Positions 1 to 64,000 of a DNA stretch of 64,000 nucleotides are shown here, piece after piece. How positions within the stretch are numbered: position 1 is the stretch's first letter; every line of letters starts with the position of its first letter. A program made the position numbers and the translations under genes. Source of the stretch: Nitrospira sp. GTDB taxonomy: Bacteria; Nitrospirota; Nitrospiria; Nitrospirales; Nitrospiraceae. Under the pieces are notes generated by a model. The model saw nothing but the letters and a program-made list of their open reading frames with translations. It did no database searches and had not been told where the DNA came from. The stretch lies in NCBI GenBank assembly GCA_005116835.1, contig SWDM01000011.1, forward strand, positions 1-64,000, given 5' to 3'.

Positions 1-1
1 C

Positions 2-109
2 AGCCAGATCCAGAAGATCAAGAGCATGGCCTGCGGGTTTCGCAACATCGAGAACTTCAAGACGGCGATCTACTTCCACTGCGGAGGGCTCAATTTGTAC
101 CCATGCTGA
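2..109 (+). CDS. ISL3-type transposase, C-terminal end (partial)
   Basis: An open frame runs from the window edge to TGA at 107-109. Its last residues include KSMACGFRN and [13 protein letters not shown], which I recognise as the usual C-terminus of ISL3 (IS204/IS1001/IS1165-type) DDE transposases. Only about 35 codons are inside the window, so whether the element is intact cannot be judged. No terminal inverted repeat is recognisable between the stop and the next gene, which starts 29 bases on. The family call rests on remembered sequence. Confidence 0.6.
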
Positions 110-138
110 ACCCGGGAGCGCCAAACATGGAGGCCGCG

Positions 139-504
139 ATGCAGACAATAGGGCGTATTGGGTTGATGGGATTAGGGATCGTGTTAGTGAGCGTGCTTGC
201 AGGGGTATCAGTCTTTGCAGAGGATAAGCCGGCTAAACCATCGATCAACGACGGGTCGAAGATTGTGATTACCACTCCCAAGGACGGAGATGAGGTCGAT
301 GACAGTTTTGAGCTGAAGTACGAGTTAACGAAGGGCTCCCAAGCGACGCATGCCCATGTGTACCTGGACGGTCAGTACCAGAAGGGTTTTTCTGGAACGT
401 TCAAGGGCCTGAGCAAGGGAGATCACAAGATCACCGTGACCGGCGCCACCAAGGACCATGATCTTGTGACGGCCACTCATACCATTATCGTCGAAGTGGA
501 ATAA
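139..504 (+). CDS. secreted Ig-like domain protein, paralogue 1
   Basis: A 121-residue exported protein of unknown function. I chose ATG 139 over the in-frame ATGs at 103 and 127 because GGAGG at 129-133 sits 5 bases before it, and because this start aligns with the paralogue at 690. The signal peptide has a Gly/Leu/Val-rich core and a VFA-ED signal peptidase I site near residue 27. The mature part looks like one small beta-sandwich: ITTPKDGDEV, then ATHAHVYLDG with a His-x-His, then GDHKITVTGATKDHD. This resembles Ig-like/DUF4399-type periplasmic domains. It probably acts outside the cytoplasm. Together with the next gene it forms a tandem duplication. Confidence 0.7.
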   Translation: MQTIGRIGLMGLGIVLVSVLAGVSVFAEDKPAKPSINDGSKIVITTPKDGDEVDDSFELKYELTKGSQATHAHVYLDGQYQKGFSGTFKGLSKGDHKITVTGATKDHDLVTATHTIIVEVE

Positions 505-689
505 TACGGCGACTTACCTTTTCCACGGCCACCAGCGCGTAGGTGCGGATTGACTGAGGAAATTCTGGAAAGTAAAATGTCTTAATATTCTTTCTCGGGG
601 AACGATTGGTTATCAGACTAGAGGGTATCCGAGAGGGGATGGGAGGCGGTAATGTTCATTCAGTTGCTTCAAACAAGGAGGTCGTCGTG

Positions 690-1055
690 ATGCAGAGGAT
701 GGGACGTATCGGGTTGATGGGGTTAGGGATTGCGCTGGCAGGCTGTCTCAGTGTGGTTCCAGCTTTCGCAGGGGATAAACCAGCGAAAGCACCGGTCGAG
801 GACGGGTCGAAGTTGATGATTACGTCTCCAAAGGACGGGGAGAAGGTCGCTGACACCTTTGAGGTGAAGTACGACTTGATGAAGGGTTCGCAAGCGACGC
901 ATGTCCATGCATATGTGGATGGAGAGTATCAGAAGGGTTTTGCCGGGACGCTGAAGAGCCTTAGCAAGGGGACACACAAGGTCACAGTGACCGGCGCCAC
1001 CAAGGACCATGACCCTGTCATGGCTACCCATAGCGTCACTGTCGACGTACAATAG
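690..1055 (+). CDS. secreted or lipidated Ig-like domain protein, paralogue 2
   Basis: A 121-residue paralogue of the gene at 139, collinear over its whole length and without gaps by eye (ITSPKDGEKV, ATHVHAYVDG, GTHKVTVTGATKDHD). ATG 690 follows AAGGAGG ending at 681 with an 8-base spacer. The long upstream extension to 606 is not conserved. Unlike paralogue 1, the signal peptide reads IALAGCLSV, so LAG-C at residues 16-19 makes a good lipobox. An AFA-GD signal peptidase I site follows some ten residues later. The protein could therefore be a lipoprotein while its neighbour is soluble. Function unknown. Confidence 0.7.
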   Translation: MQRMGRIGLMGLGIALAGCLSVVPAFAGDKPAKAPVEDGSKLMITSPKDGEKVADTFEVKYDLMKGSQATHVHAYVDGEYQKGFAGTLKSLSKGTHKVTVTGATKDHDPVMATHSVTVDVQ

Positions 1056-1081
1056 GGCTAAGAGCTTCATCTTTAAGGCCG

Positions 1082-1109
1082 CGAGGGCCTCTTTCACAAG
1101 AGGCCCTCG
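1082..1109. terminator. strong hairpin after the tandem Ig-like genes
   Basis: Perfect 11-bp inverted repeat (CGAGGGCCTCT ... AGAGGCCCTCG) with a 6-base loop, 27 bases after the stop of the gene at 690 and before the 3' end of the convergent antiporter gene. No U-run follows on either strand, so intrinsic termination is plausible but not certain. Confidence 0.5.
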
Positions 1110-1184
1110 TGCGCCGGATTTACAAACAGTTTCCACCCTTCACCTGCCTAGCCCTACCATAAGAACCGGCAAACCAAAAGAAAG

Positions 1185-2408
1185 TTACGGTATCGGTTTG
1201 GGGGGGGGCTGCGGATTGAGTTGGGGGACTCCGATCTTTAACAGTCGCGTCAGCCATGGAATTGCCGTCCCCTGCATGACGACAGACGTGAGCGCAATGA
1301 AGAACACCAAATGAAAGATCATGTCGGCTTTCTCGATGCCGGCCACTATGGGAAATGTGGCCAAAATAATCGGCACGGCTCCTCGGAGCCCTGCCCAGGC
1401 CACAAGAGTCTGCTCTCGAAGGGACATCGGCGAAAAAGCCAACGCCGCGTGGACACTCGCAGGGCGTGCGATGAAGATCAGGAAAAGGGAAATCAGGATG
1501 CCCACCCCGGCGATTGGTACGAGTCTTGCCGGAAATACTTGCAGCCCCAGTGCCAAAAACATGGTGACTTGCATCAGCCAGGCCAGCCCATCGTGGAAAC
1601 GTAAGACGCTCTGCTGGTGAGTAAACGGTTTTCGCGCCATGACGAGCCCCGCCAGGTATACGGCAAGAAAGCCACTCCCGTCCAGGTAGTCGGTCAGGCC
1701 GTAGGTCAACAGAGCCAGCGCTACCGACAGCACCGGATAAATCCCTTCCAACTCCAAGTCGAGCGCATTGAACAATCGCCGCATGATCTCGCCCATCGCA
1801 ATGCCGATCACCGCTCCCACGCCCATTTGCATCACAAAGAATAGGACCAGCTCCCCGAAAGAAGTCGAGGGTTCCATCAACAGTCGGATCAGTGCAATCG
1901 TCAGCACGACGGCCATCGGGTCGTTACTGCCTGACTCAAATTCGAGCAATTGGATCAATCGCCTGGGGATCTTGGTTTTTCTCGCCCGTAGCACCATGAA
2001 GACGGCGGCAGCATCGGTGGAGGACACGATTGCGCCGAGCAAGAGGCCCTCTAGGAATGAAAACCCCTGAACCCAGGCGACAAACATCCCGATGAGCAGG
2101 GCCGTCACCAGAACCCCGATGGTTGAGAGCGACAACCCCTGCCATACAATGGGGCGTATCGCCGACCACTCCGTGTCCAATCCACCGGAAAACAGAATCA
2201 AGACGAGCGCAGTGATACCCAGCGACCGTACTAGGGCCGGATTGTCGAAAGAGATGCCGCCGAGACCGTCGGACCCTGCCAACATGCCGATCGCAAGGAA
2301 CAGGACCAGCGAGGGGATACCAAATCGATTCGAGAGTTTGATCGTCAAAACGCTCAGAATGACGAGAGTGGAGAAAACAATGAAGATCACACCAATGGAA
2401 GCCGGCAT
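1185..2408 (-). CDS. CPA1 cation/proton antiporter, NhaP2-like without C-terminal domain
   Basis: A 407-residue polytopic inner-membrane protein with about 12 hydrophobic segments. CPA1 hallmarks are GSDGLGGI after TM2, SSTDAAAVF and ESGSNDPMAV, which carry the ion-binding Asp pair. Known NhaP2/CvrA proteins exchange K+ or Na+ for H+ and carry cytoplasmic TrkA-C-like domains to about 570 residues. This one stops right after the last membrane segment with a short proline-rich tail (PQLNPQPPPKPIP), so it has only the transport core. The ion cannot be told from sequence. It is transcribed alone, convergent with the Ig-like pair. Confidence 0.85.
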   Translation of the reverse strand: MPASIGVIFIVFSTLVILSVLTIKLSNRFGIPSLVLFLAIGMLAGSDGLGGISFDNPALVRSLGITALVLILFSGGLDTEWSAIRPIVWQGLSLSTIGVLVTALLIGMFVAWVQGFSFLEGLLLGAIVSSTDAAAVFMVLRARKTKIPRRLIQLLEFESGSNDPMAVVLTIALIRLLMEPSTSFGELVLFFVMQMGVGAVIGIAMGEIMRRLFNALDLELEGIYPVLSVALALLTYGLTDYLDGSGFLAVYLAGLVMARKPFTHQQSVLRFHDGLAWLMQVTMFLALGLQVFPARLVPIAGVGILISLFLIFIARPASVHAALAFSPMSLREQTLVAWAGLRGAVPIILATFPIVAGIEKADMIFHLVFFIALTSVVMQGTAIPWLTRLLKIGVPQLNPQPPPKPIP

Positions 2409-2901
2409 CGTGCTTGTGTCTTTCGAGGTTGTTCGACGAGACCCGATGCGGTCTATAGCACAGACGACAGAATCACGCTAGTTACCAAATGAGGGAAAAG
2501 CTTTTATCTAGGCAAAAAGAGAGGGCGAAAGAGTATGGTCGGTGTTCAGTCGACAGGCGAAGGCTATCCCTTGAGGGGAAAGTGAGAGAAAGACATACAA
2601 GGGTTCATTGAGGTATTCACTACGATACAGCTCTTCCCGCTGTTGAAGATGCTCTATGGGGCCGCGAATAAGCGGGCGAGAGGTTTAGCAAGATGGTGGA
2701 AGAGTCACGCAGGGCACGAATAGACGGTGCAGTTAGTGCAGCAGGGCATTACTCATAGGTACTGGCCTATACCTGCTCGAAGAGGAGCGACTTCGTTGAT
2801 GTAGGCGCGCTCAGAGATGTTTCGCATTTAGCTGCGATGTGTTCGCTCAGTGAGCCGCGTGTCCGGATCCTAATGACGCAAGGATGACGGATTGGTCGGG
2901 G
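2409..2901. other. intergenic, no gene seen
   Basis: About 490 bases between two minus-strand genes. No open frame with a convincing start, no RNA gene and no repeat shared with the rest of the window was recognised. It should hold the promoter of the antiporter gene. Confidence 0.4.
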
Positions 2902-3084
2902 TTAGATGACTTGAAAGGGATCACGGGTGTTGGCGGCTACCAATTCACCGCAGGCCGTGCAGTGATAGTTGTCTGTCAAATAATCGTTGTTGTTGTGTTC
3001 CAATTCCAGGTGCAGATGCCTGCAAGGTGGATTGTCCCCATCCGCCCACTTCTCGCGTAATGCAGCAGCTTGCGCTTTCGTCAT
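2902..3084 (-). CDS. small zinc-binding-type protein
   Basis: A 60-residue hypothetical protein. The start at 3084 (MTKAQAAALREKW) is preceded by GGGGTGG with a 5-base spacer, so I preferred it to the longer frame from 3123. The core PPCRHLHLELE ... YHCTACGEL contains one Cys, two His and a Cys-x2-Cys, suggesting one structural metal site. I cannot name a family. It is cytoplasmic, with no signal peptide or membrane segment, and stands alone. Confidence 0.55.
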   Translation of the reverse strand: MTKAQAAALREKWADGDNPPCRHLHLELEHNNNDYLTDNYHCTACGELVAANTRDPFQVI

Positions 3085-3401
3085 GATAACCACCCCCAGT
3101 AACTGATATCGTGTTTCAACCAACCATCATCTACCAAATTGGTCAGCGAGATCAACTGGGGATTCTACTGCCACACGTACATTCTTGGCTGCTTGTCGAA
3201 TTTAGACGAAACTAGGGATTTTCGACTGAATTCACGCACGGTGCTCTATCCTAAGGCTCAGGTTTCGGTCCGAAACACATATATGTCGTGAATCTTTTCT
3301 GATCACTCAGTCTCTAGGCATGGCCTGCCGCCCATTATGCGTGCTGAGAGGGAACCTCCCCCCCTCGTATCCCCAGGTTTGCTAAACTGCGATTGTCCTG
3401 G

Positions 3402-4379
3402 TCATTGAAAGAGCGGCGCGATCCATTGGTAGACATCGACCGTGAGCCGTAAGCCGTAGGTCGGTCCATAGTCTTTTCGGTTGACCATATCGTTCCAGCT
3501 CTCGAAGGCGAAGTTCCTCACACGAATGGTGGCAAGTGAGGAAAACCGCTCTTCAAGGGTCTTACCCTGAAAGTCGACAAAGAGTCCCGAGTCCATACTG
3601 ACCCCGGTCTCAATCTCAAACTTTGGGAGGGGCTGTTCATCATAGATGCCCCAGCTCAATGACGTTTGGAGAATGTAATTCTGTGGGGAGACATGCCGAA
3701 AGGCTGCTCCGCCGTAGGCCTGCGCGATCCGACCCATGGCTGACCATTGAAACCCACGAACGAAATTTGCCGCAAGATTGTGTGTCTCACCCCAACCGAG
3801 CAGCGATAATGCCGATGAGCCGATCTTGGCTCCGCGGATTCCCACTCGGGCTGAGACCTCGTAATAGAGCGATCCGGTCGAGCTGCCAATACCCACGAAG
3901 ATCTTTTTGGGCTGGTCCAAGAGCGGTAGCCAACGTGTGATCGAGCTGTCGACCATAAAATCGACTCCATCGCGCGTTTGGTCGGTCGGAACCTTGGGAA
4001 TGCCGTAGATCATGTCATGTATAAATTCGTTCTGAAGATAGCGGGTCGGCTGCTCTCCAGTCGGCCCTGCTCCGATCGTGAGGTTTGTGCTCCAGCCTTC
4101 GAATCGCTTCCAGTGTTCAGTCCAACTCATCGTTCCCAAATTGATTCCCATCGTCTCGCGAACCGGGTTATATCGCTCTCCCTCCCTGTTGAATTCAGTG
4201 AAGCGATTCCCGGTATATCCGAGTTCGAGCTTCGAATGGGTATCTGGGTAGGCGAGTCCTCCCCAATGGGTCGTGGGGCTTGGGGATTCAGCGAGGGCAC
4301 AGTTGACGGTTCCCCCAAAGACTAAACATGCGATGGCCCAAGTGGCTTTATGCACCGCGGCGCCGCGACTATGTTTCAC
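3402..4379 (-). CDS. outer-membrane beta-barrel protein, LpxR-like (DUF2219-like)
   Basis: A 325-residue exported protein with a signal peptide ending NCALA-ES near residue 30. The rest alternates polar and hydrophobic residues with many aromatic ends and a terminal aromatic (IAPLFQ), typical of outer-membrane barrels. The stretch QNEFIHDMIYG followed by conserved-looking barrel strands recalls the LpxR lipid A 3'-O-deacylase group, which has a similar size and a His-Asp at this place. LpxR's other catalytic residues could not be aligned by eye, so the enzymatic role is only a guess. No operon partner. Confidence 0.45.
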   Translation of the reverse strand: MKHSRGAAVHKATWAIACLVFGGTVNCALAESPSPTTHWGGLAYPDTHSKLELGYTGNRFTEFNREGERYNPVRETMGINLGTMSWTEHWKRFEGWSTNLTIGAGPTGEQPTRYLQNEFIHDMIYGIPKVPTDQTRDGVDFMVDSSITRWLPLLDQPKKIFVGIGSSTGSLYYEVSARVGIRGAKIGSSALSLLGWGETHNLAANFVRGFQWSAMGRIAQAYGGAAFRHVSPQNYILQTSLSWGIYDEQPLPKFEIETGVSMDSGLFVDFQGKTLEERFSSLATIRVRNFAFESWNDMVNRKDYGPTYGLRLTVDVYQWIAPLFQ

Positions 4380-4738
4380 GCTTTTCCCATATTTGATTTA
4401 TCGTATGCCTCATGCGTCATGCCTAAGATATTCGACTGATGTCGTTCAACTTTTTCTTGTGATCCGCTACGATCTTTGCACCTTTCCCAATTGCATTCCA
4501 GTAATCCCACAGTTGTGCCGATAAGTATCACACTGAAGTGACGGACATGATTTGAACAGCAGAGGCTTCAGGGAAGCCGAGCAGGAGGATGGATTTTGCG
4601 GGTGTATCTGAGGAGGTTCGGCTAGAGTTAATCAAATCCACGAGTAAGAAACGAACTGACCGCCACCTCCGGTATGCCGCGCGGGGTGTGTTGCCTTGTA
4701 CCGTTAAGCCTTGCTTTTCGAGATGGAGCCAGCTGTGA

Positions 4739-6049
4739 ATGCCTTTCATGCCGCATAAACAAGTCGTCATCATCGGAGGCGGTTTTGGGGGCCTGACAGC
4801 AGCGCAATCGCTGCGCGATGCCGACGTGTGGCTCATCGACCGCACCAATCATCATCTGTTTCAGCCGTTACTCTATCAGGTGGCCACTTCTGCTCTGTCT
4901 CCCGGTGATATCGCCTGGCCGTTACGTACAATTTTCCGGCGGCATCCGCATGTCCGCGTAGTGATGGATGAAGTCCTGTCCATCGATCGTGCGGCACGTC
5001 TCGTATGGTTGCGAGAAAGTGCGCCGATCGCTTTTGACGTACTCATCGCTGCGCCGGGATCGCGGATTTCGTATTTTGGGCACGACGCGTGGGAGGAATC
5101 CGCGCCTGGGCTCAAGACCCTGGCCGACGCAACTTACCTCCGGGAGAAGATACTGCTGGCCTTTGAGGAGGCCGAACGTTCGCAAGTCTCCGCGGGAACA
5201 AGGAATCGACTCACTTTTGTGATCGTGGGGGGAGGTCCGACCGGCGTGGAATTGGCCGGCGCGTTGGCGGAAATTGCATGGAAAGCCATGGGGCCGGATT
5301 TTCCAAGTTTGCGCCGCGACGATCTCGATATTCTGCTCGTAGAAGGCGGCTCTCGCATTCTGCCGGGGTTCACTCCAGACCTGTCGGCGAAAGCGGCGGT
5401 GGCGCTGGGACGCAAGGGTGTTACGATCAAGCTCAATAGCCCTATAGGCGATATTCGCGCCGATGGTCTGGTGATTGGGGGTGAATTCGTTCGTTCCACG
5501 AATATTATCTGGGCGGCAGGCAATAAGGCCTCGCCGATTTTGACGTCGCTTGTAGCTCCCCGGGATGGGTCTGGTCGGGTCAAGGTTCAACAGGATCTAA
5601 CGATTCCGGGCGATCCCTGGATTTTTGTCATCGGCGATGCCGCTCATTGTGCCGATGCGGGGGGGAATCCTTTGCCGGCAATCGCGCCTGTGGCCGTACA
5701 GCAGGGCCGTTATGTTGCGTCGCTCATTCGTGAGGAGATCGCTCCGGACCAGCGCCATCCATTTGCCTATGCGGATCGAGGCATGCTGGCCACCATCGGC
5801 CGCGCGCAAGCTGTGGCGCAGATCGGCCTCTTGCGCCTATCAGGCCTGCCTGCCTGGCTGCTGTGGTGCGCGGTTCATATCTTCTTACTGATCGAATTTC
5901 GCAGTCGCGTGCGGGTGATGTCGGAATGGATATGGTACTACCTCACATTCAAACCTGGCGCGAGGATCATTTATATGCTCCCGCGCCAAATCGGCGATAA
6001 GAGGAAAAGTTCTCGGTTACGTCCCACTGGGTCTGACTCGAGACACTGA
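4739..6049 (+). CDS. ndh: type II NADH:quinone oxidoreductase
   Basis: A 436-residue flavoprotein that oxidises NADH and reduces membrane quinone without pumping protons. The N-terminal FAD site is VVIIGGGFGGLTAA. The typical NDH-2 block HHLFQPLLYQVATSALSPG follows. The NADH-binding GxGxxG is VIVGGGPTGVELAG, and VIGDAAH contacts FAD. The C-terminus (LLWCAVHIFLLIEFRSR) forms the membrane-anchoring amphipathic segment. ATG 4739 has GGAG 10 bases upstream; ATG 4748 is an alternative. Monocistronic. It gives the cell an uncoupled route for NADH oxidation beside any complex I. Confidence 0.9.
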   Translation: MPFMPHKQVVIIGGGFGGLTAAQSLRDADVWLIDRTNHHLFQPLLYQVATSALSPGDIAWPLRTIFRRHPHVRVVMDEVLSIDRAARLVWLRESAPIAFDVLIAAPGSRISYFGHDAWEESAPGLKTLADATYLREKILLAFEEAERSQVSAGTRNRLTFVIVGGGPTGVELAGALAEIAWKAMGPDFPSLRRDDLDILLVEGGSRILPGFTPDLSAKAAVALGRKGVTIKLNSPIGDIRADGLVIGGEFVRSTNIIWAAGNKASPILTSLVAPRDGSGRVKVQQDLTIPGDPWIFVIGDAAHCADAGGNPLPAIAPVAVQQGRYVASLIREEIAPDQRHPFAYADRGMLATIGRAQAVAQIGLLRLSGLPAWLLWCAVHIFLLIEFRSRVRVMSEWIWYYLTFKPGARIIYMLPRQIGDKRKSSRLRPTGSDSRH

Positions 6050-6361
6050 ATTGGGCCTGAGAGATTGAGGAGCAGGCCTCGCCCTTCTCGGAACTTCGAT
6101 CTCACCACATTGTGCAATCTTGATAAAGAGTAACGGGTCCGTCGTCTGAGAGATGTGCTTTGTATTGCCACATCAGGAATACTTACCCCCATGCCTGCCT
6201 CTGTCACACCGTCGACTTGAAGCAAGTCTGTTTCTTTCCCAATCGCCGGCTCCCCGCTTAGCGTGAGTGTTATAGGCCTTATCTTTGTCTTGTTTAGTGG
6301 GGCGCAACGAGGCAAGACGGAGGTGCTCCCCATATAAAAGGCGGCATCGGAGGCCCTGGGA

Positions 6362-6636
6362 ATGGCCTTACTCACGCGTAGTCTGGATCTTTCTTTGGAA
6401 CAGATACCGGCTGTATCCCATGCCTTTGAGATTCATAAGTATGCCGGCGGCAGTGTTATGCTGGTGGGATTTGTGGAGGCGAACGTCAAGCCTCAGGTGA
6501 CGGCAAGGGAGAAGTCGAAAAGATTTTGTTTTGGACTCTATGTAACTCTTCCGATAAGGCCCCACAAATCGTTGCGGTACCCTTGGGTAAGCTGGTTGTC
6601 GATCGGATGCGACCTGGTTCAACCCCAAAGAGCTAG
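6362..6636 (+). pseudogene. small conserved-type gene broken by a 1-base frameshift
   Basis: ATG 6362 with GGAGG 8 bases upstream opens a frame reading LDLSLEQIPAVSHAFEIHKY and then VMLVGFVEANVKPQVTARE. Near 6505-6512 the sensible protein sequence moves to the next frame, GEVEKILFWTLCNSSD and IVAVPLGKLVVDRMRPGS, ending at TAG 6634-6636. One deleted base explains the change. The uninterrupted product would be about 91 residues. I do not know its function; the second half resembles a short beta-rich domain. It is either a true pseudogene or a sequencing or assembly error. The 310 bases between ndh and this gene hold nothing I recognise. Confidence 0.55.
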
Positions 6637-6834
6637 GTCGCGCCGTCTTGCTTGACATAGACTTGCAGGGCAGCGTGAACACAACGGCGCCTCAAATCGG
6701 GTCTTAGGCGGTCAGGCCATTGATCTCCCACAAGAATCCTCTTACCCTATAGCCGTTCTGCAGGTTCGATGGTCATTGTCTAGCAGTAGGTGAATGAATA
6801 CGCGACAGTCACGTCCGATTGATGGAGGCCCATG

Positions 6835-8103
6835 ATGACAATTCACAGTTTGGCAGGTAGAAGTGTTCGTCGTTTTATTTTTGCTATTGCGACGAGCGCT
6901 CTGGTGGGAACAGGAGTAGGAGTCTGCGGCATCGCGCCTGCTTCTGCCTATGAAGTGTGGCTGACGGATCAATCCGATACAGCGATAGAAAGCGGCGGTT
7001 TTCTCTATATCTATGACGGCGCGGCGCTGGCGGCGAATCCCGCTACCGCAAAACCGGCTGTTACCATCGATCTTTCCGGTGAGATCAACACATATTGCGA
7101 AGCGGCGACCAAAAAACCCGTCCGGCGTCCGCATATGCTGTTCTTCAACAAGGACCAGAGTCATGCGATCCTTTCCTTTCTGAGCGGCCACGTGCTGTTC
7201 ATGGATGCCAAGACGCGGAAGCCTGAGGCTTGCTTGTCGATGGGGAAGAATGTCCATGCGGCCTGGCCGACGCCTAACCAGAAGATGGCGATTGCGGCGA
7301 ATATCATCGAAAAGAAATTTACCCGTATTTGGACTGATTATGCGGCTCATACATACAAGTTCGATCCCGAAAAGGATGTGGTGAATCTTGCTTTGTTGGA
7401 GGGAGGGGAACGCCCGGATACCTCGCCGATATGCCCGATCACAGAGTCATCCAGTCGCTATGCGTTCGTGACGCTACGGGGAGGTGGACTGTTAGTATTC
7501 GATGTCACTGCCACCCCGATGAGCCTAACGGCTACACTTAACAACAATGAGATTCATCCTGCCGGCTGTGGCGGCATTCAGGTTGGCGAGACAATGTATG
7601 TCAATTCTGGTGGCGGTTGGCCGGTGGCGCCTCTTTCTTATGATGTGTATGCCCTCGACCTGTCCACCCTTCCAAAGTCTGTGTCAGCCAAGTTGGTGTC
7701 TCAACGGGATGATCAATTTGCCGATTCCCATGGGATGGCTGCAGTCGGACGTTATGTCTGGAATGCGGACCGGGCTGGTAACAATATCGAAATCATCGAC
7801 ACGGTCTCAAACTTGAGCGTGGGGGCGATCGATCTAGTGACAGATGGGAACAAGGATCCAGCCCCTGATCTCATGGACAACGCACCAGACAATCAGTATG
7901 TGTTCGTCAGCCTACGCGGTCCTGCCCCGCTTACAGGGAATGACAAGACGCACCACAATGCCAAAGGGACGATTCCTGGCGTCGGTGTCATTCATGTGGA
8001 TGGCGGAGGGAAGGTCGGTCACTTTAAGGGGCAAGCGACGGTCACGAATATGAAAGACGGGAAAGAAACGGCAGACCCCCACGGGATTGCCATTCGGAGG
8101 TAG
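6835..8103 (+). CDS. exported beta-propeller (YVTN/quinoprotein-like) protein
   Basis: A 422-residue exported protein. ATG 6835 lies 6 bases after GGAGG (6824-6828); ATG 6832 directly before it is too close. The signal peptide ends near PASA-YE. The mature part is built of repeated propeller-like blades with phrases such as GGFLYIYDG, SGHVLFMDAKTRKP, GGGLLVFDVTATP and AGNNIEIIDTVSN, and ends with DPHGIAIRR. Such YVTN-type propellers bind small molecules or partners in the periplasm. No catalytic motif or haem site is visible. It lies 110 bases upstream of an aldo/keto reductase gene in the same direction; a functional link is unproven. Confidence 0.65.
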   Translation: MTIHSLAGRSVRRFIFAIATSALVGTGVGVCGIAPASAYEVWLTDQSDTAIESGGFLYIYDGAALAANPATAKPAVTIDLSGEINTYCEAATKKPVRRPHMLFFNKDQSHAILSFLSGHVLFMDAKTRKPEACLSMGKNVHAAWPTPNQKMAIAANIIEKKFTRIWTDYAAHTYKFDPEKDVVNLALLEGGERPDTSPICPITESSSRYAFVTLRGGGLLVFDVTATPMSLTATLNNNEIHPAGCGGIQVGETMYVNSGGGWPVAPLSYDVYALDLSTLPKSVSAKLVSQRDDQFADSHGMAAVGRYVWNADRAGNNIEIIDTVSNLSVGAIDLVTDGNKDPAPDLMDNAPDNQYVFVSLRGPAPLTGNDKTHHNAKGTIPGVGVIHVDGGGKVGHFKGQATVTNMKDGKETADPHGIAIRR

Positions 8104-8213
8104 CGTGGGCCTAAGGAAACATCGCGAGGCTGTCAGCGTTGTCGCTGCGGCCTCGCCTCATTGTCCGTATCCCTCGCAGGCATCAACGATCTGCTCGCCT
8201 CGGAGAACACAGC

Positions 8214-9053
8214 ATGACCTTGACCACCTATAACAATGTGGCAGTTCCTTCGTTCATGTACGGTACGGCGTGGAAAAAAGAGGCCACGACGCAATTGGTG
8301 CAGCTAGCCGTGGCAGCTGGCTTCACGGCCATCGACACGGCCAACCAGCTGATCCATTACCAGGAAGCCCTGGTTGGGGATGCCCTACTGGCTCTTGCGC
8401 AGCAAGGGATTACGCGCGACCGCCTGTTTATTCAAACCAAATTTACGCCGACGAATGGTCAGGACCATCGCACCCCCTACGATGCGTCGGCCAATCTCAG
8501 CACCCAGGTGACCCAATCCTTCGACAGCTCGCTGGCTCACCTGCACACCGACTACCTCGATTCCTACGTCTTACATGGGCCCTATCAGCGGCAGGGATTG
8601 GGCGCTGCGGACCGGGAGGTGTGGGCCGCCATCGAAGGGCTCTATCGGTCAGGGAAAGCGAAAATGATCGGCATCAGCAATGTTACGGCAGAGCAACTCA
8701 CCCAACTCTGTAGCCAGGCGGTAGTGAAACCCATGATGGTACAAAACCGCTGTTATGCGGCGCTTGGATGGGACAAAGAGGTGAGGGAAATCTGCCGGAC
8801 TCACAATATTATCTATCAAGGCTTTTCGCTGTTGACTGCGAATCAAGGAATCTTTGCCGAGCCGGCCATTCGGGCCATCGCCCAACGGTTACAGATCGGT
8901 CTCGCCCAAGTCGTCTTTCGGTTTGCGATGCAGGTGGGGATGCTCCCCTTGACCGGCACCACAAATCCACAGCATATGAAAGAAGATCTTCAATCCGAAC
9001 AGCTTACTCTCACCGCCGAAGACATGCAGGTGATTGAAACGATCGGGGTATAA
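8214..9053 (+). CDS. aldo/keto reductase
   Basis: A 279-residue cytoplasmic TIM-barrel oxidoreductase that reduces aldehydes or ketones with NADPH. The catalytic tetrad of the family is visible at D41 (TAIDTAN), Y49 (HYQEALVGDAL), K76 (IQTKF) and H121 (SYVLHGP). The cofactor-site stretch KMIGISNVTAEQL and the late TGTTNPQHM are also typical. I used ATG 8214, where MTLTTYNNVAVPSF matches family N-termini and GGAG lies upstream; the longer frame from 8139 has no support. The physiological substrate is unknown. It is followed directly by a palindromic repeat that may end transcription. Confidence 0.85.
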   Translation: MTLTTYNNVAVPSFMYGTAWKKEATTQLVQLAVAAGFTAIDTANQLIHYQEALVGDALLALAQQGITRDRLFIQTKFTPTNGQDHRTPYDASANLSTQVTQSFDSSLAHLHTDYLDSYVLHGPYQRQGLGAADREVWAAIEGLYRSGKAKMIGISNVTAEQLTQLCSQAVVKPMMVQNRCYAALGWDKEVREICRTHNIIYQGFSLLTANQGIFAEPAIRAIAQRLQIGLAQVVFRFAMQVGMLPLTGTTNPQHMKEDLQSEQLTLTAEDMQVIETIGV

Positions 9054-9057
9054 ATTA

Positions 9058-9182
9058 GCAGGATGCTGAAAAAGGCCACCAGCGGCGTTCTCGCATCGCT
9101 CAGAGGCTCAACGTACCGCAAGGGTACGCCTCACCTCTTCGCTCGCTGCGGCCTTGCTGGACAGCCTTTTTGAGCATCCTGC
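9058..9182. repeat. palindromic intergenic repeat, family 1 copy 1
   Basis: A 125-bp element with a 19-bp terminal inverted repeat (one mismatch): GCAGGATGCTGAAAAAGGC at 9058 and its complement ending at 9182. It holds inner arms around CTCAACGTAC and GCGGCCTTGC that recur in the copy at 18420. It fills the space between two convergent genes and could work as a two-way terminator, with U-runs on both sides of the stem. Confidence 0.7.
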
Positions 9183-9190
9183 TGGATGGT

Positions 9191-10921
9191 TTATGTGGGG
9201 AGCTCAATGAGCCGTAGAGTGTAGAGGTATTGGTATAGCCCTTTATGTTCTATCAGCTCGGCATGAGTACCGGTTTCTGCGAGGCGCCCTTTGTTGAGGA
9301 CGAGAATCCGATCGGCTCGCTGAATAGTAGTTAATCGGTGTGCGATCACAAAAGTCGTTCGGCCCTTCATGAGGTGTTCTAAGGCTTCCTGAACGAGTCG
9401 CTCAGACTCACTGTCGAGGGCAGAGGTGGCTTCGTCCAACAACAGGATTCGTGGATTTTTCACGATAGCCCTGGCAATGGCAATGCGTTGCCGCTGTCCG
9501 CCCGATACGTTGATTCCCTTCTCCCCCACGATAGTCTGATACTGGTCGGGGAAGCTCATGATGAAATCGTGGGCATGGGCCGCACGGCTTGCCGTCACCA
9601 CCTCTTCTTGAGTGGCCTTTTCGTTTCCGTAGCGGATATTGTCGAGAATCGTCCCCCCGAACAAGATCGTCTCCTGCGGAACCAGCGCGATCTGCCGATA
9701 CCAACTGTCCATGGTCACTTGGCGGAGATCCTGCCCGTCGATGGTGATGGATCCCTCCGTCGGGTCGTAGAAACGGTGGAGCAAGTTCATCACGGTCGTT
9801 TTCCCAGCTCCAGTGGGGCCGACGATAGCCACCAGCTCGCCTGGCTTCGCTTCGAACGACACATCCGTTAAGACCGGCTGGCGTGGATCGTAGGCAAAGC
9901 CGACATGCTCTGCTCGGATATGCCCGGAAACCATGGGTAACGAAATGGCCGTGGGGGAATCGCTTACCTCGGAGCAGGTGTCTAGAATTTCAAACACCCG
10001 TTGAGTCGCGCCCTGCGCTTCCCTGATCTGAGCGAATACGCGGGCAGCGGAACTAAAAGGGCCGACCAGAATTCCAGCAAAGAGGACGAAAGCAAAAAGG
10101 TCGCCAGGCGATACAGTCCCGTCGATGACCTGCCGTCCCCCATACCACAACACAGCCGCGGCGGCCGCGAAGGTGAGGAGGCTGATGACGGGAATAAACA
10201 CTGCCATGACCCCGGCCTTTCGCATCGTGAATTGCAACGTCTGTTCTACTTGCGCAGCAAACCTGGTTTCTTCGCGCTGGGCTTGGACGAAGGACTTCAC
10301 AATCCGGATACCGGAGATCACTTCCTCGATGAGGGTACTCATGGCAGCGGTGTGATCTTGTATCGAAGTCGAGAGAGATTTCAGCTTTCGCCCAAAAAAC
10401 TTTGCCACAAGGACCAGCAATGGGAGCAGGACCAGGATCAAGATGCAGAGTCGCCAATTCATCGTCAGTAAGAACGCAATGCCTCCGACGAACGTCACGA
10501 GTTGTTTCGCACTGTCGATGGGGGTTTCCGTGACGACCGACTGGATAACCGTCACGTCGTTCATGAGCCGTGAGAGCAGTTCGCCGGTTCGCCTGCGGGC
10601 AAAGAAGCTCACTGATAAGGTATGCAGATGCCCAAAGAGATGCCGGCGGAAGTCGGAAATAATACGCTGAGAAATCCAGGCAGTCAGATAGCTATGGCCC
10701 ATCGAACAGAGCCCCTGAAGGACAACGAGTCCAAGAAAGATGGCGATCATGTCCGTCATTCTGGACTGGTCGCGCTGCACGGTAATGATGTCCCACAGGG
10801 AACCGGCTAGCCGTAGCAAGGCGAGATTGATACCGGCGACGCCCATGACCAGAAGGCCTGCCAGTACCATGCGGGATAGGTAGGGCTTCAGGAACGGAAG
10901 GAATCGTGAAAGGGTGGACAT
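9191..10921 (-). CDS. msbA: MsbA-type ABC exporter (fused permease and ATPase)
   Basis: A 576-residue half-transporter with six membrane helices in the first 310 residues and a C-terminal ATPase. The ATPase shows Walker A GPTGAGKTT, the Q-loop at ALVPQETILFGG, signature VSGGQRQRIA, Walker B ILLLDEATSALD and H-loop FVIAHRLTT. This domain order and length match MsbA, which flips lipid A-core across the inner membrane as a homodimer; related exporters look the same, so the lipid substrate is inferred. It is transcribed alone here. The nearest upstream minus-strand gene (GTG start at 11225) ends at 11007, leaving an 85-base gap. Confidence 0.8.
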   Translation of the reverse strand: MSTLSRFLPFLKPYLSRMVLAGLLVMGVAGINLALLRLAGSLWDIITVQRDQSRMTDMIAIFLGLVVLQGLCSMGHSYLTAWISQRIISDFRRHLFGHLHTLSVSFFARRRTGELLSRLMNDVTVIQSVVTETPIDSAKQLVTFVGGIAFLLTMNWRLCILILVLLPLLVLVAKFFGRKLKSLSTSIQDHTAAMSTLIEEVISGIRIVKSFVQAQREETRFAAQVEQTLQFTMRKAGVMAVFIPVISLLTFAAAAAVLWYGGRQVIDGTVSPGDLFAFVLFAGILVGPFSSAARVFAQIREAQGATQRVFEILDTCSEVSDSPTAISLPMVSGHIRAEHVGFAYDPRQPVLTDVSFEAKPGELVAIVGPTGAGKTTVMNLLHRFYDPTEGSITIDGQDLRQVTMDSWYRQIALVPQETILFGGTILDNIRYGNEKATQEEVVTASRAAHAHDFIMSFPDQYQTIVGEKGINVSGGQRQRIAIARAIVKNPRILLLDEATSALDSESERLVQEALEHLMKGRTTFVIAHRLTTIQRADRILVLNKGRLAETGTHAELIEHKGLYQYLYTLRLIELPT

Positions 10922-11006
10922 GATGAAGAGTGATCTTAGAGGAGGAGGTTGCTGGAACGCACGATTGAACAGTGAAAGCGGCGCAAGCCTGAGATATGGG
11001 CGGCAG

Positions 11007-11225
11007 CTAGAGCTCTGCGATCGACTCGATCAGGGTCTTGTTGATAGCCACGAAGTCCGAGTGTTCCTTGTCATCGATCGTGACGTCAGTAAGGCTGATA
11101 AAGAGACGTTGCTCTTCGTTGATCGCGTCTGAAACGCGATTCCGCATAGGGGGGATGAGAAATTCGCCAACGTAGACGCAATTTACAGTCCGGACGCGAA
11201 TGCGAACCTTCTTGCCTTCTGGCAC
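11007..11225 (-). CDS. small conserved-type hypothetical protein
   Basis: A 72-residue protein that starts with GTG at 11223-11225, with GGAGGAG ending 6 bases upstream. The sequence is beta-rich (KVRIRVRTVNCVYVGEFLIPP ... LFISLTDVTID) and ends in a short helix. The shape is compatible with a small barrel such as an Sm-like or PilZ-like fold, but I cannot assign a family. It lies 29 bases after the tiny COX24-like gene and is probably co-transcribed with it, which hints at a role close to translation or RNA. Confidence 0.5.
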   Translation of the reverse strand: MPEGKKVRIRVRTVNCVYVGEFLIPPMRNRVSDAINEEQRLFISLTDVTIDDKEHSDFVAINKTLIESIAEL

Positions 11226-11254
11226 GAATTCTCCTCCCCCTGCTCGGGCGAAGC

Positions 11255-11350
11255 CTAGCTTTTACGACGTTCGAACTTTTGACGCCGGCGCAGCTTCTTG
11301 TACTTGTGTTTGCGCATTTTTTTGCGGCGTTTTTTCAACACACTGGACAT
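11255..11350 (-). CDS. AURKAIP1/COX24-domain-type tiny basic protein
   Basis: A 31-residue protein beginning MSSVLKKRRKKMRKHKYKKL and ending RRRQKFERRKS, with 20 Lys/Arg in 31 positions. AGGAG lies about 8 bases before the ATG at 11350. The sequence matches the bacterial AURKAIP1/COX24-domain proteins, relatives of a mitochondrial ribosome small-subunit protein and thought to bind the ribosome; this is recalled family knowledge. It heads a two-gene unit with the 72-residue gene downstream. It is short enough to be missed by gene callers. Confidence 0.75.
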   Translation of the reverse strand: MSSVLKKRRKKMRKHKYKKLRRRQKFERRKS

Positions 11351-11431
11351 ACGTTATCTCTCCTGAAGGGGCGGAGTGTAGAAGTTTCCGAGTGAAATTG
11401 CAAGCGCATCGACGGATTAAATTGAGCATGT

Positions 11432-11626
11432 TAGCCCGCATTATTCATGCGGGGTTGCTGCTGCAATCGCGCATTCGCTGCGACGACAAGCCTTCGGCGG
11501 GCAGGCTTGCCGTTCGCTCCCTCGACGTACTGTGCAAGTAGGCCTCGGGCTCTCACGGCTCCGCGTGCCCGTCTTGCCACGCGACTGCGCGATTTCGCGG
11601 CGAACCGTCATGAATAATGCGGGCTA
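11432..11626 (+). repeat. MITE-like element, family A copy 1 (195 bp)
   Basis: Both ends carry an inverted repeat of 18-19 bp, TAGCCCGCATTATTCATG, and the inside is largely self-complementary (GCTGCAATCGCG, GCGATTTCGCGGCGAACCGTCATGA). Similar elements of 194 bp lie at 44717 and 61070, both in the opposite orientation to this one. It has no coding capacity. It lies between the divergent COX24-like and lipoprotein genes. Confidence 0.75.
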
Positions 11627-11682
11627 GGCTGAGGCCGCGTCTTTGTGATCTGCGACGAGATGAGGTCCAGCGCAGGAGTCGC

Positions 11683-11711
11683 TTGACCTGCCTGATACTC
11701 GTTCCTATATA
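11683..11711 (+). promoter_or_regulatory. sigma-70 type promoter of the lipoprotein-nadB unit
   Basis: TTGACC at 11683-11688, a 17-base spacer and TATATA at 11706-11711 (or TATACT at 11708-11713 with a 19-base spacer). Transcription would begin at about 11718, only a few bases before the ATG at 11722, so the message may be leaderless. Confidence 0.5.
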
Positions 11712-11721
11712 CTGCCCCATC

Positions 11722-12228
11722 ATGCCTTTGTACAAATTTCCATTCTTCCTCTTCTTGCTCTTGTTCGGCTCGATGTTATTAATCGGCGTTGGGTGTAGTG
11801 GCAAGGCCAATCAATATCCCGAGGATCACGAACGGTATCTTCGCATCGACCGGGCAGTGGAATCGCTTCGGCAGGCTTATGTGAAGAAAAACTTGTCCGA
11901 TCTGGCATCGCTGATGACGTCGGGCGATCAGCTTGATCGGCTGCGTGAAGAGGCTCAAGGTGATTTCGAGACCTTTAACTCTATGGTATTGGACTTTGCA
12001 GTGGAGCGTATCATGATCGAAGGGGACAACGTCGATGTCTTCGTACATTGGCAGGGGTTGTGGAAAAAAGATGCGGACGACCCCGGTCTCCGCCAACGGG
12101 GCCATACAAAGTTGCTGTGGGTTGGTACGAAATCGATTCTCTTGCGCGGGGTTCAAGGCGATGCTCCTTTCGGTATGAAAGCGCGGCAGGTTATGCCCGA
12201 CCCTGCAAGTTCTCTGAAGAAGAAATAA
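11722..12228 (+). CDS. hypothetical lipoprotein
   Basis: A 168-residue protein with a strongly hydrophobic signal (FPFFLFLLLFGSMLLIGVGC) ending in a GVG-C lipobox, so it is probably membrane-anchored in the periplasm. The mature part is helical at first (RAVESLRQAYVKKNLSDLASL), then has beta strands around DVFVHWQGLW and HTKLLWVGTK, like a small NTF2- or SnoaL-type domain. ATG 11722 has no Shine-Dalgarno sequence and sits just past a likely promoter. It ends 3 bases before nadB, so the two are co-transcribed, although no metabolic link is obvious. Confidence 0.65.
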   Translation: MPLYKFPFFLFLLLFGSMLLIGVGCSGKANQYPEDHERYLRIDRAVESLRQAYVKKNLSDLASLMTSGDQLDRLREEAQGDFETFNSMVLDFAVERIMIEGDNVDVFVHWQGLWKKDADDPGLRQRGHTKLLWVGTKSILLRGVQGDAPFGMKARQVMPDPASSLKKK

Positions 12229-12231
12229 TCC

Positions 12232-13875
12232 ATGCCAACTCGTCGATCCCGCACTCCAGCTCAGGCTGATTTCTTGGTCATTGGAAGCGGTGTGGCCGGT
12301 CTCCGTGCGGCGTTGGAGCTGAGCCGGTTCGGCCGTGTCGCGGTATTGACGAAAGGCCACCCGCTTCAGAGCAGTTCCATCCACGCCCAGGGCGGAGTGG
12401 CGGTGGCGATGAGTGAAGAGGATGACGTTGCCATCCATTTAACCGACACGCTTAAGGCGGGGCATGGGCTCTGTCGAAAAGAAGCGGTGCGGGTTCTTGT
12501 TGAAGAAGGGCCTGAGCGAATTCAAGAATTGATCGGATGGGGAGCGAAGTTCGACAAAGTCGGCGGCAAGTTCGCATTTGCCCGTGAGGCTGCTCATAGT
12601 CGAAGCCGTATTCTGCGTGCGCGGGGGGATGCCACGGGGAACGAGATGGTGCGAGTGTTGATTGCCGAGGCGAATCGGCGGGAGCAGATTCAGCGATTGG
12701 ATCATCACTTTACCGTGGATCTCATTGTCGACGCAGGACGTTGCTGCGGGGCTGTTGTGCTGGATGAAGGGTCTGGCCGCCAGTTCGTCTTGCCGGCTCG
12801 CGCAATCGTCCTGACAACCGGTGGGGCGGGTCATATCTATGCGCGGACGACCAATCCTCCGAACGCTACCGGCGATGGGATGGCCATGGCGTTGCGCGCC
12901 GGCGCGGTGCTTCAGGATATGGAGTTTGTGCAGTTTCACCCCACCGCGCTGTATTTGCCATCGAGTCCGCCATTTTTACTGTCGGAGGCGATGCGAGGCG
13001 AGGGGGCGCAGCTTCGCAACAATAAAGGGGCGCTATTCATGCAGCGATACCATCCTATGGGGGCGTTAGCCCCACGAGACATCGTCTCCCGTGCAATCTT
13101 GGCGGAGATGGCGGCGACGAAAGCGCGCCATGTCTATCTTGACGTTACCCACCTGGGGGCAGATTTCGTGAAGCGGCGTTTCCCGACGATTTATGCGACG
13201 TGCCTACGTTATGACATCGATATTACGGAGGAATGGATCCCGGTCTCTCCCAGCGCGCATTATATGATGGGCGGGGTCTGGACCGATCTGAACGGTGCGA
13301 CGACGGTTCCTGGGCTCTTTGCCGCTGGGGAGGTGGCCTGTAGCGGTGTGCATGGAGCGAATCGTCTGGCGAGTAATTCCTTGCTCGAAGGATTGGTGTT
13401 TGGTGCGCGAGCGGCATCGGCAGCTGTGGCCTTTGCCGCTCGTCATGAGGCTCCTACCCTATCGTCCCAGGAGGCTACGCTTCGAGCCGGCCAATTCGGC
13501 ACATTAGAGGATGCGGAAAAACTGCGGAGTTCACTCAGGCGAACGATGTGGGGGCAGGTTGGTGTGATTCGCTCGGGCGAGTCGCTTATCCGGGCCTGCG
13601 CGCAACTCTCACGATGGGCCCAACTTGTAACCCAGCCGTTTGCCAGCCGAGCAGCGCTGGAAGTAAAAAACATGGTACAGGTAGCGCAATGTGTTGCGGA
13701 AGCGGCGCTGTGGCGGGAGAATAGCGTCGGGGCTCATTACCGGTCGGATTTCCCGGAGGCCAAACGTGCTGGCTGGCAACAACACAGTCGCCTGTCGAGC
13801 GGGGAAGTCGTTAGCGGGAAGACATTTCAGAAGTCGCGGGGGCTGCTGTTATCACTGCGGGGGCGTATCGGCTGA
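12232..13875 (+). CDS. nadB: L-aspartate oxidase
   Basis: A 547-residue FAD enzyme that oxidises L-aspartate to iminoaspartate, the first step of de novo NAD synthesis; NadA, the next enzyme, is not in the window. Seen are the FAD site DFLVIGSGVAGLRAALELS, SSSIHAQGGVAVA, the active-site block MEFVQFHPTAL, LAPRDIVSRAI and the C-terminal FAD contact GANRLASNSLLEGLVFGARAA. The length fits the family. It starts 3 bases after the lipoprotein stop, and its last 65 bases overlap the convergent transglycosylase gene. Confidence 0.92.
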   Translation: MPTRRSRTPAQADFLVIGSGVAGLRAALELSRFGRVAVLTKGHPLQSSSIHAQGGVAVAMSEEDDVAIHLTDTLKAGHGLCRKEAVRVLVEEGPERIQELIGWGAKFDKVGGKFAFAREAAHSRSRILRARGDATGNEMVRVLIAEANRREQIQRLDHHFTVDLIVDAGRCCGAVVLDEGSGRQFVLPARAIVLTTGGAGHIYARTTNPPNATGDGMAMALRAGAVLQDMEFVQFHPTALYLPSSPPFLLSEAMRGEGAQLRNNKGALFMQRYHPMGALAPRDIVSRAILAEMAATKARHVYLDVTHLGADFVKRRFPTIYATCLRYDIDITEEWIPVSPSAHYMMGGVWTDLNGATTVPGLFAAGEVACSGVHGANRLASNSLLEGLVFGARAASAAVAFAARHEAPTLSSQEATLRAGQFGTLEDAEKLRSSLRRTMWGQVGVIRSGESLIRACAQLSRWAQLVTQPFASRAALEVKNMVQVAQCVAEAALWRENSVGAHYRSDFPEAKRAGWQQHSRLSSGEVVSGKTFQKSRGLLLSLRGRIG

Positions 13876-14524
13876 CCGGACGTTCCAGGATGACACCATC
13901 GCCAACCAGGAATGTGCGGTAGTATCGGAGTACCTTCCGAACATATTGCCTGGTTTCATCGAACGGGGGCAGCGCCTGATAGCGTTCGACCGCATTCTCT
14001 CCGGCATTGTAGGCTGCAAGGGCTAGCGGTAAGTTGCCATGAAAGCGGTCGAGCAACAGGCGTAAGTATTTCGTCCCTCCTCCCACATTATCGTCAGGGT
14101 CATACATATCACGCACGTCCATACGCAGGGCTGTCTGCGGCATCAGTTGCATCAGGCCAATCGCTCCAGCACGGGAAACTGCCCGTGGATCGAAGTCCGA
14201 TTCAGCTTTGATAACGGCTCGGACCAGCGCCGGGTGGAGCTGGTGTCGTGAGGAGTGCCGACGAATAACCGGTTCGAGTTCCTGCTCGGACAAGGTGGCA
14301 TGGAATCGGCTGGATTCGACATCGACTTTTCGATAGCGATGATCGGAGGGGACGTTAGTGAGCGAAATCGAACCGTTGGGCCCGATAAACTGATAAATCT
14401 CCGCTGCAGCCGTCGGCATCGATAAGGCTAGCGAGCCCACTCCCGCCAGTACCGCCGCCGAGGTGAGTCCAATGACTGCATGTCGTCTGAGGCCTCTTAT
14501 TACTAGAGAAAAGCTGTTGTGCAT
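13811..14524 (-). CDS. lytic transglycosylase with DUF4124-like N-terminal segment
   Basis: A 237-residue exported murein hydrolase. The signal peptide ends at PTAAA-EI, followed by the DUF4124-like strand IYQFIGPNGSISLTNVPSD. The SLT (goose-lysozyme-like) domain covers about residues 85-205: catalytic Glu108 in AVIKAESDFDP, then GAIGLMQLMPQTA, YLRLLLDRF and LALAAYNAGENAVE. Such enzymes cut peptidoglycan with formation of 1,6-anhydro ends. Its 3' end overlaps nadB tail-to-tail by 65 bases, so both proteins constrain the same DNA. Confidence 0.88.
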   Translation of the reverse strand: MHNSFSLVIRGLRRHAVIGLTSAAVLAGVGSLALSMPTAAAEIYQFIGPNGSISLTNVPSDHRYRKVDVESSRFHATLSEQELEPVIRRHSSRHQLHPALVRAVIKAESDFDPRAVSRAGAIGLMQLMPQTALRMDVRDMYDPDDNVGGGTKYLRLLLDRFHGNLPLALAAYNAGENAVERYQALPPFDETRQYVRKVLRYYRTFLVGDGVILERPVSRYAPAVITAAPATSEMSSR

Positions 14525-14638
14525 GGTTGCAACGATATCAGTCCACCACCGTGTGTCAAGAAAATGCAGGTCTTGTACCTGGTGGCAGAGGCAGAATGGC
14601 TTGGAAAAACAATGAGGTCTGTGAGGGATGACGAACGG

Positions 14639-15514
14639 CTAGGGTTCTAGATAGCGCGCCCGATTGCCAATAAATAGCCTGTGGAGCTGTTGGGTAATAG
14701 ATCCTGGTGCTCCATTCCCAATCGGATATCCGTCTACCATTGTGACCGGCATCACTTCCATGCTGGTGTTGGTGAGAAAACACTCTTCTGCTTTCCGGAT
14801 CGCTTCAACCCCAAAATGTCCTTCAGCAACGGGGATCTGCGCTTCTTGTGCGAGGTTGAGGACGATGTCTCGCGTAATCCCGTCTAGCAGACCGCAGGCA
14901 AGCGCCGGGGTACAGAGTTGTCCTGCTTGGACGAAAAAGAGATTGCTGACGGTGCATTCCGTCAGATGTGATTCCCAGTTGAGCAGGATGCTGTCGAAGG
15001 CACCGGCCGCGATAGCTTCCCGTTTGGCTAGAATATTGTTCAGGAAGTTGGTGGCTTTGATTTGTGGCGAAATGGCGCTGGGAAGGTTCCGCCTCGTTTC
15101 GGCAACGATCAGCTTCACACCGGTTCGGTATTGCTCAGGTGAGGGAGGGTGAAGCGGTTTAGTCATAATAACCAGGGTGGGGGTTGGGCAGAGAGCTGGA
15201 TCGAGACCGATGTCGCCAGCCCCTCGGGAGATAGTGATGCGAAGGTACGCGTCGGTCCGTTCGTGCCCGACATCATTCCTTGTCATCGATTCGTGAAGGA
15301 GCGCCGGCCATCTGTGATCGGGAATAGGGATAGTCAGACCGATGGCATCAGCAGATCGGCGAAGCCGGGTAAGGTGTTGGTTTCGCATGAAGATCCGACT
15401 TCCGTAGGAACGAATCGTTTCATAGACGCCGTCGCCATAGAGAAAGCCATGATCGAAAACAGAGACAACGGCCTCTTCTTCTTTCACAAATCGATCGTTG
15501 AGATAAATCCACAT
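14639..15514 (-). CDS. pabC: class IV aminotransferase, probable aminodeoxychorismate lyase
   Basis: A 291-residue PLP enzyme of the fold-type IV group (branched-chain/D-amino acid aminotransferases and PabC). Seen are FDHGFLYGDGVYETIRSY, the PLP lysine in IKATNFLNNILAK, LTECTVSNLFF and LLDGITRDIVL. Fold-type IV members are hard to separate by eye. I favour 4-amino-4-deoxychorismate lyase, which releases pyruvate to make p-aminobenzoate for folate, because the gene begins 3 bases after the stop of pabB in the same operon. A D-alanine or branched-chain aminotransferase is the alternative. Confidence 0.75.
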   Translation of the reverse strand: MWIYLNDRFVKEEEAVVSVFDHGFLYGDGVYETIRSYGSRIFMRNQHLTRLRRSADAIGLTIPIPDHRWPALLHESMTRNDVGHERTDAYLRITISRGAGDIGLDPALCPTPTLVIMTKPLHPPSPEQYRTGVKLIVAETRRNLPSAISPQIKATNFLNNILAKREAIAAGAFDSILLNWESHLTECTVSNLFFVQAGQLCTPALACGLLDGITRDIVLNLAQEAQIPVAEGHFGVEAIRKAEECFLTNTSMEVMPVTMVDGYPIGNGAPGSITQQLHRLFIGNRARYLEP

Positions 15515-15517
15515 CGG

Positions 15518-16999
15518 TTAGATCTGTTGTAGTGCGCTGAAAAATGCCTGGGCCTTCTGGAGCGTTTCCTCGTATTCCTTGGCCGGGTCGGAGTCGGCGA
15601 CAATCCCGGCCCCGACTTGCAAGTAGCCTTTCCCCCCGCACCATATCAAAGTTCGAATCACGATGTTGAGATCGAGATCGCCATTCCAGCCGATGTACCC
15701 AAAGGATCCGGTGTAGGGCCCGCGGCGTACAGGCTCGAGTTCTTCAATGACCTCCATACAGCGGATCTTTGGGACACCCGTGATGGTGCCTCCGGGAAAT
15801 AACGCCTGAATTAGGTCGAAGGGTGTGGCGTCTGGCCTTAAGGCCCCGCTGATGTTGGACACGATGTGGCTGACGTGGGAGTATTGCTCAATCGCCATGA
15901 ATTCATCGACTTTCACGCTACCGAATTGGCAGACGCGGCCCAGATCGTTTCGTTCGAGATCGACGAGCATGAGGTGTTCCGCTCGTTCCTTCTCATTGGC
16001 GAGTAATTCAATAATGAGGCGTTGATCGTCAGTAACGTCGAGCCCGCGAGGTCTGGTTCCGGCAATCGGCCGCGTATCTGCCTGTCGGTTGTGCAGACGG
16101 ACCAGCCGTTCCGGTGAGGAACTGATTAGCGTGACATCGTCGAAATGTATGAGCCCTGAGAAAGGTGAAGGGTTCACGGTTTGGAGACGTCGGTAGAGTT
16201 CCTGCTCATAGGGGAGCCGATCGGCGCCATCGTTATAGGTGCCGGGAGGGTGCAGGGTAAAGCGATGTGACAGGTTCGCCTGGTAGATGTCGCCTGCCGC
16301 AATATATCCCTGGCAACGCCGCACTTGATCGAGGTAGGCGTCTCTCGTTTGATCAGGGCGAAAGGCCATGTGATTGAGGGACGGGAGCTGCGTAAGGGGA
16401 GCCGACTTCCTATTGAGGCTGGCTTCCCATTGGGCCAGCCGGTCTAAGCCTTCGCGATAGAGTTTCTCTCGGGGCTCTCCCAAAAACCGATCCATGGGCG
16501 GGCAAAAGATGATCTGTGGACGTCCGGTCCGATGATTGACAGCGATGACAATGTCATAGAGGCCGAATTGAAGATGAGGCAGCAGCAGGTCGTCCTTGGC
16601 AATGGAGGGGAGTGATTCAAACTCACGCACCAGATCATAGCTAAGGTAACCGACGGCTCCACCTAAAAAGGGAGGCAGGCCAGGAGGAAGTTCAAACTGG
16701 GGGCCTGTAAATAACCGGCAGAGGCTCCCGAATGGGTCGGGAGTGTATTGCCTCCCTTCCTGGGTGCGGAGGAAGCCTTGCCCTTGGCGTCCGGTCAGCA
16801 ATGAGTAGGGGCTGCTCCCCAGAAACGAGTAACAGTCTCCTCCGTCTGTGCCCCTTCCGCTGTCCAGTAGAAATGATGGTTGAGAGGGGGAAGCAATCTG
16901 GCGGTACAACTCAAACGGTGATTTTCCCTGCTCCCCCATTGTGAGGATCAGGGGTTGTGGAGGACCGATCAGGAAGGATGGTTGGGAGAATCGAGTCAT
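15518..16999 (-). CDS. pabB: aminodeoxychorismate synthase component I
   Basis: A 493-residue chorismate-utilising enzyme that makes 4-amino-4-deoxychorismate with ammonia from a PabA-type amidotransferase; no pabA is nearby. Typical motifs are PIAGTRPRG, ERAEHLMLVDLERNDLGR, PGGTITGVPKIRCMEVIEEL and YTGSFGYIGWNGDLDLNIVIRT. TrpE shares much of this; the pabC-like gene directly downstream favours PabB. The ATG at 16997-16999 is also the first codon inside a 122-bp duplicated block, so the promoter region of this gene exists twice. Confidence 0.85.
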   Translation of the reverse strand: MTRFSQPSFLIGPPQPLILTMGEQGKSPFELYRQIASPSQPSFLLDSGRGTDGGDCYSFLGSSPYSLLTGRQGQGFLRTQEGRQYTPDPFGSLCRLFTGPQFELPPGLPPFLGGAVGYLSYDLVREFESLPSIAKDDLLLPHLQFGLYDIVIAVNHRTGRPQIIFCPPMDRFLGEPREKLYREGLDRLAQWEASLNRKSAPLTQLPSLNHMAFRPDQTRDAYLDQVRRCQGYIAAGDIYQANLSHRFTLHPPGTYNDGADRLPYEQELYRRLQTVNPSPFSGLIHFDDVTLISSSPERLVRLHNRQADTRPIAGTRPRGLDVTDDQRLIIELLANEKERAEHLMLVDLERNDLGRVCQFGSVKVDEFMAIEQYSHVSHIVSNISGALRPDATPFDLIQALFPGGTITGVPKIRCMEVIEELEPVRRGPYTGSFGYIGWNGDLDLNIVIRTLIWCGGKGYLQVGAGIVADSDPAKEYEETLQKAQAFFSALQQI

Positions 17000-17118
17000 G
17001 GATGAATAAGTCTTGCTCTAATAAGTGCGCGGCACTACTATACTCTACCGATCTGGCCCTTTCACAGCGTATGACCGGCTTGACAATTTCACCGTGATTC
17101 TGGTTGAATTGCGCGCCC
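16997..17118. repeat. 122-bp direct repeat, copy 1 (pabB side)
   Basis: Bases 16997-17118 recur, with no difference I can see, 243 bases on at 17240-17361. The block holds TTGACA at 17080-17085 on the plus strand and a TATAGT-like box on the minus strand, so it looks like the shared control region of the divergent pabB and atp operons. This copy is attached to pabB. Confidence 0.9.
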
Positions 17119-17239
17119 CCGCATCTGTCTCACCTCTTGTAGTACGGTCGCCCATGTCATAGTGGCCCTCCTTGAGGGGCCACCCTAAACCGGACAGATC
17201 ACGTGCTACAAAAACCGGACAGATGATGTGCTATCTACA
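17119..17239. mobile_element. 121-bp insert between the duplicated blocks, possible IS end
   Basis: The spacer between the two direct repeats contains a hairpin (GTGGCCCTC ... GAGGGGCCAC, 17162-17183) and two 22-base direct repeats at 17187-17208 and 17212-17233. These have a 25-base period, begin AAACCGGACAGAT and differ at two positions. Short tandem motifs like these are seen at the ends of some insertion sequences such as the IS21 group. It may be the scar of an element; the family is uncertain. Confidence 0.4.
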
Positions 17240-17361
17240 CATGGATGAATAAGTCTTGCTCTAATAAGTGCGCGGCACTACTATACTCTACCGATCTGGC
17301 CCTTTCACAGCGTATGACCGGCTTGACAATTTCACCGTGATTCTGGTTGAATTGCGCGCCC
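17240..17361. repeat. 122-bp direct repeat, copy 2 (atp side)
   Basis: Second copy of the block at 16997, ending 58 bases before atpI. TTGACA at 17323-17328 with TTGAAT 18 bases on could form the atp operon promoter. The pabB start codon at its left edge is cut off from any pabB coding sequence. Confidence 0.9.
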
Positions 17362-17418
17362 GCCATCGGCAGAGTCTTTGCGTCATGTGCTGCATTGTCT
17401 CTCCTCCGTGGGTATGAC

Positions 17419-17640
17419 ATGCCCCCTTCACAAGATCCTTTGTACGCCGGGCTCGGCCAAGCGGTCCGGATCGCAACCGATCTGCTCGCTGCGTTGATTG
17501 TCGGAGGAGGGCTGGGTTGGGCTTGTGACAGATACCTCTTCGACTCCACTCCCTGGGGGATGGCTGGAGGCCTTGTGTTGGGGATCATAACTGGGATCAG
17601 GAACGCGTATCGGTCGTCGCAGCGGTGGCCAAAAACATAA
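17419..17640 (+). CDS. atpI: ATP synthase assembly-type protein AtpI/AtpZ
   Basis: A 73-residue membrane protein with two hydrophobic segments (IATDLLAALIVGGGLGWACD and TPWGMAGGLVLGIITGI), the normal AtpI pattern. AtpI helps assemble the c-ring and may move Mg2+. The ATG at 17419 (MPPSQDPLYAGLG) fits the family, though only a weak ribosome site precedes it. It leads the atpI-B-E-F cluster, 29 bases before atpB. Confidence 0.75.
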   Translation: MPPSQDPLYAGLGQAVRIATDLLAALIVGGGLGWACDRYLFDSTPWGMAGGLVLGIITGIRNAYRSSQRWPKT

Positions 17641-17669
17641 CGTAATCTAACTGAAAGTAAGACAGAGTT

Positions 17670-18419
17670 ATGGAAGAAAGTCCGCTTCATTCCTTCGAGC
17701 TGCATGACTGGATACCGATTTCGCTCGGCGGATTGGATGTTTCCATCAATAAAGCTGTCATGATCATGTGGATCGTCGTCTCCCTAGTGACGGTGCTCAT
17801 GGTGATAGCAGGATCGGCACGGAAACTGGTGCCCGGCAAGTTGCAAAACATGGCGGAGATCATGGTGGATTTCATCCGCGGCATCATCATGGACACGATG
17901 GGCAAAGAGGGAATGCGGTTTTTCCCCCTCATCGCTACCCTTTTCCTGTTCATTCTCTTTAGCAATCTCATCGGATTGATCCCCGGTAGCTATACGGTGA
18001 CAAGCCAGATTATCGTAACGGCAGTGTTTTCCTGTTTGGTCTATGGACTAAGTCTGGTCATGGGATTTTTCCTACATGGTGTGAAGTTTTTTGGCATTTT
18101 GGTTCCGCCCGGTACGCCTGGGTGGCTACTGCCCTTGATGGTACCGATCGAGTTGATCAGCCAATTGGCACGACCGATTTCGTTGGCTGTTCGGTTGTTC
18201 GCAAATATGACAGCTGGTCACGTGATCCTCGGGGTGTTGTTCGGATTATCCATCAGCGGCGGGCTCTTGATCGGATGGCTGCCCTTTGCCTTTACGATTG
18301 CAATGAACGGATTGGAAGTCGGTATCGCGTTCATTCAAGCGTATATTTTTACCGTGTTGACCTGCGTCTATTTGGGAGATGCATTCCACTTGCATGGTCA
18401 TGATGAGCATGCGCACTGA
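17670..18419 (+). CDS. atpB: ATP synthase Fo subunit a
   Basis: A 249-residue inner-membrane protein that forms the proton half-channels against the c-ring. The essential arginine lies in ISLAVRLFANMTAGHVILG, and the final helix has GLEVGIAFIQAYIFTVLTCVYLGD. The extracytoplasmic start IPISLGGLDVSINKAV and the length are typical. It is followed by a palindromic repeat before atpE, an unusual insertion inside an operon whose subunits are needed in unequal amounts. Confidence 0.93.
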   Translation: MEESPLHSFELHDWIPISLGGLDVSINKAVMIMWIVVSLVTVLMVIAGSARKLVPGKLQNMAEIMVDFIRGIIMDTMGKEGMRFFPLIATLFLFILFSNLIGLIPGSYTVTSQIIVTAVFSCLVYGLSLVMGFFLHGVKFFGILVPPGTPGWLLPLMVPIELISQLARPISLAVRLFANMTAGHVILGVLFGLSISGGLLIGWLPFAFTIAMNGLEVGIAFIQAYIFTVLTCVYLGDAFHLHGHDEHAH

Positions 18420-18545
18420 CAGACTGTTCAAAATGCGCTTCAGCGTCGTTCTCAGTCGCATCCACCCTTCAACGTACTCAAACCGTACGCATCAGGGTGT
18501 TTTTTCATTGCGGCCTTGCCGGGGGGTATTTTTTCGAACAGCCTG
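18420..18545. repeat. palindromic intergenic repeat, family 1 copy 2
   Basis: About 126 bp with imperfect terminal inverted repeats (CAGACTGTTCAAAATGC against CAGGCTGTTCGAAAAAATAC read on the other strand). It shares CTTCAACGTACTC and GCGGCCTTGCC with the copy at 9058. It begins the base after the atpB stop and ends 44 bases before atpE, so it would fold in the atp messenger. Confidence 0.65.
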
Positions 18546-18589
18546 TTCAGAGTTGTTTTGAGTTTTCATTAAAGGAGGATAGACAAATA

Positions 18590-18820
18590 ATGGATTCAGC
18601 AGCAGCAGCATTGTTGGGCATGGGCTTAGCGGCAGCAGGGTTTGCCGGGGCTGGTGTAGGAATTGGCTACATCTTCGGGAAGATGATTGAAGCGGTCGCG
18701 CGTCAGCCGGAAGCGGAAGCTCGCGTCGGAAAGTACATGTGGATCGGGTTTGCGCTGGTCGAAGCTATTGCGCTGTACGGCCTGGTCATCGCGTTCATCA
18801 TCATGGGCCTCCGCAAATAA
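18590..18820 (+). CDS. atpE: ATP synthase Fo subunit c
   Basis: A 76-residue hairpin of two membrane helices that forms the rotor ring. Helix 1 is glycine/alanine-rich (LLGMGLAAAGFAGAGVGIG), the polar loop is ARQPEAEARV, and helix 2 carries the ion-binding Glu in FALVEAIALYGLVIAFI. The residue after that Glu is Ala, not the Ser/Thr of sodium-type rings, and no helix 1 Gln is present, so a proton ring is likely. AAAGGAGG at 18571-18578 gives a strong ribosome site with an 11-base spacer. Confidence 0.93.
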   Translation: MDSAAAALLGMGLAAAGFAGAGVGIGYIFGKMIEAVARQPEAEARVGKYMWIGFALVEAIALYGLVIAFIIMGLRK

Positions 18821-18885
18821 CAGTGCTGAGCATTGCGTTCGGCGCTCAGGATTCAGCACACAGCACGTAGCAGTTAGGTACAACT

Positions 18886-19392
18886 ATGCCACAGTTTGAA
18901 TCGCACTTTTTTTCTTCCTTGATCTTTTGGGAGATCCTGTCGTTCGCGATTCTCCTCTTCGTGCTCTATAAATATGCCTTTCCTGGAATTTTGGGCATGT
19001 TGGAAGAGCGGGAAAAGAAAATTAAGGATAGTCTCGATCAAGCCGAGCGGCACAGGTCAGAGGCAGAACGAAAACTCAAGGAGTACGAAGCCAAGTTGAA
19101 TACCGCTGCAAAAGAAGCGGAGGGTATTCTGGCAGCTGCAAAGGAACGAGCGCAGCGGCTCATGGAGGAAAATGAGCAACGGATGACGACCGAGGCTGAG
19201 CGGATCAAGGGCGATGCGACCCGTGAAATCGATCAGGAGCGCCGCAAGGCGATTCAGGATATTCGCGCTCAAACTACCGAATTAGCCCTGATGGTTGCAG
19301 AGAAGGTCGTGCTGCGAAGTCTGAATGAAGCGGACCACCGGAAATTTGCGGATGAAGCGTTAGAGGCGCTATCAAAGTCCTATCAACGGTAA
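18886..19392 (+). CDS. atpF: ATP synthase Fo subunit b
   Basis: A 168-residue stator subunit: one N-terminal membrane helix (IFWEILSFAILLFVLYKYAFPG) and a long charged coiled coil (residues 40-140, with repeated Ala/Glu/Lys/Arg heptads such as RKLKEYEAKLNTAAKEAEG). It links the membrane part to F1. The F1 genes (delta, alpha, gamma, beta, epsilon) do not follow: the next gene is larE on the other strand, so this locus makes only the Fo sector. Confidence 0.9.
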   Translation: MPQFESHFFSSLIFWEILSFAILLFVLYKYAFPGILGMLEEREKKIKDSLDQAERHRSEAERKLKEYEAKLNTAAKEAEGILAAAKERAQRLMEENEQRMTTEAERIKGDATREIDQERRKAIQDIRAQTTELALMVAEKVVLRSLNEADHRKFADEALEALSKSYQR

Positions 19393-19410
19393 AGTTTCGA
19401 TCGAGAGAGG

Positions 19411-20226
19411 TCAGCCCAGGCTGATTCCTCCCGGTCTATATCCTTCCAAATCCACACAGACGAAGCGAAACCCGGCTTTGCGTAGGCGGGCACTGATGTG
19501 CGCTCGCTTGTCTGGTTGATTCAGCAGAGAAAACTCCTCTGGGCCGACCTCGATCCTCGCTATTTCCCCATGTTCCCGTACACGCACATGGCGAAATCCT
19601 TCAGCCTGAAGAATATCTTCTGCCTCCTCCACGCGGCGGAGTTTTTCGATCGTGATCGGAATGCCGCGAGGGATTCTGGAAGAGAGACAGGCGGCTGCCG
19701 GCTTGTCCCAATTTGAGAGGCCCAAAGATTGGGCCAGCGCCCGCACCTCTGACTTGGTGAGAGCGGCTTCAACCAGCGGGCTCCGCACTCCCCACTCGCG
19801 CGCAGCTTTGATTCCTGGTCGATCATCTCCCAGATCGTCGAGATTCGTCCCGTCCGCGACCCACAGGCTCGCGCGGGGTTCACGTAAGCCGCTCAGTAAT
19901 TGATAGAGATCGGTCTTGCAATGGAAGCAGCGGGCTGCATCGTTTTGCACAAAGGCGGCAATCTCGAGTTGATCGGTGTGGACCAGTTCATGCCGCGCGC
20001 CGATCTCCGCAGCGACCTGTTTAGCACCGTCTAACTCGATGGAGGGAAATGTCGGAGAAACGGCGGTGACGGCCAGCGCCTGCTTACCGAGTTGTTCCTG
20101 GGCGATTTTCAGGACGACAGTGCTGTCGATTCCGCCGGAGAAAGCGATCAGGACAGACCGCATATCCGACATGAGCCGACGGAGTGTCGTGAGTTTGTCC
20201 TGGAGAGGTTCGGTCATCATGGACAT
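19411..20226 (-). CDS. larE: ATP-dependent sacrificial sulfur transferase LarE
   Basis: A 271-residue PP-loop enzyme (FSGGIDSTVVLK) that gives up a cysteine sulfur to build the nickel-pincer cofactor of lactate racemase-type enzymes. LarE marks are RCFHCKTDLY, ADGTNLDDLGDDRPG and the sacrificial-cysteine region WDKPAAACLSSRIPRG, in which the Cys is present. The frame can be extended to a TTG at 20247; I used ATG 20226, and ATGs at 20220 and 20217 also fit. No larB, larC or larA is in the window, so the client enzyme is elsewhere, or the protein may serve another sulfur transfer. Confidence 0.85.
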   Translation of the reverse strand: MSMMTEPLQDKLTTLRRLMSDMRSVLIAFSGGIDSTVVLKIAQEQLGKQALAVTAVSPTFPSIELDGAKQVAAEIGARHELVHTDQLEIAAFVQNDAARCFHCKTDLYQLLSGLREPRASLWVADGTNLDDLGDDRPGIKAAREWGVRSPLVEAALTKSEVRALAQSLGLSNWDKPAAACLSSRIPRGIPITIEKLRRVEEAEDILQAEGFRHVRVREHGEIARIEVGPEEFSLLNQPDKRAHISARLRKAGFRFVCVDLEGYRPGGISLG

Positions 20227-20292
20227 ACCTAATCTTAGCAGATGCAACCCTGTCGGTTGGGATAATGCTGCAAGGGCTCTCCCCGCAGGTTG

Positions 20293-21642
20293 CTAGCGCT
20301 TGACCTTCGCTTTGGCGATGTTACCCACCACCACGAGGGCATACCGTTTGGGGTCCAGGTACTGTTTGGCGACGCGCTGGACATCTTCCTTTGTGACCCG
20401 GTCTATCCATTTTGGGTATTGGGTAAAGTATTCGAATCCTAGGCCATAGAACTCCACTTGTGCGAGCACCTGCGCGAGCTTCGCAGTGGAATCGAATCGT
20501 AATGGGAAACTGCCCATCAGGAATGATTTGGCCTCGGCCAACTCCTGATCCGATACAGGCGTGTCGCGAATGGACTTGATTTCGGACAGGACACCGGCGA
20601 TGGCTTGATTGGTCGTCTCGGTCTTGGTTTGGAGATTGACCCAAAATGAACCGGGCATCAATCGGGCATCGAAGTGACTCATGATACCGTAGGCCAATCC
20701 TTGTTTGTCGCGAATCGAATCCATCAAACGGGAGGAAAATCCACCGGCTCCCAGAATGTAATTCATCACCGTGACTGAATAGTAGTCCGGGTGTGCGCGT
20801 GGAAGGCCTCCATGGCCAAGCACAATAGTAGATTGGGTGAGATCTTTCTCGATGAGTTGGACAGTTTTCCGATCGACAGGCGAGGGTTTTTTCATGCTCC
20901 GAGCTGCCGCGGTCCCTTGTTTCCAGGCTTCAAAATGAGTCTGTACCAATGCGGTGGCCTGTTCAATCGTGACGTCGCCGGCGATGGTGAGAATCACTTG
21001 GGATGGGGAGTATTCCCGCCCATAGAAAGCCTGCACATCTGCCAGGGTGATCTTGGCGAGCGTTTCTTCTGTTCCATTTACGGGCCAACGGTACGGATGT
21101 CCATGGAAGACGAGCTGATTGAATGCCTTCATCGCGATATGGCCCGGGTCGTCGTTGTCGCTCGCCATTTCACCCAGTAGTTGAGTGCGAACCCGCTCAA
21201 ATTCCTGCTTATGAAACGCAGGGCGTTGTAGCATATCCGCAAGCAGGGTAAAGCCCAGGTCGATATCTTTTTTGAGTACGCGGGCGGCGGCGGTCGTAAA
21301 ATCCTCCGAAGCTTTTGCCTCCAGGGTTCCACCGACGAAATCGATTTGCTCCGCCTGCTGTTTTGACGTACGTGTGGTCGTTCCTTCGTCCAGAAGGCTG
21401 GCGACGAGGTTTGAGAGGCCTGCCTTGTCGGGAGGATCTTGCGCAGAGCCGGCTTTGATCAGCGCGTGGATCTCTACGATAGGAAGGAAATGTTGCTCAA
21501 GGACGAGCACCGTGATGCCGTTCGCAGTTACGAACTTCGTCGGTGTGATCTCTGCCGCCATGCCAGGACCGGTTGCTAGGAGGAGGGCGCAGAGCCCGAT
21601 TAGCGGGGCTAGGAATGCCAGGCGTCTCGCAGTTGGCAGCAT
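20293..21642 (-). CDS. M16 family peptidase-like subunit lacking the zinc motif
   Basis: A 449-residue exported protein (signal peptide ending GMAA-EI) with the two-lobed M16 fold. The zinc-binding HxxEH of active members is absent: the equivalent place reads LSNLVASLLDEGT. The substrate-grip Arg/Tyr region is kept (SSRLMDSIRDKQGLAYGIM). Such proteins are the non-catalytic partners of heterodimeric M16 proteases. Its ATG is 1 base past the stop of the catalytic partner upstream, so the two are surely co-translated. Likely periplasmic; substrate unknown. Confidence 0.85.
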   Translation of the reverse strand: MLPTARRLAFLAPLIGLCALLLATGPGMAAEITPTKFVTANGITVLVLEQHFLPIVEIHALIKAGSAQDPPDKAGLSNLVASLLDEGTTTRTSKQQAEQIDFVGGTLEAKASEDFTTAAARVLKKDIDLGFTLLADMLQRPAFHKQEFERVRTQLLGEMASDNDDPGHIAMKAFNQLVFHGHPYRWPVNGTEETLAKITLADVQAFYGREYSPSQVILTIAGDVTIEQATALVQTHFEAWKQGTAAARSMKKPSPVDRKTVQLIEKDLTQSTIVLGHGGLPRAHPDYYSVTVMNYILGAGGFSSRLMDSIRDKQGLAYGIMSHFDARLMPGSFWVNLQTKTETTNQAIAGVLSEIKSIRDTPVSDQELAEAKSFLMGSFPLRFDSTAKLAQVLAQVEFYGLGFEYFTQYPKWIDRVTKEDVQRVAKQYLDPKRYALVVVGNIAKAKVKR

Positions 21643-21643
21643 T

Positions 21644-23029
21644 TTAGGGCTTCCCCTGTTGTGCGGCGGTGGGAGATATTTCTGGCTGTTTCGCCGGTAT
21701 GGGGATCAAAGTGCCGACGGTCCGATTATCTTCCGTCAAGTATTGGCGGGCAACTCGCTGAATATCTTTGGCCGTCACTGACCGGATCCGCTCGACAAAC
21801 TGATCTATTTTCTGCCATCCGGCGCCGACTGATTCAGCTTGTCCAAGTAGCATGGCATGCCGGAAGTTGGAATCTTGCTCGAAGACATGAGTGGCCTCGA
21901 CCTGGTTCTTTGCCCGCTGGAGCTCTTGCTCTGTTGGTGGATCGGTTTGGAGTCGTTTGATTTCCCGATGAAGGGCTTCTTCAACCACCTCCGGTCTTTG
22001 GCCTGGGCTCACGAGGGCATAGAAATAGAAAAGGCCGGGATCGGTCTGCAACAAGCTATATTCTGCTCCGACGGCAAGCGATGACTTTTGCTCGTACACG
22101 AGGCTTTGGTACAGGCGCGAACTCTTTCCATGCGACAGAATCGAATCCAGAATGTCGAGAGCATACGAGTCTTCGCTCGTATAATTCGGCACGCGATAGC
22201 CCATCATAACGAATGGAACCTGCGCTTCTCGTTTGAGGAGGAAACGGCGTTCACCTTTCTGTTCCGCTTCCATGGTGGCGACCGATTTTGGCTCCGGTCC
22301 TCTCGGAATCGGTTCGAAAAGGTGTTTGATCGTGGGAAGCAGGCTGTCGGCTCTGATATCGCCCACCACGACGAGGGTCGCATTGTTGGGCGAGTAATAG
22401 GTGTCATAATGTCGCTGCAAGTCATCCAGGGTCATCGCATCTAAATCGCCGAACCAGCCGATCACCGGCCAATGGTATGGATGGCTGAGATAGGCCTGGG
22501 CGAAGAGTGCTTCGACGAGCGCGCCTTGAGGATCGTCCTCCGATCGAAGGCGTCGCTCTTCTTTCACGACCTCTCGCTCCGTTGTCAATTCGCTCAGGTC
22601 GAGCACGAGCCCCTGCATGCGATCCGCTTCAAGTTCTAAAGCCAGCTCGACACGGTCGGCTGCGAGATTTTCGAAGTAGGCGGTGAAGTCCTGGCTTGTG
22701 AAGGCGTTGTCCGTCCCGCCATTTTTGCGAATGAGACGGGAGAAGGCGCCTTTCGGATACTTCGCTGTGCCCTTGAACATCATATGCTCAAGCATGTGGG
22801 ATAAACCTGCACGGCCCATGACCTCATTGCGCGAGCCGACTTTGTACCAGACTTGGACTGTGGCAACCGGAGCTTTGGGAACTTCCACTAACAGAACCTT
22901 CATCCCATTGGAGAGGACGAATTCACGAGGCTCCGTTGCCATGGCGGGCGCTACCAAGGCGAAGGCGAGACTGCTCGCCGCAATCATCCTGAATAGTGGC
23001 ATGGCGTATCGAGAATAGAGCCAGGTCAT
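21644..23029 (-). CDS. M16 family zinc protease, catalytic subunit
   Basis: A 461-residue exported zinc peptidase (signal AFALVAPAMA-TE). The inverted zinc motif is H78-M-L-E81-H82 in GLSHMLEHMMFKGT, with the distal Glu region ELTTEREVVKEE. It degrades peptides inside a clamshell chamber, probably together with the inactive partner encoded directly downstream. The start is uncertain: ATG 23029 avoids overlap with rlmN, while ATGs at 23071 and 23002 are possible; none has a clear ribosome site. It lies just downstream of rlmN on the same strand. Confidence 0.85.
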   Translation of the reverse strand: MTWLYSRYAMPLFRMIAASSLAFALVAPAMATEPREFVLSNGMKVLLVEVPKAPVATVQVWYKVGSRNEVMGRAGLSHMLEHMMFKGTAKYPKGAFSRLIRKNGGTDNAFTSQDFTAYFENLAADRVELALELEADRMQGLVLDLSELTTEREVVKEERRLRSEDDPQGALVEALFAQAYLSHPYHWPVIGWFGDLDAMTLDDLQRHYDTYYSPNNATLVVVGDIRADSLLPTIKHLFEPIPRGPEPKSVATMEAEQKGERRFLLKREAQVPFVMMGYRVPNYTSEDSYALDILDSILSHGKSSRLYQSLVYEQKSSLAVGAEYSLLQTDPGLFYFYALVSPGQRPEVVEEALHREIKRLQTDPPTEQELQRAKNQVEATHVFEQDSNFRHAMLLGQAESVGAGWQKIDQFVERIRSVTAKDIQRVARQYLTEDNRTVGTLIPIPAKQPEISPTAAQQGKP

Positions 23030-23054
23030 GGTTGGGCGGTGCGCACACTGCATG

Positions 23055-24161
23055 CTAGCAACGGGATTCAATTTGTGTCAAGGCAGGTTCAGCCAATCCG
23101 GGTGAGAGGTTGCCCAACTGGCCACAAGCCCCAAGGACGTCGCGCCCACGGCTTTTACGGACGAACACATCGAGGCCTGCCTGTCTCACGATGTTCTGAA
23201 AGACGGAAATGGCGCCATCTGATGGGCGACGGAAGGGACTCCCGGGAAATTCATTAAAGGGAATCAGATTGATCTTGCACGCAATCCCGCGGACGAGCTT
23301 AGTGAGGCGGCGCGCATCGTCGGCGTGATCGTTCACCCCGGCCAGCAGCACGTACTCGAACGTGAGCCGTCTGGTCGGTGGCAAGGGGTAACGGCGGCAG
23401 GCGGCGAGCAATGTTTTGAGAGAGGCGACACCATTGACGGCCGGCATCAAGGTGGCGCGTTGCTCATCCGTTGTGGCATTCAGCGAAATGGCCAGATTGA
23501 CGCCGAGCGGCGCGATGTCTTTCAATCGCGCCGCCAAGCCTGCAGTTGAGACCGTGATGCGTCTTGGCGACCATCCGAGTCCCCACGATTTGTTGGTGAG
23601 TCGCCGAATCGCCTCTGACAAGGCATCTAAATTGGCCAACGGCTCGCCCATCCCCATAAAGACGAGGTTGGTAATCCGCTCGCCGGGCTCGAGGCGGTCC
23701 TGGGCTGTCAGCACCTGCTCCATGATTTCAAACGGCTTTAAGTTCCGTTTCAATCCCATCCTGCCGGTCAGGCAGAATCCGCAATCTAGGGTGCAGCCGA
23801 CTTGCGTCGAGACACAGAGAGTTAAGCGGTCTTCATCGGGAATCAGTACTGTTTCGACGGTGAGTCCGTCGTTGAGTGTAAGGACGAGTTTTCTCGTGTG
23901 ATCGGTCGAACGGAAGACCTTCCAGCTTGCGGCGCGGGGAATCGTGGCATGCGCAGCCAGCGCTGTTCGCTCCGAGCAGCCGAGGTCCGTCATCTGGTTG
24001 ATGTCTTTGGCCCCGCGTTGATAGAGCCACCGCATAATCTGCCCGGTTCGGTAGCGGGGCCATCCAAATTGCTGCACGAGCTGCCCGATTCCTTTTTCAT
24101 CAAGGGCCAGGAGGTTTGTGGGAGTGGTGCATGGGGAGAGAGTATTTGTGTTATGCGGCAT
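23055..24161 (-). CDS. rlmN: 23S rRNA A2503 / tRNA A37 C2-methyltransferase
   Basis: A 368-residue radical-SAM enzyme that adds a methyl to C2 of A2503 in 23S rRNA and of A37 in some tRNAs. The [4Fe-4S] motif is CTLDCGFC in STQVGCTLDCGFCLTGRMG, SAM contacts are MGMGEPLANLD and the ring-forming Cys is in DVLGACGQL near the C-terminus. The N-terminal helical RNA-binding part is WPRYRTGQIMRWLYQRG. It is first in a minus-strand run with the two M16 genes and divergent from the transglycosylase gene at 24278. Confidence 0.92.
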   Translation of the reverse strand: MPHNTNTLSPCTTPTNLLALDEKGIGQLVQQFGWPRYRTGQIMRWLYQRGAKDINQMTDLGCSERTALAAHATIPRAASWKVFRSTDHTRKLVLTLNDGLTVETVLIPDEDRLTLCVSTQVGCTLDCGFCLTGRMGLKRNLKPFEIMEQVLTAQDRLEPGERITNLVFMGMGEPLANLDALSEAIRRLTNKSWGLGWSPRRITVSTAGLAARLKDIAPLGVNLAISLNATTDEQRATLMPAVNGVASLKTLLAACRRYPLPPTRRLTFEYVLLAGVNDHADDARRLTKLVRGIACKINLIPFNEFPGSPFRRPSDGAISVFQNIVRQAGLDVFVRKSRGRDVLGACGQLGNLSPGLAEPALTQIESRC

Positions 24162-24277
24162 AGGGGCAGCCTATCACAGCCTCAAAAAGTGGAACAAGGT
24201 ATAGGATATACGCAGCTTTGCTGGCAACCAAGAAAGCACACTGCTATATATGGTGTAGACCGAGAGGGTAACGACGG

Positions 24278-26554
24278 GTGCAAGACTATATACACAAGCG
24301 AAGCATACGGAACCTGTTCATAGCCATCGCTATCAGTCTCTGCGGGTGTGCCCCGTTCTCGACCCAGGCCTCCGCCGGTCCTGCCGTTCCACTGCTGCTG
24401 AGTGACGGCGATATATGTGATAGGGAAGAAGTTTGTTTTCAGGCCGCTGCGTTACCCAAGGAACGGCTTGGCAAGGGCCTCAACAAAGAGCAAGTCCTGT
24501 CACTCAAGCTGGAGCGACTGCAACGGCTGATGGCGCGCTTTCCCGCCACGGTCTGGGCCAAACGCGCAGGGTTATTGTCCGGAACATTGCTGATCGACCG
24601 GAATCCCACTGCGGCGATTCAATTTCTTCGTACGGCCCAACAAGACTTCCCGATCTTGGACGACTACATCCGATTGTGGATAGGGGAGGCATTGCTGAAC
24701 CTCGGAGATCCCAAGCAGGCGGCGGAAATGTTCGCGAGTATTCCGCAGACGGTGCCGGACTCTAATCTGTTGACGAAAGCCGCGCATCGAGCAGGGGAGG
24801 CGTGGTATCAAGCATCGAATTGTTCTGAAGCAATGGCATGGTTTGCGAAAGCGGTCGACGGGAATGATAAGGAGTCGAGACCATCTCAGGCGCTTCTTCG
24901 GCGGGGCACATGCCAACTGCGAGGAAATAATATACCGGAAAGCCGTGACACCCTGATGCAGCTCTGGGTTCGGTTTCCATACAGCCAGGAAGCAAAAGAA
25001 GCTGAAGCGTTGCTGGCTTCGAACCTTGGTGGTGTGCCTTGGGTGATTCAGCCAGGCGAGCGGCTTGCTAGGGCTCAGGCCTACCTCGGCCAATCCTTTC
25101 ATGCTGAGGCGATCGAGGAACTCCGAAAGTTTCTCGCTGCCGACCCGCAGTCGCCTCGTCGAGCTGACGCGAAATTGAAGCTCGGCATCGCCCAGGTTCG
25201 CTTGAAACAGTATGACCATGCCCGCGAGACGTTTCGGGCGTTGGTGAAAGAGAGCGGACCCGAATCCCACGAAGGGTCGGTCTGGCTTGCACGCACCTAT
25301 CTTCGACAAGGGCAAGGGGACAAATTATTAGAGCTAGCCGCCACGATTCAGACAACTTCCCTTTCTTCGGAGCAAAAGGGTCAAATCGTCTTGTTTGCCG
25401 GGATGTGGTTGGAAGATCAGGGTCGCTTTGACGATGCGATTATACGGTATCGCCAAGCGGCAAAAGTTGGAGAGCCGGCGTCTCAGCGTGCGGAGGCTCG
25501 GTGGCGCGTGGGCTGGGTCTATTATCGGATGGCGCGGTATCGTGAGGCTGGCGATGAGCTGCGCCAGCTTGCCGATATGCATGACAGCGATTTCGAACCA
25601 CAGGCGCTCTACTGGATGGGGCGCGCGGCTGAATTGAGTCAGCAGCCTCAGGCGCAAGATGTGTATCTGCAACTCTGTCAACGATACGTCTATACCTACT
25701 ACTGCCAGCTGGCTCGTGAGCGAATCAATATCCCGTCGATAGAGTTCCCCGCATCAGAATCGACTCAAGCGGTTGTCTCGGTAAACGGAGGTGTGAGTGT
25801 AAACGGTGGGCTCACTCGTTCGGTATCCCCGAGGGCTGAAATCGAACAGCACTCGGCATATCGTCGAGCCATAGAGTTCAAGACGCTGGGGTTGGATTCG
25901 GATGCTGCGCGCGAGTTGGCAGGGCTGACTGATCGCTACAACCGGGATCCCGACGCCCTCATGGCGCTTGCGACAATGTTGAGCGAGGTGGGCGTCTACC
26001 ATCATGCGCTTCGACTCGCAAGAGCCAGATTCAGGGATAAATTGGAAAAAATCGGCGGTATCGTTGATCCATCGTTATGGAAGGCAGCCTATCCGACAGG
26101 TCTCCTTCCTGCGATCAAGGGCCAGGGAGCGAGTAGGGTTGATCCCTATCTTGTGGCGGCGATCATCCGAGAGGAGAGTCAGTACGACAGGCATGCTGTG
26201 TCACGGGTTGGTGCGATCGGCTTGATGCAGGTTATGCCGGGAACAGCGAATAATGTGGCGCAGCGGCTGGGGCTTCCTGCGGTCGGACGGGATGACCTCT
26301 TTGATCAAGAAATCAATATTCAAATCGGCGTCCGTTATGTTGAACAGTTACTCGATCAGTTTTCCGGGAATGTCGTGCTTACCATCGCCTCATACAATGC
26401 AGGACCAATTATTGTAGGGAGCTGGGTGGCGGCGCACCCTGGACGAAGTCAGGATGAGTTCATCGAATTGATTCCCTATCAGGAGACGCGGCAATATGTG
26501 AAGCGGGTCTTGCGAAGCTACCGGGAATATATCAGGCTAGACAAGGCCTCATGA
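24278..26554 (+). CDS. soluble lytic transglycosylase-like lipoprotein with TPR array
   Basis: A 758-residue Slt70-like protein. It starts with GTG 24278 and has a signal ending in a LCG-C lipobox near residue 24, so it is probably outer-membrane anchored. Residues 50-560 are tetratricopeptide-like helical repeats (AEAIEELRKFLAADPQSPR, YDHARETFRALVKE). The C-terminal SLT domain has the catalytic Glu in AAIIREESQYDRHAVS, then GAIGLMQVMPGTA and IASYNAGPIIVG. It cuts peptidoglycan during growth and recycling. Monocistronic, divergent from rlmN. Confidence 0.88.
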   Translation: MQDYIHKRSIRNLFIAIAISLCGCAPFSTQASAGPAVPLLLSDGDICDREEVCFQAAALPKERLGKGLNKEQVLSLKLERLQRLMARFPATVWAKRAGLLSGTLLIDRNPTAAIQFLRTAQQDFPILDDYIRLWIGEALLNLGDPKQAAEMFASIPQTVPDSNLLTKAAHRAGEAWYQASNCSEAMAWFAKAVDGNDKESRPSQALLRRGTCQLRGNNIPESRDTLMQLWVRFPYSQEAKEAEALLASNLGGVPWVIQPGERLARAQAYLGQSFHAEAIEELRKFLAADPQSPRRADAKLKLGIAQVRLKQYDHARETFRALVKESGPESHEGSVWLARTYLRQGQGDKLLELAATIQTTSLSSEQKGQIVLFAGMWLEDQGRFDDAIIRYRQAAKVGEPASQRAEARWRVGWVYYRMARYREAGDELRQLADMHDSDFEPQALYWMGRAAELSQQPQAQDVYLQLCQRYVYTYYCQLARERINIPSIEFPASESTQAVVSVNGGVSVNGGLTRSVSPRAEIEQHSAYRRAIEFKTLGLDSDAARELAGLTDRYNRDPDALMALATMLSEVGVYHHALRLARARFRDKLEKIGGIVDPSLWKAAYPTGLLPAIKGQGASRVDPYLVAAIIREESQYDRHAVSRVGAIGLMQVMPGTANNVAQRLGLPAVGRDDLFDQEINIQIGVRYVEQLLDQFSGNVVLTIASYNAGPIIVGSWVAAHPGRSQDEFIELIPYQETRQYVKRVLRSYREYIRLDKAS

Positions 26555-26564
26555 CGTTGCTTTC

Positions 26565-26593
26565 TTGACAAGGCATAGTCAAGTTTCTATATT
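26565..26593 (+). promoter_or_regulatory. near-consensus sigma-70 promoter
   Basis: TTGACA (26565-26570), a 17-base spacer and TATATT (26588-26593), 38 bases upstream of the zapB-like gene. This is the best promoter match in the window. It likely drives the zapB-like-zapA pair and possibly the long run beyond. Confidence 0.8.
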
Positions 26594-26630
26594 GAGCCAC
26601 AACCTGTAGGGGATTTTTGAGGAAGAGGAA

Positions 26631-26885
26631 ATGTCACTCGATCGACTGGATGCACTCGAGAACCGTATTAAAGATCTGGTGAAGTTGGTTCAAGAGCTGA
26701 AGAAAAAGAATGCAGCGGTTGAAGAAGAGTTACGGGTCGTTCGACAACGGCTGGCAGAGAAGGATGATTCAAATCGGCGGTGGGAGCAGGAACGTGTGGA
26801 TATCAAGTCTCGTATAGAAAAGGTTCTCAGCGACGTCGAGTTGTTAGAGTGCCTTGAAGAACGTAAGGAGGTGGCCCTTGACTAA
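26631..26885 (+). CDS. ZapB-like coiled-coil cell-division protein
   Basis: An 84-residue protein made almost entirely of heptads (LDALENRIKDLVKLVQELKK, then VEEELRVVRQRLAEKDD). Size, full coiled-coil nature and the position directly before zapA match the ZapB-like proteins that bridge ZapA at the division ring. Low-complexity coiled coils give weak homology signals, so the name rests on context. Its stop overlaps the zapA start by 8 bases, and a clear purine-rich ribosome site (GAGGAAGAGG) precedes its ATG. Confidence 0.7.
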   Translation: MSLDRLDALENRIKDLVKLVQELKKKNAAVEEELRVVRQRLAEKDDSNRRWEQERVDIKSRIEKVLSDVELLECLEERKEVALD

Positions 26886-27174
26886 GACCATTGACGTAGA
26901 AATCTACGGCCAACATTATGCAATCCGTGGCGAGGCGGACGAGAGCGATGTCCGGCGTCTCGCGAGTTTTGTCGATGGCCAGATGCGTCATCTCGCGGAA
27001 GGAATGAATACAACCACTCCTTCTAAACTGGCCGTCCTGACAGCCCTCAATTTGGCCCATCAGCTGTTTGAGCTTGAACGGAAGCGTGCGCAGGGTGAGG
27101 CGGATGTCGAGCGTCGGATGAAGTCGCTCATGGAATCGATCGAGGAGCAGGTACCCACTTCGCTCTTCCGCTAG
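26878..27174 (+). CDS. zapA: cell division protein ZapA
   Basis: A 98-residue FtsZ-ring protein. The start is TTG 26878, since GGAGG (26867-26871) sits 6 bases upstream and the protein then begins LTKTIDVEIYGQHYAIRG, the usual ZapA N-terminus; the in-frame TTG at 26854 lacks this. The globular head (residues 1-45) includes VDGQMRHLAEG, followed by a dimerising coiled coil (ALNLAHQLFELERKRAQGEA). ZapA bundles FtsZ filaments. Confidence 0.88.
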   Translation: MTKTIDVEIYGQHYAIRGEADESDVRRLASFVDGQMRHLAEGMNTTTPSKLAVLTALNLAHQLFELERKRAQGEADVERRMKSLMESIEEQVPTSLFR

Positions 27175-27184
27175 ATTCAACTTG

Positions 27185-27203
27185 CAAAGGGATCTCCCCT
27201 TTG
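27185..27203 (+). terminator. hairpin after zapA
   Basis: Perfect 7-bp stem CAAAGGG/CCCTTTG with a 5-base loop, 10 bases past the zapA stop, followed only by a weak TTGTTAT. Possibly a partial terminator. Confidence 0.4.
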
Positions 27204-27753
27204 TTATCGTACGTGTGTGTCGGGATGTAGCGGACAGATTGATAGAGATATGATGGGGTCATGCTCGAACCGGTTCAGTACCCGGGGATACGATACAGTC
27301 ACAGCGTAGTGGATGTAGGTTCTTAATGCTGGCGAAATTGAGAAAGTCAGAATGTGCGCAGGGGTTCGTCCACCTCATGTATAAGTTCTTGGAGATGTTG
27401 GGCAAGTTCATGGAACTCATGCTGCCGTCGGGGGGTACAGTCTGCAGAGGTAGCGAACGGATGGTTCCGGTTCGCACGCAGGATTCCCTTACGCGGATGC
27501 GAGTATACCGGCGTCAAGGGACCTCGGTAGATTTATCCCGCTCAGGACGTACCAGGCATCTCAATCCAGCAAGGCATCCATTCCCGTGGAGTCCGTACTC
27601 GGAGTAGTTCTCTAGGCCGCGGTTCAGACTATCCTCTTCAGATCCCGTATCTATCACTGCTCTCCCTTCCCACTGAAGACCGTTGAATAACCTTGTTTCA
27701 AATGAGTGAGGGAAGCTGAACGCTTCTCGCCTCAAGACTGTAAGAGGGGCCAC
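27204..27753 (+). ncRNA. zapA-rny intergenic region, possible 6S RNA site
   Basis: About 550 bases with no convincing protein gene. In many bacteria the spacer downstream of zapA carries 6S RNA (ssrS), the regulator of sigma-70 polymerase, so I looked for its long hairpin. GAACCGG (27267-27273) can pair with CCGGTTC (27467-27473), and GTACCC (27278-27283) with GGGTAC (27433-27438), enclosing about 200 bases, near the size of 6S. The inner stem is not convincing by eye, so this is a candidate only. A local hairpin GCGAAC...GTTCGC also lies at 27454-27474. Confidence 0.25.
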
Positions 27754-29322
27754 ATGTCAACCTCAATTATTGCGTATCTGTTGACGGGACTCATTGGAGG
27801 GCTGCTCGGAATTGGGATTTTCGAGCTGATCCGTCGCTCTTCAAGCGCTGGGAAGAGGGTTCAGGAAGAAGAACAGGCACGCCAGGTCGTGCAGAATGCC
27901 CAGCGTGAAGCTGAGAATATCGTCAAAGAAGCGAAGCTTGAAGCCAGAGACCTTGTATTGCAGGCGAAGGGAGAGCTTGAAAAAGAACAAAAGGCCAAGA
28001 TGGCTGAACTTGCTACCGCAGAAAAGCGTCTTATCCAGCGTGACGAGACCATCGAAAAACGGATCAGTGCGATGGACAAGCGGGATAGCGAGTTTCAGAA
28101 GCGAGAGCTGGAGCTGTCGAAGCGGGAAGAGAAACTGGTGGCTAAGGAAGCGGCCTGTACTCGAGTGGAGAAGGAGCATCGCGAGGCGTTAGAGCGAGTT
28201 GCGGGGATCACGGCCGACGAGGCAAAGAAGCAGCTTATACAGGAAATGGAAAGTCAGGCGCGACTCGAAGCCGTTGGGCATGCCAAGCGAACGTTAGAAG
28301 AGGCGCGGGAGAAGGCGGAGCGGGAGGCGCGCGAGATCATCACCACTTCGATTCAACGGGTGGTGCGTGATTACGTTTCAGAATCCACGATTTCTGTCGT
28401 GCCAATTCCAAACGACGCAATGAAGGGACGGATCATCGGTAGAGAAGGACGGAATATCCGCGCGATCGAAGCCGCAACCGGCATTGATCTGATTATCGAT
28501 GAGACACCTGAGGCGGTCATCGTGTCGGGTTTCGATCCGCTTCGACGTGAAATTGCCAAAGTCTCACTCGAACGGTTAATGCATGACGGCCGCATCCATC
28601 CGACCCGAATCGAGGAAATCGTTGAGAAAGTCAAAGTCGACATCGATAAACTCATGTATGACGAAGCCGAAAAAATCATATTTGAGCTGGGGCTTTCGGA
28701 CTTTCATCCGGAGTTGATCAAGGTGCTCGGTCGGCTCAAATACCGGACCAGTTACGGGCAAAACAATCTCTATCATTCGCGTGAAGCCGCGTATATTTGC
28801 GGCATCATGGCCTCGGAACTCGGCCTTGATGTGAAGTTGGCAAGGAGAGGGGCGCTGCTGCACGATATCGGGAAAGCGGTCAGTCATGAAGAAGAAGGCC
28901 CGCACGCCATGTTGGGTGCGGAGATCGCCAAGAAGTACGGCGAGAGCGATAAAATTGTGAATGCCATTGCGGGGCACCACGAACAGGTGGAGCCGATTTG
29001 CCCTGAATCGGTTTTGGTTGCTGCTGCAGAAGCTTTGTCTGCAGCCAGGCCTGGAGCCAGACGGGAAGCCTTAGAGACCTATGTAAAGAGGCTTGAAAAA
29101 CTGGAGTCGCTTGCCACGACTATCAAAGGGGTGCAGAAGGCCTATGCCATTCAGGCGGGCCGAGAAATTCGTGTCATCGTCCGACAGGAAGACATTACCG
29201 ATGCCGAGTCGTTCCAACTGTCTCGGGATTTGGCAAAGAAGATTGAGCAGGAATTGACCTATCCCGGTACGATCAGAGTCACGGTAATTCGAGAGAGCCG
29301 GTATGTGGAGTATGCCAAGTGA
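27754..29322 (+). CDS. rny: ribonuclease Y
   Basis: A 522-residue membrane-anchored endoribonuclease that starts mRNA decay. One N-terminal membrane helix (IIAYLLTGLIGGLLGIGIF), a long coiled coil to about residue 210, a KH domain (MKGRIIGREGRNIRAIE) and a metal-dependent HD domain (ALLHDIGKAVSHE, with GHHEQVEP later). ATG 27754 has GAGGGG 5 bases upstream. The next gene overlaps its stop by 4 bases (GTGA), a pairing with ymdB seen in many bacteria. Confidence 0.93.
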   Translation: MSTSIIAYLLTGLIGGLLGIGIFELIRRSSSAGKRVQEEEQARQVVQNAQREAENIVKEAKLEARDLVLQAKGELEKEQKAKMAELATAEKRLIQRDETIEKRISAMDKRDSEFQKRELELSKREEKLVAKEAACTRVEKEHREALERVAGITADEAKKQLIQEMESQARLEAVGHAKRTLEEAREKAEREAREIITTSIQRVVRDYVSESTISVVPIPNDAMKGRIIGREGRNIRAIEAATGIDLIIDETPEAVIVSGFDPLRREIAKVSLERLMHDGRIHPTRIEEIVEKVKVDIDKLMYDEAEKIIFELGLSDFHPELIKVLGRLKYRTSYGQNNLYHSREAAYICGIMASELGLDVKLARRGALLHDIGKAVSHEEEGPHAMLGAEIAKKYGESDKIVNAIAGHHEQVEPICPESVLVAAAEALSAARPGARREALETYVKRLEKLESLATTIKGVQKAYAIQAGREIRVIVRQEDITDAESFQLSRDLAKKIEQELTYPGTIRVTVIRESRYVEYAK

Positions 29323-30098
29323 AGGTTCTCTTTATCGGAGATATTTTCGGGGAGCCTGGGCGCCGTGCGTTGGCTAGGGCCGTTCCTAGGCTGGTGGCTC
29401 AGCGGCAAATCGACATCGTCATCGGGAACGGAGAAAATGCAGCCGGCGGCTTCGGTATCACGCCGGAGTTGGCCGAGGAGTTATTCAGCCTCGGCCTCGC
29501 AGTGATCACGACCGGGAACCATGCCTGGGATAAAAAAGAAATTCTTGACTACTTTCCCCGGGAGCCGCACCTGCTTCGCCCCGCCAACTATCCGGATGGT
29601 GTGCCGGGGCACGGGAGTGTGGTGGTTGAATCGGCGGGCGGGGAGAAACTGGGGGTTCTCCAACTGATGGGGCGGGCGTACATGCCGACATTGGATTGTC
29701 CATTCCAGGTAGCCAAGAAAGAGTTGGCCGGGCTGAAAAAGCAAACGGCTGCCGTGATTGTCGATATGCATGCGGAGGCCACATCAGAGAAGATGGCGAT
29801 GGGGCACTATCTGGACGGCGAAGTCGTTGCGGTAGTCGGTACCCATACGCATGTGCAAACGGCCGATGAGCAGATTCTCCCCAAAGGGACCGCGTACCTG
29901 ACGGATATTGGGATGACCGGTCCCCTCCATTCCGTCATCGGGGTGAAGAAAGAGTTGGCGATTGAAAAGTTCCTGACCGGGATGCCACGGCGCTTTGAAG
30001 TTGCCTCGGGGCCATCGGTCTTTTGTGCCGTGCTGATCGAGCTGGATGCACGCCTCGGCAAGGCCTTGTCAATCGAACGAATTCGCATCATTGACTAA
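29319..30098 (+). CDS. ymdB: YmdB-type metallophosphoesterase (TIGR00282)
   Basis: A 259-residue cytoplasmic dinuclear metal enzyme of the YmdB family, shown in Bacillus to hydrolyse 2',3'-cyclic nucleotides. Metal motifs are FIGDIFGEPGR, IGNGENAAGG, TTGNHAWDKKE, VDMHAEATSEK and GTHTHVQTAD. It starts with GTG inside the rny stop (GTGA overlap), so translation is coupled to RNase Y, fitting a joint role in RNA turnover. Its TAA overlaps the AAGGAG ribosome site of xseA. Confidence 0.88.
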   Translation: MKVLFIGDIFGEPGRRALARAVPRLVAQRQIDIVIGNGENAAGGFGITPELAEELFSLGLAVITTGNHAWDKKEILDYFPREPHLLRPANYPDGVPGHGSVVVESAGGEKLGVLQLMGRAYMPTLDCPFQVAKKELAGLKKQTAAVIVDMHAEATSEKMAMGHYLDGEVVAVVGTHTHVQTADEQILPKGTAYLTDIGMTGPLHSVIGVKKELAIEKFLTGMPRRFEVASGPSVFCAVLIELDARLGKALSIERIRIID

Positions 30099-30110
30099 AG
30101 GAGACTCGCC

Positions 30111-31493
30111 ACGAACCTTCCTGGTTTTCCTGCTTCCCTTTCTCACGGCGCTCTTCCGAAACGGGTATTCACGGTTTCGGAGTTAACGGGGCTGCTGCGC
30201 ACCTCAATCGAAGAACAATTCTCCGACGTCTGGCTGGAAGGGGAGCTTTCCAATCTCCGTGCTCCCGGGTCGGGACACATCTATTGCACAATCAAGGATA
30301 AGGCAAGTCAAATCCGCGCGGTGCTGTTCCGATCCGCAGCAGTGCGGTTGTGTTTTGCCTTGCAAGAGGGGATGCATGTGATTGTGCGGGGGCGGCTCAC
30401 GGTCTACGAGATACGAGGTGAATATCAGATTGTGATCGAATCAGTGGAGCCGAAAGGCATCGGCGCGTTGCAGCTGGCATTTGAACAGCTGAAGGAGCGA
30501 TTGGCGACAGAGGGGTTGTTCGATCAGACCAGAAAGAAACCGATACCGCCATTTCCTCGAACTGTAGGTGTGGTGACCTCACTGACCGGCGCAGCCATTC
30601 GAGATATCCTGGCTGTGCTTCGGCGCCGTTGGCCGACGATCCATATTCTAATCGCACCGGTTCAAGTCCAAGGAGAGAGCGCTGGGCGCCAAATTGCCGA
30701 GGCGTTGAATGCTTTGAACGACTTGAGCTTAGTGGATGTCATCATAGTCGGGCGAGGCGGAGGATCATTGGAAGATCTCTGGAGTTTTAACGAGGAGATC
30801 GTTGTGCGCGCTATTGCCGCATCCCATGTGCCAGTGGTATCAGCTGTTGGGCATGAAACCGATGTGACGCTTGCTGACTTCGTTGCAGATCTTCGGGCGC
30901 CAACTCCGTCGTCGGCAGCGGAGGCTGTGGTTCCCGTGTTGGCCGACATAGTAGACCGATTCCGGGAGCTGCACGTCCGGTTGGAACAGGCGATGCGCCG
31001 GCACTGTACCTTTGAGCGGCAGCGGCTCAATAGCGCCATTCGAGGAGTAACGGATGTGCGGTTCCGCCTGCAGGAGTCGGCGCAACGGGCAGATGACATG
31101 GTCGATCGCTTGAACGGGTTGATTCAGCAACTGCTAGCGGCAGGGTATGAACGAGTTCATGTGGTGCAGCGTGATCTATCCAGTCTCAATCCTATTCTCA
31201 CGATCAAGCAAGGCCTGGCGACAGTGCCGCAAGTTTCGAAGCGCCTTGAAGGGCAGATGGAGGCCATATTGGTTCGGCATCGTTACCGGATCCATGCGAT
31301 GCTGGCGCAACTTAATACGCTGAGTCCCTTGGCGGTCCTTGGTCGCGGCTACAGTATTCTTCAAACCGTCCCAGCGGGCCAAGTTCTCCATCGAGCCAAC
31401 GATGTGGTGATTGGAGACGAGTTGGAGGCGCACTTGGCAAGTGGGCGATTGAATTGCAGGGTTACGAGGGTGTTTACCGATTCCTCAGTATGA
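30111..31493 (+). CDS. xseA: exodeoxyribonuclease VII large subunit, apparent ACG start
   Basis: XseA with XseB degrades single-stranded DNA in both directions. The conserved N-terminal OB-fold (KRVFTVSELTGLL, VWLEGELSNLRAPGSGHIYC, IKDKASQIRAVLF) lies upstream of the first ATG/GTG/TTG of the frame, GTG 30321. The frame is open back to the ymdB stop at 30096 and has no standard start there. The only well-placed candidate is ACG at 30111, seven bases after a perfect AAGGAG (30098-30103). That gives 460 residues, close to the 456 of E. coli. Catalytic-core signs are GRGGGSLEDLWSFNEE and SAVGHETDVTLADFVAD. Confidence 0.85.
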   Translation, partial: TNLPGFPASLSHGALPKRVFTVSELTGLLRTSIEEQFSDVWLEGELSNLRAPGSGHIYCTIKDKASQIRAVLFRSAAVRLCFALQEGMHVIVRGRLTVYEIRGEYQIVIESVEPKGIGALQLAFEQLKERLATEGLFDQTRKKPIPPFPRTVGVVTSLTGAAIRDILAVLRRRWPTIHILIAPVQVQGESAGRQIAEALNALNDLSLVDVIIVGRGGGSLEDLWSFNEEIVVRAIAASHVPVVSAVGHETDVTLADFVADLRAPTPSSAAEAVVPVLADIVDRFRELHVRLEQAMRRHCTFERQRLNSAIRGVTDVRFRLQESAQRADDMVDRLNGLIQQLLAAGYERVHVVQRDLSSLNPILTIKQGLATVPQVSKRLEGQMEAILVRHRYRIHAMLAQLNTLSPLAVLGRGYSILQTVPAGQVLHRANDVVIGDELEAHLASGRLNCRVTRVFTDSSV

Positions 31494-31550
31494 AATCATT
31501 GGATGGTCGAGTATAATGGGCATTCACTTAGCATAATAAAGAGGCATGTC

Positions 31551-31799
31551 GTGGCAGCAGTGAAGTTTGAACAAGCAATGGCGCGATTGGAAACCATTGT
31601 TGGCGAGTTGGAGAAAAGCGATCTTTCTCTGGACGAGTCGCTTAAAATCTTTGAGGAAGGCATTCGGCTCTCTAAAAACTGCCTCAAGATTTTAGAAGAA
31701 GCTGAGCATAGGGTAGAAGTGCTAGTGCAGGAGAGAAACGGGAAGAAGCGAATCCACGCCTACACACCAGATGATGTAGCTGACGAATCATCCCCCTAG
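31551..31799 (+). CDS. xseB: exodeoxyribonuclease VII small subunit
   Basis: An 82-residue two-helix protein that binds XseA. The family signature is VKFEQAMARLETIVGELEKS followed by LSLDESLKIFEEGIRL. GTG 31551 follows AGAGG with a 7-base spacer; the longer frame from ATG 31503 adds residues not seen in the family. A TATAAT at 31512-31517 suggests an extra promoter inside the run, 58 bases after xseA. Confidence 0.9.
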   Translation: MAAVKFEQAMARLETIVGELEKSDLSLDESLKIFEEGIRLSKNCLKILEEAEHRVEVLVQERNGKKRIHAYTPDDVADESSP

Positions 31800-31858
31800 G
31801 TTCCTGGTGCTAACTCATATTTCGAGCCATGCCTCGATGACGGATCTTTCTAGTCGAT

Positions 31859-32608
31859 ATGGCTACTGCCTCGCGTATTCACAAAGAACGGTTAGACCTT
31901 GTGCTTGCCGCTCAAGGTTTGGTACCCAGTCGTGAGGCTGCGGCCAGAACGGTCTTGGCTGGCGGGGTATCGGTTGATGGAGTCATGGTGGATAAGCCGG
32001 CGAAGTTGGTGTCGCCGGATGCACGGATCGAAATCGTACGGCCTGCGATGTTCGTCAGCCGATCAGGCGACAAATTGGCTGCGGCGCTTGATACCTTTCG
32101 GATTGACCCGAAAGGGACAATCGCTTTGGACGTCGGGTGTTCTACTGGAGGATTCACCGACTGTCTTTTACAGCGAGGCGCTACCCGCATTTATGCCATC
32201 GATGTGGGATATGGTCAGTTTGAGTGGAGGCTTCGTAAAGATTCGCGTGTTGTCTTGCTCGAACGGACCAACATTCGGTATGTTGACCGTAGCGCGGTTC
32301 CTGAGCCGATTGACTTGGCAGTAATCGACGTCTCTTTCATTTCCTTGACGCTGGTATTGCCGGCAGTCATTCACCTGCTCAATAGCACAGCAATGGTGGT
32401 GGTGTTAGTCAAGCCACAGTTTGAGGTGGGTAAGGGGCAGGTTGGGCGAGGTGGAATTGTGCGAGATGATACACAGCGCGTGGCGGTGACTGAGAAGGTC
32501 ATTGCCTGTGCAGAGCAGTTGGGGCTTCATTTGAAAGGCGTGCTTGATTCTCCAGTCGTAGGGCGGAAGGGAAATCGGGAGATTCTAGTTGGTTTTGCGC
32601 GCGAGTGA
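31859..32608 (+). CDS. tlyA: TlyA family rRNA 2'-O-methyltransferase
   Basis: A 249-residue protein with an N-terminal S4 RNA-binding domain (RLDLVLAAQGLVPSREAAAR) and an FtsJ-like SAM methyltransferase domain (ALDVGCSTGGFTDCLLQRGA, DLAVIDVSFISLTLVLPA, LVKPQFEVGKGQVGRGGIVRD). TlyA enzymes 2'-O-methylate cytidines of 16S and 23S rRNA; the old name haemolysin is misleading. It stands 60 bases after xseB, a common xseA-xseB-tlyA order. Confidence 0.88.
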   Translation: MATASRIHKERLDLVLAAQGLVPSREAAARTVLAGGVSVDGVMVDKPAKLVSPDARIEIVRPAMFVSRSGDKLAAALDTFRIDPKGTIALDVGCSTGGFTDCLLQRGATRIYAIDVGYGQFEWRLRKDSRVVLLERTNIRYVDRSAVPEPIDLAVIDVSFISLTLVLPAVIHLLNSTAMVVVLVKPQFEVGKGQVGRGGIVRDDTQRVAVTEKVIACAEQLGLHLKGVLDSPVVGRKGNREILVGFARE

Positions 32609-32670
32609 ACACCTGATTTCGCAGGTAAGGGACAGCTGATGACAGAGATTTATATGCAATGGGGGCATGC

Positions 32671-33594
32671 ATGAAGGTACTCGTGACCGGAGGCGCCGGC
32701 TTTATAGGATCCCATTTGGTCGATCGTCTTATCCAGGAAGGGCACGAGGTTGTAGTGGTGGATAATTTGTCCTCGGGGAAACGGCGAAACCTCAATCGCG
32801 CTGCTCGATTCTGCAAGCTCGATATTCAAAGTTGGCGGCTTGAACGAGTGTTTCGCAATGAACGGCCCAATATTGTCATGCATCTTGCTGCGCAAATGGA
32901 TGTCCGCAAATCTGTGGAAGACCCGGTCTTTGATGCCCAAGTGAACGTGCTTGGGATGTTAAATGTACTGCAACAATCTGTTAGGCACGGAGTGCGCAAG
33001 GTGGTATTTTCCTCCTCCGGTGGGGCCATTTACGGAGAGCAGGAGATCTACCCTGCCCCTGAGTCCCATGTCACACGGCCACTGTCGCCTTACGGAATCA
33101 GTAAATTGTGCGGGGAGCAGTATCTGTCCTATTATCAACGGGTGAGCGGGCTTCAGATGGTGAATTTGCGTTATGCGAATGTTTACGGTCCTCGGCAGGA
33201 TCCTGATGGAGAGGCCGGCGTCGTTGCGATTTTTATCCAGAAGCTGCTGAATAATGAGCAAGCCATCGTGAATGGGAATGGCCGGCAAACGCGAGATTTT
33301 GTCTATGTCGAAGATGCCGTTGAGGCAAACCTGGCAGTAATGGGGCAGGAGACACAAGGGACGTACAATGTTGGAACGGGAGAAGAAACCTCGATCAACG
33401 ATTTGTTGAGGATTCTAATCGCTCACACGAACTCAACATGCAAGGAGGTTCATGGGCCTGCCAAGAGCGGTGAACAGGTACGAAGCGTGATCGATTCAAC
33501 AAAGATCAGGCAAGAGTTATCTTGGGAGCCAAGAACAGAACTCAGAGAGGGGCTCAAACGCACTGTCGACTACTTCCGCGAGCGTATGAGCTAG
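32671..33594 (+). CDS. NAD-dependent sugar-nucleotide epimerase (GalE-like)
   Basis: A 307-residue extended short-chain dehydrogenase. The NAD site is TGGAGFIGSH (G7, G10, G13), and the catalytic Y141-x3-K145 lies in SPYGISKLCGEQY after the Ser at FSSSGGAIYG. The late DFVYVEDAVEA and YNVGTGEETSI are typical of UDP-glucose 4-epimerase-like enzymes. The exact sugar cannot be told. I took ATG 32671 (MKVLVTGGAG), where the family begins; the frame opens at 32659. It likely feeds cell-surface polysaccharide synthesis. Confidence 0.85.
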   Translation: MKVLVTGGAGFIGSHLVDRLIQEGHEVVVVDNLSSGKRRNLNRAARFCKLDIQSWRLERVFRNERPNIVMHLAAQMDVRKSVEDPVFDAQVNVLGMLNVLQQSVRHGVRKVVFSSSGGAIYGEQEIYPAPESHVTRPLSPYGISKLCGEQYLSYYQRVSGLQMVNLRYANVYGPRQDPDGEAGVVAIFIQKLLNNEQAIVNGNGRQTRDFVYVEDAVEANLAVMGQETQGTYNVGTGEETSINDLLRILIAHTNSTCKEVHGPAKSGEQVRSVIDSTKIRQELSWEPRTELREGLKRTVDYFRERMS

Positions 33595-33658
33595 AACTAA
33601 CTTTCCCGTTCAGGTAGAAGGTCCAGAGAGTCTGCGCGCCGGGTCGAGTGGTGCAGAA

Positions 33659-33979
33659 TCAATATCGAGGGACGGCTCCATCCACCTGGGTTGACCAGGC
33701 ATCGATTCCCCCAACGAGATTCTTCACTTTCTGGAACCCTTGTTGAAGGAGAAAATTTGTTGCATCGGCGCTTCTCATGCCATGGTGACAGATAGCGATG
33801 ATTTCTGATTCGCGGTTTAATTGACCGAGCGACTGAGGGAGTGTTCCAAGGGGGATTAAGATTGAGCCATCCAGCTTGGCAAGGGAATATTCCCATTCCT
33901 CCCGTACATCAACCAGCACCAATTTATCGCCGTTATCCAAGCTTTTTTTAAGCTCTTTTGGGGAGATGGCATAGTTCAT
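33659..33979 (-). CDS. single-domain rhodanese sulfurtransferase
   Basis: A 106-residue protein with one rhodanese domain: VLVDVREEWEYSLAKLDGS, then the active-site loop with Cys64 in IAICHHGMRS, then GFQKVKNLVGGIDAWS. It moves sulfane sulfur through a Cys persulfide. There is no signal peptide, so it is cytoplasmic. It stands alone, convergent with the epimerase gene; its partner cannot be inferred. Confidence 0.88.
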   Translation of the reverse strand: MNYAISPKELKKSLDNGDKLVLVDVREEWEYSLAKLDGSILIPLGTLPQSLGQLNRESEIIAICHHGMRSADATNFLLQQGFQKVKNLVGGIDAWSTQVDGAVPRY

Positions 33980-34349
33980 TAACCGGCCTCCTTATTTACC
34001 AAGATTATAATATGTGAGAGGTCAAAAGCTTGTCAATAAGTGCCACATCCCACAGGTTAAGCCTATACCGCGCATGCCTAATTAGCAGAGAAGGTCGAAT
34101 CTTCTTTCTAAAGGCATAGTAAGGAAATGTGCAATTTTTGTCACATAGTGCCTTTATATGGTAAAGCCAAAGCTATTTTACGGATAAGAGTGGGCTATCA
34201 AGGCTCATTATTAAGTGTGAAATCGTAAGGCATTGATAAAACATAGTGACGAATCAGCTTCGCATGTAGTTATGTGGCAGGTTTAGGAATTGCTTGATCC
34301 TTCTATCAACATGAGGTTGCAGCGACCATTGGGGTCAAGAATGTTGTGA
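33980..34349. other. AT-rich intergenic region
   Basis: About 370 bases that are visibly more AT-rich than the surroundings, between the divergent rhodanese and cutA genes. No gene or structured RNA was recognised. A TATAAT-like stretch (TTATAATATG near 34003) faces the rhodanese gene. Otherwise I see nothing in it. Confidence 0.4.
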
Positions 34350-34697
34350 ATGGTCCCATCCTTTATGAAGAAATCATCAAATAAGATCATTGTTGTTTTG
34401 GTTGCAGTAGGCGATCAGAAAGAAGCCGTCAGGATTGGCCAAGAGATGGTGAATGCGAGGCTGGCAGCTTGTGCGAATATCATAACTGGGGTTCAATCCA
34501 TATACCGTTGGAAGGGTAAAGTCGTGAAAGCCAAGGAAGTTCTTCTTATGTTCAAGTCCACAGAGCTTAGATATCGAGCTCTAGAAAAAGCGGTCAAGAC
34601 GATGCATACATATGAAACTCCTGAAATCATTGCGTTATCGGTTAAAAAAGGGCTTGAACAATATGTTGGGTGGGTATGTGATGAGACCCACAGCTAA
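34350..34697 (+). CDS. cutA: CutA1 divalent-cation tolerance family protein
   Basis: A 115-residue small trimeric protein. Family marks are IVVLVAVGDQKEAVRIGQEM, RLAACANIITGVQSIYRWKG and YETPEIIALSVKKG with the terminal YVGWV. CutA1 binds copper and other divalent metals in vitro; its physiological role is unsettled. ATG 34350 or ATG 34365 (MKKSSNKIIVV) may be the start; neither has a strong ribosome site. Its base composition is lower in GC than most genes here. Confidence 0.88.
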   Translation: MVPSFMKKSSNKIIVVLVAVGDQKEAVRIGQEMVNARLAACANIITGVQSIYRWKGKVVKAKEVLLMFKSTELRYRALEKAVKTMHTYETPEIIALSVKKGLEQYVGWVCDETHS

Positions 34698-34730
34698 TAG
34701 ATGATGGGTGAGGCATTACCAAAGATTGGG

Positions 34731-34759
34731 TTGACTGAAGTAGTCTAGATCGGTACACT
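34731..34759 (+). promoter_or_regulatory. sigma-70 type promoter of the M23 peptidase gene
   Basis: TTGACT (34731-34736), a 17-base spacer and TACACT (34754-34759), 54 bases before the ATG at 34814. Confidence 0.6.
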
Positions 34760-34813
34760 CGTAAGGAATGATTGTAAGAGCGGGATATCCTGTTCAGGTT
34801 AGGGGGGACGATC

Positions 34814-35848
34814 ATGGGACAAGTGAATGGCGTGGAAGATAGCGATGCCTATACTGTCGTGATCTTTCGGGGCGCAACGGCCAAACCACTTCGATTTAGC
34901 TTTCATCGGAAACTAGTTACTAAGCTATTGATTGCAGTGGCTATTTTTGTTCTAGTGGATGCACTCGTCATCTCGCATTATGTGGTTAGGACTGGAGAGG
35001 TCTGGGAACTGTCAGCATTTCGTGATGAAGCCATGAGCGCGCGGGAACAGACCGCGGCGTTTTCTGGTGCGGTCGATGATTTGAAGAAGCGATTGACAAG
35101 TATGAAGGAAGTTAATCAGCGACTTCGTGTCATGCTGGGGATCGACCCCACTAAAACTGGGGACATTGCTAATGGTCGTGGTGGTATAGATGGTCCTATT
35201 CCAGAAGGTAATCAGCTTCTCCCCCCTGAGAAGGCCATCAAGAGTGAGGATGGGGCTCAGCACCTAAGCTCGGTAGAGACTGATCAGGCTGCTCCTGCTG
35301 GTCAAGTGAGCCTATCAGAAACTTCAAAAGGTAACGAGCAGGACATGATCGCTTCGATCAAACAGAATATAGACTGGTTATCAAGAGAAGCTACTATACA
35401 GGAGCAATCGCTGGAAGAGTTATCTTTAGCTGCTGAAAATAGATCATCTCGATGGGCAGCGACCCCTTCTATTTGGCCTGTAAAGGGCTGGGTAACATCC
35501 GGGTTCGGGCCAAGGGTTTCTCCATTTACAGAAAAACCCGCGTGGCATGATGGATTGGATATTGGGGCTGCTGCCAATGCACCTATCCAGGCTCCGGCTC
35601 AAGGCCGAGTTACTGCGGTCGGTTTCGATCCTAAGATGGGGAATGTCGTGAAGATCGACCATGGCTTTGGTATTGAAACACTCTATGGCCACCTGGCCAA
35701 ATCATTAGTCAAAGAGGGGCAGCGCGTAAAACGTGGAGAAGTCGTTGCCTTGGTCGGCAGCACTGGATTAGCCACAGGGCCTCACTTGCACTATATGGTT
35801 AAGGTTAATGGCCAGGCACTTGATCCACTAAAGTACATCCTCGAATAG
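34814..35848 (+). CDS. membrane-anchored M23 peptidase (LytM type)
   Basis: A 344-residue envelope protein with a cytoplasmic N-terminus, one membrane helix (LLIAVAIFVLVDALVISHYV, about residues 37-57), a helical/coiled-coil middle and a C-terminal M23 domain. The zinc ligands are present: H and D in WHDGLDIGAAA and HLH in TGPHLHYMVKVNG, so it can be an active endopeptidase that cuts cross-links in peptidoglycan; its layout also resembles regulators of division amidases. AGGGGGG precedes the ATG. It is transcribed alone from the promoter at 34731. Confidence 0.88.
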   Translation: MGQVNGVEDSDAYTVVIFRGATAKPLRFSFHRKLVTKLLIAVAIFVLVDALVISHYVVRTGEVWELSAFRDEAMSAREQTAAFSGAVDDLKKRLTSMKEVNQRLRVMLGIDPTKTGDIANGRGGIDGPIPEGNQLLPPEKAIKSEDGAQHLSSVETDQAAPAGQVSLSETSKGNEQDMIASIKQNIDWLSREATIQEQSLEELSLAAENRSSRWAATPSIWPVKGWVTSGFGPRVSPFTEKPAWHDGLDIGAAANAPIQAPAQGRVTAVGFDPKMGNVVKIDHGFGIETLYGHLAKSLVKEGQRVKRGEVVALVGSTGLATGPHLHYMVKVNGQALDPLKYILE

Positions 35849-35966
35849 TTGGTTTGTCCTATCGCCCCGTTTTCTGATTCGCCATCAACTGGCTAGGGTT
35901 CATGGCGATGGCATTCTAAATCCACTCCTTCCATCTAAAACAGCCACCGAAGCGGCTCAAGTCCTA

Positions 35967-35975
35967 TGTTATACT
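35967..35975 (+). promoter_or_regulatory. extended -10 promoter element before fhs
   Basis: TGTTATACT at 35967-35975 is an extended -10 box 42 bases upstream of the fhs ATG; no good -35 is seen. Confidence 0.4.
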
Positions 35976-36017
35976 CCGCCCCATTGTGGCTATAGCAATC
36001 GTGTTGTTATTCGTCCC

Positions 36018-37700
36018 ATGACAGATATTGAGATCAACCGATCAGTGCAGGCGCGTCCAATTCAGGATGTTGCCGACCAACTTGGTATTAAGGCTAGTGA
36101 GTTGTTTCCATACGGAAGGCTCAAGGCAAAGGTTTCGCTTACCCTACTTGAGCGGCTGCAAACTGCCTCTCTTGGCAAGTATATTCTTGTAACCGCCATG
36201 AATCCCACCCCTCTGGGGGAAGGCAAGACGACAACTTCGATTGGGCTTGCAATGGGCCTTTCCCGGCTCGGTCATCGTACGGCCGTCACTCTTCGACAAC
36301 CTTCTTTGGGGCCGGTATTTGGGATCAAAGGGGGAGGAACGGGAGGAGGAAGAGCCCAAGTCCTTCCGATGGAGGAGATTAACCTCCATCTGACCGGCGA
36401 CTCCCATGCTGTAGCAGCTAGCCACAATCTCTTATCTGCGTTTGTCGATAATCACCTGTTTCATGGAAATGCTCTTCTGGTGGATCCCAGTCGGATAACC
36501 TGGCCACGGACACTAGGGGTCGGCGATCGTGCATTACGGCAAGTCTCGTTGGGAGAAGGGGCTACTGGCCGTACGGGGCAATTTGTGATTACTGAAGCTT
36601 CCGAAGTCATGGCAATACTTGCTCTGGCATCGAACCAGGCTGATCTGCGACAAAGGCTTGGACAGATCGTCATTGGGTTTGCAACGGATGGTACGCCTTT
36701 GCGAGCAGAGGAGTTTAGATGTGCCGGGTCCATGGCAATCTTGCTCAGGGAAGCATTGATGCCGAACTTAGTTCAGACCCTGGAAGGAACTCCAGCATTT
36801 GTGCATACGGGTCCGTTCGGTAATATCGCCCACGGGAACTGTTCAATTCTCTCCGATGCCATCGCATTGCGTTGTGCAGACTATGTTGTCACGGAAGCCG
36901 GATTCGGAAGCGACCTTGGAGCGGAGAAGTTTTTCAATATCAAGTGCCGCCTTTCAGGATTTAAGCCGGCGGCGGCCGTGGTGGTTGCTACACTTCGCGC
37001 ACTCAAGCTTCATGGTGGTGGTGGAGCGGTCAAAGCAGGAGTCCCGCTTCCGGCAGGACTTACCGGGCCTAACCAGGAGGCTTTGGCGAAAGGCTTTGCG
37101 AACTTGGAGCAGCATATAGCGAATGTGAAAGCTCATGGAGTACCTGTGGTGGTGGCGGTCAATGCCTTTATCGATGACCCGGTGGCTGAACTGGAATGGG
37201 TTCGAGAAAGATCCCGAGAAGTCGGTGCGGCGGATGCCGCAGTCTCAACACATTGGGCTGATGGTGGCAAAGGAGCTGAAGTGTTAGCCACAGCGGTGGT
37301 GAAAGCAACAGCGAAACCGTCTGTATTCAGGCATTTGTATGACGTTGAGTGGCCGATCAAGAGGAAAATCCAGACTATTGCCACGCAAATATATGGGGCT
37401 TCGGCCGTATCATTCGACGCACAGGCTGAACAAGACATCGAGATAGCGCAGCAGCTCGGATTTGATCGGCTGCCTATATGCATGGCTAAAACGCCGCTAT
37501 CGCTATCGCACGATCCGGCTCTGAAAGGGCGCCCATCAGGGTTTACGCTGCCGATCAAAGAAGTGAGAATACTTGCAGGGGCTGGGTTTTTGACGACGGT
37601 TTGCTCAGGCATCCAACTCATGCCAGGGCTGCCGAAGAGGCCGGCAGGGGAACGTATCGGAATCGATCCAGGCACAGGAGAGATTGTGGGGCTGTCTTGA
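36018..37700 (+). CDS. fhs: formate--tetrahydrofolate ligase
   Basis: A 560-residue enzyme that joins formate to tetrahydrofolate with ATP, giving 10-formyl-THF for purines and one-carbon metabolism. The ATP loop is NPTPLGEGKTTTSIGLAMGL, followed by the family block LRQPSLGPVFGIKGGGTGGG and later VTEAGFGSDLGAEKFFNIKC. Length and start (ATG 36018) fit the family. Monocistronic; it ends 3 bases before the convergent hflC. Confidence 0.94.
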   Translation: MTDIEINRSVQARPIQDVADQLGIKASELFPYGRLKAKVSLTLLERLQTASLGKYILVTAMNPTPLGEGKTTTSIGLAMGLSRLGHRTAVTLRQPSLGPVFGIKGGGTGGGRAQVLPMEEINLHLTGDSHAVAASHNLLSAFVDNHLFHGNALLVDPSRITWPRTLGVGDRALRQVSLGEGATGRTGQFVITEASEVMAILALASNQADLRQRLGQIVIGFATDGTPLRAEEFRCAGSMAILLREALMPNLVQTLEGTPAFVHTGPFGNIAHGNCSILSDAIALRCADYVVTEAGFGSDLGAEKFFNIKCRLSGFKPAAAVVVATLRALKLHGGGGAVKAGVPLPAGLTGPNQEALAKGFANLEQHIANVKAHGVPVVVAVNAFIDDPVAELEWVRERSREVGAADAAVSTHWADGGKGAEVLATAVVKATAKPSVFRHLYDVEWPIKRKIQTIATQIYGASAVSFDAQAEQDIEIAQQLGFDRLPICMAKTPLSLSHDPALKGRPSGFTLPIKEVRILAGAGFLTTVCSGIQLMPGLPKRPAGERIGIDPGTGEIVGLS

Positions 37701-37703
37701 AGG

Positions 37704-38564
37704 CTAGCGCTGTTTAAGGAAGTGGAGAAACTCTGAGTCTGGACTCATCACCAGGGTGGACTTATCCTTGAATGTTTTCTTGTAGGCTTCCATCGTGCGG
37801 GTAAATTCAAAAAAATGAACATCCTGCCGGTAGGCGTCGGCATAGACTTTAAAGGCCTTCGCATCTCCTGCGCCTCGAAGTTCCTCCGATTCCTTATACG
37901 CCTGCGCCAGAATAATCTCGCGATCTTTTTCCGCCTCTGAACGGATCTTCTGTGCTTCCTCAGCGCCTTCCGCGCGGTACTGCTTCGCCTGCCGTTCCCG
38001 CTCGGCTTGCATTCTGGCAAACACGGCCTTCTCGTTCTGCTCAGGGAGATCGGCGCGTTTTATTCTGACGTCCTGAATCTCGATCCCATAGGCTGACGCT
38101 TTTTCGTGCGACCGCTGGGTGACGATTTTCATGAGATCGGCTCGGTGGTCTGCGACGATTTCCAGGAGGTCATGACGTCCAAGTTCGACCCGGAGTTCCG
38201 AATAGATAATGTCGTTGAGTCGTTGCAGCGCTCCCCGCTGGGTTTGAAAGTTCTGATAGACCTTGAGTGGATCGACGATCCGCCATTTGGCATAGTTGTC
38301 GAGAAGGAGGGTCTTTTTGTCCTGGGTGATCACATCTTGCGCGTCTGAGTCGTAGTCCAGCAGGCGTTTATCGAAATAGGTGACCTCTTGAATGAACGGC
38401 ACTTTCGCGTAGAGCCCTGGCTCCGTAATATTACGGACAGGCTTCCCAAGTTGGACCACGATCGCATTCTGGGTGATATCTACGGTGAAGAGTGGGGAGG
38501 CGCCCAGAAAAAACAATCCGATGATGGCCACCACCAATGCAATGATGAATCCTTGTTTGGTCAT
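37704..38564 (-). CDS. hflC: HflC, modulator of FtsH protease
   Basis: A 286-residue inner-membrane protein with one N-terminal helix (GFIIALVVAIIGLFFLGASP) and a periplasmic SPFH/band-7 domain, then a coiled coil (ERERQAKQYRAEGAEEAQKI) and a C-terminal part with YADAYRQDVHFFEFTRTMEAY. With HflK it forms a large cage around FtsH and limits its access to membrane substrates. Its ATG overlaps the hflK stop by 4 bases. Confidence 0.92.
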   Translation of the reverse strand: MTKQGFIIALVVAIIGLFFLGASPLFTVDITQNAIVVQLGKPVRNITEPGLYAKVPFIQEVTYFDKRLLDYDSDAQDVITQDKKTLLLDNYAKWRIVDPLKVYQNFQTQRGALQRLNDIIYSELRVELGRHDLLEIVADHRADLMKIVTQRSHEKASAYGIEIQDVRIKRADLPEQNEKAVFARMQAERERQAKQYRAEGAEEAQKIRSEAEKDREIILAQAYKESEELRGAGDAKAFKVYADAYRQDVHFFEFTRTMEAYKKTFKDKSTLVMSPDSEFLHFLKQR

Positions 38565-39616
38565 GGTTTGTGGTCTTCAGTGGCAGTGCTGGTCATAGGT
38601 TTGTGGCGATCGAGTGGAAGGTATGGAAGCATACGGTCGGCTGCCTTCCCATCAATGATGATTTTTTCGACGTTCGGGAGGATTTCTTCCATGGTTTCGA
38701 TATAGATCCGCTTGCTGATGATATCTTTCGCTTGATTGTATTCTTTCAAAGTCGCCAGAAAACGGTTGGCTTCACCTTGGGCGCGATTCAGCCGCGCCTG
38801 GGCGTTGCCCTTGGCTTGGTTTACCACCTGAGCTGCTTCACCTTGGGCTTTGGGAAGAATATCGTTGCGATAGCTCTGAGACTGGTTGATCAGTTTCTCT
38901 CGATCTTCCTTCGCATTCGTTACGTCCTTGAACGCAGCCGCCACGGCCTCGGGAGGGCTGACATCCTGGAGCTGGATGGCTGCGACTTGGATGCCACCCT
39001 GATATTGGTCGAGCAGGGCTTGTAGAAGTACCTGGGTGTCCTGTTGGATCTGGGCTTTCCCGGTCGTCAAGGCCTCGTCGATCTTGCCCTTGCCGACCAC
39101 TTCCCGCATAGAGGCCTCGGCAGCTTTGCCGATCGTCTCATGGATTTCCGCGACGCTAAAGAGGTAATTCGCAGATTCTTTAATCTTGTACTGCACGATG
39201 AATTCGATGGCCAGAATGTTCATGTCGCCGGTGAGCATCAGCGCTTCCTGCGCCAGCATTTGTTGGCGGCCTTGCCGGTCTGTCCGGAAGCCGACTTCGA
39301 TGCGGTGGAGTTTTTGGACTTTCGGTTGTAGGACGGTTTCAACAAACGGGATTTTCCCGTGAGGGCCAGGTCCCACGGTTCGGACAGGGGCGCCGAATCG
39401 CTTGACGACGCCCTCCTCGTCCGGGGCGATGATAAAGACACTCTGCCAGGCAAGAAAGACAACCAGCCCTGCCAAGGCGACATTTCTGAAACCGCTGGAG
39501 GGCATCAGGTTCTTGAATGAGGGCAGCAGATTCTGAAATTGCGACTGGGCCTGTCTGAGGGCATCCTCAAGCGGGTCGCTCTTCTTACTCCAAGGATCTT
39601 TGGGGTCCCAGACCAT
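38561..39616 (-). CDS. hflK: HflK, modulator of FtsH protease
   Basis: A 351-residue partner of HflC. The N-terminus is glycine-poor but carries the usual DPWSKKSDPLEDALRQ before a membrane helix (NVALAGLVVFLAWQSVFII). The SPFH domain has EEGVVKRFGAPVRTVGPGPH, and the coiled coil has QAVN-type repeats near residues 255-300. It is first in the hflK-hflC operon, with a 4-base overlap. Confidence 0.92.
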   Translation of the reverse strand: MVWDPKDPWSKKSDPLEDALRQAQSQFQNLLPSFKNLMPSSGFRNVALAGLVVFLAWQSVFIIAPDEEGVVKRFGAPVRTVGPGPHGKIPFVETVLQPKVQKLHRIEVGFRTDRQGRQQMLAQEALMLTGDMNILAIEFIVQYKIKESANYLFSVAEIHETIGKAAEASMREVVGKGKIDEALTTGKAQIQQDTQVLLQALLDQYQGGIQVAAIQLQDVSPPEAVAAAFKDVTNAKEDREKLINQSQSYRNDILPKAQGEAAQVVNQAKGNAQARLNRAQGEANRFLATLKEYNQAKDIISKRIYIETMEEILPNVEKIIIDGKAADRMLPYLPLDRHKPMTSTATEDHKP

Positions 39617-40095
39617 GCAAGTTTTCGACGAAAAATAATTACGTTAGGTCGCTATCTAGATTACCTTAGCAGACTGCCTAGAAGCGACGCAATCAGGTAA
39701 TGGCTCGATTTGAAATAAGACTGTAGCACTTTCACTAAACCGGAAGTGGTCAATAGTGAACAACTTTCAATTGAGTCCGTGAGCCTAGCAATTTAGGATG
39801 ACATGTGCGTGTGGGGGACATAGCTGAATTCAAACTGACCCACTGCCGTATCGCCAGTTGAACTCATTCGCATTTGTGATCCGTATCAAGAGATTACGAA
39901 GCTGTCTGAGAAGGATCGAGCCAATACGGCTGAACTATGCCACGTCCTTGCAGATGGGATGTGCCTTGATCCTAAGCAAGGCTGCCGCCTGCAACACAGC
40001 CTGAAGTCAAGGCTGGGCAAAGATCCCGACTTATAACTCGTGGCCTCAACCCGCGCCGTAAGCGTCCTGATAGGCGGGCGGATTACTGTATCCTG
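39617..40095. other. intergenic, no gene seen
   Basis: About 480 bases between hflK and the phosphate permease gene, both transcribed leftward. No supported open frame, repeat or RNA was found. It should include the hflK promoter. Confidence 0.4.
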
Positions 40096-41229
40096 CTACA
40101 GAATCCTAGTGAGGGTAAGATAGGCGATACAAGCGAGGAGAGCCGATGCCGGCAGCGTCACCACCCAAGCCATGACCATGTTACGCACGGTCTTCCAGCG
40201 CACGTTGTTCCGGCCCTTGAGCAGGCCAATTCCGATAATAGCCGAGCTGCTGATATGAGTGGTCGAGACCGGCAAACCGAGAAAGCCAGAGGCGAAGACC
40301 AAGGATGATGTCGTCAGGTTTGCAGACAGTCCCTCTGCATGATTCATCTTCGTCACCTTCTCTGCAAGAACTTCCGTTACGCGAAGGCCGCCCAGATAGC
40401 TTCCGAGTCCCATCGCAATGGCGATTCCTCCAAAAACGATAAACTGCAATGAGGAACTGGGCCATGCGGTGGTCGTGCTGCCGATTAAGAGGATGGCGAC
40501 GATCTTCGGCGCATCGTTCGTGCCTCGGGCAAACGACGCAAGGCCGCTAGAGATCCAGTGAAATGTATCGAGTCCCATGACCAGCCCCCGCAAACCGGCT
40601 CGGTCGCATTGCGACGGTACCGCCACGATCGGCTGGTTGAAGCTCGTGGTTTGAAAGAGGGTTCTCGTGCCGCCATTCAAGTCGATTGCCACTAATGCAC
40701 GGGAAGCCGGCATTACGCACAAGCAGGCCCCGTCCCACTTTTTCGCCAGTGTGCGAACAGCCGGATGGATGAGTAGAGAGAGTGTCAAGGCGAGGAAGGG
40801 ACTGAGTAACAAGGGAAGGGCAATTTTTTTACCAATTGCGCCCCAGATCAATCCTTCTCCGGAAAAGGCGACCAAGCCGGTGCCGACGATCGCTCCGGTG
40901 AGTGCATGGGTCGTTGAGACAGGGAAGCCGACGCGTGAGGCGAAGAGGATCCACGCCATTGCCCCAATCAGGACGGCCAAGGAAACGGTCGGCCCGATGA
41001 CCGTACCTGGCTGAACAAGGCCATGGCTGAAGGTCTTGACCATTGCGCTTGCAACGAAGGCTGCCATTCCCGCGCCGATCACGGTCCAGACCGTTCCCCA
41101 GGCAATAGCCGATCGATAGTTGGTAACCCCGCTGCCGACTAAGGTCGCGATCGCTTTCGAGACATCATTGGATCCATTGGCAAAGGCGAGAGCGAATGCA
41201 AGTGAGAAGGCGAGCAGAGAGATTTCCAT
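40096..41229 (-). CDS. pit: PiT family inorganic phosphate transporter
   Basis: A 377-residue membrane protein with ten or more helices. The two PiT signature repeats are FANGSNDVSKAIATLVGSG near the N-terminus and FARGTNDAPKIVAIL in the second half. It takes up metal-phosphate with H+ or Na+. ATG 41229 (MEISLLAFSLAFALA) has AAGGG upstream; the frame extended to 41295 reads into the arsS tail and is rejected. It follows arsS by 8 bases, so it is part of the arsenic cluster, where PiT could be the route by which arsenate enters or phosphate is favoured. Confidence 0.88.
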   Translation of the reverse strand: MEISLLAFSLAFALAFANGSNDVSKAIATLVGSGVTNYRSAIAWGTVWTVIGAGMAAFVASAMVKTFSHGLVQPGTVIGPTVSLAVLIGAMAWILFASRVGFPVSTTHALTGAIVGTGLVAFSGEGLIWGAIGKKIALPLLLSPFLALTLSLLIHPAVRTLAKKWDGACLCVMPASRALVAIDLNGGTRTLFQTTSFNQPIVAVPSQCDRAGLRGLVMGLDTFHWISSGLASFARGTNDAPKIVAILLIGSTTTAWPSSSLQFIVFGGIAIAMGLGSYLGGLRVTEVLAEKVTKMNHAEGLSANLTTSSLVFASGFLGLPVSTTHISSSAIIGIGLLKGRNNVRWKTVRNMVMAWVVTLPASALLACIAYLTLTRIL

Positions 41230-41237
41230 TGTAGCCC

Positions 41238-42278
41238 TTAGGAGGTGACGGACCCGCCGCAAGACGAACCGGCACCTGCCGTACAGCCGTAGCAATGGTT
41301 GCGCGTCGTGATTTGACGCTGATTGAGTTGAACCGGATCGAAGTTGCGAATGTGGGTTGGGGCGCCATGGTCCACCGGCAGTTCGAGCATCTGGTTGAAG
41401 TCACAGTCGTAGAGGGTACCGTCCCAACTCACTGAAATGGTGTAGCGGCACATGACACCGGCTGCCGCTACGGGATTGAAGGCGTTAGCCAATCGTTCCA
41501 TATACTGCTCGTAGTTGCCGCTCTCCAGAAGAAACTCAAGAAATCGGCTGATCGGCATGTTGGTGATCGTATAGAGATGGTTGAACTCCACGCCATGGCG
41601 GGTCAAAAGCTCTTTTCGAAACTGTGCTTCGATCGCCTCTTGTTTGGGAGGGAGAAACGCCCCGACTGGATTGCAGACGAGATTCAACGACAACCCAGTG
41701 TCAGGCCGACCGTAGCCGAGCCCATTAAGGAGACGCAACGCCTGAATTGATTTTTCAAAAATGCCGTCGCCTCGCTGCGCATCGGTTTGGCCGGCGCGGT
41801 AATAGGGCAACGAGGCGACGATTTCCACACGATGCCCGGCGAGGAACTCCGCCAAGTCTGCTTGGGACGGGAGGAGCAAGACAGACAAGTTACAGCGATC
41901 CATCACGTGGCGACCCAGTGCCCGGCTCTGCTCAACCAGCCAGCGAAAGTTGGGGTTGAGTTCCGGTGCCCCACCCGTGATATCGACCGTCGGAATATCG
42001 GTCTGAGCGAGGGCGCGTATGCACTGTTCTGCCGTTTCGAGGGACATGCGTTCAGTCCGGTCAGGACCCGCATCGACATGGCAGTGACGACAAGTCTGAT
42101 TGCAGAGCTTGCCGACATTGATCTGAAAGACTGTGATCCCGGTGGCGCGAAGCGGCAGCAGACCGATGTGATCAAGTTGTGCGTCGAAGGGGATGCAGTT
42201 AACGACCTTCCCGAGTATTTTCAATTGCTCCGTTGGGGAGGCGAGAGGATTTTGTTGCCCCAGCAGGGTTAGTGCCAT
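41238..42278 (-). CDS. arsS: arsenosugar biosynthesis radical SAM protein ArsS
   Basis: A 346-residue radical-SAM enzyme proposed to transfer the 5'-deoxyadenosyl group to dimethylarsenite on the way to arsenosugars. The cluster motif is CNQTCRHC in QINVGKLCNQTCRHCHVDAG. The C-terminal DUF3641 part has MCRYTISVSWDGTLYDCDFN and the Cys-rich end NHCYGCTAGAGSSCGG. I preferred ATG 42278 (MALTLLGQQNPLASP, AAGGAG upstream); starts up to 42407 would overlap arsM. It sits 79 bases after arsM and 8 bases before pit. Confidence 0.88.
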   Translation of the reverse strand: MALTLLGQQNPLASPTEQLKILGKVVNCIPFDAQLDHIGLLPLRATGITVFQINVGKLCNQTCRHCHVDAGPDRTERMSLETAEQCIRALAQTDIPTVDITGGAPELNPNFRWLVEQSRALGRHVMDRCNLSVLLLPSQADLAEFLAGHRVEIVASLPYYRAGQTDAQRGDGIFEKSIQALRLLNGLGYGRPDTGLSLNLVCNPVGAFLPPKQEAIEAQFRKELLTRHGVEFNHLYTITNMPISRFLEFLLESGNYEQYMERLANAFNPVAAAGVMCRYTISVSWDGTLYDCDFNQMLELPVDHGAPTHIRNFDPVQLNQRQITTRNHCYGCTAGAGSSCGGSVTS

Positions 42279-42357
42279 AGGCTCCTTGTTCTCAATGCCG
42301 TGGCTGGTGTCAGGTCCGACCACCAAGGCCGCCTGCATGACGCATCGCCGAATAGCA

Positions 42358-43545
42358 TCAACAGCAGCCTCCATTGGGAGAACAGATGACGGCGTCACCG
42401 CTGGCACTTTGGCCCGCGCGGTTGATGATCGCGAAATGAGGGGCGTAGCCGTCGGCTCCTAATACGGCCAGGGTCTTGGAACAGATCTCCAGTGGCTCAC
42501 CGCGGCGATAGATATGGTGATCGTCATCGGCGGCTTCGATGAAGGGTCCGGCGAGCATGGCAAAGTGCCCTTGCCAGGTACATAGAGTGTCTGCCGGATA
42601 GATCGCCGTCCATCGGTCGTCGGCTCGATCCAACCAGAGTGGGCGAGGGGACAGGATAAAGTGAGAAGCCAATGGAACCAGGCTCAACAGGCGTACAGTC
42701 TCTGGCGTGATCGGCTGGGGGATGCCTCGAAGATAGGTCGTGCCCAGTTCATCGACCACTCGGCTGAACGGCCCGCGGAGCGTGGCATAACGGACATCCG
42801 ATAGGGGTGCGCTCGCAGGGAGCTTATATCCCGTCAAGGTGACGGAGAAGAAGTGGATGCCGTCGATCACCTGCCAGGGCGAGGTCTTGATCAGGTGAAT
42901 GCCCAGGAAGCCAGCTCCCACCATCCCTGCAATATAGTCGGTGAGCGTCAACGCCCCAGAGAGGCAGTTGCCCCACTTGTCAGCGTCATGCACCAAATAC
43001 TGCGGAACTGGCTGATCGGCCACGATGTCGGAGATCGTAAATCGTCCACCCGGCTTGGCAACGCGAAACATTTCCCTGAAGACTTTCCGTTTATCCGGCG
43101 CCAGGTTGATCACACAGTTGGAGATGATCAGATCGATGGTGCCGTCGATCACCGGTATTGCGTCCGCCATTCCTTTGCGAAACTCGACATTAGAGGAGGT
43201 ATAACCCAGATTGGCTGCGACGAGTGGGGCGTTCTTCCGGGCGATGGCCAGCATCGTATCAGTCATGTCGATTCCGATGACGTGACCAGTGGGGCCGACG
43301 AGCCGGGAGGCTTCGAAACAATCGATGCCGCCACCTGAACCGATATCCAGCACGGTTTCCCCTAGGGAGACGGTCTTGAGTCCGGCCGGCGTCCCGCAAC
43401 CATACGAAATCTTGAGGACTTCTTCAGGGATGAAAGATTGGAGATCGGCCATGTCGTAACTGGTCGGACAACACATCTGCTCGCCTGTCGATGCGGCCTT
43501 GGCGTAGCGGTCACTGACTTTCTGGGTGATTTCATCAATGGGCAT
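42358..43545 (-). CDS. arsM: arsenite S-adenosylmethionine methyltransferase ArsM
   Basis: A 395-residue enzyme that methylates As(III). The SAM site is TVLDIGSGGGIDCFEAS. Cysteines expected to bind arsenic are visible in GEQMCCPTSYD, LIISNCVINLAPDKR and WGNCLSGALTL. A C-terminal extension of about 140 residues ends in ICSPNGGCC, as in ArsM proteins paired with ArsS. ATG 43545 follows GAGG and begins MPIDEITQKVSDRYAKAAST, the family start; the extension to 43602 is unlikely. It leads the arsM-arsS-pit unit. Confidence 0.88.
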   Translation of the reverse strand: MPIDEITQKVSDRYAKAASTGEQMCCPTSYDMADLQSFIPEEVLKISYGCGTPAGLKTVSLGETVLDIGSGGGIDCFEASRLVGPTGHVIGIDMTDTMLAIARKNAPLVAANLGYTSSNVEFRKGMADAIPVIDGTIDLIISNCVINLAPDKRKVFREMFRVAKPGGRFTISDIVADQPVPQYLVHDADKWGNCLSGALTLTDYIAGMVGAGFLGIHLIKTSPWQVIDGIHFFSVTLTGYKLPASAPLSDVRYATLRGPFSRVVDELGTTYLRGIPQPITPETVRLLSLVPLASHFILSPRPLWLDRADDRWTAIYPADTLCTWQGHFAMLAGPFIEAADDDHHIYRRGEPLEICSKTLAVLGADGYAPHFAIINRAGQSASGDAVICSPNGGCC

Positions 43546-43785
43546 AGCATCCTCATTGGGAAATGAACATATAGATACAGTCCATGTATCAACTCCCTCC
43601 ATAGTACGTCAACTCTGTTTTCCCCAGGTTCCCCGCCACGTATAAGTTGGGGAGCAGGACCACTTGCACGGGCCAAATGGCGTAGTCCAATGGGGAGTCG
43701 CTTGAGCCTGGACTATCTTACAGCCACGAGATGCAAACATGGGATCGCTCTTGGGGTGATCCCTCCCGTGAAGGCCCACTGAGTC

Positions 43786-44163
43786 CTATCGACAACGAGA
43801 AACATCATCTGCCTGCATTCGCCAGAGCCACCAATAGACTGCAGCATTGAGGACGACCACCACGGTGCCCAATAACAACTGAAGGTTTCGTGTGAGATCT
43901 CCAGGGTAGAGTACCGGTATCAGATATTGTGCGATGAAGTCAGAACGATAGGAGGTCTCACCGCCCTGTGTGCGCAGCCAATTTTCCAGTGGTGTAAGTG
44001 GGCAGATCCAGCCGGTGAATTCGACGACCGCGCCCCAGGCAACCGTCGGCAGGTGCAGCCATGCGACGCGCCGCCACTTCAGTACAAGTAGTCCCCCGCA
44101 GAGGACGAAGGCCACGAAAGTTAGATGAACGATGAGAACCAAATCAGCCAAGAGTGGGTACAT
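43786..44163 (-). CDS. DUF2784 family membrane protein
   Basis: A 125-residue inner-membrane protein with four hydrophobic segments, starting MYPLLADLVLIVHLTFVAFV. The conserved-looking GWICPLTPLENWLR and YIP-like IAQYLIPVLYPGDL identify DUF2784, whose function is unknown. The ATG at 44163 is used; the longer frame to 44364 runs through the upstream gene. It follows the DUF488 gene by 11 bases in the same direction. Confidence 0.85.
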   Translation of the reverse strand: MYPLLADLVLIVHLTFVAFVLCGGLLVLKWRRVAWLHLPTVAWGAVVEFTGWICPLTPLENWLRTQGGETSYRSDFIAQYLIPVLYPGDLTRNLQLLLGTVVVVLNAAVYWWLWRMQADDVSRCR

Positions 44164-44174
44164 GACGGACTCTG

Positions 44175-44726
44175 TTAGAACAAAGAAGGGGAGTCGGTCG
44201 GTTTCGGATAGGTCAGCGAGCCATTCTCGACCTGGGCAAATGATGTGAGGACGTGTTGGGTGGCTTTCTCGGAAGACATAATATGCTGGATGCCCCAACC
44301 GTGGGTCATCAGCGCATCGGCAATCAACGACCGATGGCAGCGCCACGGCACCGCTTCCGCGCACATGATTGCCGTCTTCATGTCCGTGCCATACGCCATC
44401 AGCTCTTCAAGGCCTCTTTGAAATTCCTCCATCTGCATATAGTCGGCGTATCCGCGAAAGCCGGCGTTTCTCCATCCGCTGTTGATCGAATCCTTTCGAG
44501 CCTTTCGAAGGCCCCCAAGTGCAGGTAGATGGAGAGAGTTGAGGCCGGCCTCGTTCAGGATCGTGGCCAAGGCATCGGCATTAAACTGCGGATTGTGTCG
44601 TGAGCGTGGGATCGTTCGGACATCCACGAGGAGCCGGATCTCATGCGCGCGCAAGACATCGGTAAACTCCCCAATCGGTCTGGTCGAATGGCCGATGGTC
44701 CAGATAGTCGGTTGTCTAGCCTGCAT
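44175..44726 (-). CDS. DUF488 family protein
   Basis: A 183-residue cytoplasmic protein of the DUF488 family: IWTIGHSTRPIGEFTDVLR, LLVDVRTIPRSRHNPQFN, and the Cys-bearing loop IMCAEAVPWRCHRSLIADAL. Biochemical role unknown. Its first codons (MQAR) and start codon lie inside the terminal repeat of a MITE-like element at 44717-44910, so the original start may have been lost or moved. No good ribosome site precedes it within the element. It is probably co-transcribed with the DUF2784 gene. Confidence 0.82.
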   Translation of the reverse strand: MQARQPTIWTIGHSTRPIGEFTDVLRAHEIRLLVDVRTIPRSRHNPQFNADALATILNEAGLNSLHLPALGGLRKARKDSINSGWRNAGFRGYADYMQMEEFQRGLEELMAYGTDMKTAIMCAEAVPWRCHRSLIADALMTHGWGIQHIMSSEKATQHVLTSFAQVENGSLTYPKPTDSPSLF

Positions 44727-44910
44727 GTTTCATGACGGTTCGTTGCGAAATCGCGCAGTCGCGTTGCGAGACGGGCACGCAGAGCCGTGAGCTTCCAAGG
44801 CGTACTTGAATAGTACGTCGAGGGAGTGAGCGGCGAGCCTGCCCGCCGAAGGCGTGTCGCAGCAGCGAATCCGCGATTGCAGCAGAAGTGTTCATGAATT
44901 ATGCAGGCTA
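44717..44910 (-). repeat. MITE-like element, family A copy 2 (194 bp)
   Basis: Ends TAGCCTGCATGTTTCATGA and the near-complement TCATGAATTATGCAGGCTA. The body shares ACGGTTCG, GCGAAATCGCGCAGTCGCG, CGACGTAC-type and GATTGCAGCAGAAGTG stretches with the copies at 11432 and 61070. It lies in the reverse orientation to copy 1 and overlaps the 5' end of the DUF488 gene. Confidence 0.75.
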
Positions 44911-44970
44911 AGCATGGAAGTAGTGTGGCATAGCGAACAGAGAATCGCTATGGCTTGGTAAGGGAGGGAA

Positions 44971-45462
44971 TCAATCAGGCGGCAATTTTTCGGGATCGAT
45001 TTCTAGTAGCTGTAGCCGACCGTTGGCGATGTGCTCGGTCTTGTACAGGCGGTTGCCCAGTTGCATGGTTCCTACAAGGACATTCCCGTTGACGACAAAG
45101 GTAAAGCTTCCCTTCGAAGGTGGCTTGAACGTACCGCGGATGATGGCACTATCGTTGCTGCGGGAGACGGTCGATGTGATATCTAACTCGAGGTGAGCGC
45201 CATCAAAGAGCTCAATAGCAATCCTGGGATGGGGCCTGGCCCCGGCATCCTTCAATATGATCAGGAGCGGGAGATCGAGAGCAATTGCCTGATCGCGAAG
45301 CACCCAAGGCCTTTGTGGCGTAGCAGATCGATCGGCGGATGGAGGGGTAATGACTGTCTGCCATAAGCTCTTCGGCGTCGAACGTTCATCGGCCCAAGCA
45401 ATCTGACCGACGACACCGATCAGCAATGCAGTGAGGATCATATAGCAGAATCGATTGACCAC
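44971..45462 (-). CDS. free-standing secreted propeptide-like protein
   Basis: A 163-residue exported protein with a signal peptide ending QIAWA-DE near residue 24. Residues 52-163 align with the propeptide of the metalloprotease encoded just upstream: both contain VGT-(M/I)-L-x-x-x-RLYK, then a stretch ending (L)IEID-x-x-x-LPPD. There is no catalytic domain. Protease propeptides fold or block their enzymes, so this may be an inhibitor or a folding helper acting in trans; that is inference. TATAAT at 45504-45509 on the minus strand may be its own promoter. The gap to the protease gene is 116 bases. Confidence 0.7.
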   Translation of the reverse strand: MVNRFCYMILTALLIGVVGQIAWADERSTPKSLWQTVITPPSADRSATPQRPWVLRDQAIALDLPLLIILKDAGARPHPRIAIELFDGAHLELDITSTVSRSNDSAIIRGTFKPPSKGSFTFVVNGNVLVGTMQLGNRLYKTEHIANGRLQLLEIDPEKLPPD

Positions 45463-45578
45463 AGATTCGTTTCCATATTAAGGATTCGAGAGGAATGGGC
45501 TCCATTATATAGAGGCGTGCGGCGTGGCGCGATCATGAAATGCTGAAGCGGAGTTGATCGTTGCTGAGCCATTGCCGT

Positions 45579-46994
45579 TCAAGGGGAAATAGTCCGAAGG
45601 TTTGCCGGGACTGTGGGCGGCGTTGCATTCGCTGTTCCTGTGCGCCATGCGGAGACGATCAGGCGTACCTCATTCATGGAGCGCGCGTTGTCTGCGGAGT
45701 TCGCCGGATTGATGGCGTGATCGATACCGAGAGGACGGCCATTGTAGAGGAGTCGTGGATTGGAGAAATATTTCACGCGTGGACATGATGTCGGGCAGTT
45801 ATAGGCCATGATCGTGCGAAATTTTCCGATTTCATCACGATACCCATAGGAGTAAGAAAAGACGCCCGTTCCCCCTGTGGTTCGATCGTGTGCGTTGCCC
45901 ATGTTATGTCCCAATTCATGGGCGAGAGTATCGTTCGCGAGGCAATCTCGCGCTGTGACGCTGAACGCATAGCTGGCGAAGCCGGCACGCGGCCCGTTCG
46001 TCATCACGTACGCGATGCCGCATGAGTTGCCGCCGTTGTCCACGATCAATGCGACGAGATCAGCTCTGTGCTGGTCTCTCAATTGATGGACTTGATCCAT
46101 GATCCCGTCGGTAGCGCTACGCAAGCGGGTGAGATCGGTGTCCATGGCGCCCGATTCAGAATAGGACACCTCGGCTGTATGGACAAGACGGAGTTGCATC
46201 GCGATCTGGCTGTTACTATAGGCTTGATTGGCCGAATCGACCGCTAATGTGATCAACGCTTCCATCGCCGCCTGGCCGCCTTCCTGGGTCTTTGCCGCTG
46301 ATGTGTAGACGACTAACAGGTCGACGATGGTATCACCAGCTGCTGCAGCCGTCGTATCGGTCTGTTGTGAGGTTCCTTCTGTGGGAGGGACCGCAATGGG
46401 ATCATCGTCGGTGACGACGATGGGATGGTGATCCGGAGGTAAGGCAGCTTCGTCTATTTCTATGAGACGGTGAAGATTGCCTCCGGTCGCCTCGATTTTG
46501 TATAGGCGTTGGTTCGATAGAATCGTGCCGACCATGGTCGTGCCGTGAGCCGCCAGAGTGACATCGCTCCCTGCTTCTCCTCGCAGACGCCCGCGCCAGA
46601 CCTTCGTCTGTTCGGGATAATTGCGGGGCTGGTCAAGGTCAAGCGTTCGAGGATCGGCATCGAAGAGATTCAATGTCACGTCGGTTTGAGCCTCAGTTCG
46701 AGGGCGACTCATGACATCCAGTGCTGCGGGATTGAGAGTCATAGTGCGCTGTCGCCGCACCCATCGTTTGAGTATCTGGGGCTCGGGCAGCGCTCGGGCG
46801 ATGGCAGGAGGCCTGGCGGTTGAGGGTTCTGCGAAGAGCGGTATCTGGGATGGTGTCGATGCGGACAGTACGACAGAGGGAGTGCCGAGTACTGTGATGA
46901 CAAGACAAAGGATTCTCCCACTGGAGCAAATGGAGGAAAATTGGCGTCCCATATCACTTCTCGATGCTTCTGGAGTGAGCTTAGTCGAACCCAT
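45579..46994 (-). CDS. secreted M12B (reprolysin-like) zinc metalloprotease
   Basis: A 471-residue exported protease. ATG 46994 has AAGGGGG 5 bases upstream. Order: basic N-terminus and signal helix (ILCLVITVLGTPSVVLSAS), propeptide at about residues 70-190, and a catalytic domain from about 222 with HELGHNMGNAHD at 359-370 (His359, Glu360, His363, His369) and the Met-turn TIMAY at 394-398. It hydrolyses proteins outside the cytoplasm. It ends TPPTVPANLRTISP, which looks like the first strand of a fibronectin III module cut short, so the C-terminus may be truncated. Confidence 0.85.
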   Translation of the reverse strand: MGSTKLTPEASRSDMGRQFSSICSSGRILCLVITVLGTPSVVLSASTPSQIPLFAEPSTARPPAIARALPEPQILKRWVRRQRTMTLNPAALDVMSRPRTEAQTDVTLNLFDADPRTLDLDQPRNYPEQTKVWRGRLRGEAGSDVTLAAHGTTMVGTILSNQRLYKIEATGGNLHRLIEIDEAALPPDHHPIVVTDDDPIAVPPTEGTSQQTDTTAAAAGDTIVDLLVVYTSAAKTQEGGQAAMEALITLAVDSANQAYSNSQIAMQLRLVHTAEVSYSESGAMDTDLTRLRSATDGIMDQVHQLRDQHRADLVALIVDNGGNSCGIAYVMTNGPRAGFASYAFSVTARDCLANDTLAHELGHNMGNAHDRTTGGTGVFSYSYGYRDEIGKFRTIMAYNCPTSCPRVKYFSNPRLLYNGRPLGIDHAINPANSADNARSMNEVRLIVSAWRTGTANATPPTVPANLRTISP

Positions 46995-47355
46995 ATGGCC
47001 CCCTTTCCCTGCTGCTGGTCTGTGGCAATTCCAGATAGAGCAAGATGGGTACCTTTCCTGTAGGCGGTATCCCTTGAGACGATGGGCTAGGATCTTCTTC
47101 AAAATCAAAGGATTCTGTCGCTAGCAAAAATTTGCTCACAGGTGGCCGTGGGAGGAAGCTTCTCTGTGGGAATAGAAGTGAATGGTGGGGCCTACGCAGA
47201 AGCGGTTCGAATAAACGATCAGTTACGCTGTGGTGGGAGATGGGGGCTCCTAGGCCTGCAGGTCCTCGGCGGCGCCTCTTCCGGAAATATGGATGTTGGC
47301 CTATCGCCTATCGAAAGGAGGGAAAGAAGGAAGCGAGAGAAAGTGTCCAGGGGCT
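46995..47355. other. intergenic, no gene seen
   Basis: About 360 bases between the protease gene and the next minus-strand gene. Short plus-strand frames here lack ribosome sites and family resemblance. It should hold the protease promoter. I see nothing else. Confidence 0.35.
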
Positions 47356-48189
47356 TTATTGTTGCTGCTTACGAGCCACACACCACATGTTGTCATTGGT
47401 CCAAAGCCGGTCGAATAACGTGAACTTGGCAATCTCGAACCCCTGTTGTTCAAGCATGGTTCGCAAGGTGTTCGGCGTAAAGTAATTCACATGGTCGGGA
47501 AGCCGAAATCCGCACCACTTTTTCCCTCGCACCCACCGATTCCAGCACCCGTAGTTCGGCAACTTGAGGATAATTGCGCTTCCTGCCCGCAAGACCCGCG
47601 ATAGCTCTCGCAGTACTTCCGCCGGTTGTACTTCATGCTCAAGGTAGCTCTCGAGCAAGGCTCCATCACACGACGCCCTCTCCAGTGATTGGAGTCCCGA
47701 TAACACGTCGGCATGGATAATACGCCCGCCCCGGCTCTCAAAGATCGGGCGGGCGTCAGCCACGATGCGGGTTGAGATTTCAATGCCCAACAGCTTACAC
47801 GAGGGCGGAAGTGGGCTGAAATTGCCTAAGCCACAACCAAGGTCAACGATCCAGCCTTGGCGGAAGTACTGATAGCCAAGCGAAACGTGTTTATCCCGTC
47901 GTCTGACTGAGTTCGTAAGGTTCCGTATGCTTTTTATTGCAGATCGAACAACGTACTCGCCGTGACTGTAAGACTTTCGGCGTGTTTCATTCTGAATCCC
48001 GGACGTGTTCTCCCAGGAGAATTCACCTTGCAGGGTGGCATAATCAGGCGGATTCTCCAGAAAAACAAAGCCGCACGTCAGGCATTCCTTGAGAACCCAG
48101 TCGCCATGCGAGTAACGATTCCTTCTTAGCTGCGCCCCGCTGGTCTTGCAGGCTGGGCAAGTCCTGTTCAGTAACATTGCGTCATCCAT
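47356..48189 (-). CDS. class I SAM methyltransferase with N-terminal zinc ribbon
   Basis: A 277-residue protein. The N-terminus has two Cys pairs (CPACKTSG and CLTCGFVF) that form a zinc ribbon, followed by a Rossmann methyltransferase domain: VDLGCGLGNFSPLPPSCKLLGIE and LLESYLEHEVQPAEVLRELSRVLRAG. This build is common among methyltransferases in cell-surface sugar clusters, but no such cluster is here. I used ATG 48189 (MDDAMLLNRTCPAC); 48177 is also possible. The substrate is unknown. Confidence 0.75.
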   Translation of the reverse strand: MDDAMLLNRTCPACKTSGAQLRRNRYSHGDWVLKECLTCGFVFLENPPDYATLQGEFSWENTSGIQNETRRKSYSHGEYVVRSAIKSIRNLTNSVRRRDKHVSLGYQYFRQGWIVDLGCGLGNFSPLPPSCKLLGIEISTRIVADARPIFESRGGRIIHADVLSGLQSLERASCDGALLESYLEHEVQPAEVLRELSRVLRAGSAIILKLPNYGCWNRWVRGKKWCGFRLPDHVNYFTPNTLRTMLEQQGFEIAKFTLFDRLWTNDNMWCVARKQQQ

Positions 48190-48391
48190 TCGCACATGGC
48201 CTCGTGGGCGAGGCGTTGAAGATTCACGATGAGTACCCACGAGGGAGTTGGTCGATCGTCTTCGATGGCCGGAGTGTGGCCTGTATTACAGAGCCAGACC
48301 TAAGGGCCTCTTCCAACATTACGATTCCACTATAGTCTTGCTTTTGTTGAAAAACCAGACGGAAAGGAGCGGCGATCGCTCAGAGCGAGGA

Positions 48392-48739
48392 TTACGATGA
48401 GGCTCTGCGGGATCGCACCAAGCCTTCGTGACTCTGGTGGGACGGTGTCGCCCATTCTGCTAGATGTTCAGCATCTTCAATGATGTCTACAGGCACTTCA
48501 TAGAAGGATTTGAGTGTCTGTTTGGAGTTGGGTTGGAACGGTTTCATTCCCTGTTCTTTGTAGAGGATGACCGTTTTCGGCGTGACTTTGAAGTAGAGCC
48601 GCCCCTTATGGATGATGCCGAAGAAGACGTCGCGTTGATATAGCCCGTATCCGCCGAACATTGCGCGGCAGGTGACGCCGCGCAGGTCGGCCAGTTGGTC
48701 CAGCACGAATTCCTTGAATCCATCATGCTTCGTCGCCAC
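48392..48739 (-). CDS. TfoX N-terminal domain protein
   Basis: A 115-residue protein starting with GTG 48739 (VATKHDGFKEFVLDQLADL). The TfoX-N domain is plain: TCRAMFGGYGLYQRDVFFGIIHKGRLYFKV and later PVDIIEDAEHLAEWA. TfoX itself controls competence genes, but short single-domain proteins like this are widespread and uncharacterised. The start lies 8 bases after the stop of the methyltransferase gene at 48747, so translation is coupled. The longer open frame up to 49030 is a shadow of that gene. Confidence 0.8.
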   Translation of the reverse strand: MATKHDGFKEFVLDQLADLRGVTCRAMFGGYGLYQRDVFFGIIHKGRLYFKVTPKTVILYKEQGMKPFQPNSKQTLKSFYEVPVDIIEDAEHLAEWATPSHQSHEGLVRSRRASS

Positions 48740-48746
48740 GGTGGTC

Positions 48747-49604
48747 TCACAGAGGTTTGCGCGCCGCAACCATTCTGACGGCGATGGGGAGTGCGAAGCC
48801 ATCCGCTCTTCGATACTGGTCGACGGAGGAGACGATGCGGCCACGCGCCGCTGCTTTCTGTTGGTCGGATAATTTAGCGAACAGATTCTGGATTGGTGCG
48901 GCGATATCCATGAGGCTGGCGTAATACTCTTCTCCTGATGGAAATCGCACGTCGGCGATGAATTCTTCTTCACACAGGTTTGTGAACCCTGCCTGCTGCA
49001 GCATACCCGCCAGATCGCCCGGCTTCGCAAGCTTGAAAATTCCCGGCGCAGTTGGGTCTGGCTGTGGCAGATCCAGGAATTGCTTGATGACGGTGATCGG
49101 AATCATCAGATAGGGGTTCTTGTCCGGTGCAGACCAGACAGCGGCTGCCAGCCAGGCTCCAGGCCGTAACACGCGTAGGATCTCGGCCGCCGCCTTCGGA
49201 ATCTCTGGAAGAAACATCAAACAGAAGCGGCTGGTCACTGCGTCGAATGAGTTCGGTTCAAATGGAAGTGCGGTTACGTCATCGGTGCGGAAGGTCACAT
49301 TTGCGAGGCCTAGCGCTGTAGCCTTGCGCCGCGCAGCTGAGAGCATCTGCTCGGCAAGGTCCAGTCCGATCACACTTCCATTTGATCCGATGGTTTGTGC
49401 GTCGAGCAGTGCAGGATAGCCAGTGCCGGAACCAAGATCGAGCACGCGCATGCCGGCTCGCAGTCTGGCATCAGCCACAAGACGGTGATTCAGAAACGCC
49501 ATCTGCTCGTCGAAGAACCGGTCCCACTTCTCCCAGCCTCCGGCGACTCTGTTCCAATCCTGCCGTTGGCCTTCGATGATCTGTTCAGGTGTCTGTTGCG
49601 CCAT
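48747..49604 (-). CDS. UbiE-like class I SAM methyltransferase
   Basis: A 285-residue cytoplasmic methyltransferase. SAM motif I is MRVLDLGSGTGYPALLDAQ; then VIGLDLAEQMLSAARRKA, DDVTALPFEPNSFDAVTSRF and the motif III region ILRVLRPGAWLAAAVW. It resembles the UbiE/COQ5 and DMKMT group, but a small-molecule target cannot be named. It forms a two-gene unit with the TfoX-like gene. Confidence 0.82.
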   Translation of the reverse strand: MAQQTPEQIIEGQRQDWNRVAGGWEKWDRFFDEQMAFLNHRLVADARLRAGMRVLDLGSGTGYPALLDAQTIGSNGSVIGLDLAEQMLSAARRKATALGLANVTFRTDDVTALPFEPNSFDAVTSRFCLMFLPEIPKAAAEILRVLRPGAWLAAAVWSAPDKNPYLMIPITVIKQFLDLPQPDPTAPGIFKLAKPGDLAGMLQQAGFTNLCEEEFIADVRFPSGEEYYASLMDIAAPIQNLFAKLSDQQKAAARGRIVSSVDQYRRADGFALPIAVRMVAARKPL

Positions 49605-49701
49605 GTCTTGTCTCTCCGTTCGTCGTCCTACGCGGCGGCTTGCACTGGAAACTTCCGGTGCAAGCCGATAGTGGTGATTACCCGCGAGTCTGTGAAGGCC
49701 G

Positions 49702-50136
49702 CTACTTGATCATCTGTAAGGTTTCACGGAGTTCCTTGACCTCCGTAATTGATAGATCCAGATGCTGGTCCCGCTGTGGCTGGTCATCCTTGAATTTCCA
49801 CAACCGCCAGAAGATCGCCGTCAATTCCTTCTTATGCGTCACGGCGAGATCATAAGCCGGCGTCTTGGCTTGTTCCTTCGTGACGTCGCAGTACGAATTG
49901 AACAGCGCATGCAACTGATTGTGATAGTCGTCCAGGGCCTTGTCGACACCCTTCCCACCCTTGGCGGCACTGGCGCTCGCTTCCATCATGTTCGTTAGAT
50001 TGATCATTGTCTCGACGCCACTGGCGCCTTTGGCTTGCGCCACGTAGTCGCCCGCGCGGGGATAGAACAAATAGCTGCAGCCGGAGAGTCCGACCAGCAG
50101 TAATGAAAGAGCGAACAATCCAATTATGCGTTGCAT
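49702..50136 (-). CDS. hypothetical lipoprotein
   Basis: A 144-residue protein with a signal ending in the lipobox LSG-C (LFALSLLLVGLSGCSYLFYP). The mature part is helical with many charged residues (GVDKALDDYHNQLHALFNSY, ITEVKELRETLQMIK). No family recognised. It is probably anchored in the envelope and belongs to a group of small minus-strand genes with the DUF1059 and DUF1579-like genes upstream. Confidence 0.65.
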   Translation of the reverse strand: MQRIIGLFALSLLLVGLSGCSYLFYPRAGDYVAQAKGASGVETMINLTNMMEASASAAKGGKGVDKALDDYHNQLHALFNSYCDVTKEQAKTPAYDLAVTHKKELTAIFWRLWKFKDDQPQRDQHLDLSITEVKELRETLQMIK

Positions 50137-50163
50137 AGGAACCTCCCTGTGTCCAGATGTCTC

Positions 50164-50370
50164 TTAGACTGTGACGCTGACGGTCTTGATCGCCGCCTTC
50201 ACTTTGGCTGCCATGTCCGGAGGCAGCGACTCCATCTTATGACACTCCTTCGCGTGCATTGCCCCGAGCTTCAACACCTCAGCTTCCGTTTCGGCACGCA
50301 CCTGGAACGCACAGCCGGCGCTGGCGTCAACATCAAGACAGCCCAGTTGCTTATATTGTTTGGTCGCCAT
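50164..50370 (-). CDS. DUF1059 family small protein
   Basis: A 68-residue soluble protein with the DUF1059 pattern LGCLDVDASAGCAFQVRAET followed by HAKECHKMESLPP. The conserved Cys and His residues suggest metal or redox binding, but the function is unknown. It lies 27 bases before the lipoprotein gene and 40 bases after the next gene upstream, so an operon is likely. Confidence 0.82.
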   Translation of the reverse strand: MATKQYKQLGCLDVDASAGCAFQVRAETEAEVLKLGAMHAKECHKMESLPPDMAAKVKAAIKTVSVTV

Positions 50371-50410
50371 GATCTTCTCCTTCTGTATGGTTAGATGAAT
50401 GACGGTACCT

Positions 50411-50914
50411 CTACTTCACACGGGTAAATTCAAACCGATGCGGCAGTTCTTTCCCATCCTTGCTGAGCATCCATTCCTGGGTGAAATGATCCTGATCTTG
50501 GAAGGTGAACGAGACTTTGTGCATGTGCGGGTCTGTCGGGTTGGCAAGATTGGTGATGTCGACGAAATGGAAGCCCAGCATTTTGGCGTTGCCATCAGCC
50601 TTATCGGCTCGCATACGTGGCTGGTTGCCGAGCTTACAGTAATGGGTCAGCATGAGGCCTCCCTTGTCGGCATGGTACATGGTCGTCATCACCGGCTTAT
50701 CAGCTTTCATCATCGTTTCCACCAGGCTCGTGCCACCGCCGGTCCACTGATATGACGCGGTCATCGGTTTCCCCTCCGGATCCTTGCCCTGCCATTCACC
50801 GACGAGCGAGGCCAGGGGACCGAAGTCGGGCGCGGTCGAGGTATCAGCCCGCACCAGTTGGAACGGCCCTGCAACGGCGTAGAGGATGAGAGAAAGGGTG
50901 AGGAGCCATTTCAT
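50411..50914 (-). CDS. exported DUF1579-like beta-barrel protein
   Basis: A 167-residue exported protein (signal ending QLVRA-DT). The mature part begins LASLVGEWQGKDPEGKPMTA and contains alternating strands, like DUF1579 or lipocalin-type small-ligand barrels that measure about 150 residues. No catalytic residues are evident. AGGAGG lies 5-7 bases before the ATG at 50914. Confidence 0.6.
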   Translation of the reverse strand: MKWLLTLSLILYAVAGPFQLVRADTSTAPDFGPLASLVGEWQGKDPEGKPMTASYQWTGGGTSLVETMMKADKPVMTTMYHADKGGLMLTHYCKLGNQPRMRADKADGNAKMLGFHFVDITNLANPTDPHMHKVSFTFQDQDHFTQEWMLSKDGKELPHRFEFTRVK

Positions 50915-50997
50915 GAAGACACCTCCTTAGGTAAGCGGGACGTTCTGTAGTCAAGCATTTTCGCCGACCCAGGTCAATCTGGCGCAGTACTCAGCTC

Positions 50998-51363
50998 CTA
51001 CATCGAATAGAAGAACTCCTCCTTGACGATTTTCTCGTTCTGAACCGTATAGAGGCCTGCCTCATCCATCGTCATGCGTTTCCCTGTGTGTTTTGGTGTG
51101 ACGTCATACTTGAAATGCAGGATGAAACGGTCGCCGTTGGGATAGGGTCCTTCAACCGTGCCGCCGTGAATTTCATGATTGTCGACCCACCATTGATTCT
51201 TTCCCTTGATCTTCGCGATTCCTTTCTGGACCTGTTCCATGCCCGGCATGGCACAGGTCTCGACGCTCTCGATATTTGGCGAGTAAAAGCGATCGATCGC
51301 TTCCTGACTTTTGCCCTGCCGGCACAGTGCTGCCACTTCTTTTCCGATGTCCATGGTCGTCAT
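50998..51363 (-). CDS. SnoaL-like (NTF2-fold) protein
   Basis: A 121-residue protein. ATG 51363 has AAGGAGG with an 8-base spacer; the longer frame to 51537 is not supported. The sequence IGKEVAALCRQGKSQEAIDRFYSPNIESVE, then GRFI-like GDRFILHFKYDVTPKHTGKR and IVKEEFFYSM, follows the SnoaL_2/NTF2-like pattern. Such proteins isomerise or hydrolyse small molecules, or bind them only; the role is unknown. It may be controlled by the TetR protein upstream. Confidence 0.75.
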   Translation of the reverse strand: MTTMDIGKEVAALCRQGKSQEAIDRFYSPNIESVETCAMPGMEQVQKGIAKIKGKNQWWVDNHEIHGGTVEGPYPNGDRFILHFKYDVTPKHTGKRMTMDEAGLYTVQNEKIVKEEFFYSM

Positions 51364-51410
51364 GATGAGATCCTCCTTGGTTAGCGGGTTAAAGTAATCG
51401 CGTTGCGTCT

Positions 51411-51623
51411 CTATGCAATCATCACGAGTTCCTTCAACCGTTGTGTGAATACGTGATCCGGCTTGGCCTTGTGAGTGGTTTGACGATGAGTGGCGATCAC
51501 AGGATCGACAATCGCCCCGCAATTGAGACAGCGCCAACCGGAGATCTCGTATCCCGCCGAATCGAATTCAAGGTTGTCATACTGTTCTCGAACCATCAGC
51601 CCATTACACCGTCGGCATGTCAT
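51411..51623 (-). CDS. small zinc-ribbon protein
   Basis: A 70-residue protein with CRRC near the start and CLNC about 30 residues on (TCRRCNGLMVREQYDN and GWRCLNCGAIVDP), a four-Cys zinc ribbon. The ATG at 51623 has GAGGAGG upstream; the longer frame to 51707 is unlikely. It probably binds nucleic acid or a protein. It sits between the TetR gene and the SnoaL-like gene, behind a TetR-operator-like palindrome. Confidence 0.7.
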   Translation of the reverse strand: MTCRRCNGLMVREQYDNLEFDSAGYEISGWRCLNCGAIVDPVIATHRQTTHKAKPDHVFTQRLKELVMIA

Positions 51624-51667
51624 AGGGCACCTCCTCTTCCCGGGCGATCTCAAGCGATTCGAGTATT

Positions 51668-51679
51668 GAACGAGCGTTC
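51668..51679. promoter_or_regulatory. operator-like palindrome upstream of the zinc-ribbon gene
   Basis: GAACGAGCGTTC: two 5-base arms around AG, between the tetR stop and the zinc-ribbon start. Sites of the GAACG-N2-CGTTC kind are common for TetR regulators. A half-site GAACGATC recurs at 52332 upstream of the tetR gene. Confidence 0.4.
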
Positions 51680-51703
51680 CATTATGGGTCGAAAAATATC
51701 GAT

Positions 51704-52285
51704 TCAATCTAAGATTGTGAGCGCGGTCTCTGCCGTTTGATTTACCGCGTCAGCCGACGCTCCGGCTTTGATCATCACGATGGTTCCTTGCATCATCGTC
51801 GCGAGAAATCGCGCCAGCGCCCGAGGGTCTTTCCCATTGTTCAATTCACCCTGCTGTTTGGCGCGGGTCAAGACTCGAAAGAAGGTGTCTTCAATCAGCT
51901 TGAGAACCTGGCGGAGCGTGCCCGCGATCTCTTTTTCATGCGGAGAGAGTTCCATTACCGAATTGGCGATGAGGCAGCCCCGGCGCTGCGGATCGGCGAG
52001 GCCGCCTTCGATCATTCCCCGGATAAATAGACGGAGTGTGGGGAGGGCCGGCCCTGGCTGATCGAGCAACGAGAATTTCTCGCCAACAAATCCATGGCAG
52101 TATCGGTCGATGACTTTTAAGAACAGTTGGCGTTTATCACCAAACGTATCGTAGAGCGAACCGCGGTTCAGATCCATCGCTTCCAACAGATCTTCCATCG
52201 ATGTCGCTTCATAGCCCTTGTGCCAAAAGACCTGCATGGCCTTCTCAAGCGCTTCATCGGGAATGAACTCTTTCGGGCGGGGCAT
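51704..52285 (-). CDS. TetR/AcrR family transcriptional regulator
   Basis: A 193-residue repressor-type protein. The N-terminal helix-turn-helix is ALEKAMQVFWHKGYEATSMEDLLEAMDLNRGSLYDTFGDKRQLF. The C-terminal ligand domain has a Cys in RRGCLIANSVMELSP, a place where thiol- or electrophile-sensing members carry one. It probably represses itself and the small genes downstream (zinc ribbon, SnoaL-like and perhaps further); two palindromes flank it. Confidence 0.88.
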   Translation of the reverse strand: MPRPKEFIPDEALEKAMQVFWHKGYEATSMEDLLEAMDLNRGSLYDTFGDKRQLFLKVIDRYCHGFVGEKFSLLDQPGPALPTLRLFIRGMIEGGLADPQRRGCLIANSVMELSPHEKEIAGTLRQVLKLIEDTFFRVLTRAKQQGELNNGKDPRALARFLATMMQGTIVMIKAGASADAVNQTAETALTILD

Positions 52286-52302
52286 TGGAGGTCCCTCGAT
52301 TT

Positions 52303-52322
52303 CTAACTTGGAGCGAAGTTAG
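52303..52322. promoter_or_regulatory. operator-like inverted repeat upstream of tetR
   Basis: Perfect 7-bp arms CTAACTT and AAGTTAG around GGAGCG, centred 27 bases before the tetR start codon. The position suits autoregulation. Confidence 0.5.
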
Positions 52323-52550
52323 CACATATTGGAACGATCAGTCAGTAACAAGTTTTCTGTCCTTCATTCCGCCCCATGGCCCTGCGATGGGAGATACAGA
52401 GAAGGTAAATATAATCTACGTATTTCCATGGCCCCCTTTTGGTTGCTATACAGCGCCGATGCAGATGTATTACAAGTTCCCTTGTGTCTGGGGCCGAAAA
52501 TGTAAAATCGAAGGACGAGATAGGTTCTCGTGACCGTGGAAAGGATTCGA

Positions 52551-52994
52551 ATGAAACAGAACCCTACAGCCATGCGGCCATCCAAGGCATTGCTGCGGAA
52601 AGTGGCTTCGAAGGTTGCGAAACACCCTCGCCGTAAACCAGCAGGGTTGACGGGAAAGCTTGTCCAATCTGAACGTCGGTATGAAACACGGAAGCCGAAG
52701 ATTAGTCCCTGCACCTATGGTTTGCTGCGGTCGGTTAACAACGATGGCGCGGTTCTTGAGGAGGGGCTAGGCGCGTCGGTCAATAAAAGTTTAACTGGAA
52801 TGCGGCTCCTGCTCGGCATTGCCCCAACCAAAGGACAGCTGCTAGAAATTCAAACCGGTTATTCACCCGTGGGGTCTGCGTTCTCTTTGGTAGAGGTCTG
52901 CTGGACCAAACTGTTGAGAAGGGGGGTGCAAGGGGCTCTGTACCTCGTCGGCTGTCGCCAGAATTTCGGCATTATGTACGATGAGGCGATCTAG
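52551..52994 (+). CDS. PilZ-like domain protein
   Basis: A 147-residue protein with a basic N-terminus (ALLRKVASKVAKHPRRKPAG). The second half is a small beta-barrel pattern: RSVNNDGAVLEEGLGASVNKSLTGMRLLLG, then GQLLEIQTG and SLVEVCWTKLLRRG, like PilZ domains that bind cyclic di-GMP. The RxxxR and (D/N)xSxxG signatures are only partly matched (RRYETR and NKSLTG), so binding is doubtful. ATG 52551 follows AAAGGA. Monocistronic, divergent from tetR. Confidence 0.5.
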   Translation: MKQNPTAMRPSKALLRKVASKVAKHPRRKPAGLTGKLVQSERRYETRKPKISPCTYGLLRSVNNDGAVLEEGLGASVNKSLTGMRLLLGIAPTKGQLLEIQTGYSPVGSAFSLVEVCWTKLLRRGVQGALYLVGCRQNFGIMYDEAI

Positions 52995-53273
52995 CAGAAC
53001 CTGTTCCCCGCAGTTCTGATCTGTGAATAACATCCTCGCGCCAGTCATTCCTTGATCCTTTCTCGCCTTGACAAAACAGCCACTAAGTACGGATCCTGAT
53101 GAAAGCAGTGGCCCTTGAGCCTCCTGCCATATTCTCTTTCCCAACATTCTGCGGTACTATTCCGGACTCATCGCACAGCCTGTCCTCCATCACAGGGTTC
53201 GCATCGTTTCGAACTAAAGGCAAATACCTATAAGAGGAAACAGTGGATGAGAGAGAAGATAAGGGGTGACGAA

Positions 53274-54286
53274 ATGGCAAAAGCTCAATTGACTCCGGCG
53301 AAGATCTTGCAGCTCGGTACGGGTTTTTGGGGGTCAAAGACCCTGCTCAGTGCCATTGAACTGGGCTTGTTTACTCAGTTAGCAAAGGGTCCGCTCGATG
53401 TTGCGGCCTTGACCAAACGACTTCAGCTCCATCCCCGCAGCGCACGAGATTTTTTCGATGCCCTGGTCGCGCTGGGCATGCTCAAGCGCTTTGGCTCGCG
53501 TTACGCCAATACCACAGAGACTGCACAGTTTCTCGATCGCGCGAAACCCACGTATGTCGGCGGCATACTGGAAATGTGCAATGCGCGGCTCTATCGATTC
53601 TGGGGTTCGTTGACAGAAGGCCTCCGCACCGGTAAGGCGCAGAACGAGGTGAAAACTGGCGAGGACTTCTTCGGTACCTTGTATGCCGATCCACAGCGGC
53701 TGGAAGGGTTTCTCAAGGCTATGACCGGTCTCAGCATCGGGCCGGCGCAGGTCATCGCGAAAAATTTCCCTGGAAAAAATACCATACGTTTGTGGATGTC
53801 GGCTGCGCCCAAGGCGGCGTGGCAGTTGAGATCGCTCTCGCACACAAGCATCTCATGGGCGGCGGCATGGATCTCCCAGTGGTGCAGCCAATCTTCGAAG
53901 CCTATGCGAAGGATCGAGGCGTCGCGCAGCGGCTGCGTTTCCATCCGGGGAATTTCTTTAAAGACCAATTGCCGAAGTGCGATGTGATCGTGATGGGCCA
54001 TATCCTTCACGACTGGAATATAGATGAAAAGATGATGCTTCTCAGCAAGGCCTACGATGCCTTACCGTCCGGCGGCGCAGTGATCATCCATGAAGCATTG
54101 ATCGACGATGCGCGGAAGCAGAACGCATTCGGGCTGCTCATGAGCCTCAACATGCTGATCGAGACGCACGGCGGGTTCGACTTTACCGGCGCCGATTGCC
54201 GTAAGTGGATGAAAGAAGTGGGGTTCAAGCGGACACAGGTGATGCCACTGGCCGGGCCGGACGGGATGGTGGTGGGGTTCAAATAA
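53274..54286 (+). pseudogene. O-methyltransferase gene split by a 1-base frameshift
   Basis: ATG 53274 opens a frame with the dimerisation domain of family 2 O-methyltransferases ([20 protein letters not shown], then [20 protein letters not shown]). At the A6 run 53774-53779 the sensible sequence moves to the -1 frame: [20 protein letters not shown] (SAM site), [15 protein letters not shown] (catalytic His) and [19 protein letters not shown], ending at 54286. One missing A explains it; restored, the protein would have about 337 residues. It may be a pseudogene, a sequencing error, or made by slippage. It is followed by a flavin reductase gene 88 bases on. Confidence 0.8.
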
Positions 54287-54374
54287 TGATTAGCCGTACG
54301 AGACAGGCGGGAATAGACCAAATGCACATTTAGCCTGGCGGGATTTTTCAGTGTTCTGCTAGAATCGCTCCGCC

Positions 54375-55106
54375 ATGCCGATTGATACCTATGCCGCACA
54401 AGTTCAGTCGATCGAGAATCTCACCCACGACGTGCGCCGGCTCGACCTACGGTTAATCGAGCCGGAGTCCATCAATTTTAAGCCTGGTCAGTTTGTGTCG
54501 TTTGAATTGCCGGATCCGCAGTCCGGACGGCTCCTCACCCGGGCCTACTCCATCGCCTCACAACCCAGTCGATCGGGCGTCATCACACTATTGTTCAATC
54601 TGGTATCGGGCGGTCCTGGCTCCGGCTTTCTCTTCCATCTCAAAGAAGGAGAGAAGACACAGTTCAAAGGACCAGCTGGACATTTCTATCTGCGTGATGA
54701 CCCGAATCGCGAATTGCTGTTCGTGGCCAGCGGCACCGGTATTGCTCCGATCCGGTCCATGCTGTTGGCGAACGCGGAACGTCACAATCCGAGACCGGCG
54801 ACTCTGTTCTGGGGCTTGCGTAGCCAGAAGGATTTGTACGATCAGGAAGAGCTGGCTGAACTGAGCAGCCGTATTCAGACCTTGACGGTTGTCACGACGC
54901 TCTCGCGACCAGATCCAGGCTGGTCCGGTGAATCCGGTCGCGTCCTGCGGCTGATCGAGGAGCGAATTACCTCCGTTAAGAATCTTTCAGTCTACCTCTG
55001 CGGGAACAGCGGTATGATTACCGACGCCACATCGTTACTTCAAAAAAAAGGCCTCTGCCCCATCTACCGGGAAAAATACTACGACGGAGGAGGAGATGGA
55101 GGCTGA
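54375..55106 (+). CDS. ferredoxin-NADP+ reductase-like flavoprotein
   Basis: A 243-residue FAD oxidoreductase. The FAD motif is LTRAYSIASQPS, the pyridine-nucleotide site LLFVASGTGIAPIRSMLLAN and the C-terminal LSVYLCGNSGMITDA. There is no iron-sulfur domain, so it needs a separate carrier. It could deliver electrons to or from ferredoxin or to an oxygenase. The protein ends REKYYDGGGDGG, where the last codons and the TGA come from the start of a palindromic repeat. Confidence 0.85.
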   Translation: MPIDTYAAQVQSIENLTHDVRRLDLRLIEPESINFKPGQFVSFELPDPQSGRLLTRAYSIASQPSRSGVITLLFNLVSGGPGSGFLFHLKEGEKTQFKGPAGHFYLRDDPNRELLFVASGTGIAPIRSMLLANAERHNPRPATLFWGLRSQKDLYDQEELAELSSRIQTLTVVTTLSRPDPGWSGESGRVLRLIEERITSVKNLSVYLCGNSGMITDATSLLQKKGLCPIYREKYYDGGGDGG

Positions 55107-55146
55107 TGATCTTCTGTGTTCGCGCAACGCGCGGCCTCAGAAGGAT
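55101..55146 (+). repeat. family 3 repeat, solo left arm
   Basis: GGCTGATGATCTTCTGTG, GCGCAACGCGCGGCCT and AAGGATGGG match the left arm of the complete copies at 62729 and 63840; the right arm is missing. It provides the stop codon of the flavin reductase gene. Confidence 0.65.
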
Positions 55147-55201
55147 GGGAAGGGCAGCCTTGGCCACTCCCTAGAGAGAAGTATAGGAAACAGGTGATCC
55201 C

Positions 55202-55921
55202 ATGCAACGGTTGAAAAATAAAGTTGCGATTGTGACTGGCAGCAGCAGCGGCATTGGCAAGGCGATTGCTCTGCGATTCGGATTGGAAGGCGCCAAAGTC
55301 ATAGTTGCAGCCAGGCGGATGCCGCTTTGCGAGCAGACCGTCGCGCAGATCACGAAGGCCGGCGGTGAAGCCTGGGCCATTCAAACCGATGTGGCCGATG
55401 AAGGGCAGGTAGAACGACTGATTGAAGAGACCTGCAAGCGTTATGGGCGGCTGGACATTCTCGTGAATAACGCAGGAATCTTCGGCGGCAAGCGCCTCGC
55501 GGACACAACGACGAGGGATTTCGACGAGGTGATGAACGTGAATGTGCGTGGAACTTTCTTCTGTAGTCGAGCTGGGTTCAAACAGATGAAGCAGCAAGGC
55601 GGGGGAATCATCATCAACATGTCGAGCGTTGCCGGTGTGCAGGCCTGGGCCGGGACCGGCACCTACAGCGTGTCGAAGCATGGCATCATGGCCATGACGA
55701 AATCCCTGGCCGACGAAGGCCGCCCGCATCACATTAAAGTGAGTGCCATCTGTCCCGGCAGTGTGGCAGAGGATCTTGTCGATGCCTCTCCGGAAGAGAT
55801 TCTCTGCAGCGAGAAGATTGACCCATTCGACGTAGCAGAAACCGCGGTCTATCTGGCGACGCTCGGCAAGTATACCGTGGTGCATCAGATCGTCATCGAT
55901 CGACTGGGCGCAGACTGGTGA
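55202..55921 (+). CDS. short-chain dehydrogenase/reductase
   Basis: A 239-residue classical SDR. The cofactor site is VTGSSSGIGKA (residues 11-21), the NNAG motif is at 89-92, and the catalytic triad is Ser142, Tyr155 and Lys159 in NMSSVAG and YSVSKHG. NADPH use is suggested by the basic VAARRM after the second strand. The substrate is unknown. Its stop overlaps the GTG start of the exporter gene (GTGA), so the two proteins are made together. Confidence 0.88.
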   Translation: MQRLKNKVAIVTGSSSGIGKAIALRFGLEGAKVIVAARRMPLCEQTVAQITKAGGEAWAIQTDVADEGQVERLIEETCKRYGRLDILVNNAGIFGGKRLADTTTRDFDEVMNVNVRGTFFCSRAGFKQMKQQGGGIIINMSSVAGVQAWAGTGTYSVSKHGIMAMTKSLADEGRPHHIKVSAICPGSVAEDLVDASPEEILCSEKIDPFDVAETAVYLATLGKYTVVHQIVIDRLGADW

Positions 55922-57153
55922 CGGTCCCTCCAGCCTCTCCATCGACCCAGCCGCGGCAGGCGGCGATCGTCTTCATTCTCATCACTGTCGTGCTCGACGT
56001 GCTCTCATTCGGCATCATCATTCCCGTGTTGCCGAAACTCGTCGAAGATTTCATGTCCGGCGACACGGCGCAGGCTGCATCAGTCTATGGCCTCATGGGC
56101 ATGGCCTGGGCGCTCATGCAGTTCGTCTGTTCGCCCATTCAGGGCGCGCTGTCGGATCGCTTTGGGCGGCGGCCGATTGTACTGTTGTCAAATCTCGGCT
56201 TGGGTCTCGACTACATTTTTATGGCGCTCGCGCCCAGTGTCACCTGGCTCTTCGTGGGCCGTATCATCTCGGGCATCGCGGCCTCCAGCTTCAGTACCGC
56301 GGGCGCCTATATTGCCGACGTTACGCCGCCGGAGAAGCGGGCTGCCGCCTTTGGGATGATCGGCGCGGCCTTTGGCTTAGGCTTCATTCTTGGCCCGGCG
56401 GTGGGCGGGCTGCTCGGCGTGGTTGATCCACGGCTTCCCTTCTGGGGAGCGGCTGCGACGAGTCTCGTGAACGCCTGCTACGGATTCTTCGTCCTGCCGG
56501 AGTCGCTCCCGCGCGAGAAGCGCATGAAATTTTCCTGGAAACGGGCCAATCCGATCGGCTCCTTCACACTGTTGCGGTCGCATCGCGAGCTCTTCAGTCT
56601 CGCTGCGGTGGTGTTTCTCGGGTACCTCGGGCATGCCGTCTTGCCGAGTGTGGCCGTGCTCTATGTCGGCTACCGCTACGGGTGGGACACGAAGGCTGTC
56701 GGCTTTATGCTGGCCGGCGCCGGCGTCACGGCCATGATTGTGCAAGGGCTCCTCATGCGGCCGCTCATCGCCCGCTTCGGAGAGCGGAAGACCCTCATCG
56801 CCGGATTGCTCAGCGGCGCGCTGGGCTTTGCGGTCTACGGTGTGGCGACCGAGGGATGGATCTATTGTGCAGGGATTCCCATCATGGCCTTCTGGGGCCT
56901 CGCCGGTCCGTCCGCGCAAGCGTTCATGTCCCGCCGCGTGAGCAGCTCCGAACAGGGTCAGCTCCAAGGGGCCATTGCGGGGCTTTCGGGTATCGCAGGC
57001 CTCATAGGCCCGGGCCTCTTCACGCAAGCCTTTGCGCTCTTTATCGGCGTACAAGCTGGTTGGCACCTCCCTGGCGCGCCGTTTCTTCTGGCGTCCCTCT
57101 TATTGTTCGTGGGGATAGCGATTGCCTGGCGAGCGACAAAGCCCACCCGGTAG
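55918..57153 (+). CDS. MFS drug-efflux transporter, TetA-like
   Basis: A 411-residue 12-helix antiporter of the major facilitator superfamily. Motif A is GALSDRFGRRPIVLLSN between TM2 and TM3, and motif C-like glycines are in GAAFGLGFILGPAVGGLLG in TM5, as in proton-driven exporters of the tetracycline group. GTG 55918 is coupled to the SDR stop. An SDR-exporter pair suggests that a small compound is modified and then expelled; resistance to a given drug should not be assumed. Confidence 0.88.
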   Translation: MTVPPASPSTQPRQAAIVFILITVVLDVLSFGIIIPVLPKLVEDFMSGDTAQAASVYGLMGMAWALMQFVCSPIQGALSDRFGRRPIVLLSNLGLGLDYIFMALAPSVTWLFVGRIISGIAASSFSTAGAYIADVTPPEKRAAAFGMIGAAFGLGFILGPAVGGLLGVVDPRLPFWGAAATSLVNACYGFFVLPESLPREKRMKFSWKRANPIGSFTLLRSHRELFSLAAVVFLGYLGHAVLPSVAVLYVGYRYGWDTKAVGFMLAGAGVTAMIVQGLLMRPLIARFGERKTLIAGLLSGALGFAVYGVATEGWIYCAGIPIMAFWGLAGPSAQAFMSRRVSSSEQGQLQGAIAGLSGIAGLIGPGLFTQAFALFIGVQAGWHLPGAPFLLASLLLFVGIAIAWRATKPTR

Positions 57154-57596
57154 TACACTCACAGTATTCACAAACCCTTCAACTGCATTGTGAATTCGCC
57201 GCCGCATCCAATCTTAATCACGCGTGACCTACCTCATGTGCGTCGGAACTTTTAGCGCTTGATCCCAGTTCCTTGTTCCTCGCCTTCCTCAACGCCGGAC
57301 GCTCTCCAACTCACCATTCAATCGGCTTGTGGATCGTTGGCACTCAGGGAAGAGTAGCGACATCGGTCGGGCTAAGACAGGCAGGTCTTATTCTAATGTC
57401 TGTTTGAAGGCTAACCCATGCGTGACCACGCACTTCTTGTTCAGGTCTGCAAGTGTGGGCGAGAAATTATGAAGAATGTCAACGGATGCAGGGGGATCGG
57501 GCATTAGTCGCGATGGCATGGCTTATGCTCCCACCCGCGGAAGGTGTGCCGCAGTGAAAACACATGGGTGATCGCCTGCTTCAAGAGGAGAGAATT
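57154..57596. other. intergenic, no gene seen
   Basis: About 440 bases between the exporter and haloperoxidase genes. No supported open frame, repeat shared with other parts of the window, or RNA was found. Confidence 0.4.
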
Positions 57597-59099
57597 ATGA
57601 TGTCTCATCCTGGAAAGGTTCTGACTCTCTGCGCGGTCCTGTCTCTGTTAGTGCCATCACACGAGAGTGTTGCGGAAGGATTGCGCGGAGGATTTGACGA
57701 GGCGTTTGGCCCGCAGATTCATCCCGGTGCCCAGCTGGCTCGACCCAATGTGAAACATCGCCCGCGCCATGGGTTCGATCGTGCCGTTGCCGTCCGTGAT
57801 TGGAATCAGATTGCCATCGATGCCAGCGGCCTCGATCACACGCCGTCGGATGCCTCCCATGTTTTTGGCCATCAGCTCGGTCCAGGCCGGTCGAGTCGAG
57901 CAATGGCCATCGTTCATCTTGCGGTATTCGAAGTCGTGAACGCGATTGAAGGAGGCTATAAGAGCTACATTGGTCTGACGTCTCATAGGCCGGGAGCATC
58001 GCTCAAAGCTGCAGTCGCGCAAGCTGCGCACGATACGCTTGTTGCGCTCTATCCTTCGCAAACGGCCCGCTTCGACGCCGTGCTTACGGAAGAGCTAAGC
58101 GAGATTCAGGACGGGAGGATGAAAGCCAACGGGATCGCCTTAGGGGAAAAAGCGGCCGCTGCCGTCCTCACCGCTCGCGCCAACGATGGAGCGCTGCATA
58201 GTGAGCCACGGCTTGGCACCGAGTTTATGACGAGCAACGAGCCGGGCAAGTGGAGGCAGGATCCTATCAGTCTGATCCCCATTGCGTTAGGTGCCTATTG
58301 GGGAGAGGTCAAGCCGTTTGTGCTCGAACGAGGCGATCAATTTCGGATCCCGCCACCGCCTAGGCTCGACAGTGCCGAGTATGCCGCTGCCTTCAACGAG
58401 GTGAAGATACTGGGGGGTGACGGGTTGGTGACTCCCACGACACGTACAACAGAGCAAACGCAGATTGGAATTTACTGGGCCTATGACGGGACGCCGAGCC
58501 TTTGTGCGCCGCCACGACTCTATAATCAGATTGCCATGCGGATTGCGAACAAGATGGGCACGGATACCGATGCGCTGGAGCTGGCAAGACTGTTGGCGCT
58601 TGTGAATGTCGCGATGGCTGATTCCGGCATCGCTGCCTGGGAATCCAAATACCATTACCAAATTGCACGGCCGGTCACAGGTATTCGCGAAGCCGGCGTG
58701 CAGTTTGGCGGAGATCCCACGTACGTGCCGCTCGGAGCGCCGGCCAGCAATCTCACTGGACCAAATTTTACCCCGCCGTTCCCGGCCTACCCCTCTGGCC
58801 ATGCCGTGTTCGGTGGAGCCCTTTTTCAGACACTGCGGAGCTTCTACCGAACTGACCGTATCGCCTTCACCTTCGTCTCGGACGAATTCAATGGTGTGAC
58901 CAAGGGCAACGATGGAATCGTGCGACCGGTGGTCGAGCGCAGCTTCTCCTCACTATCGCAGGCAGAGGAAGAAAACGGCCGGAGCCGCATCTACCTTGGC
59001 ATCCATTGGGCGTTTGACGCAACCGAAGGGGTTAAGCAAGGAAACCGCGTGGCCGATTATGTGTTCAAGAACATGTTGCGGCCAGACCGTCGACGGTAA
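57597..59099 (+). CDS. exported vanadium haloperoxidase / PAP2-type phosphatase
   Basis: A 500-residue exported protein (signal ending SHESVA-EG). ATG 57597 has GAGGAG 6 bases upstream. It belongs to the vanadate-binding haloperoxidase and acid phosphatase superfamily: the Lys/Arg site KYHYQIARPVTGIR, the PSGH site FPAYPSGHAVFGGALFQT and the last Arg/His site GRSRIYLGIHWAFDATEG. The bound anion may be vanadate (halide oxidation by H2O2) or phosphate (hydrolysis); residues that decide this cannot be judged by eye. Monocistronic. Confidence 0.85.
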   Translation: MMSHPGKVLTLCAVLSLLVPSHESVAEGLRGGFDEAFGPQIHPGAQLARPNVKHRPRHGFDRAVAVRDWNQIAIDASGLDHTPSDASHVFGHQLGPGRSSRAMAIVHLAVFEVVNAIEGGYKSYIGLTSHRPGASLKAAVAQAAHDTLVALYPSQTARFDAVLTEELSEIQDGRMKANGIALGEKAAAAVLTARANDGALHSEPRLGTEFMTSNEPGKWRQDPISLIPIALGAYWGEVKPFVLERGDQFRIPPPPRLDSAEYAAAFNEVKILGGDGLVTPTTRTTEQTQIGIYWAYDGTPSLCAPPRLYNQIAMRIANKMGTDTDALELARLLALVNVAMADSGIAAWESKYHYQIARPVTGIREAGVQFGGDPTYVPLGAPASNLTGPNFTPPFPAYPSGHAVFGGALFQTLRSFYRTDRIAFTFVSDEFNGVTKGNDGIVRPVVERSFSSLSQAEEENGRSRIYLGIHWAFDATEGVKQGNRVADYVFKNMLRPDRRR

Positions 59100-59112
59100 T
59101 GACCCAGGATTT

Positions 59113-59187
59113 CGTGAAAGGTGAAAAGTAAAAGGTGAAAGGTTTCAGAGGAAGATTCTTCGGCAATCCTACGTTTCACCTTTCACG
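59113..59187. terminator. long stem-loop after the haloperoxidase gene
   Basis: CGTGAAAGGTGAAAA (59113-59127) pairs with GTTTCACCTTTCACG (59173-59187) over 14 bp. The loop contains another AAAGGTGAAAGG that could pair instead. It lies 14 bases past the stop, between convergent genes, and may end transcription on either side. Confidence 0.5.
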
Positions 59188-59236
59188 TCTCACGCCTAAC
59201 GACCTTCCTATGCTGGCGGCCTTTATCAACAGTCTG

Positions 59237-59689
59237 CTATCGGTACTTGGCGAAACAGATCAGATCCAAGTGGTCGTAGTGATCGGGGAGAATGGTTTCT
59301 GCCTTGTAGCCGAGGCTCATGAACAGGTGAATGTTCCTGGCAGTACGCAGCATGGTGCAGGCATAGAATTTATGAGCGTCGGTCGCGGCCTGTTCGATTT
59401 CGCGGATCAGCGCCTTCCCCACTCCTTGGCCCTGGTGGGTGGGACTCACGGATAACAGCCGGATGATGCAGACCCCAGCCACGGTCCAAAAGCGCACCGA
59501 CCCCACCACCGCTCCCTCCGCCTCCGCCACGAAGATATGTTTCTCCTTGGCATCTTCCCTGAGGCTCTCGATCGTCTCCCTGGTCCACCCGCTTACTGTA
59601 TAGAGGTTGGCGTATTCCCCGAACGCGGCCTGTTGTACGAGAAGCAGGGCAGGGAAATCGGTTTCGGTTGCGGGGCGGATGTGAATCAT
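59237..59689 (-). CDS. GNAT family N-acetyltransferase
   Basis: A 150-residue acetyl-CoA-dependent transferase: IRPATETDFPALLLVQQAAF at the start, the motif A loop SPTHQGQGVGKALIREIEQ that binds acetyl-CoA, and LFMSLGYKAETI near the end. The substrate is unknown. It is transcribed alone, convergent with the haloperoxidase gene. Confidence 0.87.
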   Translation of the reverse strand: MIHIRPATETDFPALLLVQQAAFGEYANLYTVSGWTRETIESLREDAKEKHIFVAEAEGAVVGSVRFWTVAGVCIIRLLSVSPTHQGQGVGKALIREIEQAATDAHKFYACTMLRTARNIHLFMSLGYKAETILPDHYDHLDLICFAKYR

Positions 59690-59865
59690 AGGCGCTCCAG
59701 GCTGAGGCTTCGCATTCGAGTTGGTGAGGATATCAAAGCCAAGCAGGATCTGCTATCCAGGAGCCTGTGCAGGAGCTTTATGAAAAGCGTCTCCTGTTCG
59801 GGCAATTGGCCATTGCTCTCTTTCTTTAAGACTCAGCACTCAGCACGCAGCACTTCCGAGCATCC

Positions 59866-60738
59866 TCAGCCTGCAGCCGCCAGCCTGGCAAATTGCTGTT
59901 TCATTGCGTTAACTCGGGTGAGATAGTTTCTCACGTCGTGGTTGCCGCATCGCTGGTGGGGGCTCAGTCGAAAGCTGCGCGTTGCATAGGCGCGGCCTGC
60001 TGTGGCGCCGCAAAGGTGGATGACGGCAGCCAGATTTTGCTTCTGCCAGAGCGTAACGCTGCTGCTCGGTCGCAATGCTATGGTACTTGCGACGCGTCGA
60101 TCCAGCAGCGCTGCGGTTAATTGAATGGCATGACTCGGCAGGACACGGGTGTAGAGACTGTTGAACCAGCAAGAATTTGGATTGTCCCAGGGACCATCCT
60201 CAACCACCCGATGGTCATGGATGCAGTAGCGCTTGGCTTCGTGGAATGTCCCGTCTGTAATCTGGTACATGCCGACGGCGCTCGATGCAGGTCGGTACAG
60301 TTCCAAGGGGTTCCACGTCAGATGCCACTGCCAATAGGTCCGCGCCGCCGGATTCCCTCCGCCCTCTGCTTGCGCCAGCGCAGCCAGCAATTCTGGGGTG
60401 ATAGTTGATGTCGCATGTTTACGGAAGAGCGAACCGTACTGCTTCCATGTATCGGCTGGGTTTTTGTTAAGCGAGTGGTCCAAGGGAAAGAGGATCTCGG
60501 CCGGCTTGTTGAATGCCTGATAGGTCCAGTTGCTGCCGAGCAAGAGCATGAAGGTCGTCGCCAGTATCACGACGGCACGAACGGTCGGCGGCCAGGCGAG
60601 CATGGCTTTTCTGACTGTCCGGAACGTACGCCATCGGGCGCGCAGAAAACGCCGGAGGGTCTTGAGCGTAAGATGGCGCCTGCGCCGCTTGCGGCGGCGA
60701 GGATAGGTGGAGGTCTGGTATTTGGGACGGGAAGGCAT
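59866..60738 (-). CDS. membrane-anchored transglycosylase-like (SLT) protein
   Basis: A 290-residue protein with a very basic cytoplasmic N-terminus (about residues 10-45, e.g. PRRRKRRRRHLTLKTLRR), one membrane helix (VRAVVILATTFMLLLGSNW) and a periplasmic lysozyme-like domain. The catalytic Glu is probably that in LLAALAQAEGGGNPAA, followed by SSAVGMYQITDGTF, matching the SLT pattern. It likely cuts peptidoglycan. The basic tail could bind the inner leaflet or nucleic acid. Monocistronic. Confidence 0.7.
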   Translation of the reverse strand: MPSRPKYQTSTYPRRRKRRRRHLTLKTLRRFLRARWRTFRTVRKAMLAWPPTVRAVVILATTFMLLLGSNWTYQAFNKPAEILFPLDHSLNKNPADTWKQYGSLFRKHATSTITPELLAALAQAEGGGNPAARTYWQWHLTWNPLELYRPASSAVGMYQITDGTFHEAKRYCIHDHRVVEDGPWDNPNSCWFNSLYTRVLPSHAIQLTAALLDRRVASTIALRPSSSVTLWQKQNLAAVIHLCGATAGRAYATRSFRLSPHQRCGNHDVRNYLTRVNAMKQQFARLAAAG

Positions 60739-60784
60739 ATAACAATATACCTGATAGACAGGGGGAGAGGGCCACGGAGGGGGA

Positions 60785-60920
60785 GGGGATGCCTTCTGAA
60801 ATTCCCTCCGTCACGGTCTCTCGACCGTGACAGCTTTGGTCAGTTCCAGCTTCCCTTCCCGGTGAAACTTCGGCGGATGCCTCGCTCCTCCGGTAAAGTG
60901 CGCGTAGGGGTAGGCATCCC
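60785..60920. repeat. family 2 palindromic repeat, shortened copy
   Basis: Begins GGGGATGCCTTCTG and ends GTAGGGGTAGGCATCCC. It shares CAGTTCCAGCTT, CGGCGGATGCCTCGCTCC and GTGCGCGTAGG with the full copy at 61741, but lacks about 55 bases of the left arm. Confidence 0.7.
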
Positions 60921-61069
60921 ATTGGTGAATAGTGGAGCAGGCGCTTGGGAAGGCTCGCGTCTTGGTAAGGTAGGGCAAGGCGGGTGAGGAAACTGTGCGC
61001 AGGTATACATGGACTGGGCCAGCTCAGAAAAAGTAGAATGCCTGTGTTTTTCCGATTCTCAAGAGGACC

Positions 61070-61263
61070 TAGCCCGCATTATTCATGACAGTTCGTCGCG
61101 AAATCGCTGAGCCGCGTCGCGAGAGCGGCGCGCGGAGCTCCGAGATCCCGAGGCGTACTCGTGCAGTACGTTGAGGGTTCGAGGGGCGAGCCCGCCGCCC
61201 GAAGGCTCGTCGTAGTAGCGGATCGGCGATTGCAGCAGAAGTGTTCATGAATAATGCGGGCTA
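61070..61263 (-). repeat. MITE-like element, family A copy 3 (194 bp)
   Basis: Best-preserved copy: TAGCCCGCATTATTCATGA at 61070 and its exact 19-base complement ending at 61263. CTAG is present at both outer edges. Same orientation as the copy at 44717. Confidence 0.78.
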
Positions 61264-61354
61264 GAGGTCGGCGCGGGGAAGAAACAGCATCAGGGCGAGG
61301 TTCTTGATGGCGCAGTGAAGATGGCGATCACCAGAATATAAAGGAGGATAGGTC

Positions 61355-61672
61355 ATGGCGTGGGGATCGGATGTACATACAGACGAAGAATTGGAAAAGT
61401 TAGCGGCCGTGCGTGGGTATTTTCAGGGATATTTCCCCGGAGCCTCGGTTCGTGACTCGTACGATGCTGCCAGGGCGGCGCAGGTGTTTTTGATCGAACC
61501 CACTGCCGGCGAACAGCGTAATGCTGTGGTCTCAATCGATTTTCTCCAAGAGTATGTGTCTGAAAAAATGGAAAAGGCTTTGATTAGCTTGCGCGTCGCG
61601 GAACATCTCCAATCAGCGAAGGGTCGGGAGGTGCTGCTTTCCAGTTGGGGGGTGGAGGAAAAGGAGGAGTGA
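61355..61672 (+). CDS. hypothetical protein
   Basis: A 105-residue soluble protein. ATG 61355 has GGAGG with a 7-base spacer. The sequence is mostly helical (DEELEKLAAVRGYFQGYFPG, YVSEKMEKALISLRVAEHLQ) with an acidic tail EEKEE. No family recognised, no signal or membrane segment. It stands among three repeat families, upstream of the AlgH-like gene. Confidence 0.6.
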   Translation: MAWGSDVHTDEELEKLAAVRGYFQGYFPGASVRDSYDAARAAQVFLIEPTAGEQRNAVVSIDFLQEYVSEKMEKALISLRVAEHLQSAKGREVLLSSWGVEEKEE

Positions 61673-61740
61673 GGGCGTTTTGCACACCGACCTACGGAGG
61701 ATCTATGCGGGTCCTGTCGTCGACCAGCCCAGCGTGGAGG

Positions 61741-61938
61741 GGGGATGCCTACGGCCTACACGCACATACCTCCTGGAGCGATCCGCACGGGTTTCACCGG
61801 GTGGAAACCTTCTGGAATTCTCTCAGTCACGGTTGTGCCAACCGTGATTCTTCGGTCAGTTCCAGCTTTCCTTCCCGGCGAAACCTCGGCGGATGCCTCG
61901 CTCCTCCGGTAATGTGCGCGTAGGCCGTAGGCATCCCC
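61741..61938. repeat. family 2 palindromic repeat, full copy (198 bp)
   Basis: Terminal inverted repeats of about 28 bases: GGGGATGCCTACGGCCTAC at the left and GTAGGCCGTAGGCATCCCC at the right, with inner arms ACGGTT...AACCGT (61829-61846). No coding capacity. Confidence 0.75.
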
Positions 61939-62114
61939 TGTTGGGTATAGATAAGAGGGTTGGGCTACCAGATGAGCGCCACCCGTGAATGATTGTGCGA
62001 TCAATTTCTTTCTCTCGTCCTATGGAAGCCATCTCACCATCATCTGGAAGCTCCCTCCTGTTGCCTCCCTCTGAGTGCCCGCGCGCGCGGGATTCTGCTG
62101 GCGCACGGAAAATC

Positions 62115-63752
62115 ATGGCGATCTTCTTGCTCGGGGGGCTCTTGACCCTCCTGCATGCGGTGCCCGTTCTGGCGGGGAAGGAATTCTCGCCGTCGTCGGT
62201 CGAGAAGGGTGTCCTCTTAGTGGCCAGCCCCTCGTTGGAAGATCCAAACTTTCGCCAAGCTGTCGTGCTCGTCGTGGAGCATGGGCCTGAGGGAACTGTC
62301 GGGCTTATTCTGAATCGTTCCACGAACGTTCTTTTGTCCAAAGCCTTGCCGGACATCACCGTGCTCAAGGGGACCAGTCACCGGCTGTTTGTTGGTGGGC
62401 CGGTCGAGCCAAGCCGTTTTCTTCTGCTGTTCCGACTCAAGGAGCCTCCAGCGGACGCACGATCGGTCTTTGATGGGGTCTATCTGGGGCGCACGCCTCG
62501 CGCTCTGGAGAACATTATTACGCGGGCGAAGCCGACTGAAACTTTCCGGGCCTTTGCCGGATTTGCCGCATGGGTTCCGCGGCAGCTGGAGGCTGAGATG
62601 CTTCTGGGGGCCTGGGCAATTTTGCAGGCAGATTCGGTCGGCATCTTTGACAAAGATCCGGCCGTATTCTGGTCAGACTGTATCAGCAGGTTGCGGGCAC
62701 CGAGGGTCCAGGGGGTAGCCTGGTCGGTCCCTGTGCTTGCGGAACAGAAGGGGGATGGGGGCTTGATGATCTTCTGTGCTCGCGCAACGCGCGGCCTCCG
62801 AAGGCCCTCGTTGGACGCGCGCAGTGGAAGATCAATCAGCCCCCATCCCTTGAAAGATAACGAGCGAGCTTGGAGGGACCATAATAATGCTCGTCCGACG
62901 CGCGCAGAAGGGGGGCAACCAGGCGTGGTACAGTGGGCCATGTCCATCCCGCCGTTCATCCCTTGTCCCGCCACTGGAGATGCGTTCATCGGTCGCCACG
63001 GGCTCGTCAGGAACCTGCGTGGCCGTATCGCGAGGGGTGAATCGCTGGCGGTGATCGGCGGGCCGAAGCTAGGGAAGACCTCGCTGGTTCGCACCGCCTT
63101 GGAGGGACTGTCGGACCGCACAGTGGTCGAGGTGGATTGTGGCACAGATCCGTCACCCCGGCTCGATGTGCTGCCCGGATCGATCATGGTCCTGGACAAT
63201 CTTGACGATGTCGCCGGCCAGGCGATGGCACCGTTGCTCGCGCGCCTGTCGGCGGCGGGAGCAGCCGGCCTCGTCGTGACCGGTGGCCGCCGACTACGGA
63301 CGCTGCTGGGCCACTCCGGGACAGAGGCCAGTCCGAACTTTCGCCTGTTTCCCCTGTCAGTCCTGCTCGATGGGGAGACGCGACGGCTGATCGGCAGAGA
63401 CACGAGTCCTCACCTGGCCGCCTGGACGGGGAACCATCCCTACCTGACGAAGCTGCTTCTCCATTACGGGGACGATGCCATTGTGGCGGGTCGATGCCAG
63501 TGGGAGCCATTCGTGCAGCGTCTGGCGGATGAAATCGGCGACGGCCCCGAGCGGCGGCTGCTGTGCTACCTGATCGAGCGCGGGGAACCCGTGAATCCCA
63601 CCAAGGCCCAATCCGACACCGGAATCCGAGACATCAAGGCGGTCGCGGACACACTCACCTACCTGGGTGTCATCAGCCGTTGGATTCGGAATGAAGAGGC
63701 AACACTCTTCGCTGGTTGTCGGCTGCTCAACAACTACATCACCGCGGTCTGA
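62115..63752 (+). CDS. AlgH/YqgE-family protein fused in frame to a P-loop ATPase
   Basis: A 545-residue reading frame made of two unrelated parts. Residues 1-21 look like a signal peptide (LLGGLLTLLHAVPVLAG), and about 26-205 form an AlgH/YqgE (UPF0301) domain: GVLLVASPSLEDPNFRQAVV, GTVGLILNRST, FVGGPVEP, FAGFAAWVPRQLEAEM. The next 45 residues (GGLMIFCARATRGLRRPSL) are encoded by a family 3 repeat. From Met276 an ATPase follows (see 62940). AlgH normally ends near where the repeat starts, so the fusion is most likely made by loss of its stop. The start is uncertain; ATGs at 61989 and 62022 extend it. Confidence 0.65.
   Translation: MAIFLLGGLLTLLHAVPVLAGKEFSPSSVEKGVLLVASPSLEDPNFRQAVVLVVEHGPEGTVGLILNRSTNVLLSKALPDITVLKGTSHRLFVGGPVEPSRFLLLFRLKEPPADARSVFDGVYLGRTPRALENIITRAKPTETFRAFAGFAAWVPRQLEAEMLLGAWAILQADSVGIFDKDPAVFWSDCISRLRAPRVQGVAWSVPVLAEQKGDGGLMIFCARATRGLRRPSLDARSGRSISPHPLKDNERAWRDHNNARPTRAEGGQPGVVQWAMSIPPFIPCPATGDAFIGRHGLVRNLRGRIARGESLAVIGGPKLGKTSLVRTALEGLSDRTVVEVDCGTDPSPRLDVLPGSIMVLDNLDDVAGQAMAPLLARLSAAGAAGLVVTGGRRLRTLLGHSGTEASPNFRLFPLSVLLDGETRRLIGRDTSPHLAAWTGNHPYLTKLLLHYGDDAIVAGRCQWEPFVQRLADEIGDGPERRLLCYLIERGEPVNPTKAQSDTGIRDIKAVADTLTYLGVISRWIRNEEATLFAGCRLLNNYITAV
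62729..62877 (+). repeat. family 3 palindromic repeat, complete copy inside a reading frame
   Basis: An imperfect palindrome: GGGATGGGGGCTTGATGATC ... GATCAATCAGCCCCCATCCC (62754-62850) with inner GCGCAACGCGCGG / CGTTGGACGCGCGC. About 150 bases are shared with 63840-63985. It is open in the frame of the AlgH-like gene. Confidence 0.75.
62940..63752 (+). other. P-loop ATPase module, possibly a separate gene
   Basis: From ATG 62940 (MSIPPFIPCPATGDAFIGRH) 270 residues form a STAND/archaeal-type ATPase: Walker A VIGGPKLGKTSLVRTAL, Walker B SIMVLDNLDD, a sensor-like LVVTGGRRLRTLL, and TGNHPYLTKLLLHYGDD, a motif usual in this group, then a winged-helix-like end (IKAVADTLTYLGVISRWIRN). If translated from its own ATG it would be a cytoplasmic ATPase, but no strong ribosome site is seen. 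Its role is unknown; relatives sit in signalling and defence proteins. Confidence 0.6.
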
Positions 63753-63839
63753 ATTGGCGACGATAGGCAGCAACCAGGCCGTCCTTCTTGCTCGCAGAAC
63801 GCACACGGTGAAAAGGAGGGGAAGGACACCCACGTTGAT

Positions 63840-63985
63840 CCTGTGCTCCCGGAACAGGGGAGGGGCTGGAGCCTGATGATCTTCTGTGCTCGCGCAACGC
63901 GCGGTCGAAGACTCCCCTCGTTGGACGCGCGCAGTGGAAGATCAATCAGGCCCCATCCCTGGGAGAGAACGAGCGAGCTTGGAAG
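63840..63985 (+). repeat. family 3 palindromic repeat, second complete copy
   Basis: Matches 62729-62877 from CCTGTGCT through GAGCGAGCTTGGA, with a different short stretch in the middle (GCGGTCGAAGACTCCC in place of GCGGCCTCCGAAGGCC). It begins about 90 bases after the ATPase stop and reaches close to the window end. Confidence 0.7.
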
Positions 63986-64000
63986 GGGCATGAGAGGGCA

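Follow-up and report, generated by a model that had tools for sequence, protein, structure and literature searches.

A free-standing M12B prodomain encoded next to a secreted M12B metalloprotease in Nitrospira

Why should a bacterium that encodes a secreted metalloprotease with its own propeptide keep, directly behind that gene, a second gene whose product resembles the propeptide and nothing more? The question is raised by a locus in the Nitrospira contig analysed here (the window, as we call the whole stretch of 64,000 nucleotides). The initial annotation took the small protein for a duplicated propeptide that might act as a trans-acting inhibitor, a folding helper or an immunity-like factor, and it proposed a profile search against M12B propeptides and a survey of gene neighbourhoods as ways to check this.

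Both open reading frames lie on the minus strand, with the protease gene upstream and the gene for the small protein following after 116 nt (Table 1). The protease begins with a signal peptide, which is followed by a prodomain whose end reads LPPD-HHP, by a linker and finally by the M12B catalytic domain. Its match to the Pfam model Reprolysin_4 reaches 90 bits against a cut-off of 22 (E 2e-25), and residues H359, E360, G362, H363 and H369 are invariant among the 75 proteases compared. With its zinc motif, Met-turn, Pfam score and metzincin fold, this product is an M12B/adamalysin-like protease. The motif HELGHNMGNAH and the Met-turn IMAY are confined to the protease; the small protein has neither of them, nor any significant Pfam match, in keeping with the earlier description of it as lacking a catalytic domain. 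None of the curated Pfam or NCBIfam models searched allows it to be assigned to a family, and a plasmid search with it returned no match. Judged from the sequence, the small protein is likely exported.

Table 1. Features of the protease-prodomain locus, in window coordinates.
Feature	Position	Strand	Basis
Free prodomain protein, 163 aa (GTG start; stop codon within the range)	44971..45462	-	Open reading frame, homology, AlphaFold, fold match
Putative cleavable signal peptide of the free prodomain (cleavage between ...GQIAWA and DERS)	45391..45462	-	By eye from the sequence
Asp163, final residue of the free prodomain, at the cis switch column	44974..44976	-	Alignment
Intergenic stretch, 116 nt	45463..45578	-	TATAAT at 45509-45504, TCATGATCGCG block upstream of TATAAT
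Secreted M12B (adamalysin-like) metalloprotease, 471 aa zymogen	45579..46994	-	Pfam Reprolysin_4/5 over cut-offs; AlphaFold; CpaA fold match
Cis prodomain of the protease, ~residues 72-188	46431..46781	-	Match to the free prodomain; two-domain match to ADAM17/profragilysin zymogens
Asp188 in LPPD-HHP, proposed zinc-switch residue	46431..46433	-	Alignment column with other-phylum prodomains
Zinc-binding motif HELGHNMGNAH, residues 359-369	45888..45920	-	Sequence; invariance in relatives
Catalytic domain, ~residues 222-453	45636..46331	-	Pfam and Mep72 model matches; predicted secondary structure

BLASTP aligns the small protein with the protease over 159 amino acids at 26% identity (E = 1e-13), and a Smith-Waterman comparison with the signal peptides removed scores 132, where 2000 shuffles gave a mean of 32 (sd 4.8, maximum 59), hence z = 21. 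The alignment runs collinearly from PP..PWV to LPPD, is free of gaps over the last 120 residues and covers residues 61-188 of the protease, that is, the entire prodomain; the small protein ends where the prodomain ends. The resemblance to the upstream propeptide pointed out in the initial annotation is thus real, and the range given for it, residues 80-190, was nearly right, except that the match begins about 20 residues earlier. In profile-profile comparisons the free protein matches the cis prodomains of Nitrospira or of other phyla at 99.7-99.8% (E ~1e-26), while 19 neighbouring gene families used as controls reached 4.3% at most, so the profile comparison that had been proposed confirms the homology to M12B prodomains. 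A profile of the 75 proteases, in turn, detects the free copies in all 36 genomes tested, with E from 1e-12 to 1e-19 and at the prodomain positions. By its sequence, its fold and its ending at the switch position, the small protein is a free-standing M12B prodomain.

The place where the free prodomain ends deserves attention. Of the 72 prodomains aligned from other phyla, 21 have Cys at the column of Asp163, 21 have Glu, 19 have Asp and 11 have some other residue, and the cysteines occur in the contexts LPPCG and FPECG; we take this column to be the place of the ADAM cysteine switch. All 76 free copies of the family end exactly at this column, 63 of them with Asp and 13 with Glu, and in all of them a gap-free tail of nine residues follows a conserved Glu. 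Astacins and fragilysin are known to use an aspartate in this role (see PMC9629494). The simplest reading of the alignments is that the C-terminal acid of the free prodomain would act as a zinc ligand. Among the bacterial M12B proteases of many phyla (L145-L224), any of Cys, Asp and Glu can stand at the switch position of the prodomain, as if the chemistry of the zymogen switch had been exchanged within a single family.

AlphaFold predicts the free prodomain to be a confident beta domain, with a core pLDDT of ~97. Its best match in the PDB by far is CpaB (Foldseek probability 1.00, E 5e-3), and VIA-align superimposes the two with a Z of 12.2 over 109 residues at an rmsd of 3.0. The next matches are the prodomains of ADAM17 (Z 7.5) and profragilysin-3 (Z 6.6), and a Z under 8 would be weak if standing alone. 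The whole protease is modelled with a pLDDT of 87. Its catalytic domain has its best fold match in CpaA (6o38_A, Z 26.8), with snake-venom enzymes matching as well, and the model of prodomain plus catalytic domain matches the ADAM17 and profragilysin zymogens with a Z of ~20 over 290 residues at an rmsd of ~4; this two-domain match predicts a docking of the cis prodomain like that in the two zymogens. Searches of PDB sequences with the free protein or the prodomain profile gave nothing relevant, and CpaB was reached only by comparing folds and by way of the BamI profile. The window proteins share with the cis prodomains of ADAM17 and profragilysin-3 the fold and the place of the switch residue; they differ in that the ADAM and fragilysin zymogens hold the prodomain within the enzyme chain, whereas here an extra copy is made as a separate protein, and in that the switch is acidic rather than the cysteine of the ADAMs.

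CpaA carries Ig-like repeats in front; in the window protease this place is taken by a prodomain, which belongs to the family of the partner protein. The structure of the CpaA-CpaB complex of Acinetobacter has been solved (PDB 6o38). In this complex the C-terminal tail of CpaB enters and plugs the catalytic site of CpaA (PDB 6o38; PMC4713064, PMC7542363), and CpaB is required for the stability and type II secretion of CpaA (PMC4713064; PMC7542363). The window resembles this system in having a small partner gene directly downstream of an adamalysin-like protease, and the best fold matches of both proteins lead to it. CpaB is held by an N-terminal membrane anchor, whereas the free prodomain has a likely cleavable signal peptide, with cleavage read from the sequence between AWA and D. 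The curated CpaB model NF033512 matches neither the window protein nor 36 family members; the fold alone does.

A second metzincin with an adjoining small partner is Mep72 of Pseudomonas, whose neighbour BamI binds to it and alleviates the toxicity of Mep72 in E. coli (PMC4334185). Mep72, unlike the window protease, has no cis prodomain, and BamI-type proteins, unlike the free prodomain, have a membrane anchor or a lipobox and a long linker, and extend beyond the switch position. The BamI model NF052435 (cut-off 180 bits) leaves the window protein unmatched to E 10 and 36 family members unmatched to E 1. The loci used for the comparison came from Pseudomonadales genomes in which Mep72 scores above its curated cut-off (NF052434) and the neighbour is identified by NF052435, with PA2782 of P. 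aeruginosa left out. In nearly all of these genomes the BamI neighbour of Mep72 matches the prodomain profile, with E from 4e-6 to 0.2. The C-terminal domain of the BamI family matches cis prodomains at 96.4% (profile-profile, P 1e-9; controls <= 2.5%), and the BamI profile reaches CpaB with an E of 4.5e-5; a direct profile comparison of BamI with the free prodomains was not significant, and the link passes through the cis prodomains. This suggests that CpaB and BamI are detached M12B prodomains too, a relation of which we found no statement in the open-access literature. In some Pseudomonadales genomes (L246, L247, L249, L250 and L252) up to six Mep72 matches were seen, many with an adjoining BamI-like gene of their own.

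The initial annotation knew of no described bacterial pair of such a kind, but described pairs exist: small metzincin partners encoded next door are already known in CpaA-CpaB and Mep72-BamI. Free propeptide-like inhibitors are also found further afield. Spi of Streptococcus pyogenes is a propeptide analogue whose gene adjoins that of the protease SpeB (PMC2873492), and a propeptide-like inhibitor is known for SUB1 of Plasmodium (PMC6993865), but these belong to unrelated cysteine and serine protease families and folds and offer an analogy only.

The best explanation of the locus, and one that we consider reasonably probable, is that the free prodomain acts in trans, binding the mature protease and holding it in check. 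The free gene would have come from the prodomain of the protease itself, copied once, long ago, in the Nitrospira lineage, and its product would be exported and fold as the same beta domain. It would probably dock on the catalytic domain, as cis prodomains and CpaB do, and would place its C-terminal Asp or Glu in the catalytic zinc site. The free prodomain would then be a second, re-usable catch, an inhibitor and secretion escort in one, for an enzyme whose cis prodomain was cut off before it left the cell. The binding, the zinc ligation, the inhibition and the cellular location are what we infer here. Since a cis prodomain is already part of the protease, it is not obvious why a second one should be needed. 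The same fact bears on a different reading, by which the free prodomain would be purely a chaperone for secretion or folding, without meaningful inhibition, as the lipase foldases are. Such a role would agree with the dependence of CpaA on CpaB for stability and type II secretion (PMC4713064; PMC7542363), and GspD-like secretins are encoded in the same genome (279 bits, under the curated cut-off); however, folding should already be served by the cis prodomain, and the conserved, exact acidic C-terminus indicates contact with the active site, which makes a pure chaperone quite improbable.

A strong M12B protease is present in 37 of the 147 family genomes, and in 35 of these 37 it is followed immediately, on the same strand, by the free gene, the gap between the two having a median of 113 nt. 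The pairs occupy four distinct genomic neighbourhoods, so general synteny does not explain the pairing. The sole intact protease without a partner among the 37, that of L139, is one of the points against a restraining prodomain. L140 was also considered as a protease without a partner and was rejected, since its protease is truncated and joined in frame to the methyltransferase that comes next; at this place (L140:4026-6257) the truncated M12B protease runs into a downstream arsenite-methyltransferase-like gene and the free prodomain gene is gone, through deletion or as an assembly artefact. A second collection was drawn from a scan of GTDB species genomes, from which the 80 best M12B loci, spread over many phyla, were kept. 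The pair is present in all nine Nitrospira loci of this set, including that of N. moscoviensis (L153), and a cis prodomain is present in 84 of the 87 protease frames. The survey of neighbourhoods therefore finds the pair retained in both collections. Further downstream of the pair in the window (40096-43602, minus strand) are genes that appear to encode an arsenite-methyltransferase-like protein, a radical SAM protein of the arsenosugar type and a phosphate-permease-like protein, an arrangement conserved in the genus.

The history of the free gene is more complicated than that of the pair. When cis and free prodomains are placed in one tree, all the Nitrospira sequences cluster together (SH-aLRT 98), and within this cluster all the free prodomains in turn make up a single clade (SH-aLRT 98), split into types A and B; free copies nested in this way fit the view that the cis prodomain was duplicated just once, within the Nitrospira lineage. 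The type B free prodomains found are all paired (6/6). Among the 72 of type A, 30 are paired and 42 are orphans, and the two states have changed into each other seven times on the best tree, four times if only changes forced by well-supported branches are counted. Orphans occupy the syntenic position in which the pairs are found. L075 and L125, for example, share 91% identical DNA on both flanks, and exactly the 1.6 kb protease is absent from L075, with the free gene kept. No protease remnants were found in the orphan loci. The orphan genes are intact and under purifying selection, with dN/dS of 0.06-0.53; the median is 0.24 in orphans against 0.12 in paired genes, as uncorrected values for sets whose dS ranges differ. 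In total, 36 genomes have a free prodomain without a linked protease; four of them have an unlinked M12B-like protease, and in 32 of the 36 a protease profile search detected no M12B catalytic domain. Since these 32 genomes keep the free gene, a strict immunity function, as considered in the initial annotation, is weakened, and of the roles named there a trans-acting inhibitor or a folding helper is to be preferred, given the analogy to CpaB and BamI.

As the orphans show, the free prodomain has, in part of the family, either another target or another function. They can be taken further, to mean that the free prodomain has an independent function, in which it binds some other target, be it a different secreted protease of its own cell or foreign M12B proteases, and lies where it does because this is the old duplication site. 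The conservation of the orphans under purifying selection argues against a dedicated inhibitor, the decay of which would be expected. Type A is also more widely spread than the protease, with its 42 orphans intact and in the same syntenic place, and the loss in L075 took the protease and nothing else. We nevertheless regard an independent function as possible but rather unlikely, because 35 of the 37 proteases still stand beside a free prodomain in four different contexts, type B occurs only in pairs, the fold and the gene order agree with CpaA-CpaB, and the unlinked M12B-like protease of four orphan genomes is a candidate target. The higher dN/dS of some orphan clades, up to ~0.5, might also be taken as the mark of a relic, a duplicated prodomain without present function that was retained by chance; with 76 of 76 copies intact, dN/dS well below 1, invariant residues and a gap-free end, this is hardly credible.

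Free prodomains are not confined to Nitrospira. In three Chloroflexota genomes (L214, L282 and L283) the gene immediately upstream of a protease with a cis prodomain of its own encodes a lipoprotein-like free prodomain. In L282 and L283 this free prodomain stops close to the switch position (LPGGEG and YPGGEG), and that of L214 groups apart from the Nitrospira copies in the prodomain tree. From these pairs and the placement of L214, free prodomains appear to have arisen more than once. A much broader view would make detached M12B prodomains recurrent, independently evolved trans-acting protease regulators, in Nitrospira, in Chloroflexota and in BamI/CpaB, and would see in the free prodomain of protease-less genomes a general safeguard against other M12B proteases, foreign ones included; taken as a whole, we think this view unlikely to be correct.

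The combination of a cis and a trans prodomain in one system seems to be new. New here, too, are the recognition of the small partners as probable detached M12B prodomains, the C-terminus that falls precisely on the switch residue, and the wide occurrence of orphans. For CpaB and BamI, this offers an origin and a shared, testable mechanism, an acidic or a cysteine switch. Systems such as that of N. moscoviensis have the same domain both fused and free, and the orphan free prodomains raise the question of what they bind.

Finally, the DNA between the two genes has features of its own. In the window, a TCATGATCGCG block and a TATAAT box (45504-45535, minus strand) lie 5' of the free gene, and both are conserved among pairs from the genus, as well as in some orphans. 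A TATAAT-like element precedes the free gene in many genomes, a further point for a function independent of the protease. A generic promoter scan found nothing, and a separate promoter for the free gene is only suggested by the sequence. A plain operon was considered for the type A pairs and is doubtful, as there is either a TATAAT-like element or a hairpin within the 113 nt between the genes. The hairpin is seen in the pairs of genus g6, for example at L125:5902-5928, where AGGGAGGCCCGG and CCGGTCCTCCCT enclose a 3-nt loop between the protease and the free prodomain; it shows paired changes among relatives, is without a T run, and could possibly be a terminator or a processing site.
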